In this document: piece after piece, positions 1 through 47,120 of the stretch
Layout of the letters: each line of letters starts with the position of its first letter
Numbering within the stretch: the stretch's first letter is position 1
Assembly: GCA_021784595.1 (NCBI GenBank)
Contig: JAJYHT010000095.1
Span: forward strand, 1-47,120
DNA length: 47,120 nucleotides
From: Bacillota bacterium
Lineage (GTDB): Bacteria > Bacillota > Sulfobacillia > Sulfobacillales > Sulfobacillaceae
Reading direction: 5' to 3'
Program-made: the position numbers and the translations under genes
The notes under the pieces: model-generated
What the model was told of the DNA's origin: nothing
The model's database searches: none
Seen by the model: the letters and a program-made list of their open reading frames with translations, nothing else

Positions 1-169
1 CGCTCCCACCGGTGGTACTATTACGGTCAAGGCGACCTTTAAATTGCCTAAGAGCGGCACCTTCAACTGGCAGTGCGAGGCTCCCTGCGGCACGGGCTCA
101 ACGGGTTGGGGCGGTCCCATGATTACCCCGGGTTATATGGAGGGTTCCGTCAACGTGACGGCCCAATAG
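1..169 (+). CDS. CuA-like cupredoxin, C-terminal part (cut by window edge)
   Basis: The reading frame enters at base 2 and ends with TAG at 167-169, giving the last 55 residues of a secreted copper-type domain. It contains WQCEAPCG followed by a G/W/G/G/P/M stretch. This is the copper loop also seen in the minus-strand paralogue at 4194-4778, and the two are nearly identical around the CxxxC pair. By analogy with cytochrome oxidase subunit II it is an extracytoplasmic electron carrier, or a copper site of a terminal oxidase or sulfur-oxidation system. The His that normally follows the second Cys in CuA is not seen. The N-terminus, and so the signal peptide, lies outside the window. It is followed 68 bp later by the radical-SAM-like gene. 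Confidence 0.75.
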   Translation, partial: APTGGTITVKATFKLPKSGTFNWQCEAPCGTGSTGWGGPMITPGYMEGSVNVTAQ

Positions 170-237
170 ACATTGTCAGGGCGGAGGGGCGGATTTGCCC
201 CTCTCCCCATATTTCGCGAAAGAAAGGACGACGATCA

Positions 238-1224
238 ATGCTAGACCTCAATGTAGAACCACAGATCGTCGTATGGGCGATAACCAAGAAGCGTCAATGG
301 CAACGTTGTCGTTTGGCGGCCACACCCTTCGAAGATGTTCACGAACTTTCCACGGACGAAATTCAGGTGGTTCTCGACGATATACGAAATCAATTTGTGC
401 ACCATCCGGTCATAATATTTACCGGTCGCAAAGTATGGGAACGGCCGGATTTTGACGACATTGTCCGCAGCGCGGTTAAAGACCAGCTGCCTATCGCGGT
501 GTTCGTGCCGACCGTTAATCACGTTGGCGCAGGGCATCTCGAACATTGGAAGACGCTAGGCGTTTCTTCGGTATTTCTTAAGATGGATGGTCCGGTTTCT
601 CGTGAAGGGTCTCGTGCAGTTGCTCTAGCAAAAGATGTGGTTTCGCGGTCATTAAGGCTTGAGATCAAGACGGTAGTGGGCCGTGACAACGTATCATGGT
701 TGCCGGACATAGCGCGATTAGTGGAGTCGTTGGGAGCCTCTAGTTGGGAAGTTAATTTTGGGGCTGCTAGCGGTCCATTGCGGGGCAAGCAAGGTTTGGA
801 TGCGGCCGCTATGGAGCATACGTTGGAGTGGTTATCTGATTTAGACGTGCATGCACCTTTTCGGATAATGGCTCTAGGAGCTCCCCAATACCAAAGAATT
901 TTATCCTCCCGGCATCCCATTTTGGATGCCGGGCGGCTAGCGATTAAAGAGGGCCGGGGATTGGTCTTCCTTGATCATCGGGGAATGGTCTTCCCCAGCG
1001 ACCATCTTCCGTTTGTGGCCGGAAACGTAAGGAAAACTTCATTGAGCGCCATTTATCGGGAATCTCCGCTGTTTTGCGCGTTACGTGACCCTCGGGTTTT
1101 AGAAGGACGATGTGGTCTATGCGCCTATCGGGTCACCTGTGGCGGAAGCCGAGATCGTGCGTATGCGGCTACCGGCAAACTATTCGCGGAAGACCCAGGA
1201 TGTTGGGATCCCCAATCGGCTTAA
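238..1224 (+). CDS. Radical-SAM/SPASM-like protein lacking the SAM-cluster cysteines
   Basis: The 328-residue protein starts at ATG 238, behind AAAGGA; the longer open frame overlaps the cupredoxin gene and is rejected. The C-terminus is a clear SPASM tail of the NirJ/AhbD kind: residues about 285-325 carry GNVRKTSLSAIYRESPLF, then CGLCAYRVTCGGSR and a final DPGCW. The N-terminal half resembles the radical SAM barrel, with the FTGRKVWERPDF strand and the later LEIKTVV strand. However, the place where CxxxCxxC should stand reads WAITKKRQWQRCRLAAT, so all three cluster cysteines are replaced. Radical SAM chemistry is therefore unlikely. A scaffold, a chaperone or an auxiliary Fe-S partner role is possible, but the function is unknown. 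The DoxX-like gene follows closely and may be co-transcribed. Confidence 0.75.
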   Translation: MLDLNVEPQIVVWAITKKRQWQRCRLAATPFEDVHELSTDEIQVVLDDIRNQFVHHPVIIFTGRKVWERPDFDDIVRSAVKDQLPIAVFVPTVNHVGAGHLEHWKTLGVSSVFLKMDGPVSREGSRAVALAKDVVSRSLRLEIKTVVGRDNVSWLPDIARLVESLGASSWEVNFGAASGPLRGKQGLDAAAMEHTLEWLSDLDVHAPFRIMALGAPQYQRILSSRHPILDAGRLAIKEGRGLVFLDHRGMVFPSDHLPFVAGNVRKTSLSAIYRESPLFCALRDPRVLEGRCGLCAYRVTCGGSRDRAYAATGKLFAEDPGCWDPQSA

Positions 1225-1271
1225 AGACGGTTGGGAAATAACAAATATGTGGTCAAAGGATGGCGCCTGTT

Positions 1272-2180
1272 ATGACTGAATCTACACGAAGAATTAGGAA
1301 TTGGCTTAAGTGGGGTCTTGGAGTGCTGTGGTTTGTCGATGGGTTGTTGCAATTGCAGCCTGGTATGTTTTCCATGGACATGATTAGCCAGGTGATGCAG
1401 CCTGCGCTGTCCGGCCAGCCTTCCTGGCTAACCCATATGGGAAATTGGGCGATTGCCTTGATTAGTCCCCATATTGCCCTCATCAACTGGGGATTTGCGG
1501 GGATCCAGCTGCTAATCGGGATATTGATATTGATGCGAAATCCGCGGTGGGTAAAATTTGGTTTGTGGTTGTCCATCGTGTGGGGTGTGGCGGTGTGGAT
1601 TTTTGGCGAGGGTTTGGGCAGCATCTTGACGGGAAGTGCCACAGCACTGAGCGGAGCACCTGGATCGGTAATTCTTTATGTATGGCTGGCGGTACTGTTG
1701 TTGATTCCCGATGCCTCTTGGTGCCTAGACAAGGCTCGGTGCTGGATGCGAGACGGAGTGGTCTACCTATGGTGGCTTGCCGCACTGCAACAAGCTATTC
1801 CCGCCTATTGGACTCCGTTAGGGTTGTCCTCGGTCTTTCAAAGCAATCTCATGATGCAGCCTCATTGGTTTGTGAAAGTTTTAAGTCCTGTGGTGAATTT
1901 TTCAGCAAAAAACCCGCACTTGCTTAATGGAATTTTAGTGTTTGGCATGATTTCGGTCGGAATTCTGTTGCTTTACCACGGCCGATGGAATTTTTGGGGA
2001 TTTTGGATTGGTACTGCACTCTTACTCTTTATGTGGATTTTCGGTCAAGGATTTGGTGGCGTGTTTTCGGGGATGGGAACCGATCCCAATGCCGCTCCTC
2101 TATGGTTCATGCTCATGCTGCCCAGCTATATGACGCGGCAGTTCCCGCAATTGCGGGTAAAAACTGAACAAATCGCTTGA
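1272..2180 (+). CDS. DoxX-like multi-span membrane protein with two tandem halves
   Basis: This 302-residue hydrophobic protein has about eight predicted membrane spans. It is built from two similar halves: WIFGEGLGSILTGSAT in the first is echoed by WIFGQGFGGVFSGMGTD in the second. Such internally duplicated proteins belong to the DoxX/DoxD-like membrane group, some of whose members are thiosulfate:quinone oxidoreductase subunits. That specific function is not shown here. ATG 1272 is preferred because AAAGGA lies at 1255-1260. The upstream ATG at 1260 overlaps that site and has no ribosome binding site of its own. The gene sits between the SPASM-like gene and a tiny membrane protein, in a neighbourhood of copper and flavin redox proteins, so a role in membrane electron transfer is a reasonable guess. 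Confidence 0.65.
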   Translation: MTESTRRIRNWLKWGLGVLWFVDGLLQLQPGMFSMDMISQVMQPALSGQPSWLTHMGNWAIALISPHIALINWGFAGIQLLIGILILMRNPRWVKFGLWLSIVWGVAVWIFGEGLGSILTGSATALSGAPGSVILYVWLAVLLLIPDASWCLDKARCWMRDGVVYLWWLAALQQAIPAYWTPLGLSSVFQSNLMMQPHWFVKVLSPVVNFSAKNPHLLNGILVFGMISVGILLLYHGRWNFWGFWIGTALLLFMWIFGQGFGGVFSGMGTDPNAAPLWFMLMLPSYMTRQFPQLRVKTEQIA

Positions 2181-2193
2181 ATAGCCTAAAAAA

Positions 2194-2219
2194 GCCCGCC
2201 GAAGACCTAATAGGCGGGG
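2194..2219 (+). terminator. Hairpin after the DoxX-like gene
   Basis: GCCCGCC and GGCGGGG face each other across a 12-base loop, 14 bases after the stop codon. There is no clear T-run, so this may be a weak terminator or only an mRNA-stabilising stem. Confidence 0.4.
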
Positions 2220-2273
2220 CCCGGGCGCACTTGCCGTCTGTCACAAATCTCTCTTAAAGAGGAGACCTCGCCG

Positions 2274-2459
2274 ATGATGCAAAAGGACACATGGTGGGCT
2301 TTGTGGTCGGCCTTGATGGGCATGTCCTTTTTATTCGAGGCGGCCGCGTGCGATGCCGAGCATAAGGTCACCATGGGTGTTTTACTCACCATTGGGGGAA
2401 CCATTGCGTTGATTGCGGCAGGATCCCTATGGGCTTTCAAGGTTGATCCCGAGGGCTAA
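2274..2459 (+). CDS. Small two-span membrane protein, unknown function
   Basis: The 61-residue protein is preceded by AAGAGGAG at a good distance from ATG 2274 (a second ATG follows at once). It has two hydrophobic stretches, roughly residues 8-25 and 33-54, with a short polar CDAEHK loop between them, so it is likely a membrane hairpin. I do not recognise the family. It lies between the DoxX-like gene and the flavoprotein gene on the same strand. It could be a small accessory subunit of a membrane complex, but nothing in the sequence proves that. Confidence 0.6.
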   Translation: MMQKDTWWALWSALMGMSFLFEAAACDAEHKVTMGVLLTIGGTIALIAAGSLWAFKVDPEG

Positions 2460-2588
2460 GGGAGTGTTATCGGCGATTGGCCATTGGGTCCCTCACAATA
2501 CGTCCACATGACCGTATGTTCTGTGGGTGATGCCGAGTAACCTCACAGTATAAGGGCAGTCGACAGCTGAACGGAGGAGGACCTAACC

Positions 2589-3995
2589 ATGAACAAAATT
2601 TTTGATGTGGTCGTGATAGGGGGCGGTGGCGGGGGATATCCCGCCGCATTGCGCATAGCACACAGTGGGCGTTCCGTGCTAATGATTGACGAGAAGGGAA
2701 ATTTGGGTGGAAACTGTCTTTTTGAGGGTTGTGTGCCTTCCAAAGCAGTGCGGGAGGCGGCCGCGTTGGCGGTCAAAATCCGGGGAGCGGAATATTTTGG
2801 CCTTGATGCAGAGATTGAACTGCCTCATTGGGATCGCATCAGATCGTATAAAGACAGAATACAGACTTACCGGTACGCTCAACACCGCAACGAAATTGAA
2901 GAAACCGCGCTATTAACCATGGTGCGGGGTGTAGGCCGATTTGTCAGTGACCATGAAATTGCGGTAGAAGACTGGGATCGGGAAACCACTGATGTGGTGA
3001 CGGGCCATGATATTATTATTGCCACTGGTTCAGAAGTGCGATCGCTGTCCATTCCCGGAGCCGAATATCTTTGGCATAGCCATCATCTCTTTGCTTGGCA
3101 TGAGGCGGTTCGGGAGATGCCATTGGATATTGTCATTCTTGGCGGAGGGTACATTGGAGTCGAAACCGCGTCGATGTTGTCCGCTTTGGGTCTTCACGTG
3201 ACTTTGCTCGAAATGGCGCCATCGATTTTGCCCGGAATGGATCAGGATTTGGTTAAAGTGATGGCGGGACATATGACTCAGCGCGGTGTGCGAATCGAAA
3301 CCGGGGTTCGTGTGGAGGCGGTGGCCCGAGTGCCTGGGGGGCAATATCGAGTGACCGGACGCCGCGTCTTTGGCAACCGGTCGGCGGAATGGCTGACGCA
3401 ACAGGTATTTCAAGCAGTGGGCCGCGTTCCGAGCTTGCCGCCGGATTTGGGATTGGAAAAGGCTGGCGTCGCCTATGGGCCCAAGGGAATTATGGTGGAT
3501 GATCACATGCGCACCAATGTGCCGCACATCTATGCGCCGGGTGATGTTAATGGCCTCTCCATGCTATTTCATTCGGCGGTCCGAATGAGTGAAATTGCAG
3601 CCCAGGAAATTCTGCGCCATGGTCATTCGGATGATGCCTTCAATCCCAAGGAGATGCCGGAAACTGTATTCGCTGACCCTGAAGCGATGAGTGTGGGTAT
3701 GACGGCAGATGAAGCACGAGGAGCCGGGATTAGGGTGTGGGAGGAAACTCGACCCATGGGCGTGGAAGCCAAAGCCCAAATAATGGGCAACACCGAAGGA
3801 TTTTTTAAAATGGTCATATCTAGGCAAAACGGAGAAATCATCGGGGTGCAGGCTGTGGGAATTGACGCGGCAAACCTCTCGTCGATTGCCCAAGTGGCAG
3901 TACGGCTAGGATTGACGCCACGCGACTTAGGCCGCATGACATTTGCGCATCCCACGCAGTTTGAAGTAATTGACCGGCTGGCACGATCCATTTGA
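2589..3995 (+). CDS. lpdA: Dihydrolipoamide-dehydrogenase-like flavoprotein disulfide reductase
   Basis: The protein has 468 residues, normal for class I pyridine-nucleotide disulfide oxidoreductases. The start is fixed by GGAGGAGG at 2573-2580. Visible parts in order are: the FAD-binding VVVIGGGGGGYPAA; the redox disulfide GGNCLFEGCVPSK (Cys pair four residues apart); the NAD(P)-binding VILGGGYIGVETA; the FAD motif YAPGDVNG; and the dimerisation domain ending FAHPTQFE, which supplies the His/Glu catalytic dyad. The family oxidises protein-bound dihydrolipoamide with NAD+. No E1/E2 dehydrogenase genes lie beside it, so the partner is unknown; a lipoate-binding protein elsewhere or a mercuric-reductase-like use is possible. 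A strong terminator follows. Confidence 0.85.
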   Translation: MNKIFDVVVIGGGGGGYPAALRIAHSGRSVLMIDEKGNLGGNCLFEGCVPSKAVREAAALAVKIRGAEYFGLDAEIELPHWDRIRSYKDRIQTYRYAQHRNEIEETALLTMVRGVGRFVSDHEIAVEDWDRETTDVVTGHDIIIATGSEVRSLSIPGAEYLWHSHHLFAWHEAVREMPLDIVILGGGYIGVETASMLSALGLHVTLLEMAPSILPGMDQDLVKVMAGHMTQRGVRIETGVRVEAVARVPGGQYRVTGRRVFGNRSAEWLTQQVFQAVGRVPSLPPDLGLEKAGVAYGPKGIMVDDHMRTNVPHIYAPGDVNGLSMLFHSAVRMSEIAAQEILRHGHSDDAFNPKEMPETVFADPEAMSVGMTADEARGAGIRVWEETRPMGVEAKAQIMGNTEGFFKMVISRQNGEIIGVQAVGIDAANLSSIAQVAVRLGLTPRDLGRMTFAHPTQFEVIDRLARSI

Positions 3996-4016
3996 GAACC
4001 GACCTGAGAACATTGT

Positions 4017-4046
4017 GAGCCTCCACTGGGAGGCTCTTCTTTTTAA
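4017..4046 (+). terminator. Intrinsic terminator after lpdA
   Basis: A perfect 8-bp stem (GAGCCTCC / GGAGGCTC) with a four-base loop is followed by TTCTTTTT. It lies 21 bases after the lpdA stop. Confidence 0.85.
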
Positions 4047-4070
4047 ATCCGCTAATCAAGGCGCAATGAC

Positions 4071-4100
4071 ATAGCCCGGCCTCTGGGGAGAGCGGGCTAT
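4071..4100 (-). terminator. Hairpin downstream of the cupredoxin gene
   Basis: ATAGCCCG and CGGGCTAT form an 8-bp stem around a 14-base loop, about 95 bases beyond the stop of the minus-strand cupredoxin gene. There is no T-run on either strand, so the terminator call is tentative. Confidence 0.35.
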
Positions 4101-4193
4101 GGAATGAATTCTGTATAAACTTTTGCTGCTACAGAGTTGCCGCGCTAATATCATTTCAGCCAAACACTGGCAGGCTGTCGCTATGTCTGGGCC

Positions 4194-4778
4194 TTATGCT
4201 TTGACGGTTACTGTTCCCTGCATCCAACCCGGGGTCATCATAGGTCCGCCCCAGCCACTCGCAGTAGTTCCGCAGGGAGCCTCGCACTGCCAGTCGTAAA
4301 CTCCAGCCTTCGGTACCTTAAATGTGGCTTGGACAGTTACTGTGCCACCGGTCGGCGCGGCAGGCACCACAATATTAAGTCCCAATCCGGGCACCGTGAA
4401 GGTGTGGGCAACATTTTGGTCGGCAATGAGGCTTACGGGTTTGCCATTGACCAATTCAGTGCCATTGACGGTACCGAGTACCTTATCATAAGGAGAGTCG
4501 GTGGATAACGGAGCGGTCCCGTCGTCATAGGACTTTATGGTGAATACCACCGTATCACCCTGATGTACGGTCAAAAAGGCGTTGGTAAATTTAGGCCACC
4601 CGGGTTTATTGAGCATCTTGCCGGTTTCAATCATGGTGGCCACATGGACTACAGGATGGACGGCCGGTGTAGTGGGCGGAGTTGCAGTGGTGGAGCCGCA
4701 GCCCGCTGCAATCGCAACCAAGCTTCCTGCGGTCATACTGACAACACCCCAGCGAATGAGGCTTTTTGTCTTGTTCAT
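4194..4778 (-). CDS. CuA-like cupredoxin lipoprotein
   Basis: The 194-residue precursor starts behind AAGGAGGAAA. A signal peptide ends in a lipobox (AIAAGC, lipidated Cys about residue 27), followed by a Thr/Pro-rich linker, so the protein is anchored outside the membrane. The cupredoxin domain keeps the oxidase subunit II layout: NVAHTFTVPGLGLNIVVP supplies the first His, and VYDWQCEAPCG supplies the CxxxC pair. A Met-rich GGPMMTPGWM follows, where CuA proteins carry a His and a Met. The second His is absent, so a true binuclear CuA site is doubtful and a modified mononuclear or binuclear copper site is more likely. It is paralogous to the partial gene at the left edge and convergent with lpdA. 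Confidence 0.8.
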   Translation of the reverse strand: MNKTKSLIRWGVVSMTAGSLVAIAAGCGSTTATPPTTPAVHPVVHVATMIETGKMLNKPGWPKFTNAFLTVHQGDTVVFTIKSYDDGTAPLSTDSPYDKVLGTVNGTELVNGKPVSLIADQNVAHTFTVPGLGLNIVVPAAPTGGTVTVQATFKVPKAGVYDWQCEAPCGTTASGWGGPMMTPGWMQGTVTVKA

Positions 4779-4939
4779 CGAAGTTTCCTCCTTGGAAATT
4801 GTCTTTGCAACATCGTTGTGGTTTCGTTATCAGTGTAGAATGCCCCGCACCGTTCTCCTACGGACGGATGGGTCGCTGTTGGCGTAGCCCAATGACCCTG
4901 CTCTTATCCTTCTTTAGGATGAGTCGATAAATAACGTTG

Positions 4940-4945
4940 TATAAT
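4940..4945 (+). promoter_or_regulatory. -10 element upstream of the OsmC-like gene
   Basis: A perfect TATAAT stands about 90 bases before the OsmC-like start. No good -35 is visible at 16-18 bases, so only the -10 is claimed. Confidence 0.4.
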
Positions 4946-5033
4946 ATGACCATAATAAGTAAGGACCAATCATCCGTTACTATGGCCCGTTTTGCAGGGG
5001 CGGATGGGGGAACCAAAGGGGCGTATCAGGACC

Positions 5034-5438
5034 ATGCAAACCTATGAAGTGCGGGTTGCCCGCCAGGACGCTATTCATGTACAAGCGACGGTGCGAGATT
5101 TTACACTGCAACTGGGTGCCAAACGCGGCGATGCTGGTGCGGGATTTAATCCCGTGGAAACCCTTTTAAGCGCTGTCGGCACGTGCTTTCTCACCGCGTT
5201 GGGGTTTGTCGCTGAACTATCCCATGTTTGCATTGATAATGCGGTCATGACATTGGAGGCCACCCGACAAGATCGACCCCCAATTGTGGTCGGCATTCGG
5301 TATGTTTTGCAAGTGGCGAGCGACCTTGAAGAGTCGCGCATGGACAGGATTATTGAACTGGCCAAACGCAACAGTACGGTATTTCAAACAATTTCGCTGG
5401 CAGTGCCGATTGAAGGCCGTTGGGTTCGACAAGGGTAA
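5034..5438 (+). CDS. OsmC-family protein, resolving cysteine apparently missing
   Basis: The protein has 134 residues from ATG 5034, with AAAGGGG just upstream; longer TTG or ATG starts are possible. The OsmC/Ohr fold signature is visible: a first helix NPVETLLSAVGTCFLTALGFVAEL containing one Cys, and a final helix. In that final helix the usual CPV motif reads RNSTVFQT, so the second, resolving Cys is replaced. OsmC and Ohr proteins reduce organic hydroperoxides with two thiols. This member has another Cys at SHVC, but not at the standard place. It may use a one-Cys mechanism or have a binding role. It stands alone, with about 425 bases of non-coding sequence after it. Confidence 0.75.
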   Translation: MQTYEVRVARQDAIHVQATVRDFTLQLGAKRGDAGAGFNPVETLLSAVGTCFLTALGFVAELSHVCIDNAVMTLEATRQDRPPIVVGIRYVLQVASDLEESRMDRIIELAKRNSTVFQTISLAVPIEGRWVRQG

Positions 5439-5865
5439 CCATCTCTGACTCGTCGCCCTCGTTTCACCGCCCAGCAGGAACCCCCTCGATGTCAAGCTTT
5501 GGGTCTTTTGTAATTCGCTGAACAACCTCGCCCAAGATGCGTCCGTCCTTTCGCACCCTATAACGTTTTAAGCTTTAGCATTTAATCGGGCGGCGTTCGA
5601 TGAGGTGCCCGGTCATATCTTCTCTGCGCAATGCCTGAGGTGGCGACCACTGCCTTTAGATCAATGCCCGGTATAAATGTCAAATCATGCAGGGTTGGCT
5701 GGCCGCTTCAGTTTTAGGTATGAGGTGGCTTTGGGCCAAAGTTCAATTGTACAGGATTGCTACAGGGTTCCGTTGCTATGCTGAATGAGAGCAGTCTCCC
5801 ATCCGGGGATGTCGCACACCTATTTTCGAACTAGATACATAGTGAGCGTTCAGAGGAGGACAGCA
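5439..5865 (+). other. Intergenic stretch before the Tad genes
   Basis: I checked both strands and found no gene-like frame, no recognisable RNA and no strong hairpin. A promoter for the Tad operon should lie here, but I cannot place it. Confidence 0.4.
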
Positions 5866-7056
5866 ATGGCCAAGCCATATATTTGGCGATTACAAGATCC
5901 CATGCCGTCGCAAGCTCAGGAATCGGGGATTAACCCTGGGCAATGGGTTCAGCAGTGGCAAGTCCGGATCGAGTCGGAATATCCCCAGCTAGTGGGTCAT
6001 CTGGTATGGGATCGTGAGCGCCTGGCGGCATTGGAAAAAGCCGTCGATCGGATTATGGTATCCGACGAAGAAGTGCCCGGACGAGCTTTGTTGCGGCGCT
6101 CATTGTTAAATCGTCTAACCGGGTTGGGTCCTTTGGATGCCTTATTAACCGATGACCGCAATACTGAGATTATGGTCAATGGTCCGCGCGCGGTGTTTTG
6201 CGAACGGCAAGGTCTCATCACGCCAGTCGATCTGCAATTTGAGGACGCGGAGGAAGTGACGCTGTTGGCCCAGCGATTAGCCCACCGGGCGGGACGAGAA
6301 TTGACCACGGAACATCCTTGGTGTGATGCTCAACTTGCCGATGGATCGCGCATTCACTGCGTGCTGCCGCCCGTTAGTGAACAGCCAACCTTGACTATTC
6401 GGCGCGCGCCGCCCAAGCCTTTGGATCTCGATGACTATTTGAGGGTGGGCGCCCTATCTAACGAGTTATGGTCTGACTTGCGAGGTTTGGTCGTTCAACG
6501 GCGAAATATTGTGGTAGCTGGCGGTGCTGGCACCGGCAAGACGAGTCTTTTGAGGTTGCTTGCCGAACAATCTGCTTCAGACGAACGCTTAATCACGATC
6601 GAAGATGTCCGGGAATTGAATTTGCGCCATCCGCATGTTGTCAGCCTGGAAACCTATCGTCAGCACACATTGCACAACTTAATCGTGAATGCTCTCCGAA
6701 TGAGACCTGATCGCATTATTGTGGGTGAGGTGCGCGGTGATGAAGCGCTCGAACTGATTGAAGCCATGCAAACCGGTCATCCGGGCAGCCTGTCCACGGT
6801 GCATAGCCAAGCAGGTGATATGCGGACGGTGTACCGATTGGCGCGAATGTGTGTCAAGGGTAACTCAGGCATTCCCTTTGATGCCTTGGTCGGGCAAATT
6901 CTATCGACAGTCGATGTCATTGTCTATGTTCGGCGTTTTCCCGACGGTGTGCGTCGGATTGACGCGGTCAGTCAAGTTACCCCGGAAGGACTTCGCACTC
7001 TATGGCAATATGACGGAGCCGAGTGGGTGGCATTGGGGAAATATGCCGATGGATAA
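5866..7056 (+). CDS. cpaF: Tad/Flp pilus assembly ATPase (CpaF/TadA)
   Basis: The 396-residue protein starts at ATG 5866, behind AGAGGAGG. The in-frame extension to 5785 has no ribosome binding site. The type II/IV secretion ATPase core is complete: Walker A GGAGTGKTSLLR (about residue 223), the Asp-box TIEDVRELNL, RMRPDRIIVGEVRGDEALELIEAMQTGHPGS covering Walker B and the His box, and a following LSTVHSQ. It is the cytoplasmic hexameric motor that drives Flp-type pilus or pseudopilus assembly. tadB and tadC follow with overlapping ends, so the three genes are translationally coupled. The pilin and TadE-like genes are not here but 11 kb away at 19.3-20.2 kb. Confidence 0.92.
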   Translation: MAKPYIWRLQDPMPSQAQESGINPGQWVQQWQVRIESEYPQLVGHLVWDRERLAALEKAVDRIMVSDEEVPGRALLRRSLLNRLTGLGPLDALLTDDRNTEIMVNGPRAVFCERQGLITPVDLQFEDAEEVTLLAQRLAHRAGRELTTEHPWCDAQLADGSRIHCVLPPVSEQPTLTIRRAPPKPLDLDDYLRVGALSNELWSDLRGLVVQRRNIVVAGGAGTGKTSLLRLLAEQSASDERLITIEDVRELNLRHPHVVSLETYRQHTLHNLIVNALRMRPDRIIVGEVRGDEALELIEAMQTGHPGSLSTVHSQAGDMRTVYRLARMCVKGNSGIPFDALVGQILSTVDVIVYVRRFPDGVRRIDAVSQVTPEGLRTLWQYDGAEWVALGKYADG

Positions 7057-7753
7057 GGTGGTCATTGCGGCCTTGGCTGGACTTGTAGCGCATCGCTGGA
7101 TAACCCAGGCAAGAGCTTGGATGTTGCCCGTAGGTTTAATGGGGGCCATGGTTTGGGGATCGACCTGGATTATGATTTCAGTGGGCTTGATGTTGACGGG
7201 CTTTGAATTCTATGGGCGAGCAAGAGAATTCGAACGACAACGCGACCGTCAGGAACAGGAGGCGGAAGTTTTTTTGCAACGGCTGGCACAATTGTTGCCC
7301 ACGAGGGGAGGGCTTAGCCTAGCGCTCCAAGATATGGGGTACCGCGATAGCCAGGTGGGCCGAGAACCTAATCCCGAACGCCTATTGGTAGGACTCTTTA
7401 AGATGTGGAACGTCAATGCTGTGGGGATGGTGGCGTCTGCCGCCCAAGTGGTATTGCGGCACGGCGGAGCGCTGCAGCCAGTGGTCGAGCAGGCTGCTCG
7501 AAAAATTGCCCAGGATCGCGAGCGTCGGTTCCAGCGGCACTTGGAAGAGGCCACGAAACGCACTACTGTGGTGATTCTAGGATTTGCACCCTATTTCATG
7601 ATGGTGATGTTGAGGTTTATGGTTCCGTCTATGTATATGGCCCTTCTGGGCAATGCAATAGGCAAACTGGCTGTGGTCGGGGTAGGTCTGGTCAGCGGTG
7701 GCGTGCTTTTAGTCCTGGGCAGTCACGTGATGCGAGATGGGCAAAGCCGATGA
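7049..7753 (+). CDS. tadB: Tad pilus inner-membrane protein TadB-like
   Basis: This 234-residue protein overlaps the cpaF stop. ATG 7049 is chosen because GGGGAA lies eight bases upstream; ATG 7043 is two codons earlier. Hydrophobic segments lie at the start (about residues 3-50) and at the C-terminus (about 170-225), around a cytoplasmic type II secretion F-like domain with the amphipathic EEATKRTTVVILGFAP stretch. TadB forms the membrane platform with TadC above the CpaF motor. The gene is shorter than classic TadB proteins (about 300 residues), mainly at the N-terminus. Confidence 0.8.
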   Translation: MDKVVIAALAGLVAHRWITQARAWMLPVGLMGAMVWGSTWIMISVGLMLTGFEFYGRAREFERQRDRQEQEAEVFLQRLAQLLPTRGGLSLALQDMGYRDSQVGREPNPERLLVGLFKMWNVNAVGMVASAAQVVLRHGGALQPVVEQAARKIAQDRERRFQRHLEEATKRTTVVILGFAPYFMMVMLRFMVPSMYMALLGNAIGKLAVVGVGLVSGGVLLVLGSHVMRDGQSR

Positions 7754-8394
7754 TGGCCATGGGAATTTTATTGATCGGGCTAGGGCTCTATTTTGTTATG
7801 AGTGACGATTTCACGTTCTTTCCCTGGATCGGGCTGAGTTTGTTGCCTGGACTAATCTTGCGGCCTAGTGTAGTCGGCTTGCTGGCAGTCCTGTCAGGAC
7901 CTGTTATCTACTGGGCACAGTCCCAAAAGCGACCGTCGGCTCGAAAAATCCGCCAAAACCGCGAGCAAATTGTGCGATGGTGGAGGGCGGTCAGCGTGTT
8001 TCTCTCTGCTGGACTAACGTTTTGGCAGGCGGTGGAAGAAGGATTGCAGCAAGTGCCAGAATTGGCCGACGAGGTACGGGATATGGCGATGGCCTTGGCC
8101 ATGACAGGTCGGGAAAAAGAAAGTTTAAATGAATTTTGTCGAAATCATCCCGGCCCAGAAGCCGAAATTGTGGGTGGCATGATGGCCCATGGCTTTCGGC
8201 ATGGTCTAGACCCTTATAGCGTAACCCAGCAGGTCGAACAAATGGAAGAGCGGCTGGCTTTCGAACGGGAACTCAAAAAACAGGGCGACCCCCTGTGGAT
8301 GACCATTCTTCCGGCCATATTGCTGATGAATGTGATCGCTGTTCTGTTTGTTCCGATGATGGTTTTAATGATGCAAAATTGGAAGGGTCTATAA
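7750..8394 (+). CDS. tadC: Tad pilus inner-membrane protein TadC-like
   Basis: The 214-residue protein overlaps the tadB stop in an ATGA arrangement. It has N-terminal membrane spans (about residues 3-50). The cytoplasmic type II secretion F domain contains FWQAVEEGLQQVPE, and a C-terminal hydrophobic anchor reads MTILPAILLMNVIAVLFVPMM. The family forms the second half of the Tad membrane platform. It is shorter than typical TadC, like its tadB neighbour. A second ATG directly follows the first, so the start is uncertain by one codon. Confidence 0.78.
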   Translation: MMAMGILLIGLGLYFVMSDDFTFFPWIGLSLLPGLILRPSVVGLLAVLSGPVIYWAQSQKRPSARKIRQNREQIVRWWRAVSVFLSAGLTFWQAVEEGLQQVPELADEVRDMAMALAMTGREKESLNEFCRNHPGPEAEIVGGMMAHGFRHGLDPYSVTQQVEQMEERLAFERELKKQGDPLWMTILPAILLMNVIAVLFVPMMVLMMQNWKGL

Positions 8395-8530
8395 GGACGC
8401 CATGCCTTATGACTCGTGATTGAGCGTATACTTTGAACCGTAGAGGATGCGAGATGGGATTTTGGTCAGTGCGTGCGCCTGGTTTGGAACCTTGGCAATG
8501 GATGTGTGGGTGCAGGAAAGGAACTCTGGC

Positions 8531-9436
8531 ATGAAGATCAAGACCATACTGCAGTTGATGCGTCCTGTACCGCTGATGATTTGGAGTGTGCCCACAGTTC
8601 TGCTCGGATTTGTTCTGCAACCTACGCGCCAATCCCATTGGGCGATTGAGCTGGGTATTGCCATCATGGGTGCTTTACTCCTGCAAGGTTTAGTCACCCA
8701 TGGTTTGAACGATATGTTTGATTGGGATTCCGGCACCGATCGTAATACCACCGGGATCATTTCTGGTGGGTCGCGTGTACTGCCTGACGGATTGATGACG
8801 CGCGTACAAATGTTAAGGATCGTAATCGTTGCTGCGATGGCATATCTGGGGTTGACGGCGGTGTTCAGTATTTACAGAGGACCCGGGGTTTGGCTATGGG
8901 CAATGTTGGGCCTTTATGGCTCCATCGCCTACAGTGTGCCTCCCTTGCGTCTGTCTTACCGTCCATATTGGGGAGAATGGCTGGCGCTTCTTCCTACCAT
9001 GGTCTCTGGCGTTATGCTCGGCGGGTATGCAGCCAGCGCTTTGGTTAGCCCCAGGTTATTATGGGGGGCCGCGATTTACGGAGCGTTTTGTGTGGCTTCG
9101 GTGATGCAGCATCATTTAAGCGATATGGAGGCTGACTGGCTGGCTAACCCGCAAAAACGCACGACACCAACTTATTGGCAGAATGCATTACACCAGTCTC
9201 CGCTTGTGATTATCTTGCTGTATGAGACTTTAGCCGTAATCTTGGCATTAATTGCCAGTTTCACGGTGTGGACTGGATTTCTGCTAACCGTTTTGGCCAT
9301 ATTGGCCTCCATGGTGGTGACTCGCACGACTCCTCTCCCCTCATCGCCAAAGACTCTGACGATAAGGGATTTGGCGATAAAATTGCTGTCATTCAGTAAT
9401 GTGATTGCACTTATGATTCTCGGGCTATGGCATTGA
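8531..9436 (+). CDS. UbiA-family polyprenyltransferase
   Basis: The 301-residue integral membrane protein starts at ATG 8531, behind GAAAGGAA. It has about eight or nine spans. The first Asp-rich motif typical of UbiA/MenA enzymes reads GLNDMFDWDSGTDRNT (about residue 63). The second Asp-rich region is represented by HLSDMEADWLANPQKRT (about residue 195). These enzymes transfer a polyprenyl chain to an aromatic or naphthoquinone head group or a related acceptor. The methyltransferase gene 58 bases downstream suggests the pair makes or modifies a quinone or another isoprenoid. The exact acceptor cannot be read from sequence. Confidence 0.8.
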   Translation: MKIKTILQLMRPVPLMIWSVPTVLLGFVLQPTRQSHWAIELGIAIMGALLLQGLVTHGLNDMFDWDSGTDRNTTGIISGGSRVLPDGLMTRVQMLRIVIVAAMAYLGLTAVFSIYRGPGVWLWAMLGLYGSIAYSVPPLRLSYRPYWGEWLALLPTMVSGVMLGGYAASALVSPRLLWGAAIYGAFCVASVMQHHLSDMEADWLANPQKRTTPTYWQNALHQSPLVIILLYETLAVILALIASFTVWTGFLLTVLAILASMVVTRTTPLPSSPKTLTIRDLAIKLLSFSNVIALMILGLWH

Positions 9437-9494
9437 CAGGCACCGGATGCTCTTTTTGCGAATATATGTGGCAATACATATGGGAGGGAGAAGA

Positions 9495-10394
9495 GTGCTG
9501 GGAGATTGGGCTGTTCTTAACGAAACAGAATATCGGGAGATCCTGATGGAGGTCGCGGTCCGTTCGGGACTATATGATTGGTTGCGGGATGGTGTTTTAG
9601 AATCTGCATTTTATGCATGGCAATCTGAGGCAATGACCAGAGTGGTGGAGGCGCTATGTCAAGTCGGGTTGGTAAATTATCTACCTGGGACCGGATACCG
9701 ATGGATGGGCGAAACACCCAACCCCCAGGTTATTTTCAAATGGGATCAGGTCCGACGGTGGCTGAGCCTGGCAAAGAGGGTAAATTCTAACTCCCTATCG
9801 GTGGATGATTGGAATCAGGCGGCCCACACGCTGCGGTTACAGAGCACTGCACAGTCGTTGGTGGAATGGTTAATTGATATTATAAACCCAGCGCCCGGTA
9901 GCTTATGGTTGGACATTGGCGGGGGAAGCGACATTTGGGCTCAACGGCTGTGTCAAGCCGGAGCACGCGCAGTCGTGGCGGAAAAGCCGGAAGTGGCCGC
10001 AGGAATTGCCGAGCATCCCGGCGTGTCGTGCTGGGCGGGTGATGTGTTTAGAAATCTTCCCCAGGGTCCGTTTGACGGAGTAACCATGATTCGGTTCATT
10101 GATGATTGGGAACCCGGTATGATCAGTGCTTTACTCACACGGGTTGAAAAGATCACTAAGCCTAACAGTCGGATTTTTATAGTCGGATACTTCATGGACC
10201 GCGCTCGGTATGGCGCACTCTTTGATGTTAATGTGATGTTGAACACTGATAAAGGCCGCTGTTACAAAGTGCAGGATCTATTGGATGAAGCGGAACGCGC
10301 CGGGTATCGACGCGTATCGGAACACCAAGCGGACTTCGACTCCTACACCGCGATGGGACTGCAGGCTTTGGGATCACAGATATTCGCGATGTAG
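9495..10394 (+). CDS. SAM-dependent O-methyltransferase (COMT-like)
   Basis: The 299-residue protein has an N-terminal winged-helix-like dimerisation part and a Rossmann methyltransferase domain. SAM motif I is WLDIGGGSDIWAQRL (about residue 135), then GDVFRNLPQGPFDGV and KPNSRIFIVGYFMD. The tail SEHQADFDSYT resembles O-methyltransferases of the acetylserotonin or hydroxyneurosporene type. GTG 9495 is preferred because GGAGGGAG lies just upstream; ATG 9480 precedes that site. It is probably co-transcribed with the UbiA-like gene, so a methylated prenyl-quinone or similar product is the likely target. That is inferred from the neighbour. Confidence 0.72.
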   Translation: MLGDWAVLNETEYREILMEVAVRSGLYDWLRDGVLESAFYAWQSEAMTRVVEALCQVGLVNYLPGTGYRWMGETPNPQVIFKWDQVRRWLSLAKRVNSNSLSVDDWNQAAHTLRLQSTAQSLVEWLIDIINPAPGSLWLDIGGGSDIWAQRLCQAGARAVVAEKPEVAAGIAEHPGVSCWAGDVFRNLPQGPFDGVTMIRFIDDWEPGMISALLTRVEKITKPNSRIFIVGYFMDRARYGALFDVNVMLNTDKGRCYKVQDLLDEAERAGYRRVSEHQADFDSYTAMGLQALGSQIFAM

Positions 10395-10453
10395 AATGGG
10401 GACGGGCTAGGATCATGATGTCTGGCAATGTTCTCCGACCTTGAAAACTTTTA

Positions 10454-10510
10454 GCCTCTCAGGTCCCTCATGGTTTAAGGGTTGTGCCATCCTGAGAGGC
10501 TTTTTGTTGG
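10454..10510. terminator. Bidirectional terminator between methyltransferase and metY
   Basis: A perfect 10-bp stem (GCCTCTCAGG / CCTGAGAGGC) encloses a 27-base loop with an inner CCCT/AGGG pairing. TTTTTGTT follows on the plus strand and AAAAG on the other side. It lies between two convergent genes and can serve both. Confidence 0.75.
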
Positions 10511-10517
10511 TGTTGTT

Positions 10518-11807
10518 TCAGATGGAGTTTAAGGCGTTAGAGAGGTCATCCCACAAGTCGTCGATATGCTCCAGACCGACCGACAAACGAATTAAATCGG
10601 GTCCTGCGCCAGCCAACTCTTGCTCTTCGCGTGAGAGTTGTTGATGAGTTGTGGTAGCAGGATGGATGGCCATGGAACGGCTGTCGCCCACGTTGGCCAC
10701 GATCAGCCATAGCTTGAGATGGTCCATTACTTGCAATGCGGCCTTGCGGCCTCCTTTTACCCCGAAATTCAACATCGAACCAAAATGGCCCGCGCGAAGA
10801 TATTGGGTGGCTAAGGGAAAGGCTGGATCAGACTCTAGGCCCGGATAGTTAACCCAGGAGACCTCTGGATGGGCAGTTAGGCGTTGGGCTAGCTCAAGTG
10901 CATTGCGGCACGCTTGTTGCATGCGAATGACCAGGGTTTCTAGTCCTAAAAGAATCAGATAGGCGCTGTGGGGAGCTAATGCAGCTCCGGTATCTCTCAG
11001 CAGCTTGACACGCAGTCTAACCGCATATCCCGCGTCTCCAAAATCTGTGCCTAAAACCTTTCCGTGATAGCTTTGATCAGGCTCCGAGAATTGGGGATAT
11101 TGGGCGGTGTTGTAATTGAATTTTCCCGAATCCACTACCATCCCGCCAATGGAGTTTCCATGGCCCCCAATCCATTTGGTTAACGAATGCACCACAACGT
11201 CTGCTCCAAAGTCGATAGGCCGCTCTAGATACGGGGTGGGGAATGTATTGTCCACAATAAGAGGCAGCCCGTGGTTGTGGGCAAAGGATGCCCACTGTCT
11301 GAGGTCAGTCACATTGAGCCGGGGGTTGCCAATGGATTCGACGTACACGGCTCGGGTCTTTTCAGTGACTAATTGCGACGCCTGACTAAGTTTGTCGTCG
11401 GGTACAAAGCGTACAGTAATGCCATAGTCCTGTAATGTGGAGGTGAAAAGAGTCCAGGTTCCGCCATACAGAGACGTGGCCGCAATCAGTTCGTCGCCAG
11501 AGCGGCATACATTCAATACTGCTGCGGTAATGGCTGCCATTCCGCTGGAAAAGGCGACCGCTGCAATGCCGCCTTCTAAAGCCGCAATGCGTTGCTCCAA
11601 AACTCCAGTGGTGGGATTCATTATCCGGGTATAGATGTTCCCGGGCTGATCCAGGCTGAACAATTGTGCCGCGTGGGTGGTAGATTCAAATGCGTAGCCG
11701 ACGGTTTGGTATATGGGTGGAGAAATGGCGCCGGTGGTTGTTTCTGGGTCGTAGCCGGTGTGAATCGCAATAGTTTGTGGGCGCCAGTGGGATGAACGTG
11801 TTGTCAA
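10518..11807 (-). CDS. metY: O-acetylhomoserine sulfhydrylase
   Basis: The 429-residue protein is of the Cys/Met metabolism PLP-enzyme family. The start is a TTG at 11805-11807, eight bases after GAGGAGG. Visible motifs are YTRIMNPTTGVLEQRIAALEGG near the N-terminus, FSSGMAAI, the PLP-phosphate region, DNTFPTPYLERP, and the PLP lysine in VVHSLTKWIGGHG. The long insert and GDSRSMAIHPATTTHQQL fit MetY rather than MetB/MetC. It makes homocysteine from O-acetylhomoserine and sulfide. The substrate would come from the metX product encoded at 36.9 kb. Expression is controlled by the SAM-I riboswitch in its leader. Confidence 0.9.
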   Translation of the reverse strand: MTTRSSHWRPQTIAIHTGYDPETTTGAISPPIYQTVGYAFESTTHAAQLFSLDQPGNIYTRIMNPTTGVLEQRIAALEGGIAAVAFSSGMAAITAAVLNVCRSGDELIAATSLYGGTWTLFTSTLQDYGITVRFVPDDKLSQASQLVTEKTRAVYVESIGNPRLNVTDLRQWASFAHNHGLPLIVDNTFPTPYLERPIDFGADVVVHSLTKWIGGHGNSIGGMVVDSGKFNYNTAQYPQFSEPDQSYHGKVLGTDFGDAGYAVRLRVKLLRDTGAALAPHSAYLILLGLETLVIRMQQACRNALELAQRLTAHPEVSWVNYPGLESDPAFPLATQYLRAGHFGSMLNFGVKGGRKAALQVMDHLKLWLIVANVGDSRSMAIHPATTTHQQLSREEQELAGAGPDLIRLSVGLEHIDDLWDDLSNALNSI

Positions 11808-11871
11808 ATGAAAGACCTCCTCAATGATATTCGAGACGGGAGGCCTTCACTGGCGTTACAGCAAGCCAAGC

Positions 11872-11980
11872 CCCTCTCATCTCTCAGCCGATTGGCTGCA
11901 GGAATTAGCACCCTAACTTGGGTAAAAGTCGGGTTGCCGGGCATCATCGGGCCAGTCCCTCCGCCACTCTCCATAAGAGG
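11872..11980 (-). promoter_or_regulatory. SAM-I (S-box) riboswitch upstream of metY
   Basis: On the minus strand the leader carries the class I SAM aptamer landmarks in order: CTCTTATGGAGAGTGGCGGA, GGGACTGGCCCGATGATGCC, CGGCAACC, GGTGCTAATTCCTGCAG and GAGAGATGAGAGG. The P1 helix forms between the CTCTTAT and GATGAGAG ends. No terminator is visible between the aptamer and the gene. Instead GGCCTCC (around 11843) can pair with the GGAGGTC ribosome binding site, which suggests control of translation. Confidence 0.93.
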
Positions 11981-12002
11981 ATCGATTATTGGTAACTTCT
12001 TT

Positions 12003-12032
12003 AGTGTAATGAATGAATGAGATCCGCGTCAA
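12003..12032 (-). promoter_or_regulatory. Promoter of the metY leader
   Basis: On the minus strand TTGACG and TACACT are separated by 18 bases. The predicted start at about 11996 is just ahead of the riboswitch. Confidence 0.65.
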
Positions 12033-12159
12033 GCATGTATCAAAGTGTATTTGCGGTCACGCTTTATACCTAGCCGTTATTTACCATCTAGTTTGCCTGG
12101 TCGAAATCACAAAAAATACATGTGGAGAAAATCAAAGGGCACTAACAATGCGTTAAGCT

Positions 12160-12179
12160 ATGTATACTAAACTATACAT
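12160..12179. promoter_or_regulatory. Palindromic operator overlapping a -10 box upstream of pfkA
   Basis: ATGTATA and TATACAT form a perfect 7-bp inverted repeat with a six-base spacer. It contains TATACT, a good -10 box (12163-12168), and stands 50 bases before the pfkA start. A dimeric repressor binding here would block the promoter. The regulator is not identified, and no good -35 is seen. Confidence 0.5.
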
Positions 12180-12229
12180 GCAAGATGGATTCCTACACGG
12201 TACGCAGAGGTGGAAGAAAGGGGTTCCCT

Positions 12230-13186
12230 ATGGATTTGGCACTAGTGACCTCGGGTGGAGACGCCCCCGGAATGAATGCGGCGATCCGGGCTTTTGTACG
12301 GCAAGGACTTTTGGGACAACACAGGATATGGGGAATTCTTCGGGGGCTAGAAGGTATTGTGCGGGCAGTTCGACAAGAGCTCAAGACGGAATCTGTGGCA
12401 GATATCATTATGACCGGAGGAACCATGTTGCATACTTCTAGATTTGTCGACTTTCACAATGCGGCCACTCAAGAGACAGCGGTCAAACAGTTGCGTGAGT
12501 GGGGTTTGGATGGTTTGGCGGTCTTGGGCGGGAACGGGTCGCTGCGGGCTGCACACGCGATGAGTCAAGCCGGATTTCCGGTGGTCGGAATCCCGTCCAG
12601 CATCGATAATGACATTTATGGAACGGATGACAGTATTGGATATGACACGGCCGTCAACAACATCACCCAATCGATTGACAAGATGCGGGATACAGCATCC
12701 TCACACGAAAGGATTTTCGTGGTAGAGGTCATGGGGAATCGAAGCGGTGCGTTGGCGATAGGCTCAGGTCTTGCGGCAGGAGCCGAAGCCATTGTGGTAC
12801 CCGAACGGCCGGTGAACGCCGAACTTATCGCGGATCGCCTGAGAACGACCCATGCACGGGGCAAAAAGCATAGTTTTATTGTTGTTGCAGAAGGGGCTGC
12901 TCGGGCAGAAAGGCTGGCCAATGAACTGAGCATGATGACCGGATTTGAAGTGCGTTGGGTCGTTTTGGGCCATACCCAACGCGGCGGGCCACCCAGCGCC
13001 AAGGATCGCTGGTTAGGTTCCTTGCTCGGGTCTGCCGCCATCTCGTTCTTGGAGAATGGATCCCATGGTCTGATGGTCGGCGTGCGAAGTGACGCGGTGC
13101 GTGGCATTTCGTTAGAGGAGGTAGCCCGCAATGAGAAGCCTCCTCAATATTCCTGGCTTGAGTTGGCTGAGCAATTAGCGCTTTAA
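12230..13186 (+). CDS. pfkA: 6-phosphofructokinase
   Basis: The 318-residue protein (E. coli type length) starts at ATG 12230, behind GAAAGGGG. Family motifs are TSGGDAPGMNAAIR, GGTMLHTSRF, SSIDNDIYGTDDSIGYDTA with the catalytic Asp, RIFVVEVMGNRSGA, and GHTQRGGPP. It phosphorylates fructose 6-phosphate in glycolysis. Two positions differ from the E. coli enzyme. The magnesium/ATP Asp of GGDGS is Asn (GGNGS), and the Arg of MGRxxG is Asn. These may change the phosphoryl donor, cofactor use or activity, so the ATP-dependent assignment is not certain. A palindromic operator precedes it. It is convergent with the TusA-like gene. Confidence 0.87.
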   Translation: MDLALVTSGGDAPGMNAAIRAFVRQGLLGQHRIWGILRGLEGIVRAVRQELKTESVADIIMTGGTMLHTSRFVDFHNAATQETAVKQLREWGLDGLAVLGGNGSLRAAHAMSQAGFPVVGIPSSIDNDIYGTDDSIGYDTAVNNITQSIDKMRDTASSHERIFVVEVMGNRSGALAIGSGLAAGAEAIVVPERPVNAELIADRLRTTHARGKKHSFIVVAEGAARAERLANELSMMTGFEVRWVVLGHTQRGGPPSAKDRWLGSLLGSAAISFLENGSHGLMVGVRSDAVRGISLEEVARNEKPPQYSWLELAEQLAL

Positions 13187-13254
13187 GAATGAACGGAAGT
13201 TAGGTAGAGCCCGTAGGGGAGTTCGCATAATAAAATACACCAAGCCGTTTATAC

Positions 13255-13503
13255 TTATTTTTGTCTATCGTGGCTTTTCTCCAAGTAGACCCACCAGGTG
13301 TCGGGAAGTTCCAAGTGATTGGTGTAGCCGTGATAAATATTTCCGGTCATGTGCGCATAGGCCTGCATATCGCGCACTACAGACCATTTGTTAGTCAGGA
13401 TGTTAAGGCGAGTCCCCAACGGAGCCGGTTTTAGCGCATCAGTGACACTGATGAGGGGAGCCCGTCAGCATTGTCCGCGAATATCAATCTCTATAATTTG
13501 CAT
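13255..13503 (-). CDS. tusA: TusA-family sulfur carrier with in-frame UGA at the catalytic Cys (candidate selenoprotein)
   Basis: Reading from ATG 13503 (AGGGTGA lies seven bases upstream) to TAA 13255-13257 gives 82 codons, the normal TusA length. A TGA at 13465-13467 is the only interruption. The start reads MQIIEIDIRGQC-TGA-RAPLISVTDAL, and the later part is NILTNKWSVVRDMQAYAHMT then GNIYHGY. In TusA proteins the motif is DxRGxxCPxP. Here TGA falls exactly at the catalytic Cys, with Arg in place of the next Pro. TusA proteins carry a persulfide for tRNA thiolation, molybdenum cofactor synthesis or sulfur oxidation. Translation as selenocysteine is supported by the hairpin at 13437-13453 and the tRNA-Sec gene at 44094-44189. 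The alternative is a pseudogene with one nonsense mutation. Confidence 0.72.
13437..13453 (-). promoter_or_regulatory. SECIS-like hairpin downstream of the UGA codon
   Basis: On the minus strand CAUCAGU and ACUGAUG form a 7-bp stem closed by a GUC loop. The loop begins 18 bases after the UGA, the same distance I count for the GGUC apical loop of the E. coli fdhF SECIS as I recall it. Bacterial SECIS elements bind SelB through such a GU-containing apical loop. Confidence 0.6.
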
Positions 13504-13610
13504 GAATTATCACCCTATTGCCACGATACCAAACGATAGATTTAGAAGTCAAGAGCAAACGAGATCGAATCGGCATTTTGCACCTGTTTTCCAATGCGGC
13601 GCCACGAGGC

Positions 13611-14837
13611 TTAGCTGGTTATAATCTGATACACCATAAGGCGGCCGGGAACCTGAATCAGGATGCTGTGCCCGTTAGCCGACAACTGGGCATCTGTCCC
13701 ATTGATTCCCCATTTCCACGGTAACGATATCAGTGGATGTCCTTCCCCATTGAGCAAATCCAGGTGACGACCGGTATGGGAGAGGGCGAGGATGAGAATT
13801 CTTCCGCTAGATGTTATGGTGGCGGACTCAATAGTCCGGTACTGTTTTAACGAAATGGGCACGGAATGCACACGGCGCCCTTCCTGGACGAGAACCGCTG
13901 TGGGGCCATACACGATTTGTTGATTCGACCATGGGACGACGACCAGGGACGCGCTTGACTTGCCATACGGATTAAACCAGTTGGCAATATTCATTTGAGT
14001 ATGACCTTGTTCGCTTGCGTCGTAGAAGTTCCATGATCTAAATGGGACGACTGGGGCGACCAAAACGTTTCCGTTAGCGGCTAAAAAGTACGGCGAGATA
14101 GAGCCGTAGGTATTCGGCAAGAGTTCTGGCGTCGGTGGTTGTGGCGCCCGAAATGTGGTCAACAAACTTCCCCGGTCAGACCACAGCGTGAGGTTGTTCA
14201 ACAAGACCCGAGCGCCGTTAGAGGAGACGATGAGTGGGGATGGCACGTCATGTTGTTGTTTAAGGGAGATCTGGCCCATCATATGTCCCGTTGCTAGATT
14301 GAGAATTTCGATCGGGCCTTGATAACCACTAATTCCCGCCGCCCAATCCGCGGTCCCTGAGTCTTGATTGTACGCCTCGATGGCGGCAATGGGGGCGTTG
14401 GGCGCGAGAGAGACTGTCCAATCCCAGGGACTGCCCTCTCTTGGGCGCGAGAGGTGGTGCAGTTTTCCATTTAGCCACCAGGTCAGACCGCCCTGTGGTG
14501 TCGTCCAAACCGCTGCGGGAGTAGACCCAGAAGGCGCCAATAGCGCGCTGGCAGGAAGATTGGTCAAGACTTGCTGGCCCGCTGGGTTGATTAAGCGGGC
14601 AGTGGCAGGTTGACCGTAACTGGGGGTCTGGGCTTCTAGAATCCAGCCGTCCACGGTGGCCGGGAAACCATCGGATTCCCATATCAGATTCCCGTGCGCA
14701 AGATTATCTGCTTCTCTGAGATGAACGGTAGCTGCGGGTGCTGCCGACTGCGCATCACTGAAGGGTTTGGCGGCTGTAATGCCGCATCCAGCCATAAGTA
14801 GCGCGGACGCCGCAAGTGCCCAAATAACAGGTTTCAT
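13611..14837 (-). CDS. Putative lipoprotein, beta-propeller-like, unknown function
   Basis: The 408-residue precursor starts at ATG 14837, behind GGAGG. The signal peptide ends in the lipobox LLMAGC (Cys at about residue 18). The rest is rich in Gly, Ser, Trp and beta-prone strands, with repeated units of the form IVSSNGARVLLNN, LAANGNVLVAP, ITSSGRILILALS and LSANGHSILIQVP. Repeats of this kind occur in WD40/YVTN-like beta-propellers. An extracytoplasmic sensor or binding role is possible, but I do not recognise a named family. The TusA-like gene lies 107 bases downstream on the same strand. Confidence 0.72.
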   Translation of the reverse strand: MKPVIWALAASALLMAGCGITAAKPFSDAQSAAPAATVHLREADNLAHGNLIWESDGFPATVDGWILEAQTPSYGQPATARLINPAGQQVLTNLPASALLAPSGSTPAAVWTTPQGGLTWWLNGKLHHLSRPREGSPWDWTVSLAPNAPIAAIEAYNQDSGTADWAAGISGYQGPIEILNLATGHMMGQISLKQQHDVPSPLIVSSNGARVLLNNLTLWSDRGSLLTTFRAPQPPTPELLPNTYGSISPYFLAANGNVLVAPVVPFRSWNFYDASEQGHTQMNIANWFNPYGKSSASLVVVPWSNQQIVYGPTAVLVQEGRRVHSVPISLKQYRTIESATITSSGRILILALSHTGRHLDLLNGEGHPLISLPWKWGINGTDAQLSANGHSILIQVPGRLMVYQIITS

Positions 14838-15035
14838 AGTACTTCCTCCAATGAGGCAAACCAATTTGGATGTCATGAATATAACGTGCGATTAGACGTC
14901 TAGGTTACTGGGGACGCATTCCCCTGGCGACATCTTGGACAAAACATGCTAGACACTTATGATGTGCGCTTTTTAAATAGCTCGGTATATGCCTAGCTCT
15001 TCTACCAGTGGCGAACTCGCATGCTTTGAGCAATC

Positions 15036-16262
15036 TTACAAGGGCAGCGCCGAGGACGAGCGAGGGGTGCGATGGGCCCAAAACCAAGCCAACACTACCG
15101 CAGAGGCGGTCGCAATGGCACCTGCAATGAAAAACATATGTGGATCAGTCACCTGGGCCACCAGCTGGCCGATAAACAGGTAGGATATTGCGTCCGAAAT
15201 GTTCCCCGCCGTTGAACGAATGGCCATGACCTTGGCCATGAGCGCAGGAGGAGTTTGGGTTTGAAGCAAGGTGGTAAATCCCGGCCCACTGAGAGGCATG
15301 GCCACACCCAGCAACAGCAGGGAGAGCATCAATAGCGGGATTCCACCATCGTGTACGCTTAACCCCATGAGCCCCAAAGCTACGCCCCTGATGATATACC
15401 CCACAAAGATCATCAAAGGCGCGTGGTATCGGTTGAATCGACTCCAAGCCCAAGATATGGCCGCGTTGCTGCACGCAATGATTGCCAGGCAGAACCCAAA
15501 CGACACGTTGCGCGATAAGGCAAGGTCTGGGAGCAGTTGCGGCAGGCCCAGTTGCAATGACCCCGAGCCCACAATAATCTGGATGGCGAAGGCGGCGAAT
15601 AGGTATCGGAGGCGGGGACTCCGGGTGACAAAGCCCAGACCCGTGCCGATGTCGGCGATCAGAGAGGGTCTGGCTATCGCCGGCAGGAGTGGCGTGCTCG
15701 GCAGGTAGACGGTGATTAACGCTGATGCGCTAAAAGCGAGGACGTTAATGAGCAGAACCAGGGACACGTGATGGAACCAGATGACCAGCAGGCTACCAAA
15801 TGCAGGCCCCACGATGCCGGCCAGGCTCGCTGTTCCGTTCATGTGAAGGTTTATGCGTCCAAGATTTTGGTCCGTTGTCCATTTGGGTATCAACGCCTTG
15901 CGCGCGGGAAAGTAGAAAGTTCGGATAATGGTGAGACTGGCCGTCAGCACAATGAGTGTGTCCAACCCCAAAATGTGGAGAGTGCTTAAAATTGCTATGG
16001 AGAGTGCGAGAAAAGCTCGGGCGACATCAGCCGCGATCATCAGTTTTCGCTTGTCGACGCGGTCTGCCACGGCACCTCCGACGAGACCAAAAACCAAATA
16101 TGGAATGGAGGCCGAAAACAATACCAGGCTTGCTCGCCATACGGAATGGCCGTACTGAAACGCCATCAGGGTGATTCCCAAGGCCATCGTCGCATCGCCA
16201 AGAGACGCGAGCGTGTCCGTCGCCCAGATGAGGTTGATTGCGCGGTGTGATCGTGATCCCAT
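15036..16262 (-). CDS. MFS transporter (DHA3-like)
   Basis: The 408-residue, about 12-span membrane protein starts at ATG 16262, behind GAAGGAG; the upstream ATG has no ribosome binding site. The MFS loop 2-3 motif is present as GLVGGAVADRVDKRKLM (about residues 60-76). The layout resembles the macrolide or enterobactin exporter group (DHA3). The substrate cannot be predicted. It is a single-gene unit with non-coding sequence on both sides. Confidence 0.82.
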   Translation of the reverse strand: MGSRSHRAINLIWATDTLASLGDATMALGITLMAFQYGHSVWRASLVLFSASIPYLVFGLVGGAVADRVDKRKLMIAADVARAFLALSIAILSTLHILGLDTLIVLTASLTIIRTFYFPARKALIPKWTTDQNLGRINLHMNGTASLAGIVGPAFGSLLVIWFHHVSLVLLINVLAFSASALITVYLPSTPLLPAIARPSLIADIGTGLGFVTRSPRLRYLFAAFAIQIIVGSGSLQLGLPQLLPDLALSRNVSFGFCLAIIACSNAAISWAWSRFNRYHAPLMIFVGYIIRGVALGLMGLSVHDGGIPLLMLSLLLLGVAMPLSGPGFTTLLQTQTPPALMAKVMAIRSTAGNISDAISYLFIGQLVAQVTDPHMFFIAGAIATASAVVLAWFWAHRTPRSSSALPL

Positions 16263-16678
16263 AACTTCTCCTTCTTTGAACAAATGGTACCAGGTGGCGA
16301 GTGCCAAAAATCTAAGACATTAGACCTACTGCGACTACTCCATTGGGGGGTGGACAAGCTCACTCGGACTTTCAATGAACAGCGGCAAACCTGTGTATGG
16401 TTGGAGTGGGGCATCTCTTTATATCGAAGACGGCCTCAGCGGGTGTTGTATCATAAACGGGAGACGTAAAGTGTTGGCGGGCGTACCACACGGTTGATGG
16501 AGCATTCAGACGTCATGAAAGTCCGCGACTAGGGATTGATGAAGATTTTGCAACACCGATACGAATAAAGATGATGTCGCTCAGTGCGAGGGAACCGAAA
16601 AAATTGAGTGGCATGGACAAAGGTCAAGAAGAATCCACGTTGTCGGCGTGACCATCCCGGAGGGAGTCGAGCGAAAAG
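16263..16678 (+). other. Intergenic stretch before the acetyltransferase gene
   Basis: About 415 bases without a convincing gene. Short open frames lack ribosome binding sites and show no family resemblance. No RNA structure stands out. Confidence 0.4.
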
Positions 16679-17584
16679 ATGCCATTAATTTTCCCATACC
16701 AAGATGAGGACCAAACCGAGTGTCAAAACCTTCTGTCAGAGATATTTGCAGACGACACCGTATCGAAAAGATACTATCGTTTGTGCTCGGACGCACAAAC
16801 ATTTGTCGCGAGAGCACGTGGCGTTGTCGTGGGGCTGGGAACTGCGTGGCACAACAGCATGCACCCCTATACTTGGCGTTGTGCCGTCTCAGTACATCCC
16901 AATCATCGCCGTAGAGGTATAGGCGGCATGCTCTTGGATGAAGTTTCTAAAGGTAATCACCGACAGTTGCCCATGATAACTTCCCTGTGGGAAACACAAA
17001 TTCAAGGACAACAGTTTGCTAGAAGCCATGGATTTAGTGAATTTCGCCGCACGTACACCACAGCACTTCGACTTGCTTCCTTGCAGACATTGTCTTATCG
17101 CCCTTGGGTTGATGAACTTAATGACCACTACCATATCGTCCCCATCGCCAACATAACCGATGAGGCGCAACGTCAACAAATTGCCCTGCTATGCAAAGAA
17201 GTCTACGTTGCTGCGCATCGTGACAACCCGCCTGCCAATTTATCGATTGCGCAATGGATGGACCTTGTGTTTGTTGATGACTTGATTTCTCACGGGAGCT
17301 TCATCGTCCAACACCAGTCCGAATTCGTTGCGGTAGCACTTCTTCATCGAGGAAATGGCGTTGATACGGTGGAACTGGGATGGCGGGGAGTAACACTGTC
17401 CCATCGACATCGGGAGAGAACATTGATGTTGGCAACAGCGGTTCTACAAGCTGAATACGCGGTGTCTCAAGGTGCACAGGCCATGGTGCTGGAATGCGAC
17501 TCAACAGATCCATGGAGTGTATGTCTGATTGATATGCTCCCCTTTTCTCCATCGCCAGCCTGGGTCACCCTCAAACGGCCATAG
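16679..17584 (+). CDS. GNAT-family acetyltransferase, two-domain
   Basis: The 301-residue protein starts at ATG 16679, with GGAGGGAG upstream. The first half is a clear GNAT domain: VSVHPNHRRRGIGGMLLDEV (about residues 71-90) is the acetyl-CoA binding motif A. The second half, from about residue 155, has a weaker GNAT-like layout, including WRGVTLSHRHRERTLMLAT, and may be a degenerate second domain. The family transfers acetyl from acetyl-CoA to amines; the substrate is unknown. The gene is isolated and borders the decayed Tad-associated zone. Confidence 0.78.
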   Translation: MPLIFPYQDEDQTECQNLLSEIFADDTVSKRYYRLCSDAQTFVARARGVVVGLGTAWHNSMHPYTWRCAVSVHPNHRRRGIGGMLLDEVSKGNHRQLPMITSLWETQIQGQQFARSHGFSEFRRTYTTALRLASLQTLSYRPWVDELNDHYHIVPIANITDEAQRQQIALLCKEVYVAAHRDNPPANLSIAQWMDLVFVDDLISHGSFIVQHQSEFVAVALLHRGNGVDTVELGWRGVTLSHRHRERTLMLATAVLQAEYAVSQGAQAMVLECDSTDPWSVCLIDMLPFSPSPAWVTLKRP

Positions 17585-17750
17585 AGGTAAAAGCGGGTTT
17601 GACAGGAGGTGCCAGCACTGCAGTGCATGGCAGCAAAGGCGGGCAAAATAGAAGGGTCTTCAATATCGCACCTGGTATTGAGGCGGAACAATCATTCGAT
17701 CGATACGAAGTACGCGGTATAACTGATCGCAAATTAATGTCATCGTAGTC

Positions 17751-17845
17751 CTGTCAAACCCTTCACCTGAATCCCCCATGGAATCCAGGCTATCCTAACC
17801 GTACCGCGTCTATTGGGCGTGGAATATGAGTCAGGAGGGAATTTC
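17751..17845 (+). repeat. Diverged copy of the pilin-gene upstream region
   Basis: This segment, from CTGTCAAACC through GTCAGGAGGGAATTTC, aligns base for base, with small gaps, to the sequence before the intact pilin gene (about 19212-19308). Both copies end in an AGGAGG-type site followed by GTGAGA. Confidence 0.7.
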
Positions 17846-17938
17846 GTGAGATTATGGGGAGGTGGTTTGACCGCATTCTTGGGCAAGGAAGATGGCAATG
17901 TATTTATCGAAAACGGGATATGGAGTGTTATCGTGTGA
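17846..17938 (+). pseudogene. Truncated Flp-type pilin copy
   Basis: From GTG 17846 the frame reads MRLWGGGLTAFLGKEDG then NVFIENGIWSVIV and stops at TGA 17936-17938, giving 30 residues. It matches the first half of the pilin at 19309-19503, including the prepilin peptidase site (Gly, then Glu at +5). It loses most of the hydrophobic helix and everything after it. The upstream region is duplicated too. It is a partial gene duplication, probably not functional, although the ribosome binding site and leader are intact. Confidence 0.75.
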
Positions 17939-18087
17939 TCGGGTAAGCGCATTAACGATCACGGCCGTATCCTCATTCAGAGAGCACGACTTGCCCCTTC
18001 TCACGAAATTTAGCTCGGTAGAGTGGAGTCTAGGCATAATGACCCATGCTTCGGCTGGCATACAGTTGCCCCGAAACGAACCCACCG

Positions 18088-18303
18088 TCATAGAGGGGGG
18101 ACAGACGATATTGGCAGGAGCGTTTTGTCGTCAAGCGGCCAGGCGCGGGCCGATGCGCCGCGAGTTTGGCGGATCGCATCACTTATCCGTTGTAAACGCA
18201 AAAGAATGCGCAATTTCTCCTCATACGGCAACGCTGCGAGTTCGCGTCGATGCTTCTGTTTTGCTGCGAGCGCAGTCTTTACTGCAGGGGGTAGAGTATT
18301 CAT
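18088..18303 (-). CDS. Small protein, possible partner of a nucleotidyltransferase module
   Basis: The 71-residue protein starts at ATG 18303, behind GGGAGGCG, and overlaps the stop of the upstream remnant. It is charged and helical: KQKHRRELAALPYEEKLRIL is followed by LRLQRISDAIRQTRG. The ALPYEEKLRILLRLQ element resembles small proteins that follow AbiEii/DUF6036-type nucleotidyltransferases in toxin-antitoxin-like pairs. This is from memory of the pattern, not a search. Its upstream partner is truncated, so it may be an orphan. Confidence 0.55.
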   Translation of the reverse strand: MNTLPPAVKTALAAKQKHRRELAALPYEEKLRILLRLQRISDAIRQTRGASARAWPLDDKTLLPISSVPPL

Positions 18304-18554
18304 GAGAATTCGCCTCCCATGGTTGGCAATGTGAGATGGTGACGAGTACAAATATCCGCAAGGAAAGCAATGTTGGGATGGCCTTCTTCCATCAGCAACC
18401 GGACGCGCTCTCGATCCTTAACGCGCCCAGTTTCCACAGACACACAGATTAGGTGCTCAATCCGAAGAACACGAGTGGATACTTCTTCGACTTGTACGGT
18501 GTATGCATATTCTCGTTTACTAGATTGAACAATTGGTACGGACATTGGTGCCAC
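18300..18554 (-). pseudogene. C-terminal remnant of a nucleotidyltransferase-like gene
   Basis: The 84-residue frame begins at a GTG with no good ribosome binding site. It contains VLRIEHLICVSVETGRVKDR then ERVRLLMEEG, the pattern of the C-terminal region of AbiEii/DUF6036-like nucleotidyltransferases (the relative of their LALKLxAGRxKD motif). The catalytic N-terminal domain is missing. The hisS remnant on the other strand starts where it should be. It overlaps the 71-residue gene in an ATGA arrangement. Confidence 0.5.
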
Positions 18555-18555
18555 G

Positions 18556-18822
18556 GCACCCGATATTCAAGACTACTGGTGCGATGTCAGGCGATGGTGG
18601 CCATCCTAGAACCAGGCCGGTCGATCTGTTCAGCGCGATCCCTACTTAGTGCGGGGTCTCGACTATTAGACGCGCACGGTGTGTGAAATGGGACATTGGA
18701 GTCTCGGTAACCGACCCACTTTGTTGGGCGGAGGGCGTTATGATGGACTAGCGACGGCGTTGGACTGCGATCGGATTTGGTATGGGGATGGAACGAGTGA
18801 TGTCAGTCGTAGGGTTGGAATC
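18556..18822 (+). pseudogene. Fragment of histidyl-tRNA synthetase gene (hisS), stops and frameshift
   Basis: One frame gives YLVRGLDY-stop-TRTVCEMGHWSLGN then TLLGGGRYDGLATALD. A shifted frame continues AIGFGMGMERVMSVV. These are the HisRS motif 2-3 landmarks (VRGLDYYT..VFE, GGRYDGL, GFGxGxER) in the right order and spacing. The first Tyr of YYT is followed by TAG, Phe of VFE is Cys, and a frameshift separates GGRYDG from GFGMGMER. Further upstream APDIQDYWCDVRRW fits the preceding region. The zone before and after is not HisRS, so it is an internal fragment. A working hisS must exist elsewhere. Confidence 0.7.
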
Positions 18823-19211
18823 CCTCACAGATTATGTAGCCCATCTTGCGGGAAGTACTCAGACGGCAGCACTTGCTTTTGACGCACCAGATCGTCTTTC
18901 TGTTCATGACGCGCATACGGCACAGTTTGCAGCTTGGGTGTCGTTGCGTCGTGCAGAGTCGTAGCGTCGATCCCCGTCGCGCGTCCGTTCATCCAGTAAG
19001 ACCGGTCCTTCACGTTCCCACCGGCGCCGGTTTTGGCGTCTACCTGTTGCTGCCCGATTGTCAAACTTCTGAAATGCGCGTGTCAGGCATGGCGCATTGG
19101 CTGACAGCGCAATGGCGTTGGCATGACGTGCCTCTTCGGTAAATTTGTCGTTTCTCGTCAGTATGGTGCAGATGGTAAACACACGGTTTCCGTTGGAGTC
19201 TCATCGCGGTG
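18823..19211 (+). other. Non-coding stretch before the pilin repeat
   Basis: Several short frames exist on both strands but none has a ribosome binding site, a family motif or consistent coding character. It looks like decayed sequence between the hisS fragment and the second copy of the pilin upstream region. Confidence 0.4.
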
Positions 19212-19308
19212 TTGTCGAACCTTTCACCGGAATCCTCCATGAGTTTTCTTGTATCCTGTCCCTACCGTCTCCCCGAAGGGGATGGAATTGAGGTCAGGAG
19301 GAGATTTC
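19212..19308 (+). repeat. Intact-copy pilin upstream region
   Basis: This is the partner of the repeat at 17751-17845. It additionally holds a small CCCC-GAA-GGGG hairpin (about 19270-19281) not seen in the other copy, and ends in AGGAGG before the pilin start. Confidence 0.6.
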
Positions 19309-19503
19309 GTGAGACTATGGGTCGGAATCTGGGGCAGACGCTTGGCCGCATTTATGGCCAAACAAGAGGGCAACGTTTTCATCGAAAACGGGATTTGGAT
19401 AATAATAGTCGTTCTGGCGATGATTATCCCCATCGAGGCGTTGCGCAACGCGTTGGTCAATGCTTTTGGTCAAATTACCAGCAATCTGAACACCATTCCA
19501 TAA
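19309..19503 (+). CDS. flp: Flp-type (type IVb) pilin precursor
   Basis: The 64-residue precursor starts at GTG 19309, eight bases after AGGAGG. The leader MRLWVGIWGRRLAAFMAKQEG ends in Gly, and the mature protein begins NVFIENGIWI with Glu at +5. This is the prepilin peptidase signature of Flp pilins (the usual Tyr at +6 is Asn). A hydrophobic helix follows, then ALRNALVNAFGQITSNL, where Flp pilins have their typical short tail. It is assembled by the Tad machine at 5.9-8.4 kb. The next gene overlaps or abuts it in another frame. Confidence 0.85.
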   Translation: MRLWVGIWGRRLAAFMAKQEGNVFIENGIWIIIVVLAMIIPIEALRNALVNAFGQITSNLNTIP

Positions 19504-19877
19504 AGGGCAATGCTTTTTTGGAAATAGTACTGGTTCTTCCTTTATTTTGGTTGCTTATTTCCGGTTTAGTGGGCACATTTCAATATATTGCGGAGAGTTA
19601 TGGCGTGGGTCAAGCGGCAGAAGCGGGAGTGGTCGCCCTAGCCAGTGGTGCGGCGGTAACGGTGGTCCAGCATGACGTCGTGCAGGTACTCGCCCAAGAA
19701 GGGTACAGTACGGTGGGACTGACGCTGACGACTACGGTGGGAAGCCCGGTGGATTCGGTCAAAGTGGTGCTGCCATTTCATTTCACGGGGCTCATGCTGC
19801 CGATGTCGGTGGGGGCCATTCGGACGAGTCCCGTGATCGCGACAGGTGGTGGGGGCAATCCGGGATCGTGGTGGTAG
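19395..19877 (+). CDS. TadE-like minor pilin (start uncertain)
   Basis: The certain part begins at about 19506, with KGNAFLEIVLVLPLFWLL. This is a TadE-type N-terminus, again with a Gly cleavage site and Glu at +5, followed by a membrane helix and a beta-rich secreted domain ending TGGGGNPGSWW. No ATG, GTG or TTG occurs in this frame between the pilin stop and that motif. The nearest start is TTG 19395, deep inside the pilin gene, so the given start is only nominal. Initiation at a rare codon such as ATA 19500 (overlapping the pilin TAA), or frameshifting from the pilin frame, are alternatives. TadE proteins are pseudopilins of the Tad system. Confidence 0.6.
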   Translation: MDNNSRSGDDYPHRGVAQRVGQCFWSNYQQSEHHSIKGNAFLEIVLVLPLFWLLISGLVGTFQYIAESYGVGQAAEAGVVALASGAAVTVVQHDVVQVLAQEGYSTVGLTLTTTVGSPVDSVKVVLPFHFTGLMLPMSVGAIRTSPVIATGGGGNPGSWW

Positions 19878-20187
19878 TGTGCTAATCTGGGCGATGATAT
19901 TGATATTGTTGTTGAGTGTGTTGATTCCCTTGGCATTGGATGCGGGTATCTTGATTAATGCCCAAGGCTCGCTACGCGACGCGATGAATAATGCGGCATT
20001 AGCCGCGGAAGCCGATTATTTGGACAATCCGGTGACTTACACCCGCATGGTGAATGCGTCATTGAACGAACCCGTCTTTACCTTGCTGTCGTTCCATGTG
20101 CGCAACAAGAAGATTGTCGCCACCGGAGAGATGGTGGTGTCAGTACCGTGGTTAGGTAATGTGCCGGTGAAAGCAACGGAGGGATGA
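19846..20187 (+). CDS. TadE/TadG-like secreted membrane-anchored protein
   Basis: The 113-residue protein starts at GTG 19846 (or a GTG about 11 codons later), overlapping the end of the TadE-like gene. After RDRGGSVLIW comes a hydrophobic segment, WAMILILLLSVLIPLAL, then DAGILINAQGSLRDAMNNAA. The latter is the typical TadG/TadE pattern of a single N-terminal span followed by an Ala/Asn-rich helix. It has no Glu at +5. It is the last gene of the Tad structural cluster and is followed by a strong hairpin. Confidence 0.7.
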   Translation: MVGAIRDRGGSVLIWAMILILLLSVLIPLALDAGILINAQGSLRDAMNNAALAAEADYLDNPVTYTRMVNASLNEPVFTLLSFHVRNKKIVATGEMVVSVPWLGNVPVKATEG

Positions 20188-20208
20188 GGGGCTTTGTGCC
20201 CCTCATCC
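20182..20208 (+). terminator. Strong hairpin after the Tad structural genes
   Basis: An 11-bp perfect stem (GGATGAGGGGC / GCCCCTCATCC) with a TTTGT loop overlaps the last stop codon. No T-run follows, so termination may be inefficient or the stem may protect the mRNA end. Confidence 0.55.
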
Positions 20209-20337
20209 CTCATTGTCCGTCAGCCACCGTCAGGGATGGAAATTCTTTTGCAATGACATACAGATGGTAAACGGGGCTGGCATTATGGACATTCCTGAAA
20301 AAGAGGCGGTTTTTCTCCTGAACTCACGAGAAAAGAT

Positions 20338-22299
20338 TCATCCGGCATGGACAATGCGGACTGGAAGATGGATTTTGTCGGAATGACGCCGAATTATCGC
20401 CACCATGGTGGCGTGAGACCAAGTTAACGGGGCAACGGAAAGGAGTGCGCCGGTAAAGGGATGGATCTGTTCCGGCAATGCGCCGGTGGCATGTTGCTGT
20501 TTCAATGCCCACTGTACATAATCGACACCCGTGTCACGGTCGCCCTCTTGAAATGCCCAATCGGCCATCCACAAGGTGGTAATAATCCATGGATTGCCGG
20601 GGATGTTTTCTGATCCTGGGGGCGACAAGTAGCGGTCGCCCTGGTATCGGGCGATGCCCCCTATTTTAGTGGGGACCCATAATTTCGCATTGAGCCAACG
20701 TCGGGTGGCAATAGAGCGATGGTCCGTTGGACCGATAATATCGAACAGACGAATGGCGGCAATGGAAGCATCTGGGGTAGGGTCCATATCCAGTAGTTCG
20801 GACTCATCCACCGACACCCCGCGCAGGAAATGTCCAAGGTTAGCAGAATACAGGTATCGTTCTAGCCCTTGAGTGAGGGACTGCGCCGTATCATGGAAAA
20901 GTTGGCCCATGGGCTCGCCCAAAGCTTCTGCCATGACCGCAGCACCCCGTAGAGCGCCAATGGTAGCAGCCGTAGACCATGTGAATATGCCATACCGTTC
21001 TTCCCACAGGTCCCAACTGGGCTTGGGCAAACCCAGGTCAGGATACACATAGTGCGCTAAGAAAACCGATGCTGGCTGAATAAGGCTCTCCCAATACTCG
21101 CGCACGGTATCTACGTCACCGGTTCGCTCCAAGTATTTGCCGAATAGGAAAATCACTAAAGCCGTTTCATCGGTTTGGATCGGAAGTTTGGGTTCTTCGC
21201 CTTGAATCCAGGGGTGCCAGCTCGAACCGGCCGAACCATCGGGGTTATATTTATGATAGAAATAGCCACGGCGGCTGAGGGTGCGTGCGGCAAAGCCAAA
21301 ATACTGCCTGCTCACTTCCGGATATCCGGCATCCAGCATTGACAAGGCGACTAATGCGGCGTCCCGAGGCCAGACGTAGGCGTAGTGATCACGGTTGTAC
21401 TGCATAATGTCCGAGTCCAGGGCTGCAATGATTCCCCCTGCATGATCTCCAAAAGCACGACAAAATACTAGAGACCGGGCATAGGCATTGCGGACGTCCT
21501 CGGGAACCGATTCCGGTAAGTGGCCACGGCGCAGCCAATGCCTCCAATATGACTCAGTACGTTCTAAGAGTCTGCCGGGAGAAATGCTTAACACTTTATG
21601 ATGGAGTGTTTCTACGGCATCCCGCGTGTCGCTCGCTACAAGCCAGAAATATAGTTGGCTATGGTCCATGGCTGGTACGGTGACTCGCACGCTCATCACA
21701 GAATCCACCGATCCCTGCACAATCGGATTTTTTTCCAAACGTCCATCCTCGGCGTCACGCCAGGTTCCTTCATGCCCATTAAAGCGCTTGACGCCACAGG
21801 ACCACTGATGCATCGAAGAATGCGGCCCATTGCCGCCGATCACGACGTGCCAATTTTTTTTATAATGATAGAGAGCTTGCAATTCCGGGTTAAACAGCAC
21901 GGTATCGCCCACTTCGGTTTCTCCCAGAGACAAGTCGGTGTGGAAAAATACGCGAATTTCCCTGGGACTGTGCGAAAGGTTGCGGATTTCCACCTGCCGG
22001 ATCCAAATGTTGTCCGAAATGGTGACCCCATCTTTAATGACAAGGGTCACCCCCAACGACGGACTTTCTAAGGTGGTAAGGGCGACTAGAGTGTCGGGCA
22101 CGTAGTCTTGTTGCACGGTCCAAGTTTTGGCATCGTGCACCCAACTAAAGGAGTCATCGACTTGCACACCGAACCGGCTCGGATAGCCATTAGCATGATT
22201 CCATTGGCCCACATGAGGAAAATACAAGTCACGCATGGCCATGGTATCGTCAAATCCAATCGTCAGATGTCCGTTGCCTATAATTATTGGGCGGCTCAT
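20338..22299 (-). CDS. GH15 glucoamylase-like glycoside hydrolase
   Basis: The 653-residue protein has no signal peptide, so it is probably cytoplasmic. The N-terminal beta-sandwich (about residues 1-250) begins IIIGNGHLTIGFDD. The (alpha/alpha)6 barrel contains RDHYAYVWPRDAALVA, the general-acid Glu region PSWDLWEERYGIFTWS (about residue 420) and the general-base Glu in GALPEQIHPFTG (about residue 620). Family members release glucose from glucans or hydrolyse trehalose. Its ATG overlaps the stop of the glycosyltransferase gene. It ends a cluster feeding glucose phosphates into the pentose phosphate pathway, so intracellular glycogen or trehalose degradation is likely. Confidence 0.85.
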   Translation of the reverse strand: MSRPIIIGNGHLTIGFDDTMAMRDLYFPHVGQWNHANGYPSRFGVQVDDSFSWVHDAKTWTVQQDYVPDTLVALTTLESPSLGVTLVIKDGVTISDNIWIRQVEIRNLSHSPREIRVFFHTDLSLGETEVGDTVLFNPELQALYHYKKNWHVVIGGNGPHSSMHQWSCGVKRFNGHEGTWRDAEDGRLEKNPIVQGSVDSVMSVRVTVPAMDHSQLYFWLVASDTRDAVETLHHKVLSISPGRLLERTESYWRHWLRRGHLPESVPEDVRNAYARSLVFCRAFGDHAGGIIAALDSDIMQYNRDHYAYVWPRDAALVALSMLDAGYPEVSRQYFGFAARTLSRRGYFYHKYNPDGSAGSSWHPWIQGEEPKLPIQTDETALVIFLFGKYLERTGDVDTVREYWESLIQPASVFLAHYVYPDLGLPKPSWDLWEERYGIFTWSTAATIGALRGAAVMAEALGEPMGQLFHDTAQSLTQGLERYLYSANLGHFLRGVSVDESELLDMDPTPDASIAAIRLFDIIGPTDHRSIATRRWLNAKLWVPTKIGGIARYQGDRYLSPPGSENIPGNPWIITTLWMADWAFQEGDRDTGVDYVQWALKQQHATGALPEQIHPFTGALLSVAPLTWSHATMVAIIRRHSDKIHLPVRIVHAG

Positions 22300-23486
22300 A
22301 AGGTATCCTCACCTGTCATTTCGCGGGTTCGACGTAAAAGCCATTCATATTCCCGTTCAATTTTTCTTCCAACCGATATCCAATTCCAGTTTTCAGACAA
22401 CCGACTCGCCTCATGGCCTAATTGGCGCCCCAATGCCGGATCGTTACAAAGAGATTGAACGGCCATAGACAGTTCGTTGGCTGTGGACACTTGCAAACAG
22501 TTGCTGTATGGCTCTGCAAATTCTTGATAGCCTTTTGCAGGACCTAACACGGTGGCCATCCCGCTTGCCATGGCCTCTAGTGCGGTCAATCCAAAAGGCT
22601 CGAAGCGAGATGGCAATACCGCCACCTGAGCGGTTTGGATATAGCGCGCCAAAGTCTCATCGCCTACCATTCCCGGTGCGTGCACATTGTGCGTCCAACC
22701 TTGCAACTGTATCAGACTCCTAATCTCTTCCTGCATGGTTCCGGTGCCGCACAAAATGGCCTGGAACTGCGGATTTCGACTTATTAAATCAGAAAGTGCG
22801 ACTAAAAGCCAATCTATACCCTTTTCTTCTTCCAGGCGCCCAAAATATAACAAGTCTGGAAACCCCTTGGGGCTTAGGGAGACATCTATGCTAGGGAAAG
22901 AAACACCGTTGCCGATGATGGTGTTGCGGTTAGCATCAGGAAGGTGTCCGTAAAAAATCTGAGCTTGGCGCAACAAGAATTGGCTGACCCAAATATGCCG
23001 ATCTCCCGTTGCTAATACCATACGTTCTTGGGCAGTCAATTGCGCATTGAGCGGACGGGATAAATAATGGGCGTAGGCTATGTAAAGAGTGTGCCAGGTG
23101 ATTACTAACGGGCATCCCCATCTCAGGGATAACTGGTGCGCTCGGTCCCAAAGTCGAGGGTCATGCACGTGGATCACCGTGGCGCCGACAGGATTGGGTG
23201 ATTGAGATTTTTCGACATCGTCCAGTGACCACACGTGATAGGGAAGCGGGTAATCTGATTGGTAGGGCGTCGCCACGTGCACTTGATGTCCTCGGGAGAC
23301 TAGATAGCGCGCCAATCGATCGACATGGCGACCTAGCCCTCCAAGAAAATACGGGGGGACTTCGGACGAGAATAGCCAGACCGTAAAAGGGTTTGGTGCT
23401 GCTGGACCGTCCAAAACAGGAACCCAGTCCCAGTGAGCGGAAGTGGGACTGACCGACCCTTGATAGCCGTAAATGCTGGAGATCAT
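22296..23486 (-). CDS. GT4-family glycosyltransferase (glycogen-synthase-like)
   Basis: The 396-residue protein opens with an insert-free Rossmann domain: SSEVPPYFLGGLGRHVDRLARYL (about residues 40-62) is the GGLG nucleotide-sugar loop of the starch/glycogen synthase GT4 group. The C-terminal domain has LLYFGRLEEEKGIDWLL and the E-x7-E motif in SRFEPFGLTALEAMASG. It presumably extends an alpha-glucan or makes a sucrose- or trehalose-type glycoside from a sugar nucleotide. The donor is not readable. Its ends overlap both neighbours by four bases, showing tight translational coupling. Confidence 0.8.
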   Translation of the reverse strand: MISSIYGYQGSVSPTSAHWDWVPVLDGPAAPNPFTVWLFSSEVPPYFLGGLGRHVDRLARYLVSRGHQVHVATPYQSDYPLPYHVWSLDDVEKSQSPNPVGATVIHVHDPRLWDRAHQLSLRWGCPLVITWHTLYIAYAHYLSRPLNAQLTAQERMVLATGDRHIWVSQFLLRQAQIFYGHLPDANRNTIIGNGVSFPSIDVSLSPKGFPDLLYFGRLEEEKGIDWLLVALSDLISRNPQFQAILCGTGTMQEEIRSLIQLQGWTHNVHAPGMVGDETLARYIQTAQVAVLPSRFEPFGLTALEAMASGMATVLGPAKGYQEFAEPYSNCLQVSTANELSMAVQSLCNDPALGRQLGHEASRLSENWNWISVGRKIEREYEWLLRRTREMTGEDTL

Positions 23487-24154
23487 GAAGTCAATGCGTC
23501 CATGATGCGGGTTTCGTCCGAGAGATCCGGCAATAGAATTTCCGGGTGATGTTTGGCGAGATCATCGAGCGAATAGGGACCGCTGGCTACTCCGATGCTC
23601 CGAATATGATTGAAGCGGGCGGCATCGATATCGAGCGGAGTATCCCCAATCAGGGTGATTCGGTCAGGACTGATATGATAATGGGACGTAGCGGCCTTTA
23701 TCGCGCCTGCAATGACATCACGGCGGCTTGGCCCGGACTCTCCAAAGCCACCGACGGGAAAAAATCCAGCCAGACCGAACTGGGCCAGTTTTAAATATCC
23801 GGTGGCCTTGAAGTTTCCAGTGCCGAGCGCGAGATATAATCCTTCGTATTGCAGACGGAACAAAATGTCTGGCAAACCGGGCATGACATAGCCGGGCGCT
23901 TTGTCCAATTCTATTTGAAGATTGGTCAAAAAAAGTTCTTTAAGAGCTAGCCAATCCTGGTCTGACATGGGGAGCTGATGGCGTTGGGCGGCTTGTTGGA
24001 TGAGAGCCAGGTCCGTTTCACCCGCGAAGCTGACGCCTGAAAAGGCGTCAGATATTCCGTGATAGGTGGCAAAGGCGTCTTCCAACGCACGTCGTCCGGC
24101 GCCTTTAGCGTTCAACAAAGTACCATCAATATCGAAAATCACTAGATTGGTCAT
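23483..24154 (-). CDS. HAD-family phosphatase (phosphoglycolate-phosphatase-like)
   Basis: The 223-residue protein starts behind AAAGGGAG. HAD motif I is VIFDIDGTLLNAKG (nucleophile Asp8), motif II is ALGTGNF, the motif III Lys lies around GPSRRDV, and motif IV is LIGDTPLDIDAA. The helical cap between motifs I and II puts it in the Gph/beta-phosphoglucomutase subfamily I. Inside a glucan and pentose phosphate cluster it could dephosphorylate a sugar phosphate (for example a trehalose- or glucosylglycerate-type phosphate) made by the adjacent glycosyltransferases. Phosphoglycolate is the textbook substrate. Confidence 0.8.
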   Translation of the reverse strand: MTNLVIFDIDGTLLNAKGAGRRALEDAFATYHGISDAFSGVSFAGETDLALIQQAAQRHQLPMSDQDWLALKELFLTNLQIELDKAPGYVMPGLPDILFRLQYEGLYLALGTGNFKATGYLKLAQFGLAGFFPVGGFGESGPSRRDVIAGAIKAATSHYHISPDRITLIGDTPLDIDAARFNHIRSIGVASGPYSLDDLAKHHPEILLPDLSDETRIMDALTS

Positions 24155-24206
24155 AGGGTGCTCCCTTTCAATTTTAAAGATCCGTGAGATGCTGGCTCAG
24201 GAGACG

Positions 24207-25451
24207 TTATTTAAGGTGTGTATGAAAATCTGCAATGCGATAGAGCAAGCCTTCAAGGACGCGATCCCAATGATATTGCCGGGCGGTTTGTGGCCCATGG
24301 CGACGAATGCTGGACGCTAAAGCGGGTTGACTCATCAGAAGCAGTCCATGATGGGCCATTTCGTCAGCATCGTCGGTATCTACCACTAGAGCGTTATAGT
24401 AGGGGACGACATAGTCTTCGCCAGTGGCGCCGGTGATGGCTACGCCTCCCTGTGCCATCACCTCTAAGCCAACCAGTCCAAAAGGCTCCATCCCGGAATT
24501 GGCCAACACCGCATCCGAATGATGATAAAGACCGCGAAGAACAGGATCTGGGATGCGGTTAACCACTTCTATTATGTCACCGGAACTAAGGGACAGATCT
24601 TCTTCCCACCCCGGGCGGTAGGATACCGTGTCCCAGCGTAGCCCACGGTGCCGAGCGTGCATGCGGACCCCTTCACCATAGGATTCCATTCCACCGCGAA
24701 CGATGGCTCTGGCAGCGATGGTTTGGGCCTTAAGCGATGCAATAGCGTCGATGGCCATCAGCCATCGTTTGTCGGGGTCAAACCGAGCAACCTTTAACAG
24801 CGTGATATCAGCCCGGAGAGCAGGCAGAGGATTTTTAGACGGGGTTGCATCATAAGCGTCGTGAGACAGGCCGTTGGGGATCACTGTGGGATTCACTTGG
24901 TAGTTCCACATTGTGTGTTTCATAAATCGACTTACGGTGGTCAAATGTGAGACAAATGCCAGCCTTGGCCAATTGATTTTTTCAAATCCGATGATGTTGT
25001 TGGCGTTCCATACCAGAGTAGCATGATGACGCAAGGCATGGAGCCACAGATGATCGCTGGTTTCCACCAGGGCTGGAACGGTTTGCCAGTCCTCTGCCAT
25101 GATCACCAGGCGCTTGTGTTGTGCCGCAACATCAGACACCATCGCGGCGGCGAATTCAGGAAAAGTAGCCGTTAAGTGATCTAGTTTTTCCTGTTCTCCG
25201 TGGTAGACTCCTAAAGGATATTTGTGGCTGAGATGTTGCCCCCAACGATACAGGCGCAACGAGCCTCTATCCTCAGTGGAAGGCAAGTTCGGATCACCAA
25301 AAAACACCATATGGGTGTCAAACCCATGCTCCGCTAGGGTGTGAGACAAGCCCGCCATGCGAACGCCGAGACCGCCTGCCAATGAATACGGATCGGGCCC
25401 TTCAAATGACAAAAGAAGAAATGCCGTGTTTTCGGGTTGAATCGGGATCAT
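24207..25451 (-). CDS. GT4-family glycosyltransferase
   Basis: The 414-residue protein starts with an ATG that overlaps the pgl stop. The N-terminal LLSFEGPDPYSLAGGLGVRMAG is a glycogen-synthase-type donor loop. The C-terminal half contains LLKVARFDPDKRWLMAIDA and the E-x7-E pair in SGMEPFGLVGLEVMAQGGVA. It differs from the other GT4 gene of this cluster (22296-23486), so the two probably act in sequence or on different acceptors. Product and substrate are not known. About 50 non-coding bases separate it from the HAD gene. Confidence 0.78.
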   Translation of the reverse strand: MIPIQPENTAFLLLSFEGPDPYSLAGGLGVRMAGLSHTLAEHGFDTHMVFFGDPNLPSTEDRGSLRLYRWGQHLSHKYPLGVYHGEQEKLDHLTATFPEFAAAMVSDVAAQHKRLVIMAEDWQTVPALVETSDHLWLHALRHHATLVWNANNIIGFEKINWPRLAFVSHLTTVSRFMKHTMWNYQVNPTVIPNGLSHDAYDATPSKNPLPALRADITLLKVARFDPDKRWLMAIDAIASLKAQTIAARAIVRGGMESYGEGVRMHARHRGLRWDTVSYRPGWEEDLSLSSGDIIEVVNRIPDPVLRGLYHHSDAVLANSGMEPFGLVGLEVMAQGGVAITGATGEDYVVPYYNALVVDTDDADEMAHHGLLLMSQPALASSIRRHGPQTARQYHWDRVLEGLLYRIADFHTHLK

Positions 25452-26200
25452 GGGCGGGCCTCCGATGGGTTTAAACCATTATAAGCTGCCGCATCGATGA
25501 ACCAATGCACCTGGCCATCAGTGGGATGGACTTGGGACGCGGGAAGTCTGGGGGCGCCGCCTGTCAACACAGAACGCACAATCTCAGCTTTGGATGCGCC
25601 AGTCACTAGAAACGCACAGTGCCGCGCTTGGTTAATGGTCGACAGCGTAAAGGTATAACGCCAAATGTTTTTGTCCGGCACGAACACGTGCTCGATCCAT
25701 CGCGTGCTGCGCAAAACGGGAGAGTCAGGGAATATTGAGGCGGTGTGTCCTTCGGGACCCAACCCCAGCAAGACCACATCCAGTTGGGGGATAAACTCTG
25801 CCGAAAGAGGTACTGATTGCACGAGCACGTCCTGCATCACGCAGAGCGCCATCGCGGGGTCGAGTTCGGTGCGCCAGCGGCCTACAATCCAGGGCGGTGT
25901 ATGCAGGCATTGCAGGAGGGCTTGGTCGACCATGTGGTAATTGCTCTCGGCATGGGTCGGAGGCACGTCGCGCTCATCCCCGAAAAACAGTGCGGTTTTT
26001 TGCCATGGCATTTTGTCTTGCCACGCCTCTGAAGCTAACAAGGCATATAGTTGTCTAGGCGTACTGCCGCCTGAGAGAGCCCAACGGAAAAAGCCGCGCT
26101 GATAAACAGCTTCGGCAGCGCGCTCCACCAGCCACTGGGCCAAATCGTCGATTACCGCCGATGGATCGGGATTGTAATGCAGTTCTACCTGATCAGGCAT
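25448..26200 (-). CDS. pgl: 6-phosphogluconolactonase
   Basis: The 250-residue protein is of the DevB/Pgl family. Motifs are RWALSGGSTPRQLYALLAS (sugar phosphate binding, about residues 38-57), FFGDERDVPPTHAESNY and LLGLGPEGHTASIFPDSP. It hydrolyses the lactone made by Zwf to 6-phosphogluconate in the cytoplasm. It overlaps opcA and the downstream glycosyltransferase gene, consistent with one transcript for the oxidative pentose phosphate branch. Confidence 0.9.
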   Translation of the reverse strand: MPDQVELHYNPDPSAVIDDLAQWLVERAAEAVYQRGFFRWALSGGSTPRQLYALLASEAWQDKMPWQKTALFFGDERDVPPTHAESNYHMVDQALLQCLHTPPWIVGRWRTELDPAMALCVMQDVLVQSVPLSAEFIPQLDVVLLGLGPEGHTASIFPDSPVLRSTRWIEHVFVPDKNIWRYTFTLSTINQARHCAFLVTGASKAEIVRSVLTGGAPRLPASQVHPTDGQVHWFIDAAAYNGLNPSEARP

Positions 26201-27260
26201 CGGTCAAGCCTCCTTGTGATTTTTGAGCATCTAGCAAACGAATGAGGGCGGATGAAAACAGCATGTCGTGACCCCGGTTCAAAAGGTGTTGCAAATCTTC
26301 TTGGACGGTAGAAGACACTCGATGTTCGCTGACGTTTGATACCCGGGTATGCCCCTGGTACACCGAACTATGCAGTTCTGTGGAGGTGATCGTCGTGCTT
26401 ACCCGAAACTCTTTCCAAGTCGCCTCGAAGGTGGTGGCTGGTCCAGAGCGGAGATGAATGGGCACAGGCCCTAGGTCAGTTTCTAGCTCTACCGGGATTT
26501 GCTCTGCGTTAAACACTAAGGACCAGCCAAAACGGCTCGCAAGCCAGGCTAACCACCATACCCAATCGGCGCAGGCAGGGTCCAGCAAAGAAATTTCGAT
26601 GGATTGGACGTGCACTAAGATTTTGAGGATTTCCGGCGTATCTGCCAATTGTGCCCAATGGTGTCGCAAGTCGCGAAATCTTTGCCAACTCAAATCATCG
26701 ACACGCATCTGGTGGGCGATTGCATTCTTCAAACTGGGCAGCCATTCTCGCCAGTCGTGGTCGGCTGTGTTCAGTACTAAATGAGTAAATCCGCTGGCAC
26801 TTAAGAGGTCCCAGCGGAAGTCGGGATCTGGAGGACGGCCAAGCCACCATAGATATGCCGGCAGGCCCGATCGGACCAACGGTTGTAGAAAATCAATCCA
26901 ATGGTTGGACAGGCTCCCTTTAAGATTCATTTCGATACATTCGGAAAACAAAATGGGCGTTTCCGCTCCTGGCCGCTCTGCAATGGTGGCTGAGATAGTG
27001 ACATCGACCCGCGCCGCCCCGCTTGGAGTCGCGGGGTTGATAACGAGTATCCGGCAGGGATGGTTTTTCCCCAGTTCTTGCGCCATCAGGGCCCAATTAG
27101 GAGATGATGCCCCTTTGACATATAGACCCAGAGTCAATACGGTCGCAACTACGGGTTTGGTGCCCCCCAGGGCTTCGGGCACCACAACCGACATGGCCTT
27201 GAGCAGGGAAGGGCCATCGAGGTTGTCTGCCGACCATGAAATTGTTTTTGGAATGGCCAT
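26193..27260 (-). CDS. opcA: Glucose-6-phosphate dehydrogenase assembly protein OpcA
   Basis: The 355-residue protein resembles OpcA of cyanobacteria and actinobacteria. Typical features are the N-terminal VVATVLTLGLYV, HPCRILVINP (the shared HP-R core), the central LVRSGLPAYLWWLGRPP and the later DLSWQRFRDLRHHWAQL. OpcA activates Zwf, often in a redox-dependent way. Its position directly after zwf, with pgl overlapping its end, supports the call. Confidence 0.87.
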   Translation of the reverse strand: MAIPKTISWSADNLDGPSLLKAMSVVVPEALGGTKPVVATVLTLGLYVKGASSPNWALMAQELGKNHPCRILVINPATPSGAARVDVTISATIAERPGAETPILFSECIEMNLKGSLSNHWIDFLQPLVRSGLPAYLWWLGRPPDPDFRWDLLSASGFTHLVLNTADHDWREWLPSLKNAIAHQMRVDDLSWQRFRDLRHHWAQLADTPEILKILVHVQSIEISLLDPACADWVWWLAWLASRFGWSLVFNAEQIPVELETDLGPVPIHLRSGPATTFEATWKEFRVSTTITSTELHSSVYQGHTRVSNVSEHRVSSTVQEDLQHLLNRGHDMLFSSALIRLLDAQKSQGGLTDA

Positions 27261-27320
27261 TGCATGTCTCCCTTACCATCGTCTTCAGTGCGCTTTGATT
27301 ACAAACGCGGTGCTCCGGGG

Positions 27321-28862
27321 CTAAGGCCGACGCCAGCGAAATCCATCCCGGGACACCAATTGATCGGCTTCGGGCGGGCCCCAACTCCCGGACTCATAGG
27401 TAGGTACGGGATTTTTGGCCCGGGCCCACCCTTGCAGAATGGAAGTGACCAAAGTCCAGGCCGCCTCCACTTCGTCTTTGCGGGTAAATAGGGTGGAATC
27501 GCCAATCATCGAATCGAGCAACAGGCGTTCATAGGCTTCGGGGGCTGCGTCAGCAAAAGAGGTGCCGTAGAGAAACTCCATGTTCACGGTGCGAATTCTC
27601 ACCACGGGGCCCGGAACTTTTGCACCAAAGCGCAGTGCAATACCCTCGTCCGGCTGGATTTTCAACGTCAGCACATTCGGTTCCAGTTCGGGCGTGGCGG
27701 TCTGGCTGAAGAATCGATGGGGAGCGGTTTTGAACTGGATAGCGATTTCTGTGGCTCTTTTGGCTAAACGTTTGCCGGTGCGTAGGTAAAACGGCACACC
27801 AGCCCATCGCCAGTTGTCGATTAAAAGCCTTAAGGCGACATAGGTATCGGTGCGGCTGTCCGAGGCAATGTCGGGCTCGTCCAGAAAGCCTGGCACCATG
27901 GTGCCGTCAATCAATCCGCTGTCATATTGCGCTCTTACGGTGTACTCAGCCACATCTCGGGTCGTGAATGGCCGAATCGCGCGCAAAACCTTCAACTTTT
28001 CATCGCGCACCGCGTCGGCCTCGAAAGCCACCGGCGGCTCCATGGCGATAAGCGACACCAATTGCAGCATATGGTTTTGCACCATATCGCGAATGGCGCC
28101 CGCATTGTCATAGTAGCTTCCTCTTCCTTCCACTCCGAGGGATTCCGCCACTGTAATTTGCACGTGGTCAATATATTGATGGGTCCATAATGGTTCGAAG
28201 ATGCCATTGGCAAATCGGAAGACCAAGATATTTTGAACCGTTTCTTTTCCTAAATAATGATCAATGCGAAAGATTTGCCGTTCATCGAAGACCTGATGCA
28301 ATTGGGTATTGAGGTCCTGCGCTGAATGCAAATCCCGGCCAAATGGCTTTTCGACAATCACTCGCACCCAGTCGGTGTCCTCGACGGGTCGATTCAGTCC
28401 CGCGTCGCCTAAGTGCTGGGCAATTTTAGGATAGAAGCTGGGTGGCGTTGCCATGTAGAACAGATAATTATGAGGAATGTGTTGACGCTTTGAAATTTGG
28501 CCTAGAATGTCTCGCAACTGGACATATGCCTGGGGATCGTCGAAATTCGCTGTAATATAGTGAATTTCGTCGGCAAACCGCGAGAATTCGTCGGCTTCCC
28601 AGGGACGGCGGGAAAATTGGCGAATGGCACTTTCGACTTCATGGCGAAACTGATCATCCGAGTAAGGCTGTCGGGCAATGCCGACAATGTTGAAATGGTT
28701 GGGTAACCAATGATCGAGCAATAGGTTGTACAACGCCGGAAACAATTTACGATGCGCCAAATCACCGGCTGCACCGAAGATGACTAATGTAAAGGGTTGG
28801 GGACGGCGTCCATCGACGAGCCCCTCCCGTAATGGATTTATCAATGGTGTGTCGACTGCCAC
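27321..28862 (-). CDS. zwf: Glucose-6-phosphate 1-dehydrogenase
   Basis: The protein has 513 residues from GTG 28862, which sits eight bases after AAAGGAG. A longer frame from ATG 28946 overlaps gnd and lacks a ribosome binding site. Motifs are LVIFGAAGDLAHRKLFPAL (NADP-binding, G-A-A-G-D-L), VEKPFGRDLHSA, and the active-site RIDHYLGKETVQN. It oxidises glucose 6-phosphate and supplies NADPH. It stands between gnd and opcA in the pentose phosphate operon and probably needs OpcA for full activity. Confidence 0.92.
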   Translation of the reverse strand: MAVDTPLINPLREGLVDGRRPQPFTLVIFGAAGDLAHRKLFPALYNLLLDHWLPNHFNIVGIARQPYSDDQFRHEVESAIRQFSRRPWEADEFSRFADEIHYITANFDDPQAYVQLRDILGQISKRQHIPHNYLFYMATPPSFYPKIAQHLGDAGLNRPVEDTDWVRVIVEKPFGRDLHSAQDLNTQLHQVFDERQIFRIDHYLGKETVQNILVFRFANGIFEPLWTHQYIDHVQITVAESLGVEGRGSYYDNAGAIRDMVQNHMLQLVSLIAMEPPVAFEADAVRDEKLKVLRAIRPFTTRDVAEYTVRAQYDSGLIDGTMVPGFLDEPDIASDSRTDTYVALRLLIDNWRWAGVPFYLRTGKRLAKRATEIAIQFKTAPHRFFSQTATPELEPNVLTLKIQPDEGIALRFGAKVPGPVVRIRTVNMEFLYGTSFADAAPEAYERLLLDSMIGDSTLFTRKDEVEAAWTLVTSILQGWARAKNPVPTYESGSWGPPEADQLVSRDGFRWRRP

Positions 28863-28911
28863 AGGGGTCACTCCTTTAGGGAAGCAGATGCCGTCCCCGA
28901 TCCTTCCGATG

Positions 28912-29808
28912 TTACTCGGGTTTAATTGCATGACCGCCGAACTCATTGCGCAAGGCGGCGATCACTTTAGCACTGTAGGACTCGTCTTGCCGTGATTGAA
29001 TGCGGGAAAGCAGAGCCATTGTAATGACCGGAGCAGGCACGTTTTCGTTAATAGCTTCGGCCACCGTCCACCGTCCTTCGCCTGAGTCCTCCACAAATCC
29101 CCGAATATTTTTCAAGTCGGGATTTTTGCCATAGGCATCGGAGAGCAGTTCCAGCAACCAAGATCGCACCACGCTGCCATGCTTCCATAGCTCGCTGATA
29201 GCAGGCAAGTTGAGATCAAACTGCGATTCTTGCATCACTTCAAAGCCTTCGCCATAGGCGGCTAAAAGGCCATATTCAATGCCGTTGTGCACCATCTTGA
29301 CAAAATGTCCTGAGCCGACTGGACCTGTGTGCAAATACCCATCGGGTGGCGCCAAAGTCTTAAAAATCGGCTCAACATAGTGTACAGCGTCGTCGGGACC
29401 TCCTACCATCAGGCAATAGCCGTTTTTTAGACCCCAAATGCCGCCACTGGTTCCCGCATCACAAAATGATACGCCTCGTGCCTTGGATAGTTCCGCGCGG
29501 CGCATCGAATCTCGGAAATTGGAATTGCCTCCGTCGATAATGATGTCCCCCGGGGAGAGTAGGTCAAGCAAAGTGGTGATGGTTGTTTCTGTGGGGTCCC
29601 CCGACGGCACCATGACCCAAACCACACGGGGCGCGCTCAAAGCATCGACCAACGCGCCCAAGGTCAGGCAAGGGCGGGCGCCTAATGCGCCGATGCGCTC
29701 CACGGCCTTCGAATCGCGATCGTACACGGCCACATCATGTTTATCCTCTATCATCCGCTCGACCATGTTGCCGCCCATGCGGCCGAGCCCTACCATGCCA
29801 ATTTGCAT
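28912..29808 (-). CDS. gnd: 6-phosphogluconate dehydrogenase, short decarboxylating form
   Basis: The 298-residue protein is of the short, GntZ/YqeC-like type rather than the classic 470-residue enzyme. The start ATG 29808 follows GAGGTG; a GTG three codons upstream is possible. Motifs are IGMVGLGRMGGNMVERM (NAD(P)-binding), IDGGNSNFRDSMRRA, the catalytic region FCDAGTSGGIWGLKNGYCLM, and GHFVKMVHNGIEYG with the conserved Lys. It converts 6-phosphogluconate to ribulose 5-phosphate and CO2. The gene lies 10 bases after tal-pgi, in the same operon. Confidence 0.9.
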   Translation of the reverse strand: MQIGMVGLGRMGGNMVERMIEDKHDVAVYDRDSKAVERIGALGARPCLTLGALVDALSAPRVVWVMVPSGDPTETTITTLLDLLSPGDIIIDGGNSNFRDSMRRAELSKARGVSFCDAGTSGGIWGLKNGYCLMVGGPDDAVHYVEPIFKTLAPPDGYLHTGPVGSGHFVKMVHNGIEYGLLAAYGEGFEVMQESQFDLNLPAISELWKHGSVVRSWLLELLSDAYGKNPDLKNIRGFVEDSGEGRWTVAEAINENVPAPVITMALLSRIQSRQDESYSAKVIAALRNEFGGHAIKPE

Positions 29809-29818
29809 CACTTGCACC

Positions 29819-32611
29819 TCACTTTACTACGAATGTTTGCACTGTTTTTTCTAGTTGTCCCAAGATCTCGGAAGGGTCTTTAGGCACTACGATTCGAAGA
29901 ACACGGCGTCCGTGACTGGCTAGCGATTGGAAATCGCCTAAAGCTTGAGCCAACAGCAAGGTTTTGAAGTCAAAACCTTCGGTGGGTACCGCCAGTTCGG
30001 GACCATAATCAGCCACTAACTGCAAAAACAACCCCTGATTGGCTCCACCCTTAAATAGTTGGCCGGTACTATGAAGGAAACGCGGGCCAAAACCCAGCGC
30101 AGTGGGCAGGCTCGTCACGGCTCCGATGGCCTGTCGCAATTTTTGCAACTGCAGCCAATGATCTGGCGAGGGGTCCATGTAGGCCATTAGTGACACAAAA
30201 TCCCCTCGTTGAGCGAGGGCTAGCCACTGGGCCACGGCGCCTTTCAGATCAGTCGGGCTCAACGTAAACCCGTGATGGGCGATGATGAGGTCGTGGTCTG
30301 AGAAACTGTCTTCGGTTGCAGGCAGTCTCCCTTCAGACTGATATTGCGCCAGCACTTGCTTGGTGTTTTCTTTGCTTTCCTGAACATTGGGCTGGTCGAA
30401 TGCATCGATTCCCAAGAGGCTCCCGGCCACCGCCGTGGCAAACTCCCAACGGAAGAACTCTCCTCCTAAGGCCATGACATCCGGCAACGGCAACAGCAAC
30501 ACGGGGTGGTCCAACTGGCTAAGGGCACTCCACAAGCGTTCTAATTCGGGATCTCGGTGTTCATGGGACACGTAGCCCACAAAAACCCGATCAGAGGAAT
30601 ATTGATGCGGCATCATCAAGGGTTCATGCGCTATCGGAATGAGTCCAGTGCCTTCCTTGCCAGTAGACTCTGCGAGTAGTTGTTCAATCCAATCGCCGAG
30701 TTGTCCGATTGAGCCCGGGATCATCAACGTGACCTTGTTGCGTCCGGCTCTGGCCAACGAACCCAGCACTGCGCCGAGGTAAGCACCCGGATTGGATTCA
30801 GGTTCGGGCTGATGGCAGGCCTGCATCATTTCTTGACTACGCTCTAACAGTGCGGTGGTGTCTACCCCCGACAAGGTGGCGGGCACCATTCCAAACCAGG
30901 AGAGGGCGGAGTAGCGGCCGCCAATGTCGGCGGGATTTAAGAAGACCTCGCGAAACTTGCGCAATTGCCCTTCTTGGGCGAGTGTCGTGCCAGGATCGGT
31001 AATAGCTACGAAGTGGGGAGCCGGATCTAAGCCGTGCGCCACCACCACTTCCCAAAAGTAGCGGTAAAAGGCATTGGGTTCGGTCGTGGTGCCGGATTTG
31101 CTGGCGACGATGAAAAGGGTTTGAGCAATCGGCAATGCCCTGGTTAGGGCTTGGATGGTCACCGGATGGGTGGTGTCTAAAATATGCAGCTTTAATCCTG
31201 CAGCGGTGGGAAATGCGTGGGCCATCACATCTGAAATCAAACTGCTGCCACCCATGCCGAGCACCACCACATCGGTGTAGCCTTCCTGTAACAAGGTGTG
31301 TCTAAGCTTTTCCAGTCGAGGTGCGTCCTTTAAGACGGCATCGGCGACGTCGAGCCAACCCAATGCATTCTTGATTAGACGTTGGTGATCGGCATCCGAT
31401 TTCCAGAGCGAGGCATCATGCTCCCAAATGCGTTCTACGGCGCGTTCCTGGCTCAAATGCATCAGTGCGTCATGGGTCACGGCGGGCAGGCTTGCCAGTT
31501 TTCCGGGCTGTTTTAAAGATAACAAATGCGCTCTTTTGCGTGCTAGACCGCGATACAGAGTCACAAACGACTGCTCGAAACTGGCAACGCCGTCTGTCAA
31601 CAGTTGGGCAGTTACCGCTGCCATGGAGATGCCGTGGTCTTCAAGCGATGCGATCACCTGCTGGGCCTGGTCAAGATGTTGGTCGATGGTGCGTTCGGCA
31701 TGCGCGTGGTCGAGTACGGCGCTGACGGTTTGTGGCGGGAGAGTGTTGACAGTATGAGGACCGATGAGCGATTCCACATAGAGCAAATCGGGATAAGCTG
31801 GGTTTTTGGTGCTGGTGGACGCCCATAAGGGGCGTTGAACCATGGCTCCGGCCTCTTTCAGCTTGTCAAAGCGGGGAGTTTGGAACTTCTCCTCGAACAA
31901 TTTGTAAGCTAGTTTAGCATTGGCCACAGCAGCTTTGCCTGCCAGGTCTTTGGGCAATCCTTGCTGAACAATCATTTGATCCACGAGCGAGTCGACACGG
32001 CTGACAAAAAAGCTGGCGACTGATGCTATGCGCTCAATGGATTGATTTTCCGCCTTCCGATCTTCAAGGCCGGACAGATAGGCTTCAATGACTTGGTCGT
32101 ACGACTCCAGGCTGAATATCAGTGTCACGTTGACGTTGATGCCGTCATGAATTAGTTGGCGAATGGCCGGGATTCCTTGGGGAGTCGCTGGCACTTTGAT
32201 CATGATATTGGGGCGTCCCAATGTGTAAAAGAGGCGGCGCGCCTCGCGGATGGTGGATTCAGTGTCAGCAGCCAGCGTGGGAGGCACCTCGATGCTGATA
32301 TACCCGTCCTCTGCTTGAGTTCTGTCATATACTCCGCGCAGCAAATCGGCGCCGTGCGCGATGTCATCCATCGTTAAGGCATCGTAGATTTCGTCCAAAG
32401 TCTTGTTTTCGGACACGAGCTGGCTAATCGCAGCATCGTAGTCGGATGAGCCATTAATGGCTTTTTCAAAAATGGTGGGATTGGACGTCACTCCACTAAT
32501 TCCTTGGGCAATCAGATTTGCCAACTCTCCGGATTCAATGAGACCACGGCGGATGTTGTCGTACCAAATGCTTTGCCCCAACTGATTGATTTCCGTTATG
32601 GGATTTCCCAT
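29819..32611 (-). CDS. tal-pgi: Bifunctional transaldolase / glucose-6-phosphate isomerase
   Basis: The 930-residue fusion starts behind GCAGGAGGG. The N-terminal ~370 residues are a transaldolase: the SNPTIFEKAI motif and NIMIKVPATPQG with the Schiff-base Lys. The C-terminal ~540 residues are a phosphoglucose isomerase: VLGMGGSSLISDV, IVASKSGTTTEPN, GGRYSALSWFGMVPA, and GSIGQLGDWIEQLLAE further on. The fusion joins two pentose phosphate/glycolysis steps at the fructose 6-phosphate node. Such fusions occur in several bacterial lineages. It is directly between gnd and tkt. Confidence 0.92.
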   Translation of the reverse strand: MGNPITEINQLGQSIWYDNIRRGLIESGELANLIAQGISGVTSNPTIFEKAINGSSDYDAAISQLVSENKTLDEIYDALTMDDIAHGADLLRGVYDRTQAEDGYISIEVPPTLAADTESTIREARRLFYTLGRPNIMIKVPATPQGIPAIRQLIHDGINVNVTLIFSLESYDQVIEAYLSGLEDRKAENQSIERIASVASFFVSRVDSLVDQMIVQQGLPKDLAGKAAVANAKLAYKLFEEKFQTPRFDKLKEAGAMVQRPLWASTSTKNPAYPDLLYVESLIGPHTVNTLPPQTVSAVLDHAHAERTIDQHLDQAQQVIASLEDHGISMAAVTAQLLTDGVASFEQSFVTLYRGLARKRAHLLSLKQPGKLASLPAVTHDALMHLSQERAVERIWEHDASLWKSDADHQRLIKNALGWLDVADAVLKDAPRLEKLRHTLLQEGYTDVVVLGMGGSSLISDVMAHAFPTAAGLKLHILDTTHPVTIQALTRALPIAQTLFIVASKSGTTTEPNAFYRYFWEVVVAHGLDPAPHFVAITDPGTTLAQEGQLRKFREVFLNPADIGGRYSALSWFGMVPATLSGVDTTALLERSQEMMQACHQPEPESNPGAYLGAVLGSLARAGRNKVTLMIPGSIGQLGDWIEQLLAESTGKEGTGLIPIAHEPLMMPHQYSSDRVFVGYVSHEHRDPELERLWSALSQLDHPVLLLPLPDVMALGGEFFRWEFATAVAGSLLGIDAFDQPNVQESKENTKQVLAQYQSEGRLPATEDSFSDHDLIIAHHGFTLSPTDLKGAVAQWLALAQRGDFVSLMAYMDPSPDHWLQLQKLRQAIGAVTSLPTALGFGPRFLHSTGQLFKGGANQGLFLQLVADYGPELAVPTEGFDFKTLLLAQALGDFQSLASHGRRVLRIVVPKDPSEILGQLEKTVQTFVVK

Positions 32612-32630
32612 TATGAACCCTCCTGCAAGG

Positions 32631-33029
32631 TTAAGATTCGTGTGCTAGGAGCTGTCTTGCAACGGCTAGCACGTGATCGGTGGTAAACCCAAAATGCTTC
32701 ATTAAATCTTCAATGGACCCGGAGGCGCCAAATGTATCGAGACCGATGACGGCGCCTCGGGATCCTACGTAGCGATCCCATCCAAAACTCGTGGCGGCTT
32801 CGACAGCTAGACGGCGATGCACGTGGGGGGGCAAAACCTCATCCCGATAGCTTTGGGATTGCTCTGCAAACAATTCCCAGCAGGGGAAACTGACCACGCG
32901 CGCGCGACGGCCTTCCTGCACCAGTTGAAGATACGCTTCATGGCACAAATTCAATTCAGAGCCTGTACTCATGAGAATAATTTCTGGGTTGTCGCTGTTT
33001 TGTTCCAGAATATACGCTCCACGTGCTAC
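32631..33029 (-). pseudogene. tkt: Transketolase, C-terminal part after an in-frame TAA
   Basis: In the same reading frame as the tkt N-terminal part, directly after TAA 33030-33032, the sequence continues VARGAYILEQNSDNPEIILM, then STGSELNLCHEAY and on to GFTTDHVLAVARQLLAHES. This is the normal transketolase C-terminal domain (GSE cofactor/ligand region, TFGASG). A separate product could only start at internal ATG 32972. Together with the upstream part it would make a protein of about 667 residues, the expected full length, so a single nonsense change breaks the gene. A sequencing error or readthrough is possible. Confidence 0.7.
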
Positions 33030-34634
33030 TTAGATCGGTAACTCCGGGCTGGCCAAAGTTTTTACCTTTTGCCGGGTTAAGGCGATGGCTACAGGATGAT
33101 TTTGGTTGGTGAGGGCAATTTTCCAGGCCTGGCTGGTTTCGTTGGCATCAGCCGGACGCATCACATAAAGGTTGGGAATCGCCCTCAAGGAAGCTAATTG
33201 TTCAACCGGTTGATGGGTGGGGCCGTCTTCTCCCAATCCAATGGAGTCATGGGTAAAAACGTATATCACCGGCTGCTTCATCAGGGAAGCCAGTCGAATG
33301 GCTGGACGCATGTAATCCGAAAAGATCAAAAACGTGGCGCCATACGGATGCAGTCCGCCATGGAGCGACATGCCGTTTAATGCAGCGCCCATAGCATGTT
33401 CACGCACGCCGAAGTGCATGTTTTTGCCCGCCGGAGTACCCGCCGAGAACGACTCGAATCCTTCCAAATGGGTGTTGTTGGACCCTGCGAGATCGGCGGA
33501 GCCGCCTATCAGCGTCGGGATATGCGGGGCTAAAGCGTTCAACACCTGACCGGACACGGTTCGGGTCTCGTAGGCGGTTCCCACCGCATATTCGGGAAGA
33601 TCGTCAAAGGCCTGATCGGGGATGGTGTGGGTCATGATTTGATCAAACTCTTGGCTAAGGTCAGGATAAGTTTTGGACCATTCCGATTTCATACGATCCC
33701 ATGCGGATTCCCACTCATTGCCATTGGCTACCGCTTGGCGCATGTGGCTTAGCACCTCGTCGGGGATGTAGAAGTCTTTGTCGGGTGGCCACCCATACGC
33801 TTCCTTGGTCAATCGGATTTCCTCGGCGCCCAAGGGAGACCCGTGCGCCTTGGCGCTGTCTTGCTTATGTGGACTGCCGTAGCCAATATGAGTGCGTACC
33901 GCGATAAGACTGGGTTTGGCGGTTTCCTGCTGCGCTCGGCTTATGGCTTTTTCAATGGCTTGGGGGTCGTTCCCATCGCTGACCCGCTCGGTATGCCAAC
34001 CGTAGGCATCAAAACGCGCCAGCACATCTTCGGTAAAGGCAATTTCGGTATTGCCTTCAATGGAAATGTGGTTGTCGTCGTAGAGATAAATGAGTTTGCC
34101 CAAACCTAAATGGCCTGCTAATGAGCCAGCTTCCGCACTGATGCCTTCCATCAAATCGCCATCCGATACGATCGCATAGGTATAGTGATCCACGATGGGA
34201 AAGTTGGGGCGGTTATAGCGAGCGGCAAGAAACCGTTCGGCGATGGCCATGCCGACTCCGGTGGCAAACCCTTGGCCGAGCGGTCCGGTGGTGGTCTCTA
34301 CGCCGGCGGTGTGTCCATATTCTGGATGACCGGGCGTTTTGGATCCTAATTGTCTGAACTCTTTAAGGTCCTCCAGGGTTAGATCGTATCCGGTCAAGTG
34401 CAGCAATCCATATAACAGCATGGAACCATGACCTGCGGACAGGATGAATCGGTCGCGATTGGTCCAGTGCGGGTTGTGCGGGTTATGTTTTAGAAAACGG
34501 GTCCATAACGTATAGGCGGTGGGTGCCGCGCCCATAGGCAGGCCAGGATGGCCTGACTTTGCCTTCTCGACCGCATCCATGGCCAGTGTGCGGATGGTAT
34601 TGATTGACAATAGATCTAAATTGCTATGATCCAT
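33030..34634 (-). CDS. tkt: Transketolase, N-terminal part (interrupted gene)
   Basis: The 534 residues start at ATG 34634, behind GGAGAGG. They cover the thiamine-diphosphate and pyrimidine domains: [16 protein letters not shown], the metal-binding GDGDLMEG-type loop as [23 protein letters not shown], and [22 protein letters not shown]. The frame stops at TAA 33030-33032 after ASPELPI, where family members continue with GVARGAYIL. The missing third domain is encoded in frame just downstream (32631-33029). Transketolase links pentose phosphates with glycolysis. The first two domains hold the active site, but the truncated protein would probably be unstable. It heads the pentose phosphate operon. 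Confidence 0.85.
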
Positions 34635-34813
34635 GAATTCCTCTCCTTAATTGGCTATTGGCGGAAAAGAAGCAGTTCCGGGAGTACTGTGTGTAATTTC
34701 CCACGGCTTATACGCCTGTGGTGTCTAAGAAGAATTGTAGTCGTCCTTGTCGGGAATGGCAACTTCGCCCATTATAGAGATCAGTGGCGACTTCGGAGGA
34801 GGATGTGGCGCGG

Positions 34814-35749
34814 ATGGCATACTTTGCGGGCGTTGATATTGGAGGCACTAAAATTGCCGTGGGTCTTGGTACAGAAAATGGTAAAATATTACTAGAAGAA
34901 CGATTTCCCACTGCTGAGGTAGAACGCGGCGATGAAGGATTAACTAGAATAGCGGCTGTGGTGCGTGAATTGTGCGATCGCCAACAGATAGCCGTGCGTG
35001 ATTTGGCAGCGGTCGGCGTGGGTTCTCCGGGTCCTTTGGACCATGGTACTCTGCTGCGCACCGCTAATTTGCCGCTATGGGAAGGGATAAATCTGTCCGC
35101 GGGTTTGCATAACCTCTTGCAAATACCCTGCCGTGTGGAAAATGACGCTACGGCTGCCGGGATGGGCGAGTGGATGTTTGGGGCCGGCCGTGGCGTGAAC
35201 GATATGGTCTACGTGACGGTATCGACAGGAATTGGGGCAGGCTTTATCGCCAATGGCCAATTATATGGTGGAGAGCAAGGCAATGCTGGGGAATTGGGGC
35301 ACGTGGTGATGGAGCCAGGGGGGCCCTTGTGCCACTGTGGGAACCGGGGATGCCTGGAAACTTTGGCATCGGGCACTGCCATTGCCCGAATTGGTCAAGA
35401 GCAGAAAGAAAACAGCCCATACCTGCGTGCGGTCGACCGAGTAGACGCGCCCACCGTGTTTGCCGGAGCAAGGGCTAAGGATGACGTGTGCCAAAAGATT
35501 ATCGACGATATGGCGCGCAATCTGGGCCGCGGCCTGTCTTTTTTGGTGAATCTGCAGAATCCCGCCCGCATCGTGTTAGGTGGGGGGGTTATGGAAAACG
35601 GCGATATGCTGTTGCCCATGGTCATAAAGTATACGGAAAATTACAGCATGCCGGCGCTTTTTAAAGCGGCAGACATCGTATTGGCAGGACTGGGCCAGGA
35701 CTCCGGTCTGGCAGGCGCGTTGGCGGTCGCGCTAGTCGCGCGTATTTAG
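34814..35749 (+). CDS. glk: ROK-family glucokinase
   Basis: The 311-residue protein starts at ATG 34814; GGAGGAGG at 34795-34802 lies slightly far, and GTG 34805 is an alternative. Motifs are FAGVDIGGTKIAVGL (phosphate loop), VENDATAAGMGEWMFG, the catalytic/zinc region GELGHVVMEPGGPLCHCGNRGCLE (CxCGxxGC) and LGGGVMENGD. ROK glucokinases phosphorylate glucose with ATP. It diverges from the tkt operon and would supply glucose 6-phosphate to zwf, for example from glucose released by the GH15 enzyme. Confidence 0.88.
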   Translation: MAYFAGVDIGGTKIAVGLGTENGKILLEERFPTAEVERGDEGLTRIAAVVRELCDRQQIAVRDLAAVGVGSPGPLDHGTLLRTANLPLWEGINLSAGLHNLLQIPCRVENDATAAGMGEWMFGAGRGVNDMVYVTVSTGIGAGFIANGQLYGGEQGNAGELGHVVMEPGGPLCHCGNRGCLETLASGTAIARIGQEQKENSPYLRAVDRVDAPTVFAGARAKDDVCQKIIDDMARNLGRGLSFLVNLQNPARIVLGGGVMENGDMLLPMVIKYTENYSMPALFKAADIVLAGLGQDSGLAGALAVALVARI

Positions 35750-36570
35750 GCGCGACCGCTAAGCGGTGCCAACGCGCCGAGTTGGATCGCCCGCTCTGCT
35801 GCAGCCGAGAGGGCGGATTCCATGATGTTTTGCCATCCTTTGGATTGCAACACGTCCAACATGGCTTCGGTGGTGCCGCCTGGCGAAACCACCCGGCTGA
35901 CGATGTGCTCCAATGAATCGTGAGATTCTGACAATGCGAGTTCGCTGGTGCCCAAGACCATCTGCAGAGCCAACTGGCGGGCCACGTCAGGCTCCATTCC
36001 AAATTTAATGGCGGTATCGACAATCGATCGCAAGAATACCAAGACATATGCTGGTCCGCTGCCAAAGAGCGCAGTCATTGGATCGAGCAGGGATTCTGGT
36101 GTCTCCGTGGTTTGGCCCAATTCATGCAAGAGTTCGAGGACAATTTGCCGATCAAGGGAATTGACACCATCAAAGGCAACCCCGGTCACCGAACGTCCTA
36201 CTTGAGAGCAAATATTGGGCATGGTGCGCACGATGCCGCTGGCAGGCAATATCGTGCGGATTTGTGCAATGGTCACACCCGCGGCCACCGACAGCAAGAC
36301 GCGAACTCCGGGTGATACCTGGGCGACGTGCTGCAACGCTTGGACTGCGTCCTTTGGTTTGACCGCAAGAACTACGATATCAGTGTCCTTTAGGCATTGG
36401 TCGTCTTCAGTCACCACACGCATAGCTGCTTGACTCCAGCCTTTGACTCGGTAGCGTTCGGACCGCGCGAGCACTTGGAGTCCCGCAATGTGTGGGGAAG
36501 TCATCCATCGAGTGACTAATGCGTGGGATAAATTGCCTGATCCTACTATAACAACGTGAGCGCCCTCCAT
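35746..36570 (-). CDS. proC: Pyrroline-5-carboxylate reductase
   Basis: The 274-residue protein starts HVVIVGSGNLSHALVTRW (NAD(P) Rossmann loop). It continues VLAVKPKDAVQAL, IVRTMPNICSQVG, LFGSGPAYVLVFL and ends near VVSPGGTTEAMLDVL, the typical ProC signature region. It catalyses the last step of proline synthesis. Its stop overlaps the glk stop on the other strand. A T-box leader precedes it, so transcription should respond to uncharged tRNA, presumably tRNA-Pro. Confidence 0.92.
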   Translation of the reverse strand: MEGAHVVIVGSGNLSHALVTRWMTSPHIAGLQVLARSERYRVKGWSQAAMRVVTEDDQCLKDTDIVVLAVKPKDAVQALQHVAQVSPGVRVLLSVAAGVTIAQIRTILPASGIVRTMPNICSQVGRSVTGVAFDGVNSLDRQIVLELLHELGQTTETPESLLDPMTALFGSGPAYVLVFLRSIVDTAIKFGMEPDVARQLALQMVLGTSELALSESHDSLEHIVSRVVSPGGTTEAMLDVLQSKGWQNIMESALSAAAERAIQLGALAPLSGRA

Positions 36571-36603
36571 GGTTTTACCCCCTTTTTATGAGATGTCAAG
36601 ACA

Positions 36604-36836
36604 TAAAAAATTCCCGCGCGCCTAAGGACGCATCGGGATCACGTGGTACCACCTTAGTTATAGAGCCAGGCTCTATCACTTGTATGCCCTGATAACGGAA
36701 GGCTGCCGCCGTGTTGGGGGACTCAAGAGCTGGGACAGCGCACAGAGTATGCGGCCTTTCACCATGCGCCGCTCGCTGGGATGATTGTCTCGTTCGCTAC
36801 AGGCTCTATCATCGTCAGAGGAGTCGATGAAATTTT
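36604..36836 (-). promoter_or_regulatory. T-box leader of proC with terminator
   Basis: On the minus strand the T-box core AACTAAGGTGGTACCACG stands at about 36642-36659. It is followed by a terminator stem (TCCCG..GCGTCC-TTA-GGCGC..CGGGA) and ATTTTTTA at 36604-36612. Upstream lies about 170 bases of structured stem I-type sequence. Proline specificity is inferred from proC; I could not place the specifier codon with confidence. Confidence 0.9.
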
Positions 36837-36842
36837 ATGCAT

Positions 36843-36871
36843 AGTGTACGCTTGCATTTTTTAGGTGTCAA
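36843..36871 (-). promoter_or_regulatory. Promoter of the proC T-box transcript
   Basis: On the minus strand a perfect TTGACA and TACACT are 17 bases apart, placing the start near 36836, at the beginning of the T-box leader. A second extended -10 (TGCTATAAT, 36905-36913) lies farther upstream on the same strand. Confidence 0.75.
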
Positions 36872-36944
36872 GTGCGAAACGCAATGAAAATAGGACCTCA
36901 ATCTATTATAGCATTTATTGATACAACGAACTTTGTGCTAGCAT

Positions 36945-38102
36945 ATGGCTATGAAACTTGCCAAATACCCTTATCCTGTGTGGCCGTGGCAACAGCAGCA
37001 AGGTTTTCCCTGGCCCAGACTTCAGTTCCAATGGTGGCAAGAGCCGTTCGCCTTAGATTGTGGGGAAGTCTTGCCCGAGTTACTAGTGGCCTATGAAGAA
37101 TGGGGCCAAGCTGATCGTCCGGCCATCGTGGTGTTTCATGCGTTGACCGGGGATAGTCATGTGGCCCGCCACACCTATGCGGATAGTCCGGGCTGGTGGG
37201 ACGGCGTTGTAGGCTTTGGCAAGGCGATCGATTTGCATCAATACCATGTTGTGGCCAGCAATGTGCTAGGCGGTGCAATGGGGACCACCGGGCCTAGCTC
37301 TAGTACTATCCAGGGTACCCCATATGGGAAGCAGTTTCCCACGATTACCCTTTATGACATGGCCCGTGCTCAACACCGTCTAATTGAAGCTTTGGCGATT
37401 CCTTCTCCTTATCTGGTGGTTGGAGGCTCTATGGGCGGAATGATGGCGTTGGCTTATGCTTCGCTTTATCCTGATGAAGTGCGAGGCGTAATGGCGATAG
37501 GAGCACCCATCGCCCATTCGCCCTGGGCGATTGCATTTCATACGGTAGGAAAGAATGCCATTTTGGCCGATCCTTTGTTTATGGAGGGTGACTACTACTT
37601 AAGCGGCAAAGCTCCCCAGTCAGGACTGTCGTTGGCCCGAATGGCGGATATGATTTCTTATCAGAGTCCTGAATCGATGCAAGAGAAATTTGGACGCTAC
37701 TATCAAACAGGAGACCGCCAAGAGTTTCAAGTCTCGTCATATTTAAGGTACCAAGGACAAAAGATTCTGCACCGATTTGATGCCAATACTTACTTGCGCT
37801 TGATCGAGGCCATGGATCGATTTGACCTCCAAGAGAGGGACATCTCTGGGTTGCGCGGCAAACTGATCTGGATGCTAGGCATCCAGAGCGATGTCTTGTA
37901 CCCGTGGCGGGAAATACAACTGCATGCCGAACGTCTGCGCTCGCTGGGGGCTGCTGTCCATTATGAGACCTTGGTGGGGTCATGGGGACACGACACCTTC
38001 TTAGTGGACCAAGGCGCTACCTCTAAAATCACTTCCAGATTCCTTAGGGCCTGCCAGCGGGCGCAAAAAACTCTGTCATCCGGGATATCCTATAACTCAT
38101 GA
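36945..38102 (+). CDS. metX: Homoserine O-acetyltransferase
   Basis: The 385-residue alpha/beta-hydrolase is of the MetX family. It shows the early LPELLVAYEEWGQ and HALTGDSHV segments, nucleophile elbow LVVGGSMGGMMALAYA (Ser), acid Asp in GIQSDVLYP and catalytic His in GSWGHDTFLVD. The start is ATG 36945 or ATG 36951. No ribosome binding site precedes either. TTGATA (36918-36923) and TAGCAT (36939-36944) would start the mRNA near 36951, so a leaderless transcript is possible. It makes O-acetylhomoserine, the substrate of MetY at 10.5 kb. The next gene overlaps its stop. Confidence 0.88.
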   Translation: MAMKLAKYPYPVWPWQQQQGFPWPRLQFQWWQEPFALDCGEVLPELLVAYEEWGQADRPAIVVFHALTGDSHVARHTYADSPGWWDGVVGFGKAIDLHQYHVVASNVLGGAMGTTGPSSSTIQGTPYGKQFPTITLYDMARAQHRLIEALAIPSPYLVVGGSMGGMMALAYASLYPDEVRGVMAIGAPIAHSPWAIAFHTVGKNAILADPLFMEGDYYLSGKAPQSGLSLARMADMISYQSPESMQEKFGRYYQTGDRQEFQVSSYLRYQGQKILHRFDANTYLRLIEAMDRFDLQERDISGLRGKLIWMLGIQSDVLYPWREIQLHAERLRSLGAAVHYETLVGSWGHDTFLVDQGATSKITSRFLRACQRAQKTLSSGISYNS

Positions 38103-38461
38103 AAACACTCTATAAAATCGTAACCATCGATAACGTAATCTGGGCTACGCATGTGCGATGGGATGACCAGATGTTGGAGTTGTGGGGACGGCCTAATCCG
38201 CCCTCGCGCCCCGTTCATCGCATTGTGCCTATGCATCAAATTCGCTATATTGAGTCCGTGGCAACGTTTGAGCGCCGAACACGCCCGCATCGGGGACAGG
38301 CGCTTGGGCATATCGGCTTAAATGACAAGGAGCCGCACAAGTCATTAAGAATGAAGGCGGACAATGGTGCATTTGGTCATGCAAGACCGCAACAACGGTT
38401 TTTACATAGTGCGTTCAGCAAACGGCAACGACGCCGCCGCTATCGTGGAAATTTTGGCTGA
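38099..38461 (+). CDS. Small unknown protein after metX
   Basis: The 120-residue frame starts at an ATG overlapping the metX stop (ATGA), which suggests coupling. The first ~85 residues look protein-like: KTLYKIVTIDNVIWATHVRW, then VHRIVPMHQIRYIES. The last ~32 residues are Arg-rich and lie inside the following acetyltransferase gene, so the true C-terminus may differ or a frameshift may have extended it. I do not recognise a family. Confidence 0.5.
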   Translation: MKTLYKIVTIDNVIWATHVRWDDQMLELWGRPNPPSRPVHRIVPMHQIRYIESVATFERRTRPHRGQALGHIGLNDKEPHKSLRMKADNGAFGHARPQQRFLHSAFSKRQRRRRYRGNFG

Positions 38462-38909
38462 GGTAGGCAGTGAAGGGATTTACATTGCCAACGAGGGCGC
38501 ATATATGACCGTAGAGCATCAGGCGATAATTTTGTCATCGCTCGATCCGCATACGCATTTGGTACTTGTGGCCGAACAAGACGGCAGCCTTGTAGGGACC
38601 CTCGAAATGGTACGGGGAACCTTTCGCAAGAACGCCCACACGGCCAATTTCGGCATGGCGTTGCGGGCCCCTGCCAGAGGCCGGAGAATCGGCGAGGGAT
38701 TGTTGCGGGCCGCACATCAATGGGCGCAAAGCGAAGGTGTGGAAAAAATTTGCTTATCGGTTTTTTCATCCAATCGGGGAGCCATAGCGCTCTACCAGCG
38801 GATGGGCTATCAGGAAGAAGGACGTCGCCGAAACCAATTTCGTCTTGGGGAGACATTGGTCGACGAAGTCCTTATGGCGTGGTATCTTCCACCTCGGTTA
38901 ACGCACTGA
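38364..38909 (+). CDS. GNAT-family acetyltransferase
   Basis: The 181-residue protein starts at ATG 38364 (weak GAAGGCGG upstream; ATG 38379 is possible). A single GNAT domain shows VLVAEQDGSLVGTLEMV (strand 4), MALRAPARGRRIGEGLLRAAHQWA (acetyl-CoA loop) and CLSVFSSNRGAIALYQRMGYQEEG (strand 5 to helix 4). It resembles RimI/YhhY-type N-acetyltransferases. The substrate is unknown. It overlaps the 38099-38461 frame upstream and the 3' end of the convergent gene at 38872. Confidence 0.82.
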   Translation: MVHLVMQDRNNGFYIVRSANGNDAAAIVEILAEVGSEGIYIANEGAYMTVEHQAIILSSLDPHTHLVLVAEQDGSLVGTLEMVRGTFRKNAHTANFGMALRAPARGRRIGEGLLRAAHQWAQSEGVEKICLSVFSSNRGAIALYQRMGYQEEGRRRNQFRLGETLVDEVLMAWYLPPRLTH

Positions 38910-39441
38910 CCAAGCCCCAGAATTCATGGTCCTGATCGGGAGCCGCCAAGATGGCAGAAAACGCGTCTGCCGCCGTCTTGCGCATTTGATTGGTGTAGAA
39001 GAAAAAGGTTTGTTGGGCTTCAATATCATGGTTCTCGCCTCGCGGCTGATCCCACAGCGAGGCGAATGCCCACGCGTGCAAGACTACGCGCAAATCTTCA
39101 ACCTGCTGATCCCAAGAGGAATCTATCAATTCTTCCAATATTTCTAGACGCGTTCCAAAAAAGGGCGCTCCGAGAATTCGGTGGGCGATGGCGTGCAGCG
39201 CGTTGTCGCGATAGGTTTTATGCCCCTCAGCCCAATTAATCACCATTTGGGGAGGCTCAAGCACGGGACGGTCTTGATAGTTGTGAAGAATCCAGCCAAC
39301 TCGGACCAAGGCCATGCGCTCATCCACAGTGACATCGGTTTGCGGCAATGCGCCATATAATGTGCCATCGCTGATGTAGTGGGCACTAATCCGCTCCATG
39401 AGATTTTGGTCCAGACCAGAATGTACGGGTGTTGGTTCCAC
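38872..39441 (-). CDS. Unknown cytoplasmic protein
   Basis: The 189-residue protein is acidic and Trp-rich, with no signal peptide and no membrane span. GTG 39441 is chosen because GAGGAGG lies 11 bases upstream. The longer frame from ATG 39474 would begin inside the TATAAT-type -10 box at about 39473. Helical segments such as TRLEILEELIDSSWDQQVED and TFFFYTNQMRKTAADAF are visible. I do not recognise the family. Its 3' end overlaps the convergent acetyltransferase gene. Confidence 0.65.
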   Translation of the reverse strand: MEPTPVHSGLDQNLMERISAHYISDGTLYGALPQTDVTVDERMALVRVGWILHNYQDRPVLEPPQMVINWAEGHKTYRDNALHAIAHRILGAPFFGTRLEILEELIDSSWDQQVEDLRVVLHAWAFASLWDQPRGENHDIEAQQTFFFYTNQMRKTAADAFSAILAAPDQDHEFWGLVSALTEVEDTTP

Positions 39442-39470
39442 GATGAAATAAACCTCCTCAATATTTGTCA

Positions 39471-39476
39471 CCATTA
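39471..39476 (-). promoter_or_regulatory. -10 element of the unknown gene at 38872-39441
   Basis: On the minus strand TATAAT stands about 30 bases before the chosen GTG start and just ahead of its GAGGAGG. It also overlaps the rejected ATG 39474. Confidence 0.5.
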
Positions 39477-39595
39477 TACCCGCAAACGGGCCAACTCATC
39501 GACCCTAGTCTCAGGGGTCAGTGAGCGCATACTTTTATGGCTAAAGGAAATGATACTAAAAACTTGTGTAAAACGGTCATAAGGAGGTCAAGCGG

Positions 39596-40072
39596 GTGAA
39601 ATGGGGCCAATTATGGGGAGTATTAGCGGCAGTGACCATGCTCACGGCAACGGGTTGTGGAAGCACCGCCAGTCCATCGCATTCCATTAAGCAAGGCGCG
39701 AAGAAAACCGTGTCTGATACCAAAAAATCCAGCAAAAAAGTGGATACGGCAGCGAAAAAGGCCGTAAGCAGCGCCAAAAACACTAAAAAGCCATCCAAAA
39801 GTTCTTCGGCTCCAACCATACCTTCTGGGAACATTGCGGCTGGGTCAAAACTTTTTGCATCGACTTGTCAGGTCTGTCACGGCAAAGGTGGAGTGGGCAC
39901 CAGCACGGCTCCCCGGTTGGCGAAACCCTCGCCCGTAGCGTCAAAATTTGTCACCGAGCCGGCATTGGAAGCGTTTATCGCGCATAACATGCCAGCCACC
40001 AGCCCGGGATCTCTTAGTCGTCAGCAAGCCTCGAATGCGGCCGCATATGTATGGCACATTGCCGGCAAATAG
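39596..40072 (+). CDS. Cytochrome c lipoprotein (one haem)
   Basis: The 158-residue precursor starts at GTG 39596, eight bases after AAGGAGG. The signal peptide ends in the lipobox LTATGC (Cys at about residue 21). A 50-residue Lys/Ser/Thr-rich linker follows, rich in KKS and SSAKNTKK units. The cytochrome c domain has the haem motif CQVCH (about residue 91) and the Met ligand probably in AHNMPATSPG. It is a membrane-tethered class I cytochrome c on the outer face. It may carry electrons to a terminal oxidase, perhaps with the cupredoxins. A terminator follows. Confidence 0.88.
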   Translation: MKWGQLWGVLAAVTMLTATGCGSTASPSHSIKQGAKKTVSDTKKSSKKVDTAAKKAVSSAKNTKKPSKSSSAPTIPSGNIAAGSKLFASTCQVCHGKGGVGTSTAPRLAKPSPVASKFVTEPALEAFIAHNMPATSPGSLSRQQASNAAAYVWHIAGK

Positions 40073-40087
40073 GCAGTTTAGAGAATA

Positions 40088-40116
40088 GAAGCCGTCCTTT
40101 GGGCGGCTTCTTTTCT
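40088..40116 (+). terminator. Intrinsic terminator after the cytochrome c gene
   Basis: GAAGCCGTCC and GGGCGGCTTC pair (one bulge) around a TTTG loop, followed by TTTTCTT. Confidence 0.85.
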
Positions 40117-40193
40117 TGACATTGGGCAGCATGGGGGTTGTTACCATGACTCCTGTTATCACTAATGTATACGCTCTGGCGGATGCCTCGTGC

Positions 40194-40199
40194 TATAAT
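40194..40199 (+). promoter_or_regulatory. Extended -10 promoter upstream of cobD
   Basis: TGCTATAAT gives a perfect extended -10 about 185 bases before the cobD start; no clear -35 is seen. The long leader between it and cobD shows no B12-box and no other riboswitch I can recognise. Confidence 0.5.
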
Positions 40200-40381
40200 C
40201 TACCAAGATAAGGCATAGAGGGTGCTTTTAATGCATGCAGAGTATGGTGTCTGGTGGCACAGAAGGTCGCGCGAAACATAAATTAACTCAGCAGTGGCTG
40301 TCAAATAATGGTGCGGACAATTGAGTCGAAATCCATGCAAAACAAGGAACTTATAGAATAGAGAAGAGGTGATACAGGTCA

Positions 40382-41380
40382 ATGTCAACCTCGATGCTTT
40401 TAACCGTGTGGTCGGGCCTTGGTGTGGCTGCGTGGATTTTATTGGGAGTGGTGATAGATTATCTAGCCGGCGATCTTCCCTGGACTTATCACCCGGTGCG
40501 TTTGATCTGCGGCACGGTAAACACATTTGAGCGCGTTGTGCGTTTTGTTTTTCGCACGCGGTGGGGCCTGCGCCTGGGAGGCGCCTTGATCACCCTTGCT
40601 ATCGCTGGACTGGTGCTGGCAATTATCACTGGGTTGCTGGTGGGGGCGGATGACATATCGGTGTGGGTATTTAGGCTTTTGGTGGTGGTTTTAATTTTTG
40701 GCGGGGTCTCGCTTCGGGGGTTAAGCGACTCAGCGCTTGCGGTGTACGCCCCGCTGTTAGGGAGCCACTGGGAAGACGCTCGTTATCATCTGGCCATGAT
40801 GCTCGGGCAGGACACCTCACATTTGTCCAATCATGACATGGTGCGGGCCACTATTGAAACCGTGACTGCCAACACCTGCAACGGAATTGTGGGACCTTTG
40901 TTTTATGGATTTTTAGGAGGACCCGCTTGGCTATGGGTTTATAAGTCGATTAACACCATGAATGCCATGATCGGACGCGTCGACGCGCAATACCGGGACT
41001 TGGGGTGGTTCGCGGCGCATGCGGACAAAATCTTCAATTGGATTCCAGCACGGCTTACGGGATGGACAATTTTAATGGCCGCGGGGCTCGAAGGTCGGTT
41101 TCGTAATGCGTATCAAGTAATGCGAGAAGATGGCCGTCATCATCCTGTTCCTAATAGCGGGATCTTTGAGGCGGCCATGGCGGGAGCGCTAGGAGTAGGT
41201 TTGGGAGGGCCGAACAGTTATGGCGGATTGGTGGCTTTTAAACCCCGGATTGGGAATCCCGAGCGACCACTAGTGCCGCGGATGATCGTGCATGCCGTGA
41301 CAATTAGCATCCGAGCTACACTGATCTTGCTGATCGGCTTTACAGTGATTTCGGTAATGTGGACGGGGCATTGGCTGTAA
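40382..41380 (+). CDS. cobD: Adenosylcobinamide-phosphate synthase
   Basis: The 332-residue membrane protein is of the CobD/CbiB family. It starts DYLAGDLPWTYHPVRLICG (the typical D-x2-x-GDP-x2-xHPV-R element). It then shows GLSDSALAVYAPL, HDMVRATIETVTANTCNGIV, PLFYGFLGGPAWLWVYKSINTMNAMIG and the C-terminal NSGIFEAAMAGALGVGLGGPNSYGG. It attaches aminopropanol phosphate to adenosylcobyric acid in the anaerobic or aerobic B12 pathway. No other B12 genes lie in the window. AGAAGAGGTGA is just upstream. Confidence 0.9.
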   Translation: MSTSMLLTVWSGLGVAAWILLGVVIDYLAGDLPWTYHPVRLICGTVNTFERVVRFVFRTRWGLRLGGALITLAIAGLVLAIITGLLVGADDISVWVFRLLVVVLIFGGVSLRGLSDSALAVYAPLLGSHWEDARYHLAMMLGQDTSHLSNHDMVRATIETVTANTCNGIVGPLFYGFLGGPAWLWVYKSINTMNAMIGRVDAQYRDLGWFAAHADKIFNWIPARLTGWTILMAAGLEGRFRNAYQVMREDGRHHPVPNSGIFEAAMAGALGVGLGGPNSYGGLVAFKPRIGNPERPLVPRMIVHAVTISIRATLILLIGFTVISVMWTGHWL

Positions 41381-41403
41381 TATGTCAAAATTCACCCTGA
41401 GGC

Positions 41404-41913
41404 TTATGAGCGATCGGGGTCTAGGGCCGCTGCAGAGTCCGTAATCCAATGACCATCAGACACGTCGACCACGTAGCTTGCGGTGACCCACAGCAAGTTT
41501 TCAGGAGTCAAAGCCATCCAATGTTGGTTGTCGCCGAGGCTGAACCAAACCAGGGCGACGTCCAATAGATGGCGGTCCATGAGGATAGGGAATTGATAGT
41601 CGCCGGAATTCCATGGCAAACGCGCGCTCGGGCTATGGCAGACCACGGCAATGTCCTGTGGTGACATCGGGCGCACTAACCTCCCAAACCATTGTTGCAT
41701 TCTGCGCAATCGTGGCGCCCGATCTGGGTTGTGCAACACCCCAAAGGGTCGGTGACTCATCCAGAACAATGTAAAGTCCGCGATTTGGTCTTGGTCTACG
41801 CCCAATAGTTCAGCCGCCTGCCAGCCATCGCGGCAAGACGCCTCAAGACGCTCAACCTGCGCGGGCTTGATGCCTAATGAATGCAAATAGGCAATGCGAA
41901 TTTCTGATTCCAT
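41404..41913 (-). CDS. Unknown protein
   Basis: The 169-residue protein starts at ATG 41913, behind AAAGGATA. The extension to 41940 lies in the promoter, where TATAAT occurs on the minus strand at 41944-41949. It is soluble, with two parts: a helical N-terminus (SLGIKPAQVERLEASCRDGW) and a central Pro/Trp/Arg-rich part (PRLRRMQQWFGRLVRP). I do not recognise a family. It is divergent from gatD. Confidence 0.6.
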   Translation of the reverse strand: MESEIRIAYLHSLGIKPAQVERLEASCRDGWQAAELLGVDQDQIADFTLFWMSHRPFGVLHNPDRAPRLRRMQQWFGRLVRPMSPQDIAVVCHSPSARLPWNSGDYQFPILMDRHLLDVALVWFSLGDNQHWMALTPENLLWVTASYVVDVSDGHWITDSAAALDPDRS

Positions 41914-41983
41914 AGTATATCCTTTGGTAGACGAGCTCATGCTATTATAAGCGTAATGAATGATAGCGTACTAGGTCAAGAAA

Positions 41984-42742
41984 TTGGGGTGGACCAGCAT
42001 TAAAAAATCTCATTTGACCCTGTTGCATCTTTATCCAGACCATATGAACCTCTATGGCGATCGTGGCAATGTGATTGCGTTGGTGCATCGGGCTGGCCGC
42101 CGTGGCATTGATGTCGAGGTGGTTGCGGGGGAACTCGGCAAGCCCATTGGGTGGCAACACGTCGACATGGTTTTCATGGGTGGGGGAGAGGACTCGCACC
42201 AATCGCGTATAGCGGAAGATTTTCTGTTAAGAGCCCCAGAATTAACCCGCCGACTCGATGACGGTATACCAATGCTAGCCATTTGTGGGGCGTATCAGCT
42301 ATTGGGCCACTATTATCGCACCGTGGATGGTCAAAAACTACCGGGAATTGGCTACTTGGACGTGACCACTGAACCCGGACGACCCCGTGCCATTGGGGAT
42401 GTGGTGTGCGAAACCACACTGCCGATTGTGCCCGCCACGCTGGTGGGTTTTGAAAACCACGGCGGGCGTACGTTTTTAGGAAGTGGGGCCACGCCTTTGG
42501 CCACAATATACCGGGGACAGGGCAATAACGGGCAGGATCACACTGAAGGCGCAATGAAGCTGCACACTATTGGCACGTATTTGCATGGCTCGCTATTGCC
42601 GAAGAACCCCCATTTGACGGATCTCTTGCTATCGTGGGCAGTGGACCCTAGCGGGTCGCTGATGGATCTAGCGCCAATGGACATGTCTTTGGAGATGAAA
42701 GCACATGAACTAATTGTGGCACGTGGTGAAAAGGTTCGATAA
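41984..42742 (+). CDS. gatD: Lipid II isoglutaminyl synthase, glutaminase subunit (GatD-like)
   Basis: The 252-residue class I glutamine amidotransferase begins at a TTG (weak AGG upstream). LHLYPDHMNLYGDRGNVIALVHRAGRRG is the GatD family signature. The nucleophile Cys lies in LAICGAYQLLGHYY (about residue 101), and the His is in GTYLHGSLLPKNP. With MurT it amidates the D-Glu of peptidoglycan lipid II. murT is not next to it here, which is unusual; the two are normally adjacent. A cobyric-acid-synthase-like role was considered because cobD is near, but the N-terminal motif points to GatD. Confidence 0.82.
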   Translation: MGWTSIKKSHLTLLHLYPDHMNLYGDRGNVIALVHRAGRRGIDVEVVAGELGKPIGWQHVDMVFMGGGEDSHQSRIAEDFLLRAPELTRRLDDGIPMLAICGAYQLLGHYYRTVDGQKLPGIGYLDVTTEPGRPRAIGDVVCETTLPIVPATLVGFENHGGRTFLGSGATPLATIYRGQGNNGQDHTEGAMKLHTIGTYLHGSLLPKNPHLTDLLLSWAVDPSGSLMDLAPMDMSLEMKAHELIVARGEKVR

Positions 42743-42750
42743 AATGGTGA

Positions 42751-42756
42751 TATAAT
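42751..42756 (+). promoter_or_regulatory. -10 element upstream of tatA
   Basis: TATAAT lies about 45 bases ahead of the tatA start and just after the gatD stop. No clear -35 is seen. Confidence 0.4.
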
Positions 42757-42800
42757 GATGGTCAAGAACGTCACGGTCTAAGGGGAAAGGAGTGGTACCC

Positions 42801-43019
42801 ATGGGAGATTTACTTTCGCCGATGCACATTGTTCTCTTGCTTATCGTCGCATTGTTGATTTTTGGACCAAAGCGCCTTCCAGAAATCGGTTCGGGTTTAG
42901 GCAAGAGCATACGTGAGTTTAAGGAATCCATGAATCACGTAACATCAACCCAAAAAGACGCGGCTCCTGCGGATTATCCGGTTCAGGCCGTGGTGAAAGA
43001 CGACAACCAACCGCAATAG
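42801..43019 (+). CDS. tatA: Sec-independent translocase protein TatA
   Basis: The 72-residue protein starts at ATG 42801, eight bases after AAAGGAG; a GTG three codons earlier overlaps that site. One membrane helix (HIVLLLIVALLIFG) is followed by the GPKRLPEIGSGLGKSIREFK hinge and amphipathic helix, then an acidic tail. TatA oligomers form the passage for folded proteins. tatC is not adjacent here. Confidence 0.9.
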   Translation: MGDLLSPMHIVLLLIVALLIFGPKRLPEIGSGLGKSIREFKESMNHVTSTQKDAAPADYPVQAVVKDDNQPQ

Positions 43020-43100
43020 AGCTAGATATCGGTTATGAGGAAGACTTTTTTGCCCTCGGGGCGAGAGGTCTTTCTGCCTATAGAGAGGTTTGTGCTAAAT

Positions 43101-44039
43101 ATGCGGGTAACAGATTTTATCGGCAATACGCCTTTAGTGCGGCTCCAGCATTTATCCACGCGATATACGGCCGAAGTCTACGCCAAACTCGAATTTTTTA
43201 ATCCGGGGGGTTCGATAAAGGATCGTACCGCATGGTCCTTGGTCCAGGATGCCGTAAATCGTGGCCAGATTCATTCTGATACGGTTCTCATCGAGGCCAC
43301 ATCAGGGAACACGGGGATTGCGCTGGCGATGGTGGCAGCTGTGATGAGGTTGAAACTGGTGGTCTTTATGCCCGAAGGGCAAAGCATTGAACGCAAGCAG
43401 TTGTTTTGGGCTTATGGTGCAACCATCATTGAAACACCCCAAGCCGAGCGTACGCAAGGGGCGATTGACCGGGCTAAAGATCTTGAGCAGCGGATGCCGC
43501 ATGGATTGATGCTACGCCAACATGAAAATCCTGCTAATCCCCGAATTCATCAAGAGACGACCGGCCCGGAAATCTGGCAAGAAACCCAAGGATTTGTGAC
43601 GGCCTTTGTAGCCGGGGTGGGGACCGGAGGAACGGTGACGGGCGTCGGCCAATACTTAAAGGAGCAAAATCCTAGCATTCGCATTGTTGCGGTGGAGCCT
43701 GCCAGGTCTGCGGTATTGTCTGGGAAACCGCCGGGTTCGCATAAAATTCAAGGAATAGGACCCGGGTTTGTTCCTAAAGTGTTGGATCGCTCTGTTATTG
43801 ACGATGTGGTGGCGGTACCGGATGAAGGCGCCTTGGAAATGATACAGCTCATTCCACGACAGGAAGGTATTTTGGTAGGTTTGTCATCAGCAGCAGCCTA
43901 TTGGGCCACGGAGAGTTTACTGCAACAAGGTCTGCGCGGCACGATTGTCATGATGTTTCCAGACTCAGGGGAACGCTATCTCTCTACGGGCATTTACACC
44001 CCAACAGATTCTGAATGGGTCAGTTCTTATTTGAAATAG
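43101..44039 (+). CDS. cysK: Cysteine synthase (O-acetylserine sulfhydrylase)
   Basis: The protein has 312 residues from ATG 43101, where the family N-terminus DFIGNTPLVRL fits; earlier in-frame starts have no good ribosome binding site. The PLP lysine is in NPGGSIKDRTAW, followed by EATSGNTGIALAMVAA, the PLP-phosphate loop GVGTGGTVTGVGQYLK and GIGPGFVP. It makes cysteine from O-acetylserine and sulfide. The gene ends 14 bases before the -35 box of the tRNA-Sec promoter. Confidence 0.92.
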   Translation: MRVTDFIGNTPLVRLQHLSTRYTAEVYAKLEFFNPGGSIKDRTAWSLVQDAVNRGQIHSDTVLIEATSGNTGIALAMVAAVMRLKLVVFMPEGQSIERKQLFWAYGATIIETPQAERTQGAIDRAKDLEQRMPHGLMLRQHENPANPRIHQETTGPEIWQETQGFVTAFVAGVGTGGTVTGVGQYLKEQNPSIRIVAVEPARSAVLSGKPPGSHKIQGIGPGFVPKVLDRSVIDDVVAVPDEGALEMIQLIPRQEGILVGLSSAAAYWATESLLQQGLRGTIVMMFPDSGERYLSTGIYTPTDSEWVSSYLK

Positions 44040-44052
44040 TAGTCAACACCTT

Positions 44053-44081
44053 TTGACAGCGAATCCGAATCTGGGTATGAT
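44053..44081 (+). promoter_or_regulatory. Promoter of the tRNA-Sec gene
   Basis: A perfect TTGACA (44053-44058) is 17 bases from TATGAT (44076-44081). The predicted start is about six bases before the tRNA 5' end. This is the strongest promoter I see in the window. Confidence 0.85.
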
Positions 44082-44093
44082 GGTAACTGGCTT

Positions 44094-44189
44094 GGGGGTA
44101 GGTGGAGGCCTGGTGCCTTCCTTGGACTTCAAATCCAATGGTCGGCCTCAGAGGTCGACGGTGGGTTCGATTCCCACATATCCCCGCCA
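44094..44189 (+). tRNA. selC: tRNA-Sec (anticodon TCA)
   Basis: The 96-base gene includes an encoded CCA (44187-44189). The anticodon stem TTGGA/TCCAA encloses the loop CTTCAAA, giving anticodon TCA (44129-44131), which reads UGA. The core GGACTTCAAATCC is the same as in E. coli tRNA-Sec. The acceptor GGGGGUA pairs with UAUCCCC (with one G-U) and can extend toward eight pairs. The long variable arm is CGGCCT-CAG-AGGTCG. The T arm is GTGGG/CCCAC around TTCGATT. The discriminator is G. Length, long variable arm and anticodon together fit selenocysteine tRNA; a tRNA-Ser would not have TCA. selC genes are common integration sites for islands, and the sequence downstream is indeed degenerate. Confidence 0.95.
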
Positions 44190-44596
44190 TCCCTTACGTA
44201 GCAAGGATATCCGGGTTTTTGTTGTCGGTGCAAGCTCGCCAAAAACGCCCGCCCACAGCCAGCGGGCCGCAGAATGGGCCGCAGGAAGCCGCGGGACACT
44301 ATGGGCCGCAATCGCACGATACCGGACGGAGCAAAAAGAGCAAAAAAGACCGTCCCGGAACCATGCCGGAACGGACGGGAAGACGACCACAAAGAGACGA
44401 CAGGGAAAGACAAGGATGAGACCACGGGCCGCAGGGATGGGCCGCAGGTGCAGGATGGGCTATCCATCCGATAGAGGGAAGAAGAATTCTCTGGCCACCG
44501 TCGGGGGATGCCGTCTTGTGAACAACAAACCCCCGTCATACATAAAAAACTAAAAAAATTTTTTCACAGCGGAGTCACACCGGAAGCACGATATGC
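44190..44596 (+). other. Non-coding zone downstream of tRNA-Sec with short repeats
   Basis: Five copies of GGGCCGCA(G) occur at 44264, 44276, 44303, 44426 and 44439. A composite hairpin (CCGTCC-CCGG / CCGG-GGACGG) stands at 44350-44378. Open frames running through here also run through the tRNA and are not genes. No integrase gene and no repeat of the tRNA 3' end are seen. Confidence 0.5.
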
Positions 44597-44827
44597 TACA
44601 ATTTAGCGAGCTTCATTTCCTGGTATTCTTTTTTTCGAGACTGTGCTTTTTCACCTGATGTTCTCCCTGTAAACCGCTTTCGCTGGATAGAGCCCGCGAA
44701 ATGTCGACTCAGCTTCCCGGCGCCACCGCCGCACGGCACAGCAGGGGAATGCCTAACGTCTCGCGCTAGCTATACCCAAAGCGCCAAAAGAGCCAATGCA
44801 CGGCCTGCCCATGGGAGGCCTTTTTTG
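44594..44827 (+). ncRNA. Candidate small RNA between a promoter and a terminator
   Basis: An extended -10 (TGCTACAAT, 44594-44602) with GTCACA 17 bases upstream is followed by about 190 bases with no open frame. It ends in a strong terminator, GGCCTGCCC-AT-GGGAGGCC and TTTTTT (44802-44826). TTCTCCCTGT near the 5' side can pair with ACAGCAGGGGAA near the 3' side, giving a long rod-like fold, as in 6S RNA. I cannot match it to a known family with confidence. It could also be a leader of the HTH gene that follows. Confidence 0.4.
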
Positions 44828-44873
44828 TGCTGTTTATAGGTTGTACTGACATACGAAAGGAGGTGACCCCCCT

Positions 44874-45068
44874 ATGGGGAGACGCGGACGACCGATTGAT
44901 CCCGACCAGCGATACCTTTCCCCGCGGCAAACGGCACGGGTGCTCGGCGTATCGGAAGCACTCGTGTATGGAGAAATTCATGCGGGACAAATTCCGCACC
45001 GCACGCTCGGCGGGCGCATCTTGATCCCGATCGAGTGGATCCAGAATTTTTCGGGCCAATCAAGCTAA
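44874..45068 (+). CDS. Excisionase-like helix-turn-helix protein
   Basis: The 64-residue protein starts at ATG 44874, behind a perfect AAAGGAGGTGA. YLSPRQTARVLGVSEALVYGEI is the HTH of the MerR/excisionase (HTH_17) family. HRTLGGRILIPIEWIQNF is the typical wing that ends such DNA-binding domains. These small proteins act as excision factors or repressors on integrated elements and plasmids. Next to a tRNA gene this fits an island. No recombinase gene is visible in the window. Confidence 0.75.
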   Translation: MGRRGRPIDPDQRYLSPRQTARVLGVSEALVYGEIHAGQIPHRTLGGRILIPIEWIQNFSGQSS

Positions 45069-45172
45069 AACGATAATACCGCAAAAGCGGGGACTTTCCC
45101 CCACGAGTTGATTTTCGTCTTCTTCCTCCTCTTTTATTTCCCCGCTCTTGATCAAACAAGGGGGACGCATCT

Positions 45173-45694
45173 ATGGCACCACAGGTTGATACTGCGTTGC
45201 CATCACGCCCGTTTATCGTCGACGGTATGACGTTTGTCCTGCTGGCCATCATTCTCGCCTCAGTGAAATTCTTCCTGGCACCGCGTTTGCCAGTTGCATC
45301 GCCGGCGCGATCCCTTTGGACAGAGGGCCACGAAGGCATTCGGTATTTATGATCGGATAGGGTACTCTTATGGTTTGCCAGCATGATGGCCCTCACCAAC
45401 CTCGGCCTAACCGGAGCCTTAGCGATGGTCGTGTACCTCATCCAGCATGATTTTCATCTACATTCCGCCCCTGGAGGATTCATATTTGCGGGTGCGGCGT
45501 TGATCAGTATGCTGGGTAGTTTAATGACTGCACAGGCCGTAAAATGGTTGGGAACCGTTTGAGCTTTAGTAGGGGCCCTCAGTCTATTGGGCATTGGTAT
45601 GCTGGGAATGGCCACCCCCGTGCTCTGGTGTTTCTTTGCCGGATATGCCATGACACTGTTCAGTGCGTCTCTCATGAACTCTCCCACCACCTAA
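45173..45694 (+). pseudogene. MFS transporter fragment with two in-frame TGA codons
   Basis: One frame from ATG 45173 reads through TGA 45350-45352 and TGA 45560-45562 to TAA 45692-45694. EGHEGIRYL-stop-SDRVLLWFASMMALTNLGLT and MLGSLMTAQAVKWLG look like the middle spans of a DHA3-type MFS exporter. Both TGA codons are plausible former Trp codons (TGG). The first spans and the C-terminus are missing, and the frame ends at the edge of the tnpB element. It is a decayed fragment, not a selenoprotein: the positions are not cysteine sites and no SECIS-like hairpin follows. Confidence 0.7.
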
Positions 45695-46240
45695 CCACCA
45701 GTACTCGCTGTACAGCTCGCCTGACGGGTTGAGGTGGGGGTTTCCGGGATCGCTCCCGAAAGTTCCTGGTTCTGCGACCATTGCGCGGGAGCCTCTGTCG
45801 TCCCGTGTTTTATTGGATCATCCCCAGGCGTGACTTCGGACCGTTCCGGCCCTAGTTTCCGAAAAATTCCTGTGGCTTTGTGAGGCTTAGTCAGCGGATC
45901 TCCGGAAAGAAGTTTGGCGATCCCCCGCTTCGCGATCACGACAGCCGCATTGTGGTCCGAAAGCGACGGTAGTAGCGATCTTCTTGCACTTTCGCATTGT
46001 AGATGACCCGTTGGCACCCGATCCACTGGAGCAAGATCTGGGCCTGCGCGGGGCTCGGATAGAGACGAAACTTGTACCGGTTCAGCATGACGAAATTGTC
46101 CTACGAACAGACGTTCTATTGCTAGCATACCATACTCCTCCTCTTTTGAGGACGAGGGATACGGCCATCGACCCTCTCGGTGCGTCCTATCGGACGCACC
46201 CGCTGGACCCCCTCCCGGCTTCGCCGGGGAAGGGGCTGTG
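45691..46240 (-). mobile_element. Internally deleted IS200/IS605-type element (tnpB relic)
   Basis: On the minus strand a TnpB start, MLNRYKFRLYPSPAQAQILL then QWIGCQRVIYNAKVQEDRYY, runs from 46088. After a frame change it is joined to the TnpB C-terminal DHNAAVVIAKRGIAKLL and a tail to 45691. The catalytic middle is deleted. At the left end (46179-46236) two hairpins occur: a perfect 9-bp stem GGTGCGTCC/GGACGCACC with a TATC loop, and a CCCC..CCCGGC-TTCG-CCGGGG..GGGG stem, as found at IS200/IS605 ends. It is a non-autonomous relic. It separates the MFS fragment from the hicB fragment. Confidence 0.72.
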
Positions 46241-46365
46241 CGAAAATGCATGATAGCGTCTTCGGCCGTATCTCCTGTAGCAAGACACTGTACGGCATCA
46301 GAGTACGCTAAAAACTCATGAGAATCCGGCGATTGCTCCACTATAATGGTCAAGGGAAAATTCAT
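46236..46365 (-). pseudogene. hicB: hicB antitoxin gene, 5' fragment
   Basis: From ATG 46365, behind GAGGAGG, the frame reads MNFPLTIIVEQSPDSHEFLA, then YSDAVQCLATGDTAEDAIMHF. This is the HicB N-terminal pattern (GDTxEEA). It then runs into the terminal hairpin of the tnpB element, so the C-terminal DNA-binding part is lost. No hicA is visible. A TATAAT -10 box stands at 46390-46395 on the minus strand. Confidence 0.65.
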
Positions 46366-46390
46366 CGTCTAATCCTCCTCTGCGGTCGTA

Positions 46391-47120
46391 TTATATCCAA
46401 TTATCCGGTGTTTGGTATAGAAAAATTTGGGATAGTTTAGCGTAGACCGTAGTGCTTTGGGCGGCCCATTGGCGAACCGTGGCTAAATCCACAAAAGATT
46501 GCTGACGGGCATCACACCAGACGGTCTCGGTCAGAGAAAGAATCCACACGGAGACCCCAGAAAAGAGCAGGCCTGACCGTAGCGGAATCGGCGCGAGCAA
46601 AGCAGGCCAATCGACGGCTCCGCGTTCAGGATAGAGAACAGCGACGGGGGCATTCGTGCAAAACCTAAGGGGGTGCGGTGGCCGTCTAGGGTATACGGGC
46701 GGTGATCCAGCACATCGTCGGCATCACCGACGAGAGTCAGGCTCCACGCATCGCCACAAGCACCAACCGGAATCGGCGTGCTCTGTTGGATATCCTGCGT
46801 CGTGAATCACGGGGAGGAATCCGCGCGAACAGCGACATAGCCGTTGTCATCGTCATCAACCAAAGACGGCTGGCCTGGGTAATCACGGCTCCTAGCTCTT
46901 GGAGATCGCAGTCTGTGAAGGCGATATCTTTCGCAATCGACCGCATAGTAGCCCCATCTAACACTATGAACCTTGGTAATCCCTTTTTTGACACATCGGG
47001 CGACGGGCCTTCGGGGCGTGCGAAGCGTGAAGCATATGGTGGCGCACAGTCGTAGCCACGGTCGGCATAGACAACAGGGACAAAATCAGGACTTCTTGTA
47101 AAGGTGAGACGAGTAGCGCG
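46391..47120 (-). pseudogene. Frameshifted unknown gene at the right edge
   Basis: Protein-like sequence runs along the minus strand but changes frame. From the edge it reads VVYADRGYDCAPPYASRFA and VSKKGLPRFIVLDGATMRSI. It then shifts to DDDDNGYVAVRADSSP-stop-FTTQDIQQ and GDADDVLDHRPYTLDGHRTP, and shifts again to VAVLYPERGAVDWPALLAPI and VCDARQ-type sequence, ending at TAA 46391-46393. I do not recognise the family. At least two frameshifts and one TGA indicate decay. The gene continues outside the window. Confidence 0.45.

Follow-up and report, generated by a model that had tools for sequence, protein, structure and literature searches.

A TusA-fold protein with a predicted selenocysteine at its catalytic position in Sulfobacillus-group bacteria

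TusA has a central place in sulfur relay, serving tRNA thiolation, molybdenum cofactor synthesis, and sulfur oxidation; so far as the surveyed sources show, it is known with cysteine only. The 47,120-nucleotide stretch of DNA analyzed here (the window), from a draft assembly (101 contigs) of an acid-loving Sulfobacillus-group bacterium, carries a TusA-like frame that contains one TGA codon, and the question it raises is whether this codon ends the protein or is recoded as selenocysteine (Sec). The gene, termed here the Sec-TusA gene, was delimited by frame reading and homology and lies on the minus strand (13255..13503). It comprises 82 codons, counting the TGA, plus a stop codon; the ATG start (13503-13501) and the TAA stop (13257-13255) were read from the sequence. 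The original prediction of a frame of this length, open except for one TGA, was confirmed in that no further in-frame stop occurs between 13503 and 13255, and the ribosome binding site proposed for it is plausible, AGGGTG at 13511..13516 on the same strand being the probable site by direct reading. Alignments place the TGA (codon 13; 13465..13467, minus strand), a predicted Sec codon, in the column that holds the persulfide cysteine of TusA. In the alignment of the clade described below, the codon immediately before the predicted Sec, TGC (13468..13470, minus strand), encodes Cys12. A gene caller that reads every UGA as a stop would shorten the product to about 12 residues.

With Cys put at the TGA, residues 4 to 56 of the window protein match positions 1 to 53 of the TusA profile PF01206 with a score of 32.9 bits, against a gathering cut-off of 28.6, and PF01206 was found in all 20 proteins scanned. 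AlphaFold2 (AF2) predicted the two-helix, four-strand TusA fold (pLDDT 90.6), and the nearest folds in the Protein Data Bank to this predicted structure were those of TsuB/YeeD and Escherichia coli TusA (query TM of ∼0.75 to 0.8). The profile match and the predicted fold uphold the proposed assignment to the TusA family. The further claim that the TGA takes the place of the persulfide cysteine also held: in a profile alignment that included solved structures (1dcj and 3lvj), codon 13 falls opposite Cys19 of E. coli TusA. The family hallmark CPxP, with its reactive Cys, is not met, as the protein has U-x-x-P, in which Sec replaces Cys and the first Pro is missing; we therefore classify it as a variant of TusA and not as an ordinary TusA. 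No NCBIfam model (June 2026) scored above its cut-off.

When 101 related genomes were searched at the protein level, the same TGA-containing frame was recovered in several of them. A family-alignment search across 154 genomes of the class then identified 15 genomes from five families, the window's own included, with a TusA-like frame and a TGA at one column; seven belong to the window's family, and the remainder are spread over four others. Because so many genomes and families share the column, the TGA is not there by chance. None of the 15 has Cys, TAA, or TAG at this position. All matches scoring at least 69 bits against the family alignment have the TGA, and matches without it never exceeded 64 bits. 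Random stops elsewhere in homologs would have refuted the original prediction, but the relatives have none and carry TGA at the identical column. Among these relatives is a named, deposited strain, Sulfobacillus acidophilus DSM 10332 (G008). No clade member outside the class was found in a phylum-wide sample of 398 genomes, so the family is, as sampled, restricted to the class, and no relatives were found in viral contigs or plasmids.

A tree was built from 36 TusA-family proteins, with an E. coli outgroup sequence entered by hand; in it, the UGA genes formed one clade (support, 100/98) separate from all Cys-containing TusAs, including four paralogs from the same genome. Codon changes after the TGA were compared between the window and its relative G001, whose protein is 77% identical. 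There were 21 synonymous and 14 nonsynonymous changes (dN, 0.17; dS, 2.13, the latter close to saturation), and dN was also below dS in the remaining pairs with enough differences. By this measure, the sequence past the TGA is under purifying selection, and we therefore infer, from sequence and without protein data, that this part is made as protein.

Several TusA-like paralogs lack the reactive residue. One Sec-less paralog, with Trp at the site, sits on a long branch within the UGA group and may derive from the Sec clade. Such a gene, with TGG at the catalytic column, lies in the window's genome (L030; G000 contig 44, 99030-99221, minus strand) and also in S. acidophilus (L125); in both, the Trp is preceded by Ser (DC[RN]GFSWxP), leaving no reactive chalcogen at the site. 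In a further paralog (L005:1501-1707; G000 contig 44, 112368-112574), RPMP replaces CPMP, so that no reactive Cys remains. In three TusA-like frames from related genomes (L021, L025, and L027), the similarity begins only at helix 1, and the CPxP region is missing.

Recoding of the UGA would call for a signal in the mRNA, and a bSECIS-like hairpin was identified from conservation and pair counts at 13437..13453 (minus strand). It has a 7-bp stem, and its apical loop, GUC (13446-13444; GTC in the DNA), begins 18 nt past the UGA. The window's subfamily comprises eight distinct sequences, and seven of them have the stem, together with a loop whose first bases are GT, in the identical position; the eighth, from S. 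acidophilus, has a 6-bp stem and the loop CGTGT with the center unchanged. In pair counts, 98% of cells were paired and two pairs showed compensatory change, against 16 to 64% paired in a control with slid partners. At the Sec codon of selD in the same genome, an apical loop stands at an equal distance when the two are compared by hand. In synonymous sampling, a stem of such length at the fixed position was rare in the window (P = 0.0006), but one anywhere nearby was not significant alone (P of ∼0.1), so the weight of the hairpin rests on its conservation and on the matching spacing in selD. In a second subfamily, CUGPP, the hairpins have 6 to 8 pairs and lie 18 to 22 nt past the UGA with less uniform loops. 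The requirement for a bSECIS element, a hairpin just past the UGA with G at the apex, is thus met clearly in the window's subfamily and more weakly in CUGPP.

The machinery for Sec insertion, whose absence would likewise have spoken against the original prediction, is present. The window itself contains a tRNASec gene (selC; 44094..44189, plus strand) with a UCA anticodon and an encoded CCA, 31 kb from the Sec-TusA gene (ARAGORN; Rfam RF01852, 72.9 bits). The genes selA, selB, and selD lie elsewhere in the genome, and selD carries a Sec codon of its own. One caveat is an in-frame TAA in selA (G000 contig 33, 65213-65215; L045:2074-2076) at a codon that specifies Gln (CAA or CAG) in five relatives; the TAA reflects either an error in sequencing or recent loss in the window's strain. 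At least one of selA, selB, and tRNASec was found in 13 of the 15 Sec-TusA genomes, and the two without these genes are 63% and 78% complete. Sulfobacillus is known to have a Sec-containing formate dehydrogenase and to oxidize sulfur by means of Hdr-DsrE-TusA clusters (PMC4378227).

The tRNASec model also matched a second gene above its gathering score (G000:C1:18026-18121; L008:1501-1596), which ARAGORN called as tRNACys. This gene has a GCA anticodon, U73, an encoded CCA, a 6-bp D stem with a 4-nt loop, and a long variable arm, and a canonical tRNACys is encoded separately in the same genome (C33:77813). Occurring beside a canonical tRNASec and tRNACys, it fits the structural definition of selC*/tRNAReC. 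Genes of this type, all with GCA, were found in 15 of the 154 class genomes, including the window's and that of S. acidophilus (L127, L128, and L132-L146); the filters were strict, and some genes may have been missed. In published work, selC* tRNACys reportedly inserted Cys at UGA via SelB, and tRNAReC is said to add to tRNASec and not to replace it. The gene found here shares the anticodon, U73, and tRNASec-like arms with selC* tRNAs of the kind described previously (PMC7609411); its cysteinylation and its delivery by SelB are inferred. Given this tRNA, the residue at the UGA may be Sec, Cys, or a mixture of the two. The prediction of a probable selenoprotein is accordingly supported by the conserved TGA and the Sec machinery, with Cys at the UGA still possible.

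Both oddities that the original prediction had pointed out next to the UGA, a Cys before it and the loss of the cis-Pro after it, are properties of the clade, whose motif is C-U-x-x-P as opposed to the canonical x-C-P-x-P: the preceding Cys is conserved in 14 of the 15 members, and the following residue is never Pro (R, G, L, or A). Asp51, the proposed general base of E. coli TusA, and Arg50 are proposed activators of its Cys. The former corresponds to D45 of the window protein, invariant in the clade, and the latter to R44, which is Arg in 12 of the 14 aligned members. In E. coli TusA, a hydrogen bond links Asp45 to the backbone of the Cys (PMC2854127). This Asp is described as conserved in TusA homologs, unlike in the clade, where the position holds Lys, Arg, or Asn overall and Lys in 12 of 14 aligned members. 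The replacement of this Asp, together with the missing first Pro of CPxP, means that the clade may have different partners or a different chemistry.

Compared with the TusA/SirA/YhhP proteins (PF01206; E. coli 1dcj/3lvj), the clade is thus alike in size, fold, position of the reactive chalcogen, the Asp51 equivalent, and mostly the Arg50 equivalent but differs in having UGA/Sec for Cys, an extra Cys at −1, no first Pro, Lys, Arg, or Asn for Asp45, and a T[ND]KxS-like sequence for the TDPG loop. The Cys of TusA receives sulfur from IscS (PMC2854127) and, in an acidophile, takes thiosulfonate from tetrathionate (PMC4175335). YeeD/TsuB (8j4c and 8k1r), which gave the best Foldseek E value, is likewise a stand-alone TusA domain with its reactive residue at helix 1; its Cys decomposes thiosulfate, and the first Pro makes a cis peptide with that Cys (PMC11073785). 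It differs in this Cys-cis-Pro arrangement and in its partner, the YeeE transporter, for which no gene was seen beside the Sec-TusA gene. YedF, a TusA-domain protein genetically linked to selenium use (PMC2432076), is as described a Cys protein with a C-terminal DsrE-like domain; the window gene is without such a domain, and matches of the clade to YedF models were weak or absent. Rhodanese-like, DsrE-like, and OsmC-like selenoproteins also handle sulfur and have Sec in place of the catalytic Cys, but their folds are unrelated to that of TusA.

Around 12 Sec-TusA loci, we saw no conserved operon or neighborhood indicative of a pathway. The window gene is flanked by genes for a phosphofructokinase and an unknown protein. 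The downstream phosphofructokinase gene is shared with G001, making the locus in that genome orthologous, and neighbors differ elsewhere; in S. acidophilus, they encode a flavin disulfide reductase-type protein, TauE/SafE, FmdE, ApbE, and a mercuric-reductase-like protein. Elsewhere in the window, a SAM riboswitch (11874-11979, minus strand) precedes a gene resembling that for O-acetylhomoserine sulfhydrylase (10518-11807).

Trivial explanations for the TGA would be that it is a true stop in a decaying tusA copy or a sequencing error. Any lone TGA could be an error, the same genome has a nonsense codon in selA, and the assembly is a draft of 101 contigs. This explanation is rejected as extremely improbable in light of the TGA in 15 assemblies, the purifying selection past it, the conserved hairpin, and the absence of TAA or TAG at the site, barring one error common to all of the assemblies. 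Decoding as tryptophan, through suppression or a changed code, could be suggested by the TGG found at this column in the paralogs of the window's genome and S. acidophilus; we consider it scarcely credible, given that TGA is the stop codon of 12 of the window's 30 long genes, that the tRNATrp anticodon is the ordinary CCA, and that Sec machinery and a hairpin are present.

Two other possibilities leave the recoding intact. The UGA could be read mainly as Cys, always or under selenium shortage, by the tRNASec-like tRNACys delivered by SelB, yielding a Cys-Cys TusA. The noncanonical tRNACys standing beside a canonical one, the similar genes in 14 other class genomes, among them S. acidophilus, and the TAA in selA fit this proposal. 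An ordinary Cys codon, however, would suit a Cys protein better, and none is found in clade members; selD with its Sec codon and a canonical tRNASec are retained; the tRNACys went undetected, under strict filters, in five Sec-TusA genomes (G005, G023, G031, G057, and f39); and the reported role of tRNAReC is as a supplement. We think Cys as the main residue unlikely. Alternatively, the protein may be a selenoprotein but no carrier, its Cys-Sec pair serving as a redox center (for reduction of peroxide, disulfide, or polysulfide) or as a binder of soft metals such as mercury. C-U-x-x-P in place of CPxP could alter the chemistry, CU motifs occur in the metal/organomercury selenoproteins HgcA, SaoL, and MbdU (PMC13188914), and the mercuric-reductase-like gene of S. 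acidophilus lies ∼2.7 kb from its Sec-TusA gene. Yet no metal or peroxidase gene is conserved beside the gene in other genomes, and the fold and the activating Asp and Arg match TusA, so that a noncarrier role remains a real possibility that we nevertheless doubt.

We favor, with good though incomplete confidence, a stand-alone, 82-residue protein of TusA fold that carries Sec through recoding of UGA codon 13 and for which a TusA-like carrier function is inferred. Homology, the conserved UGA, selection past it, the conserved hairpin, and the Sec machinery are the sequence-based parts of this interpretation; the biochemical function, including the acceptance and passing on of sulfane sulfur, is inferred by analogy, without protein or 75Se evidence. 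In the mechanism we propose, SelB and tRNASec would recode codon 13, guided by the hairpin just downstream, and so place Sec at the TusA persulfide position at the start of helix 1. The selenolate could then accept sulfane sulfur, a thiosulfonate, or a selenium group from candidate donors such as a cysteine desulfurase, rhodanese, DsrE, or tetrathionate, hold it as an Se-S or Se-Se adduct, and pass the cargo on. Formation of a Cys12-Sec bond would release the cargo, and a thiol reductant would reset the protein. It is plausible, but likewise inferred, that a selenolate needs less help with deprotonation and that resolution of the loaded state falls to the neighboring Cys. The altered transfer chemistry foreseen in the original prediction remains an inference.

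An inventory from 2026 that covers 119 families of prokaryotic selenoproteins (PMC13188914) does not include TusA, and the name does not appear in the main texts of the deep-Sep paper and three other surveys. The sequence evidence points to a genuine and probably undescribed selenoprotein form of TusA; priority is unproven, as the primary literature and the NCBI protein database were incompletely covered. We also entertain, as a speculative and rather improbable extension, a selenium-switched sulfur carrier in which the decoding of one UGA depends on supply: tRNASec would insert Sec in the presence of selenium, and the tRNASec-like tRNACys would insert Cys in its absence. If true, an acidophilic sulfur oxidizer would make a Cys-Sec or a Cys-Cys TusA of different reactivity. 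The availability of S. acidophilus DSM 10332, with its sequenced genome, makes the predicted Sec-containing protein testable. Its hosts draw their energy from sulfur under strongly acidic conditions, and in such bacteria a Sec-containing TusA, if true, would amount to a natural experiment on what selenium does to sulfur transfer.
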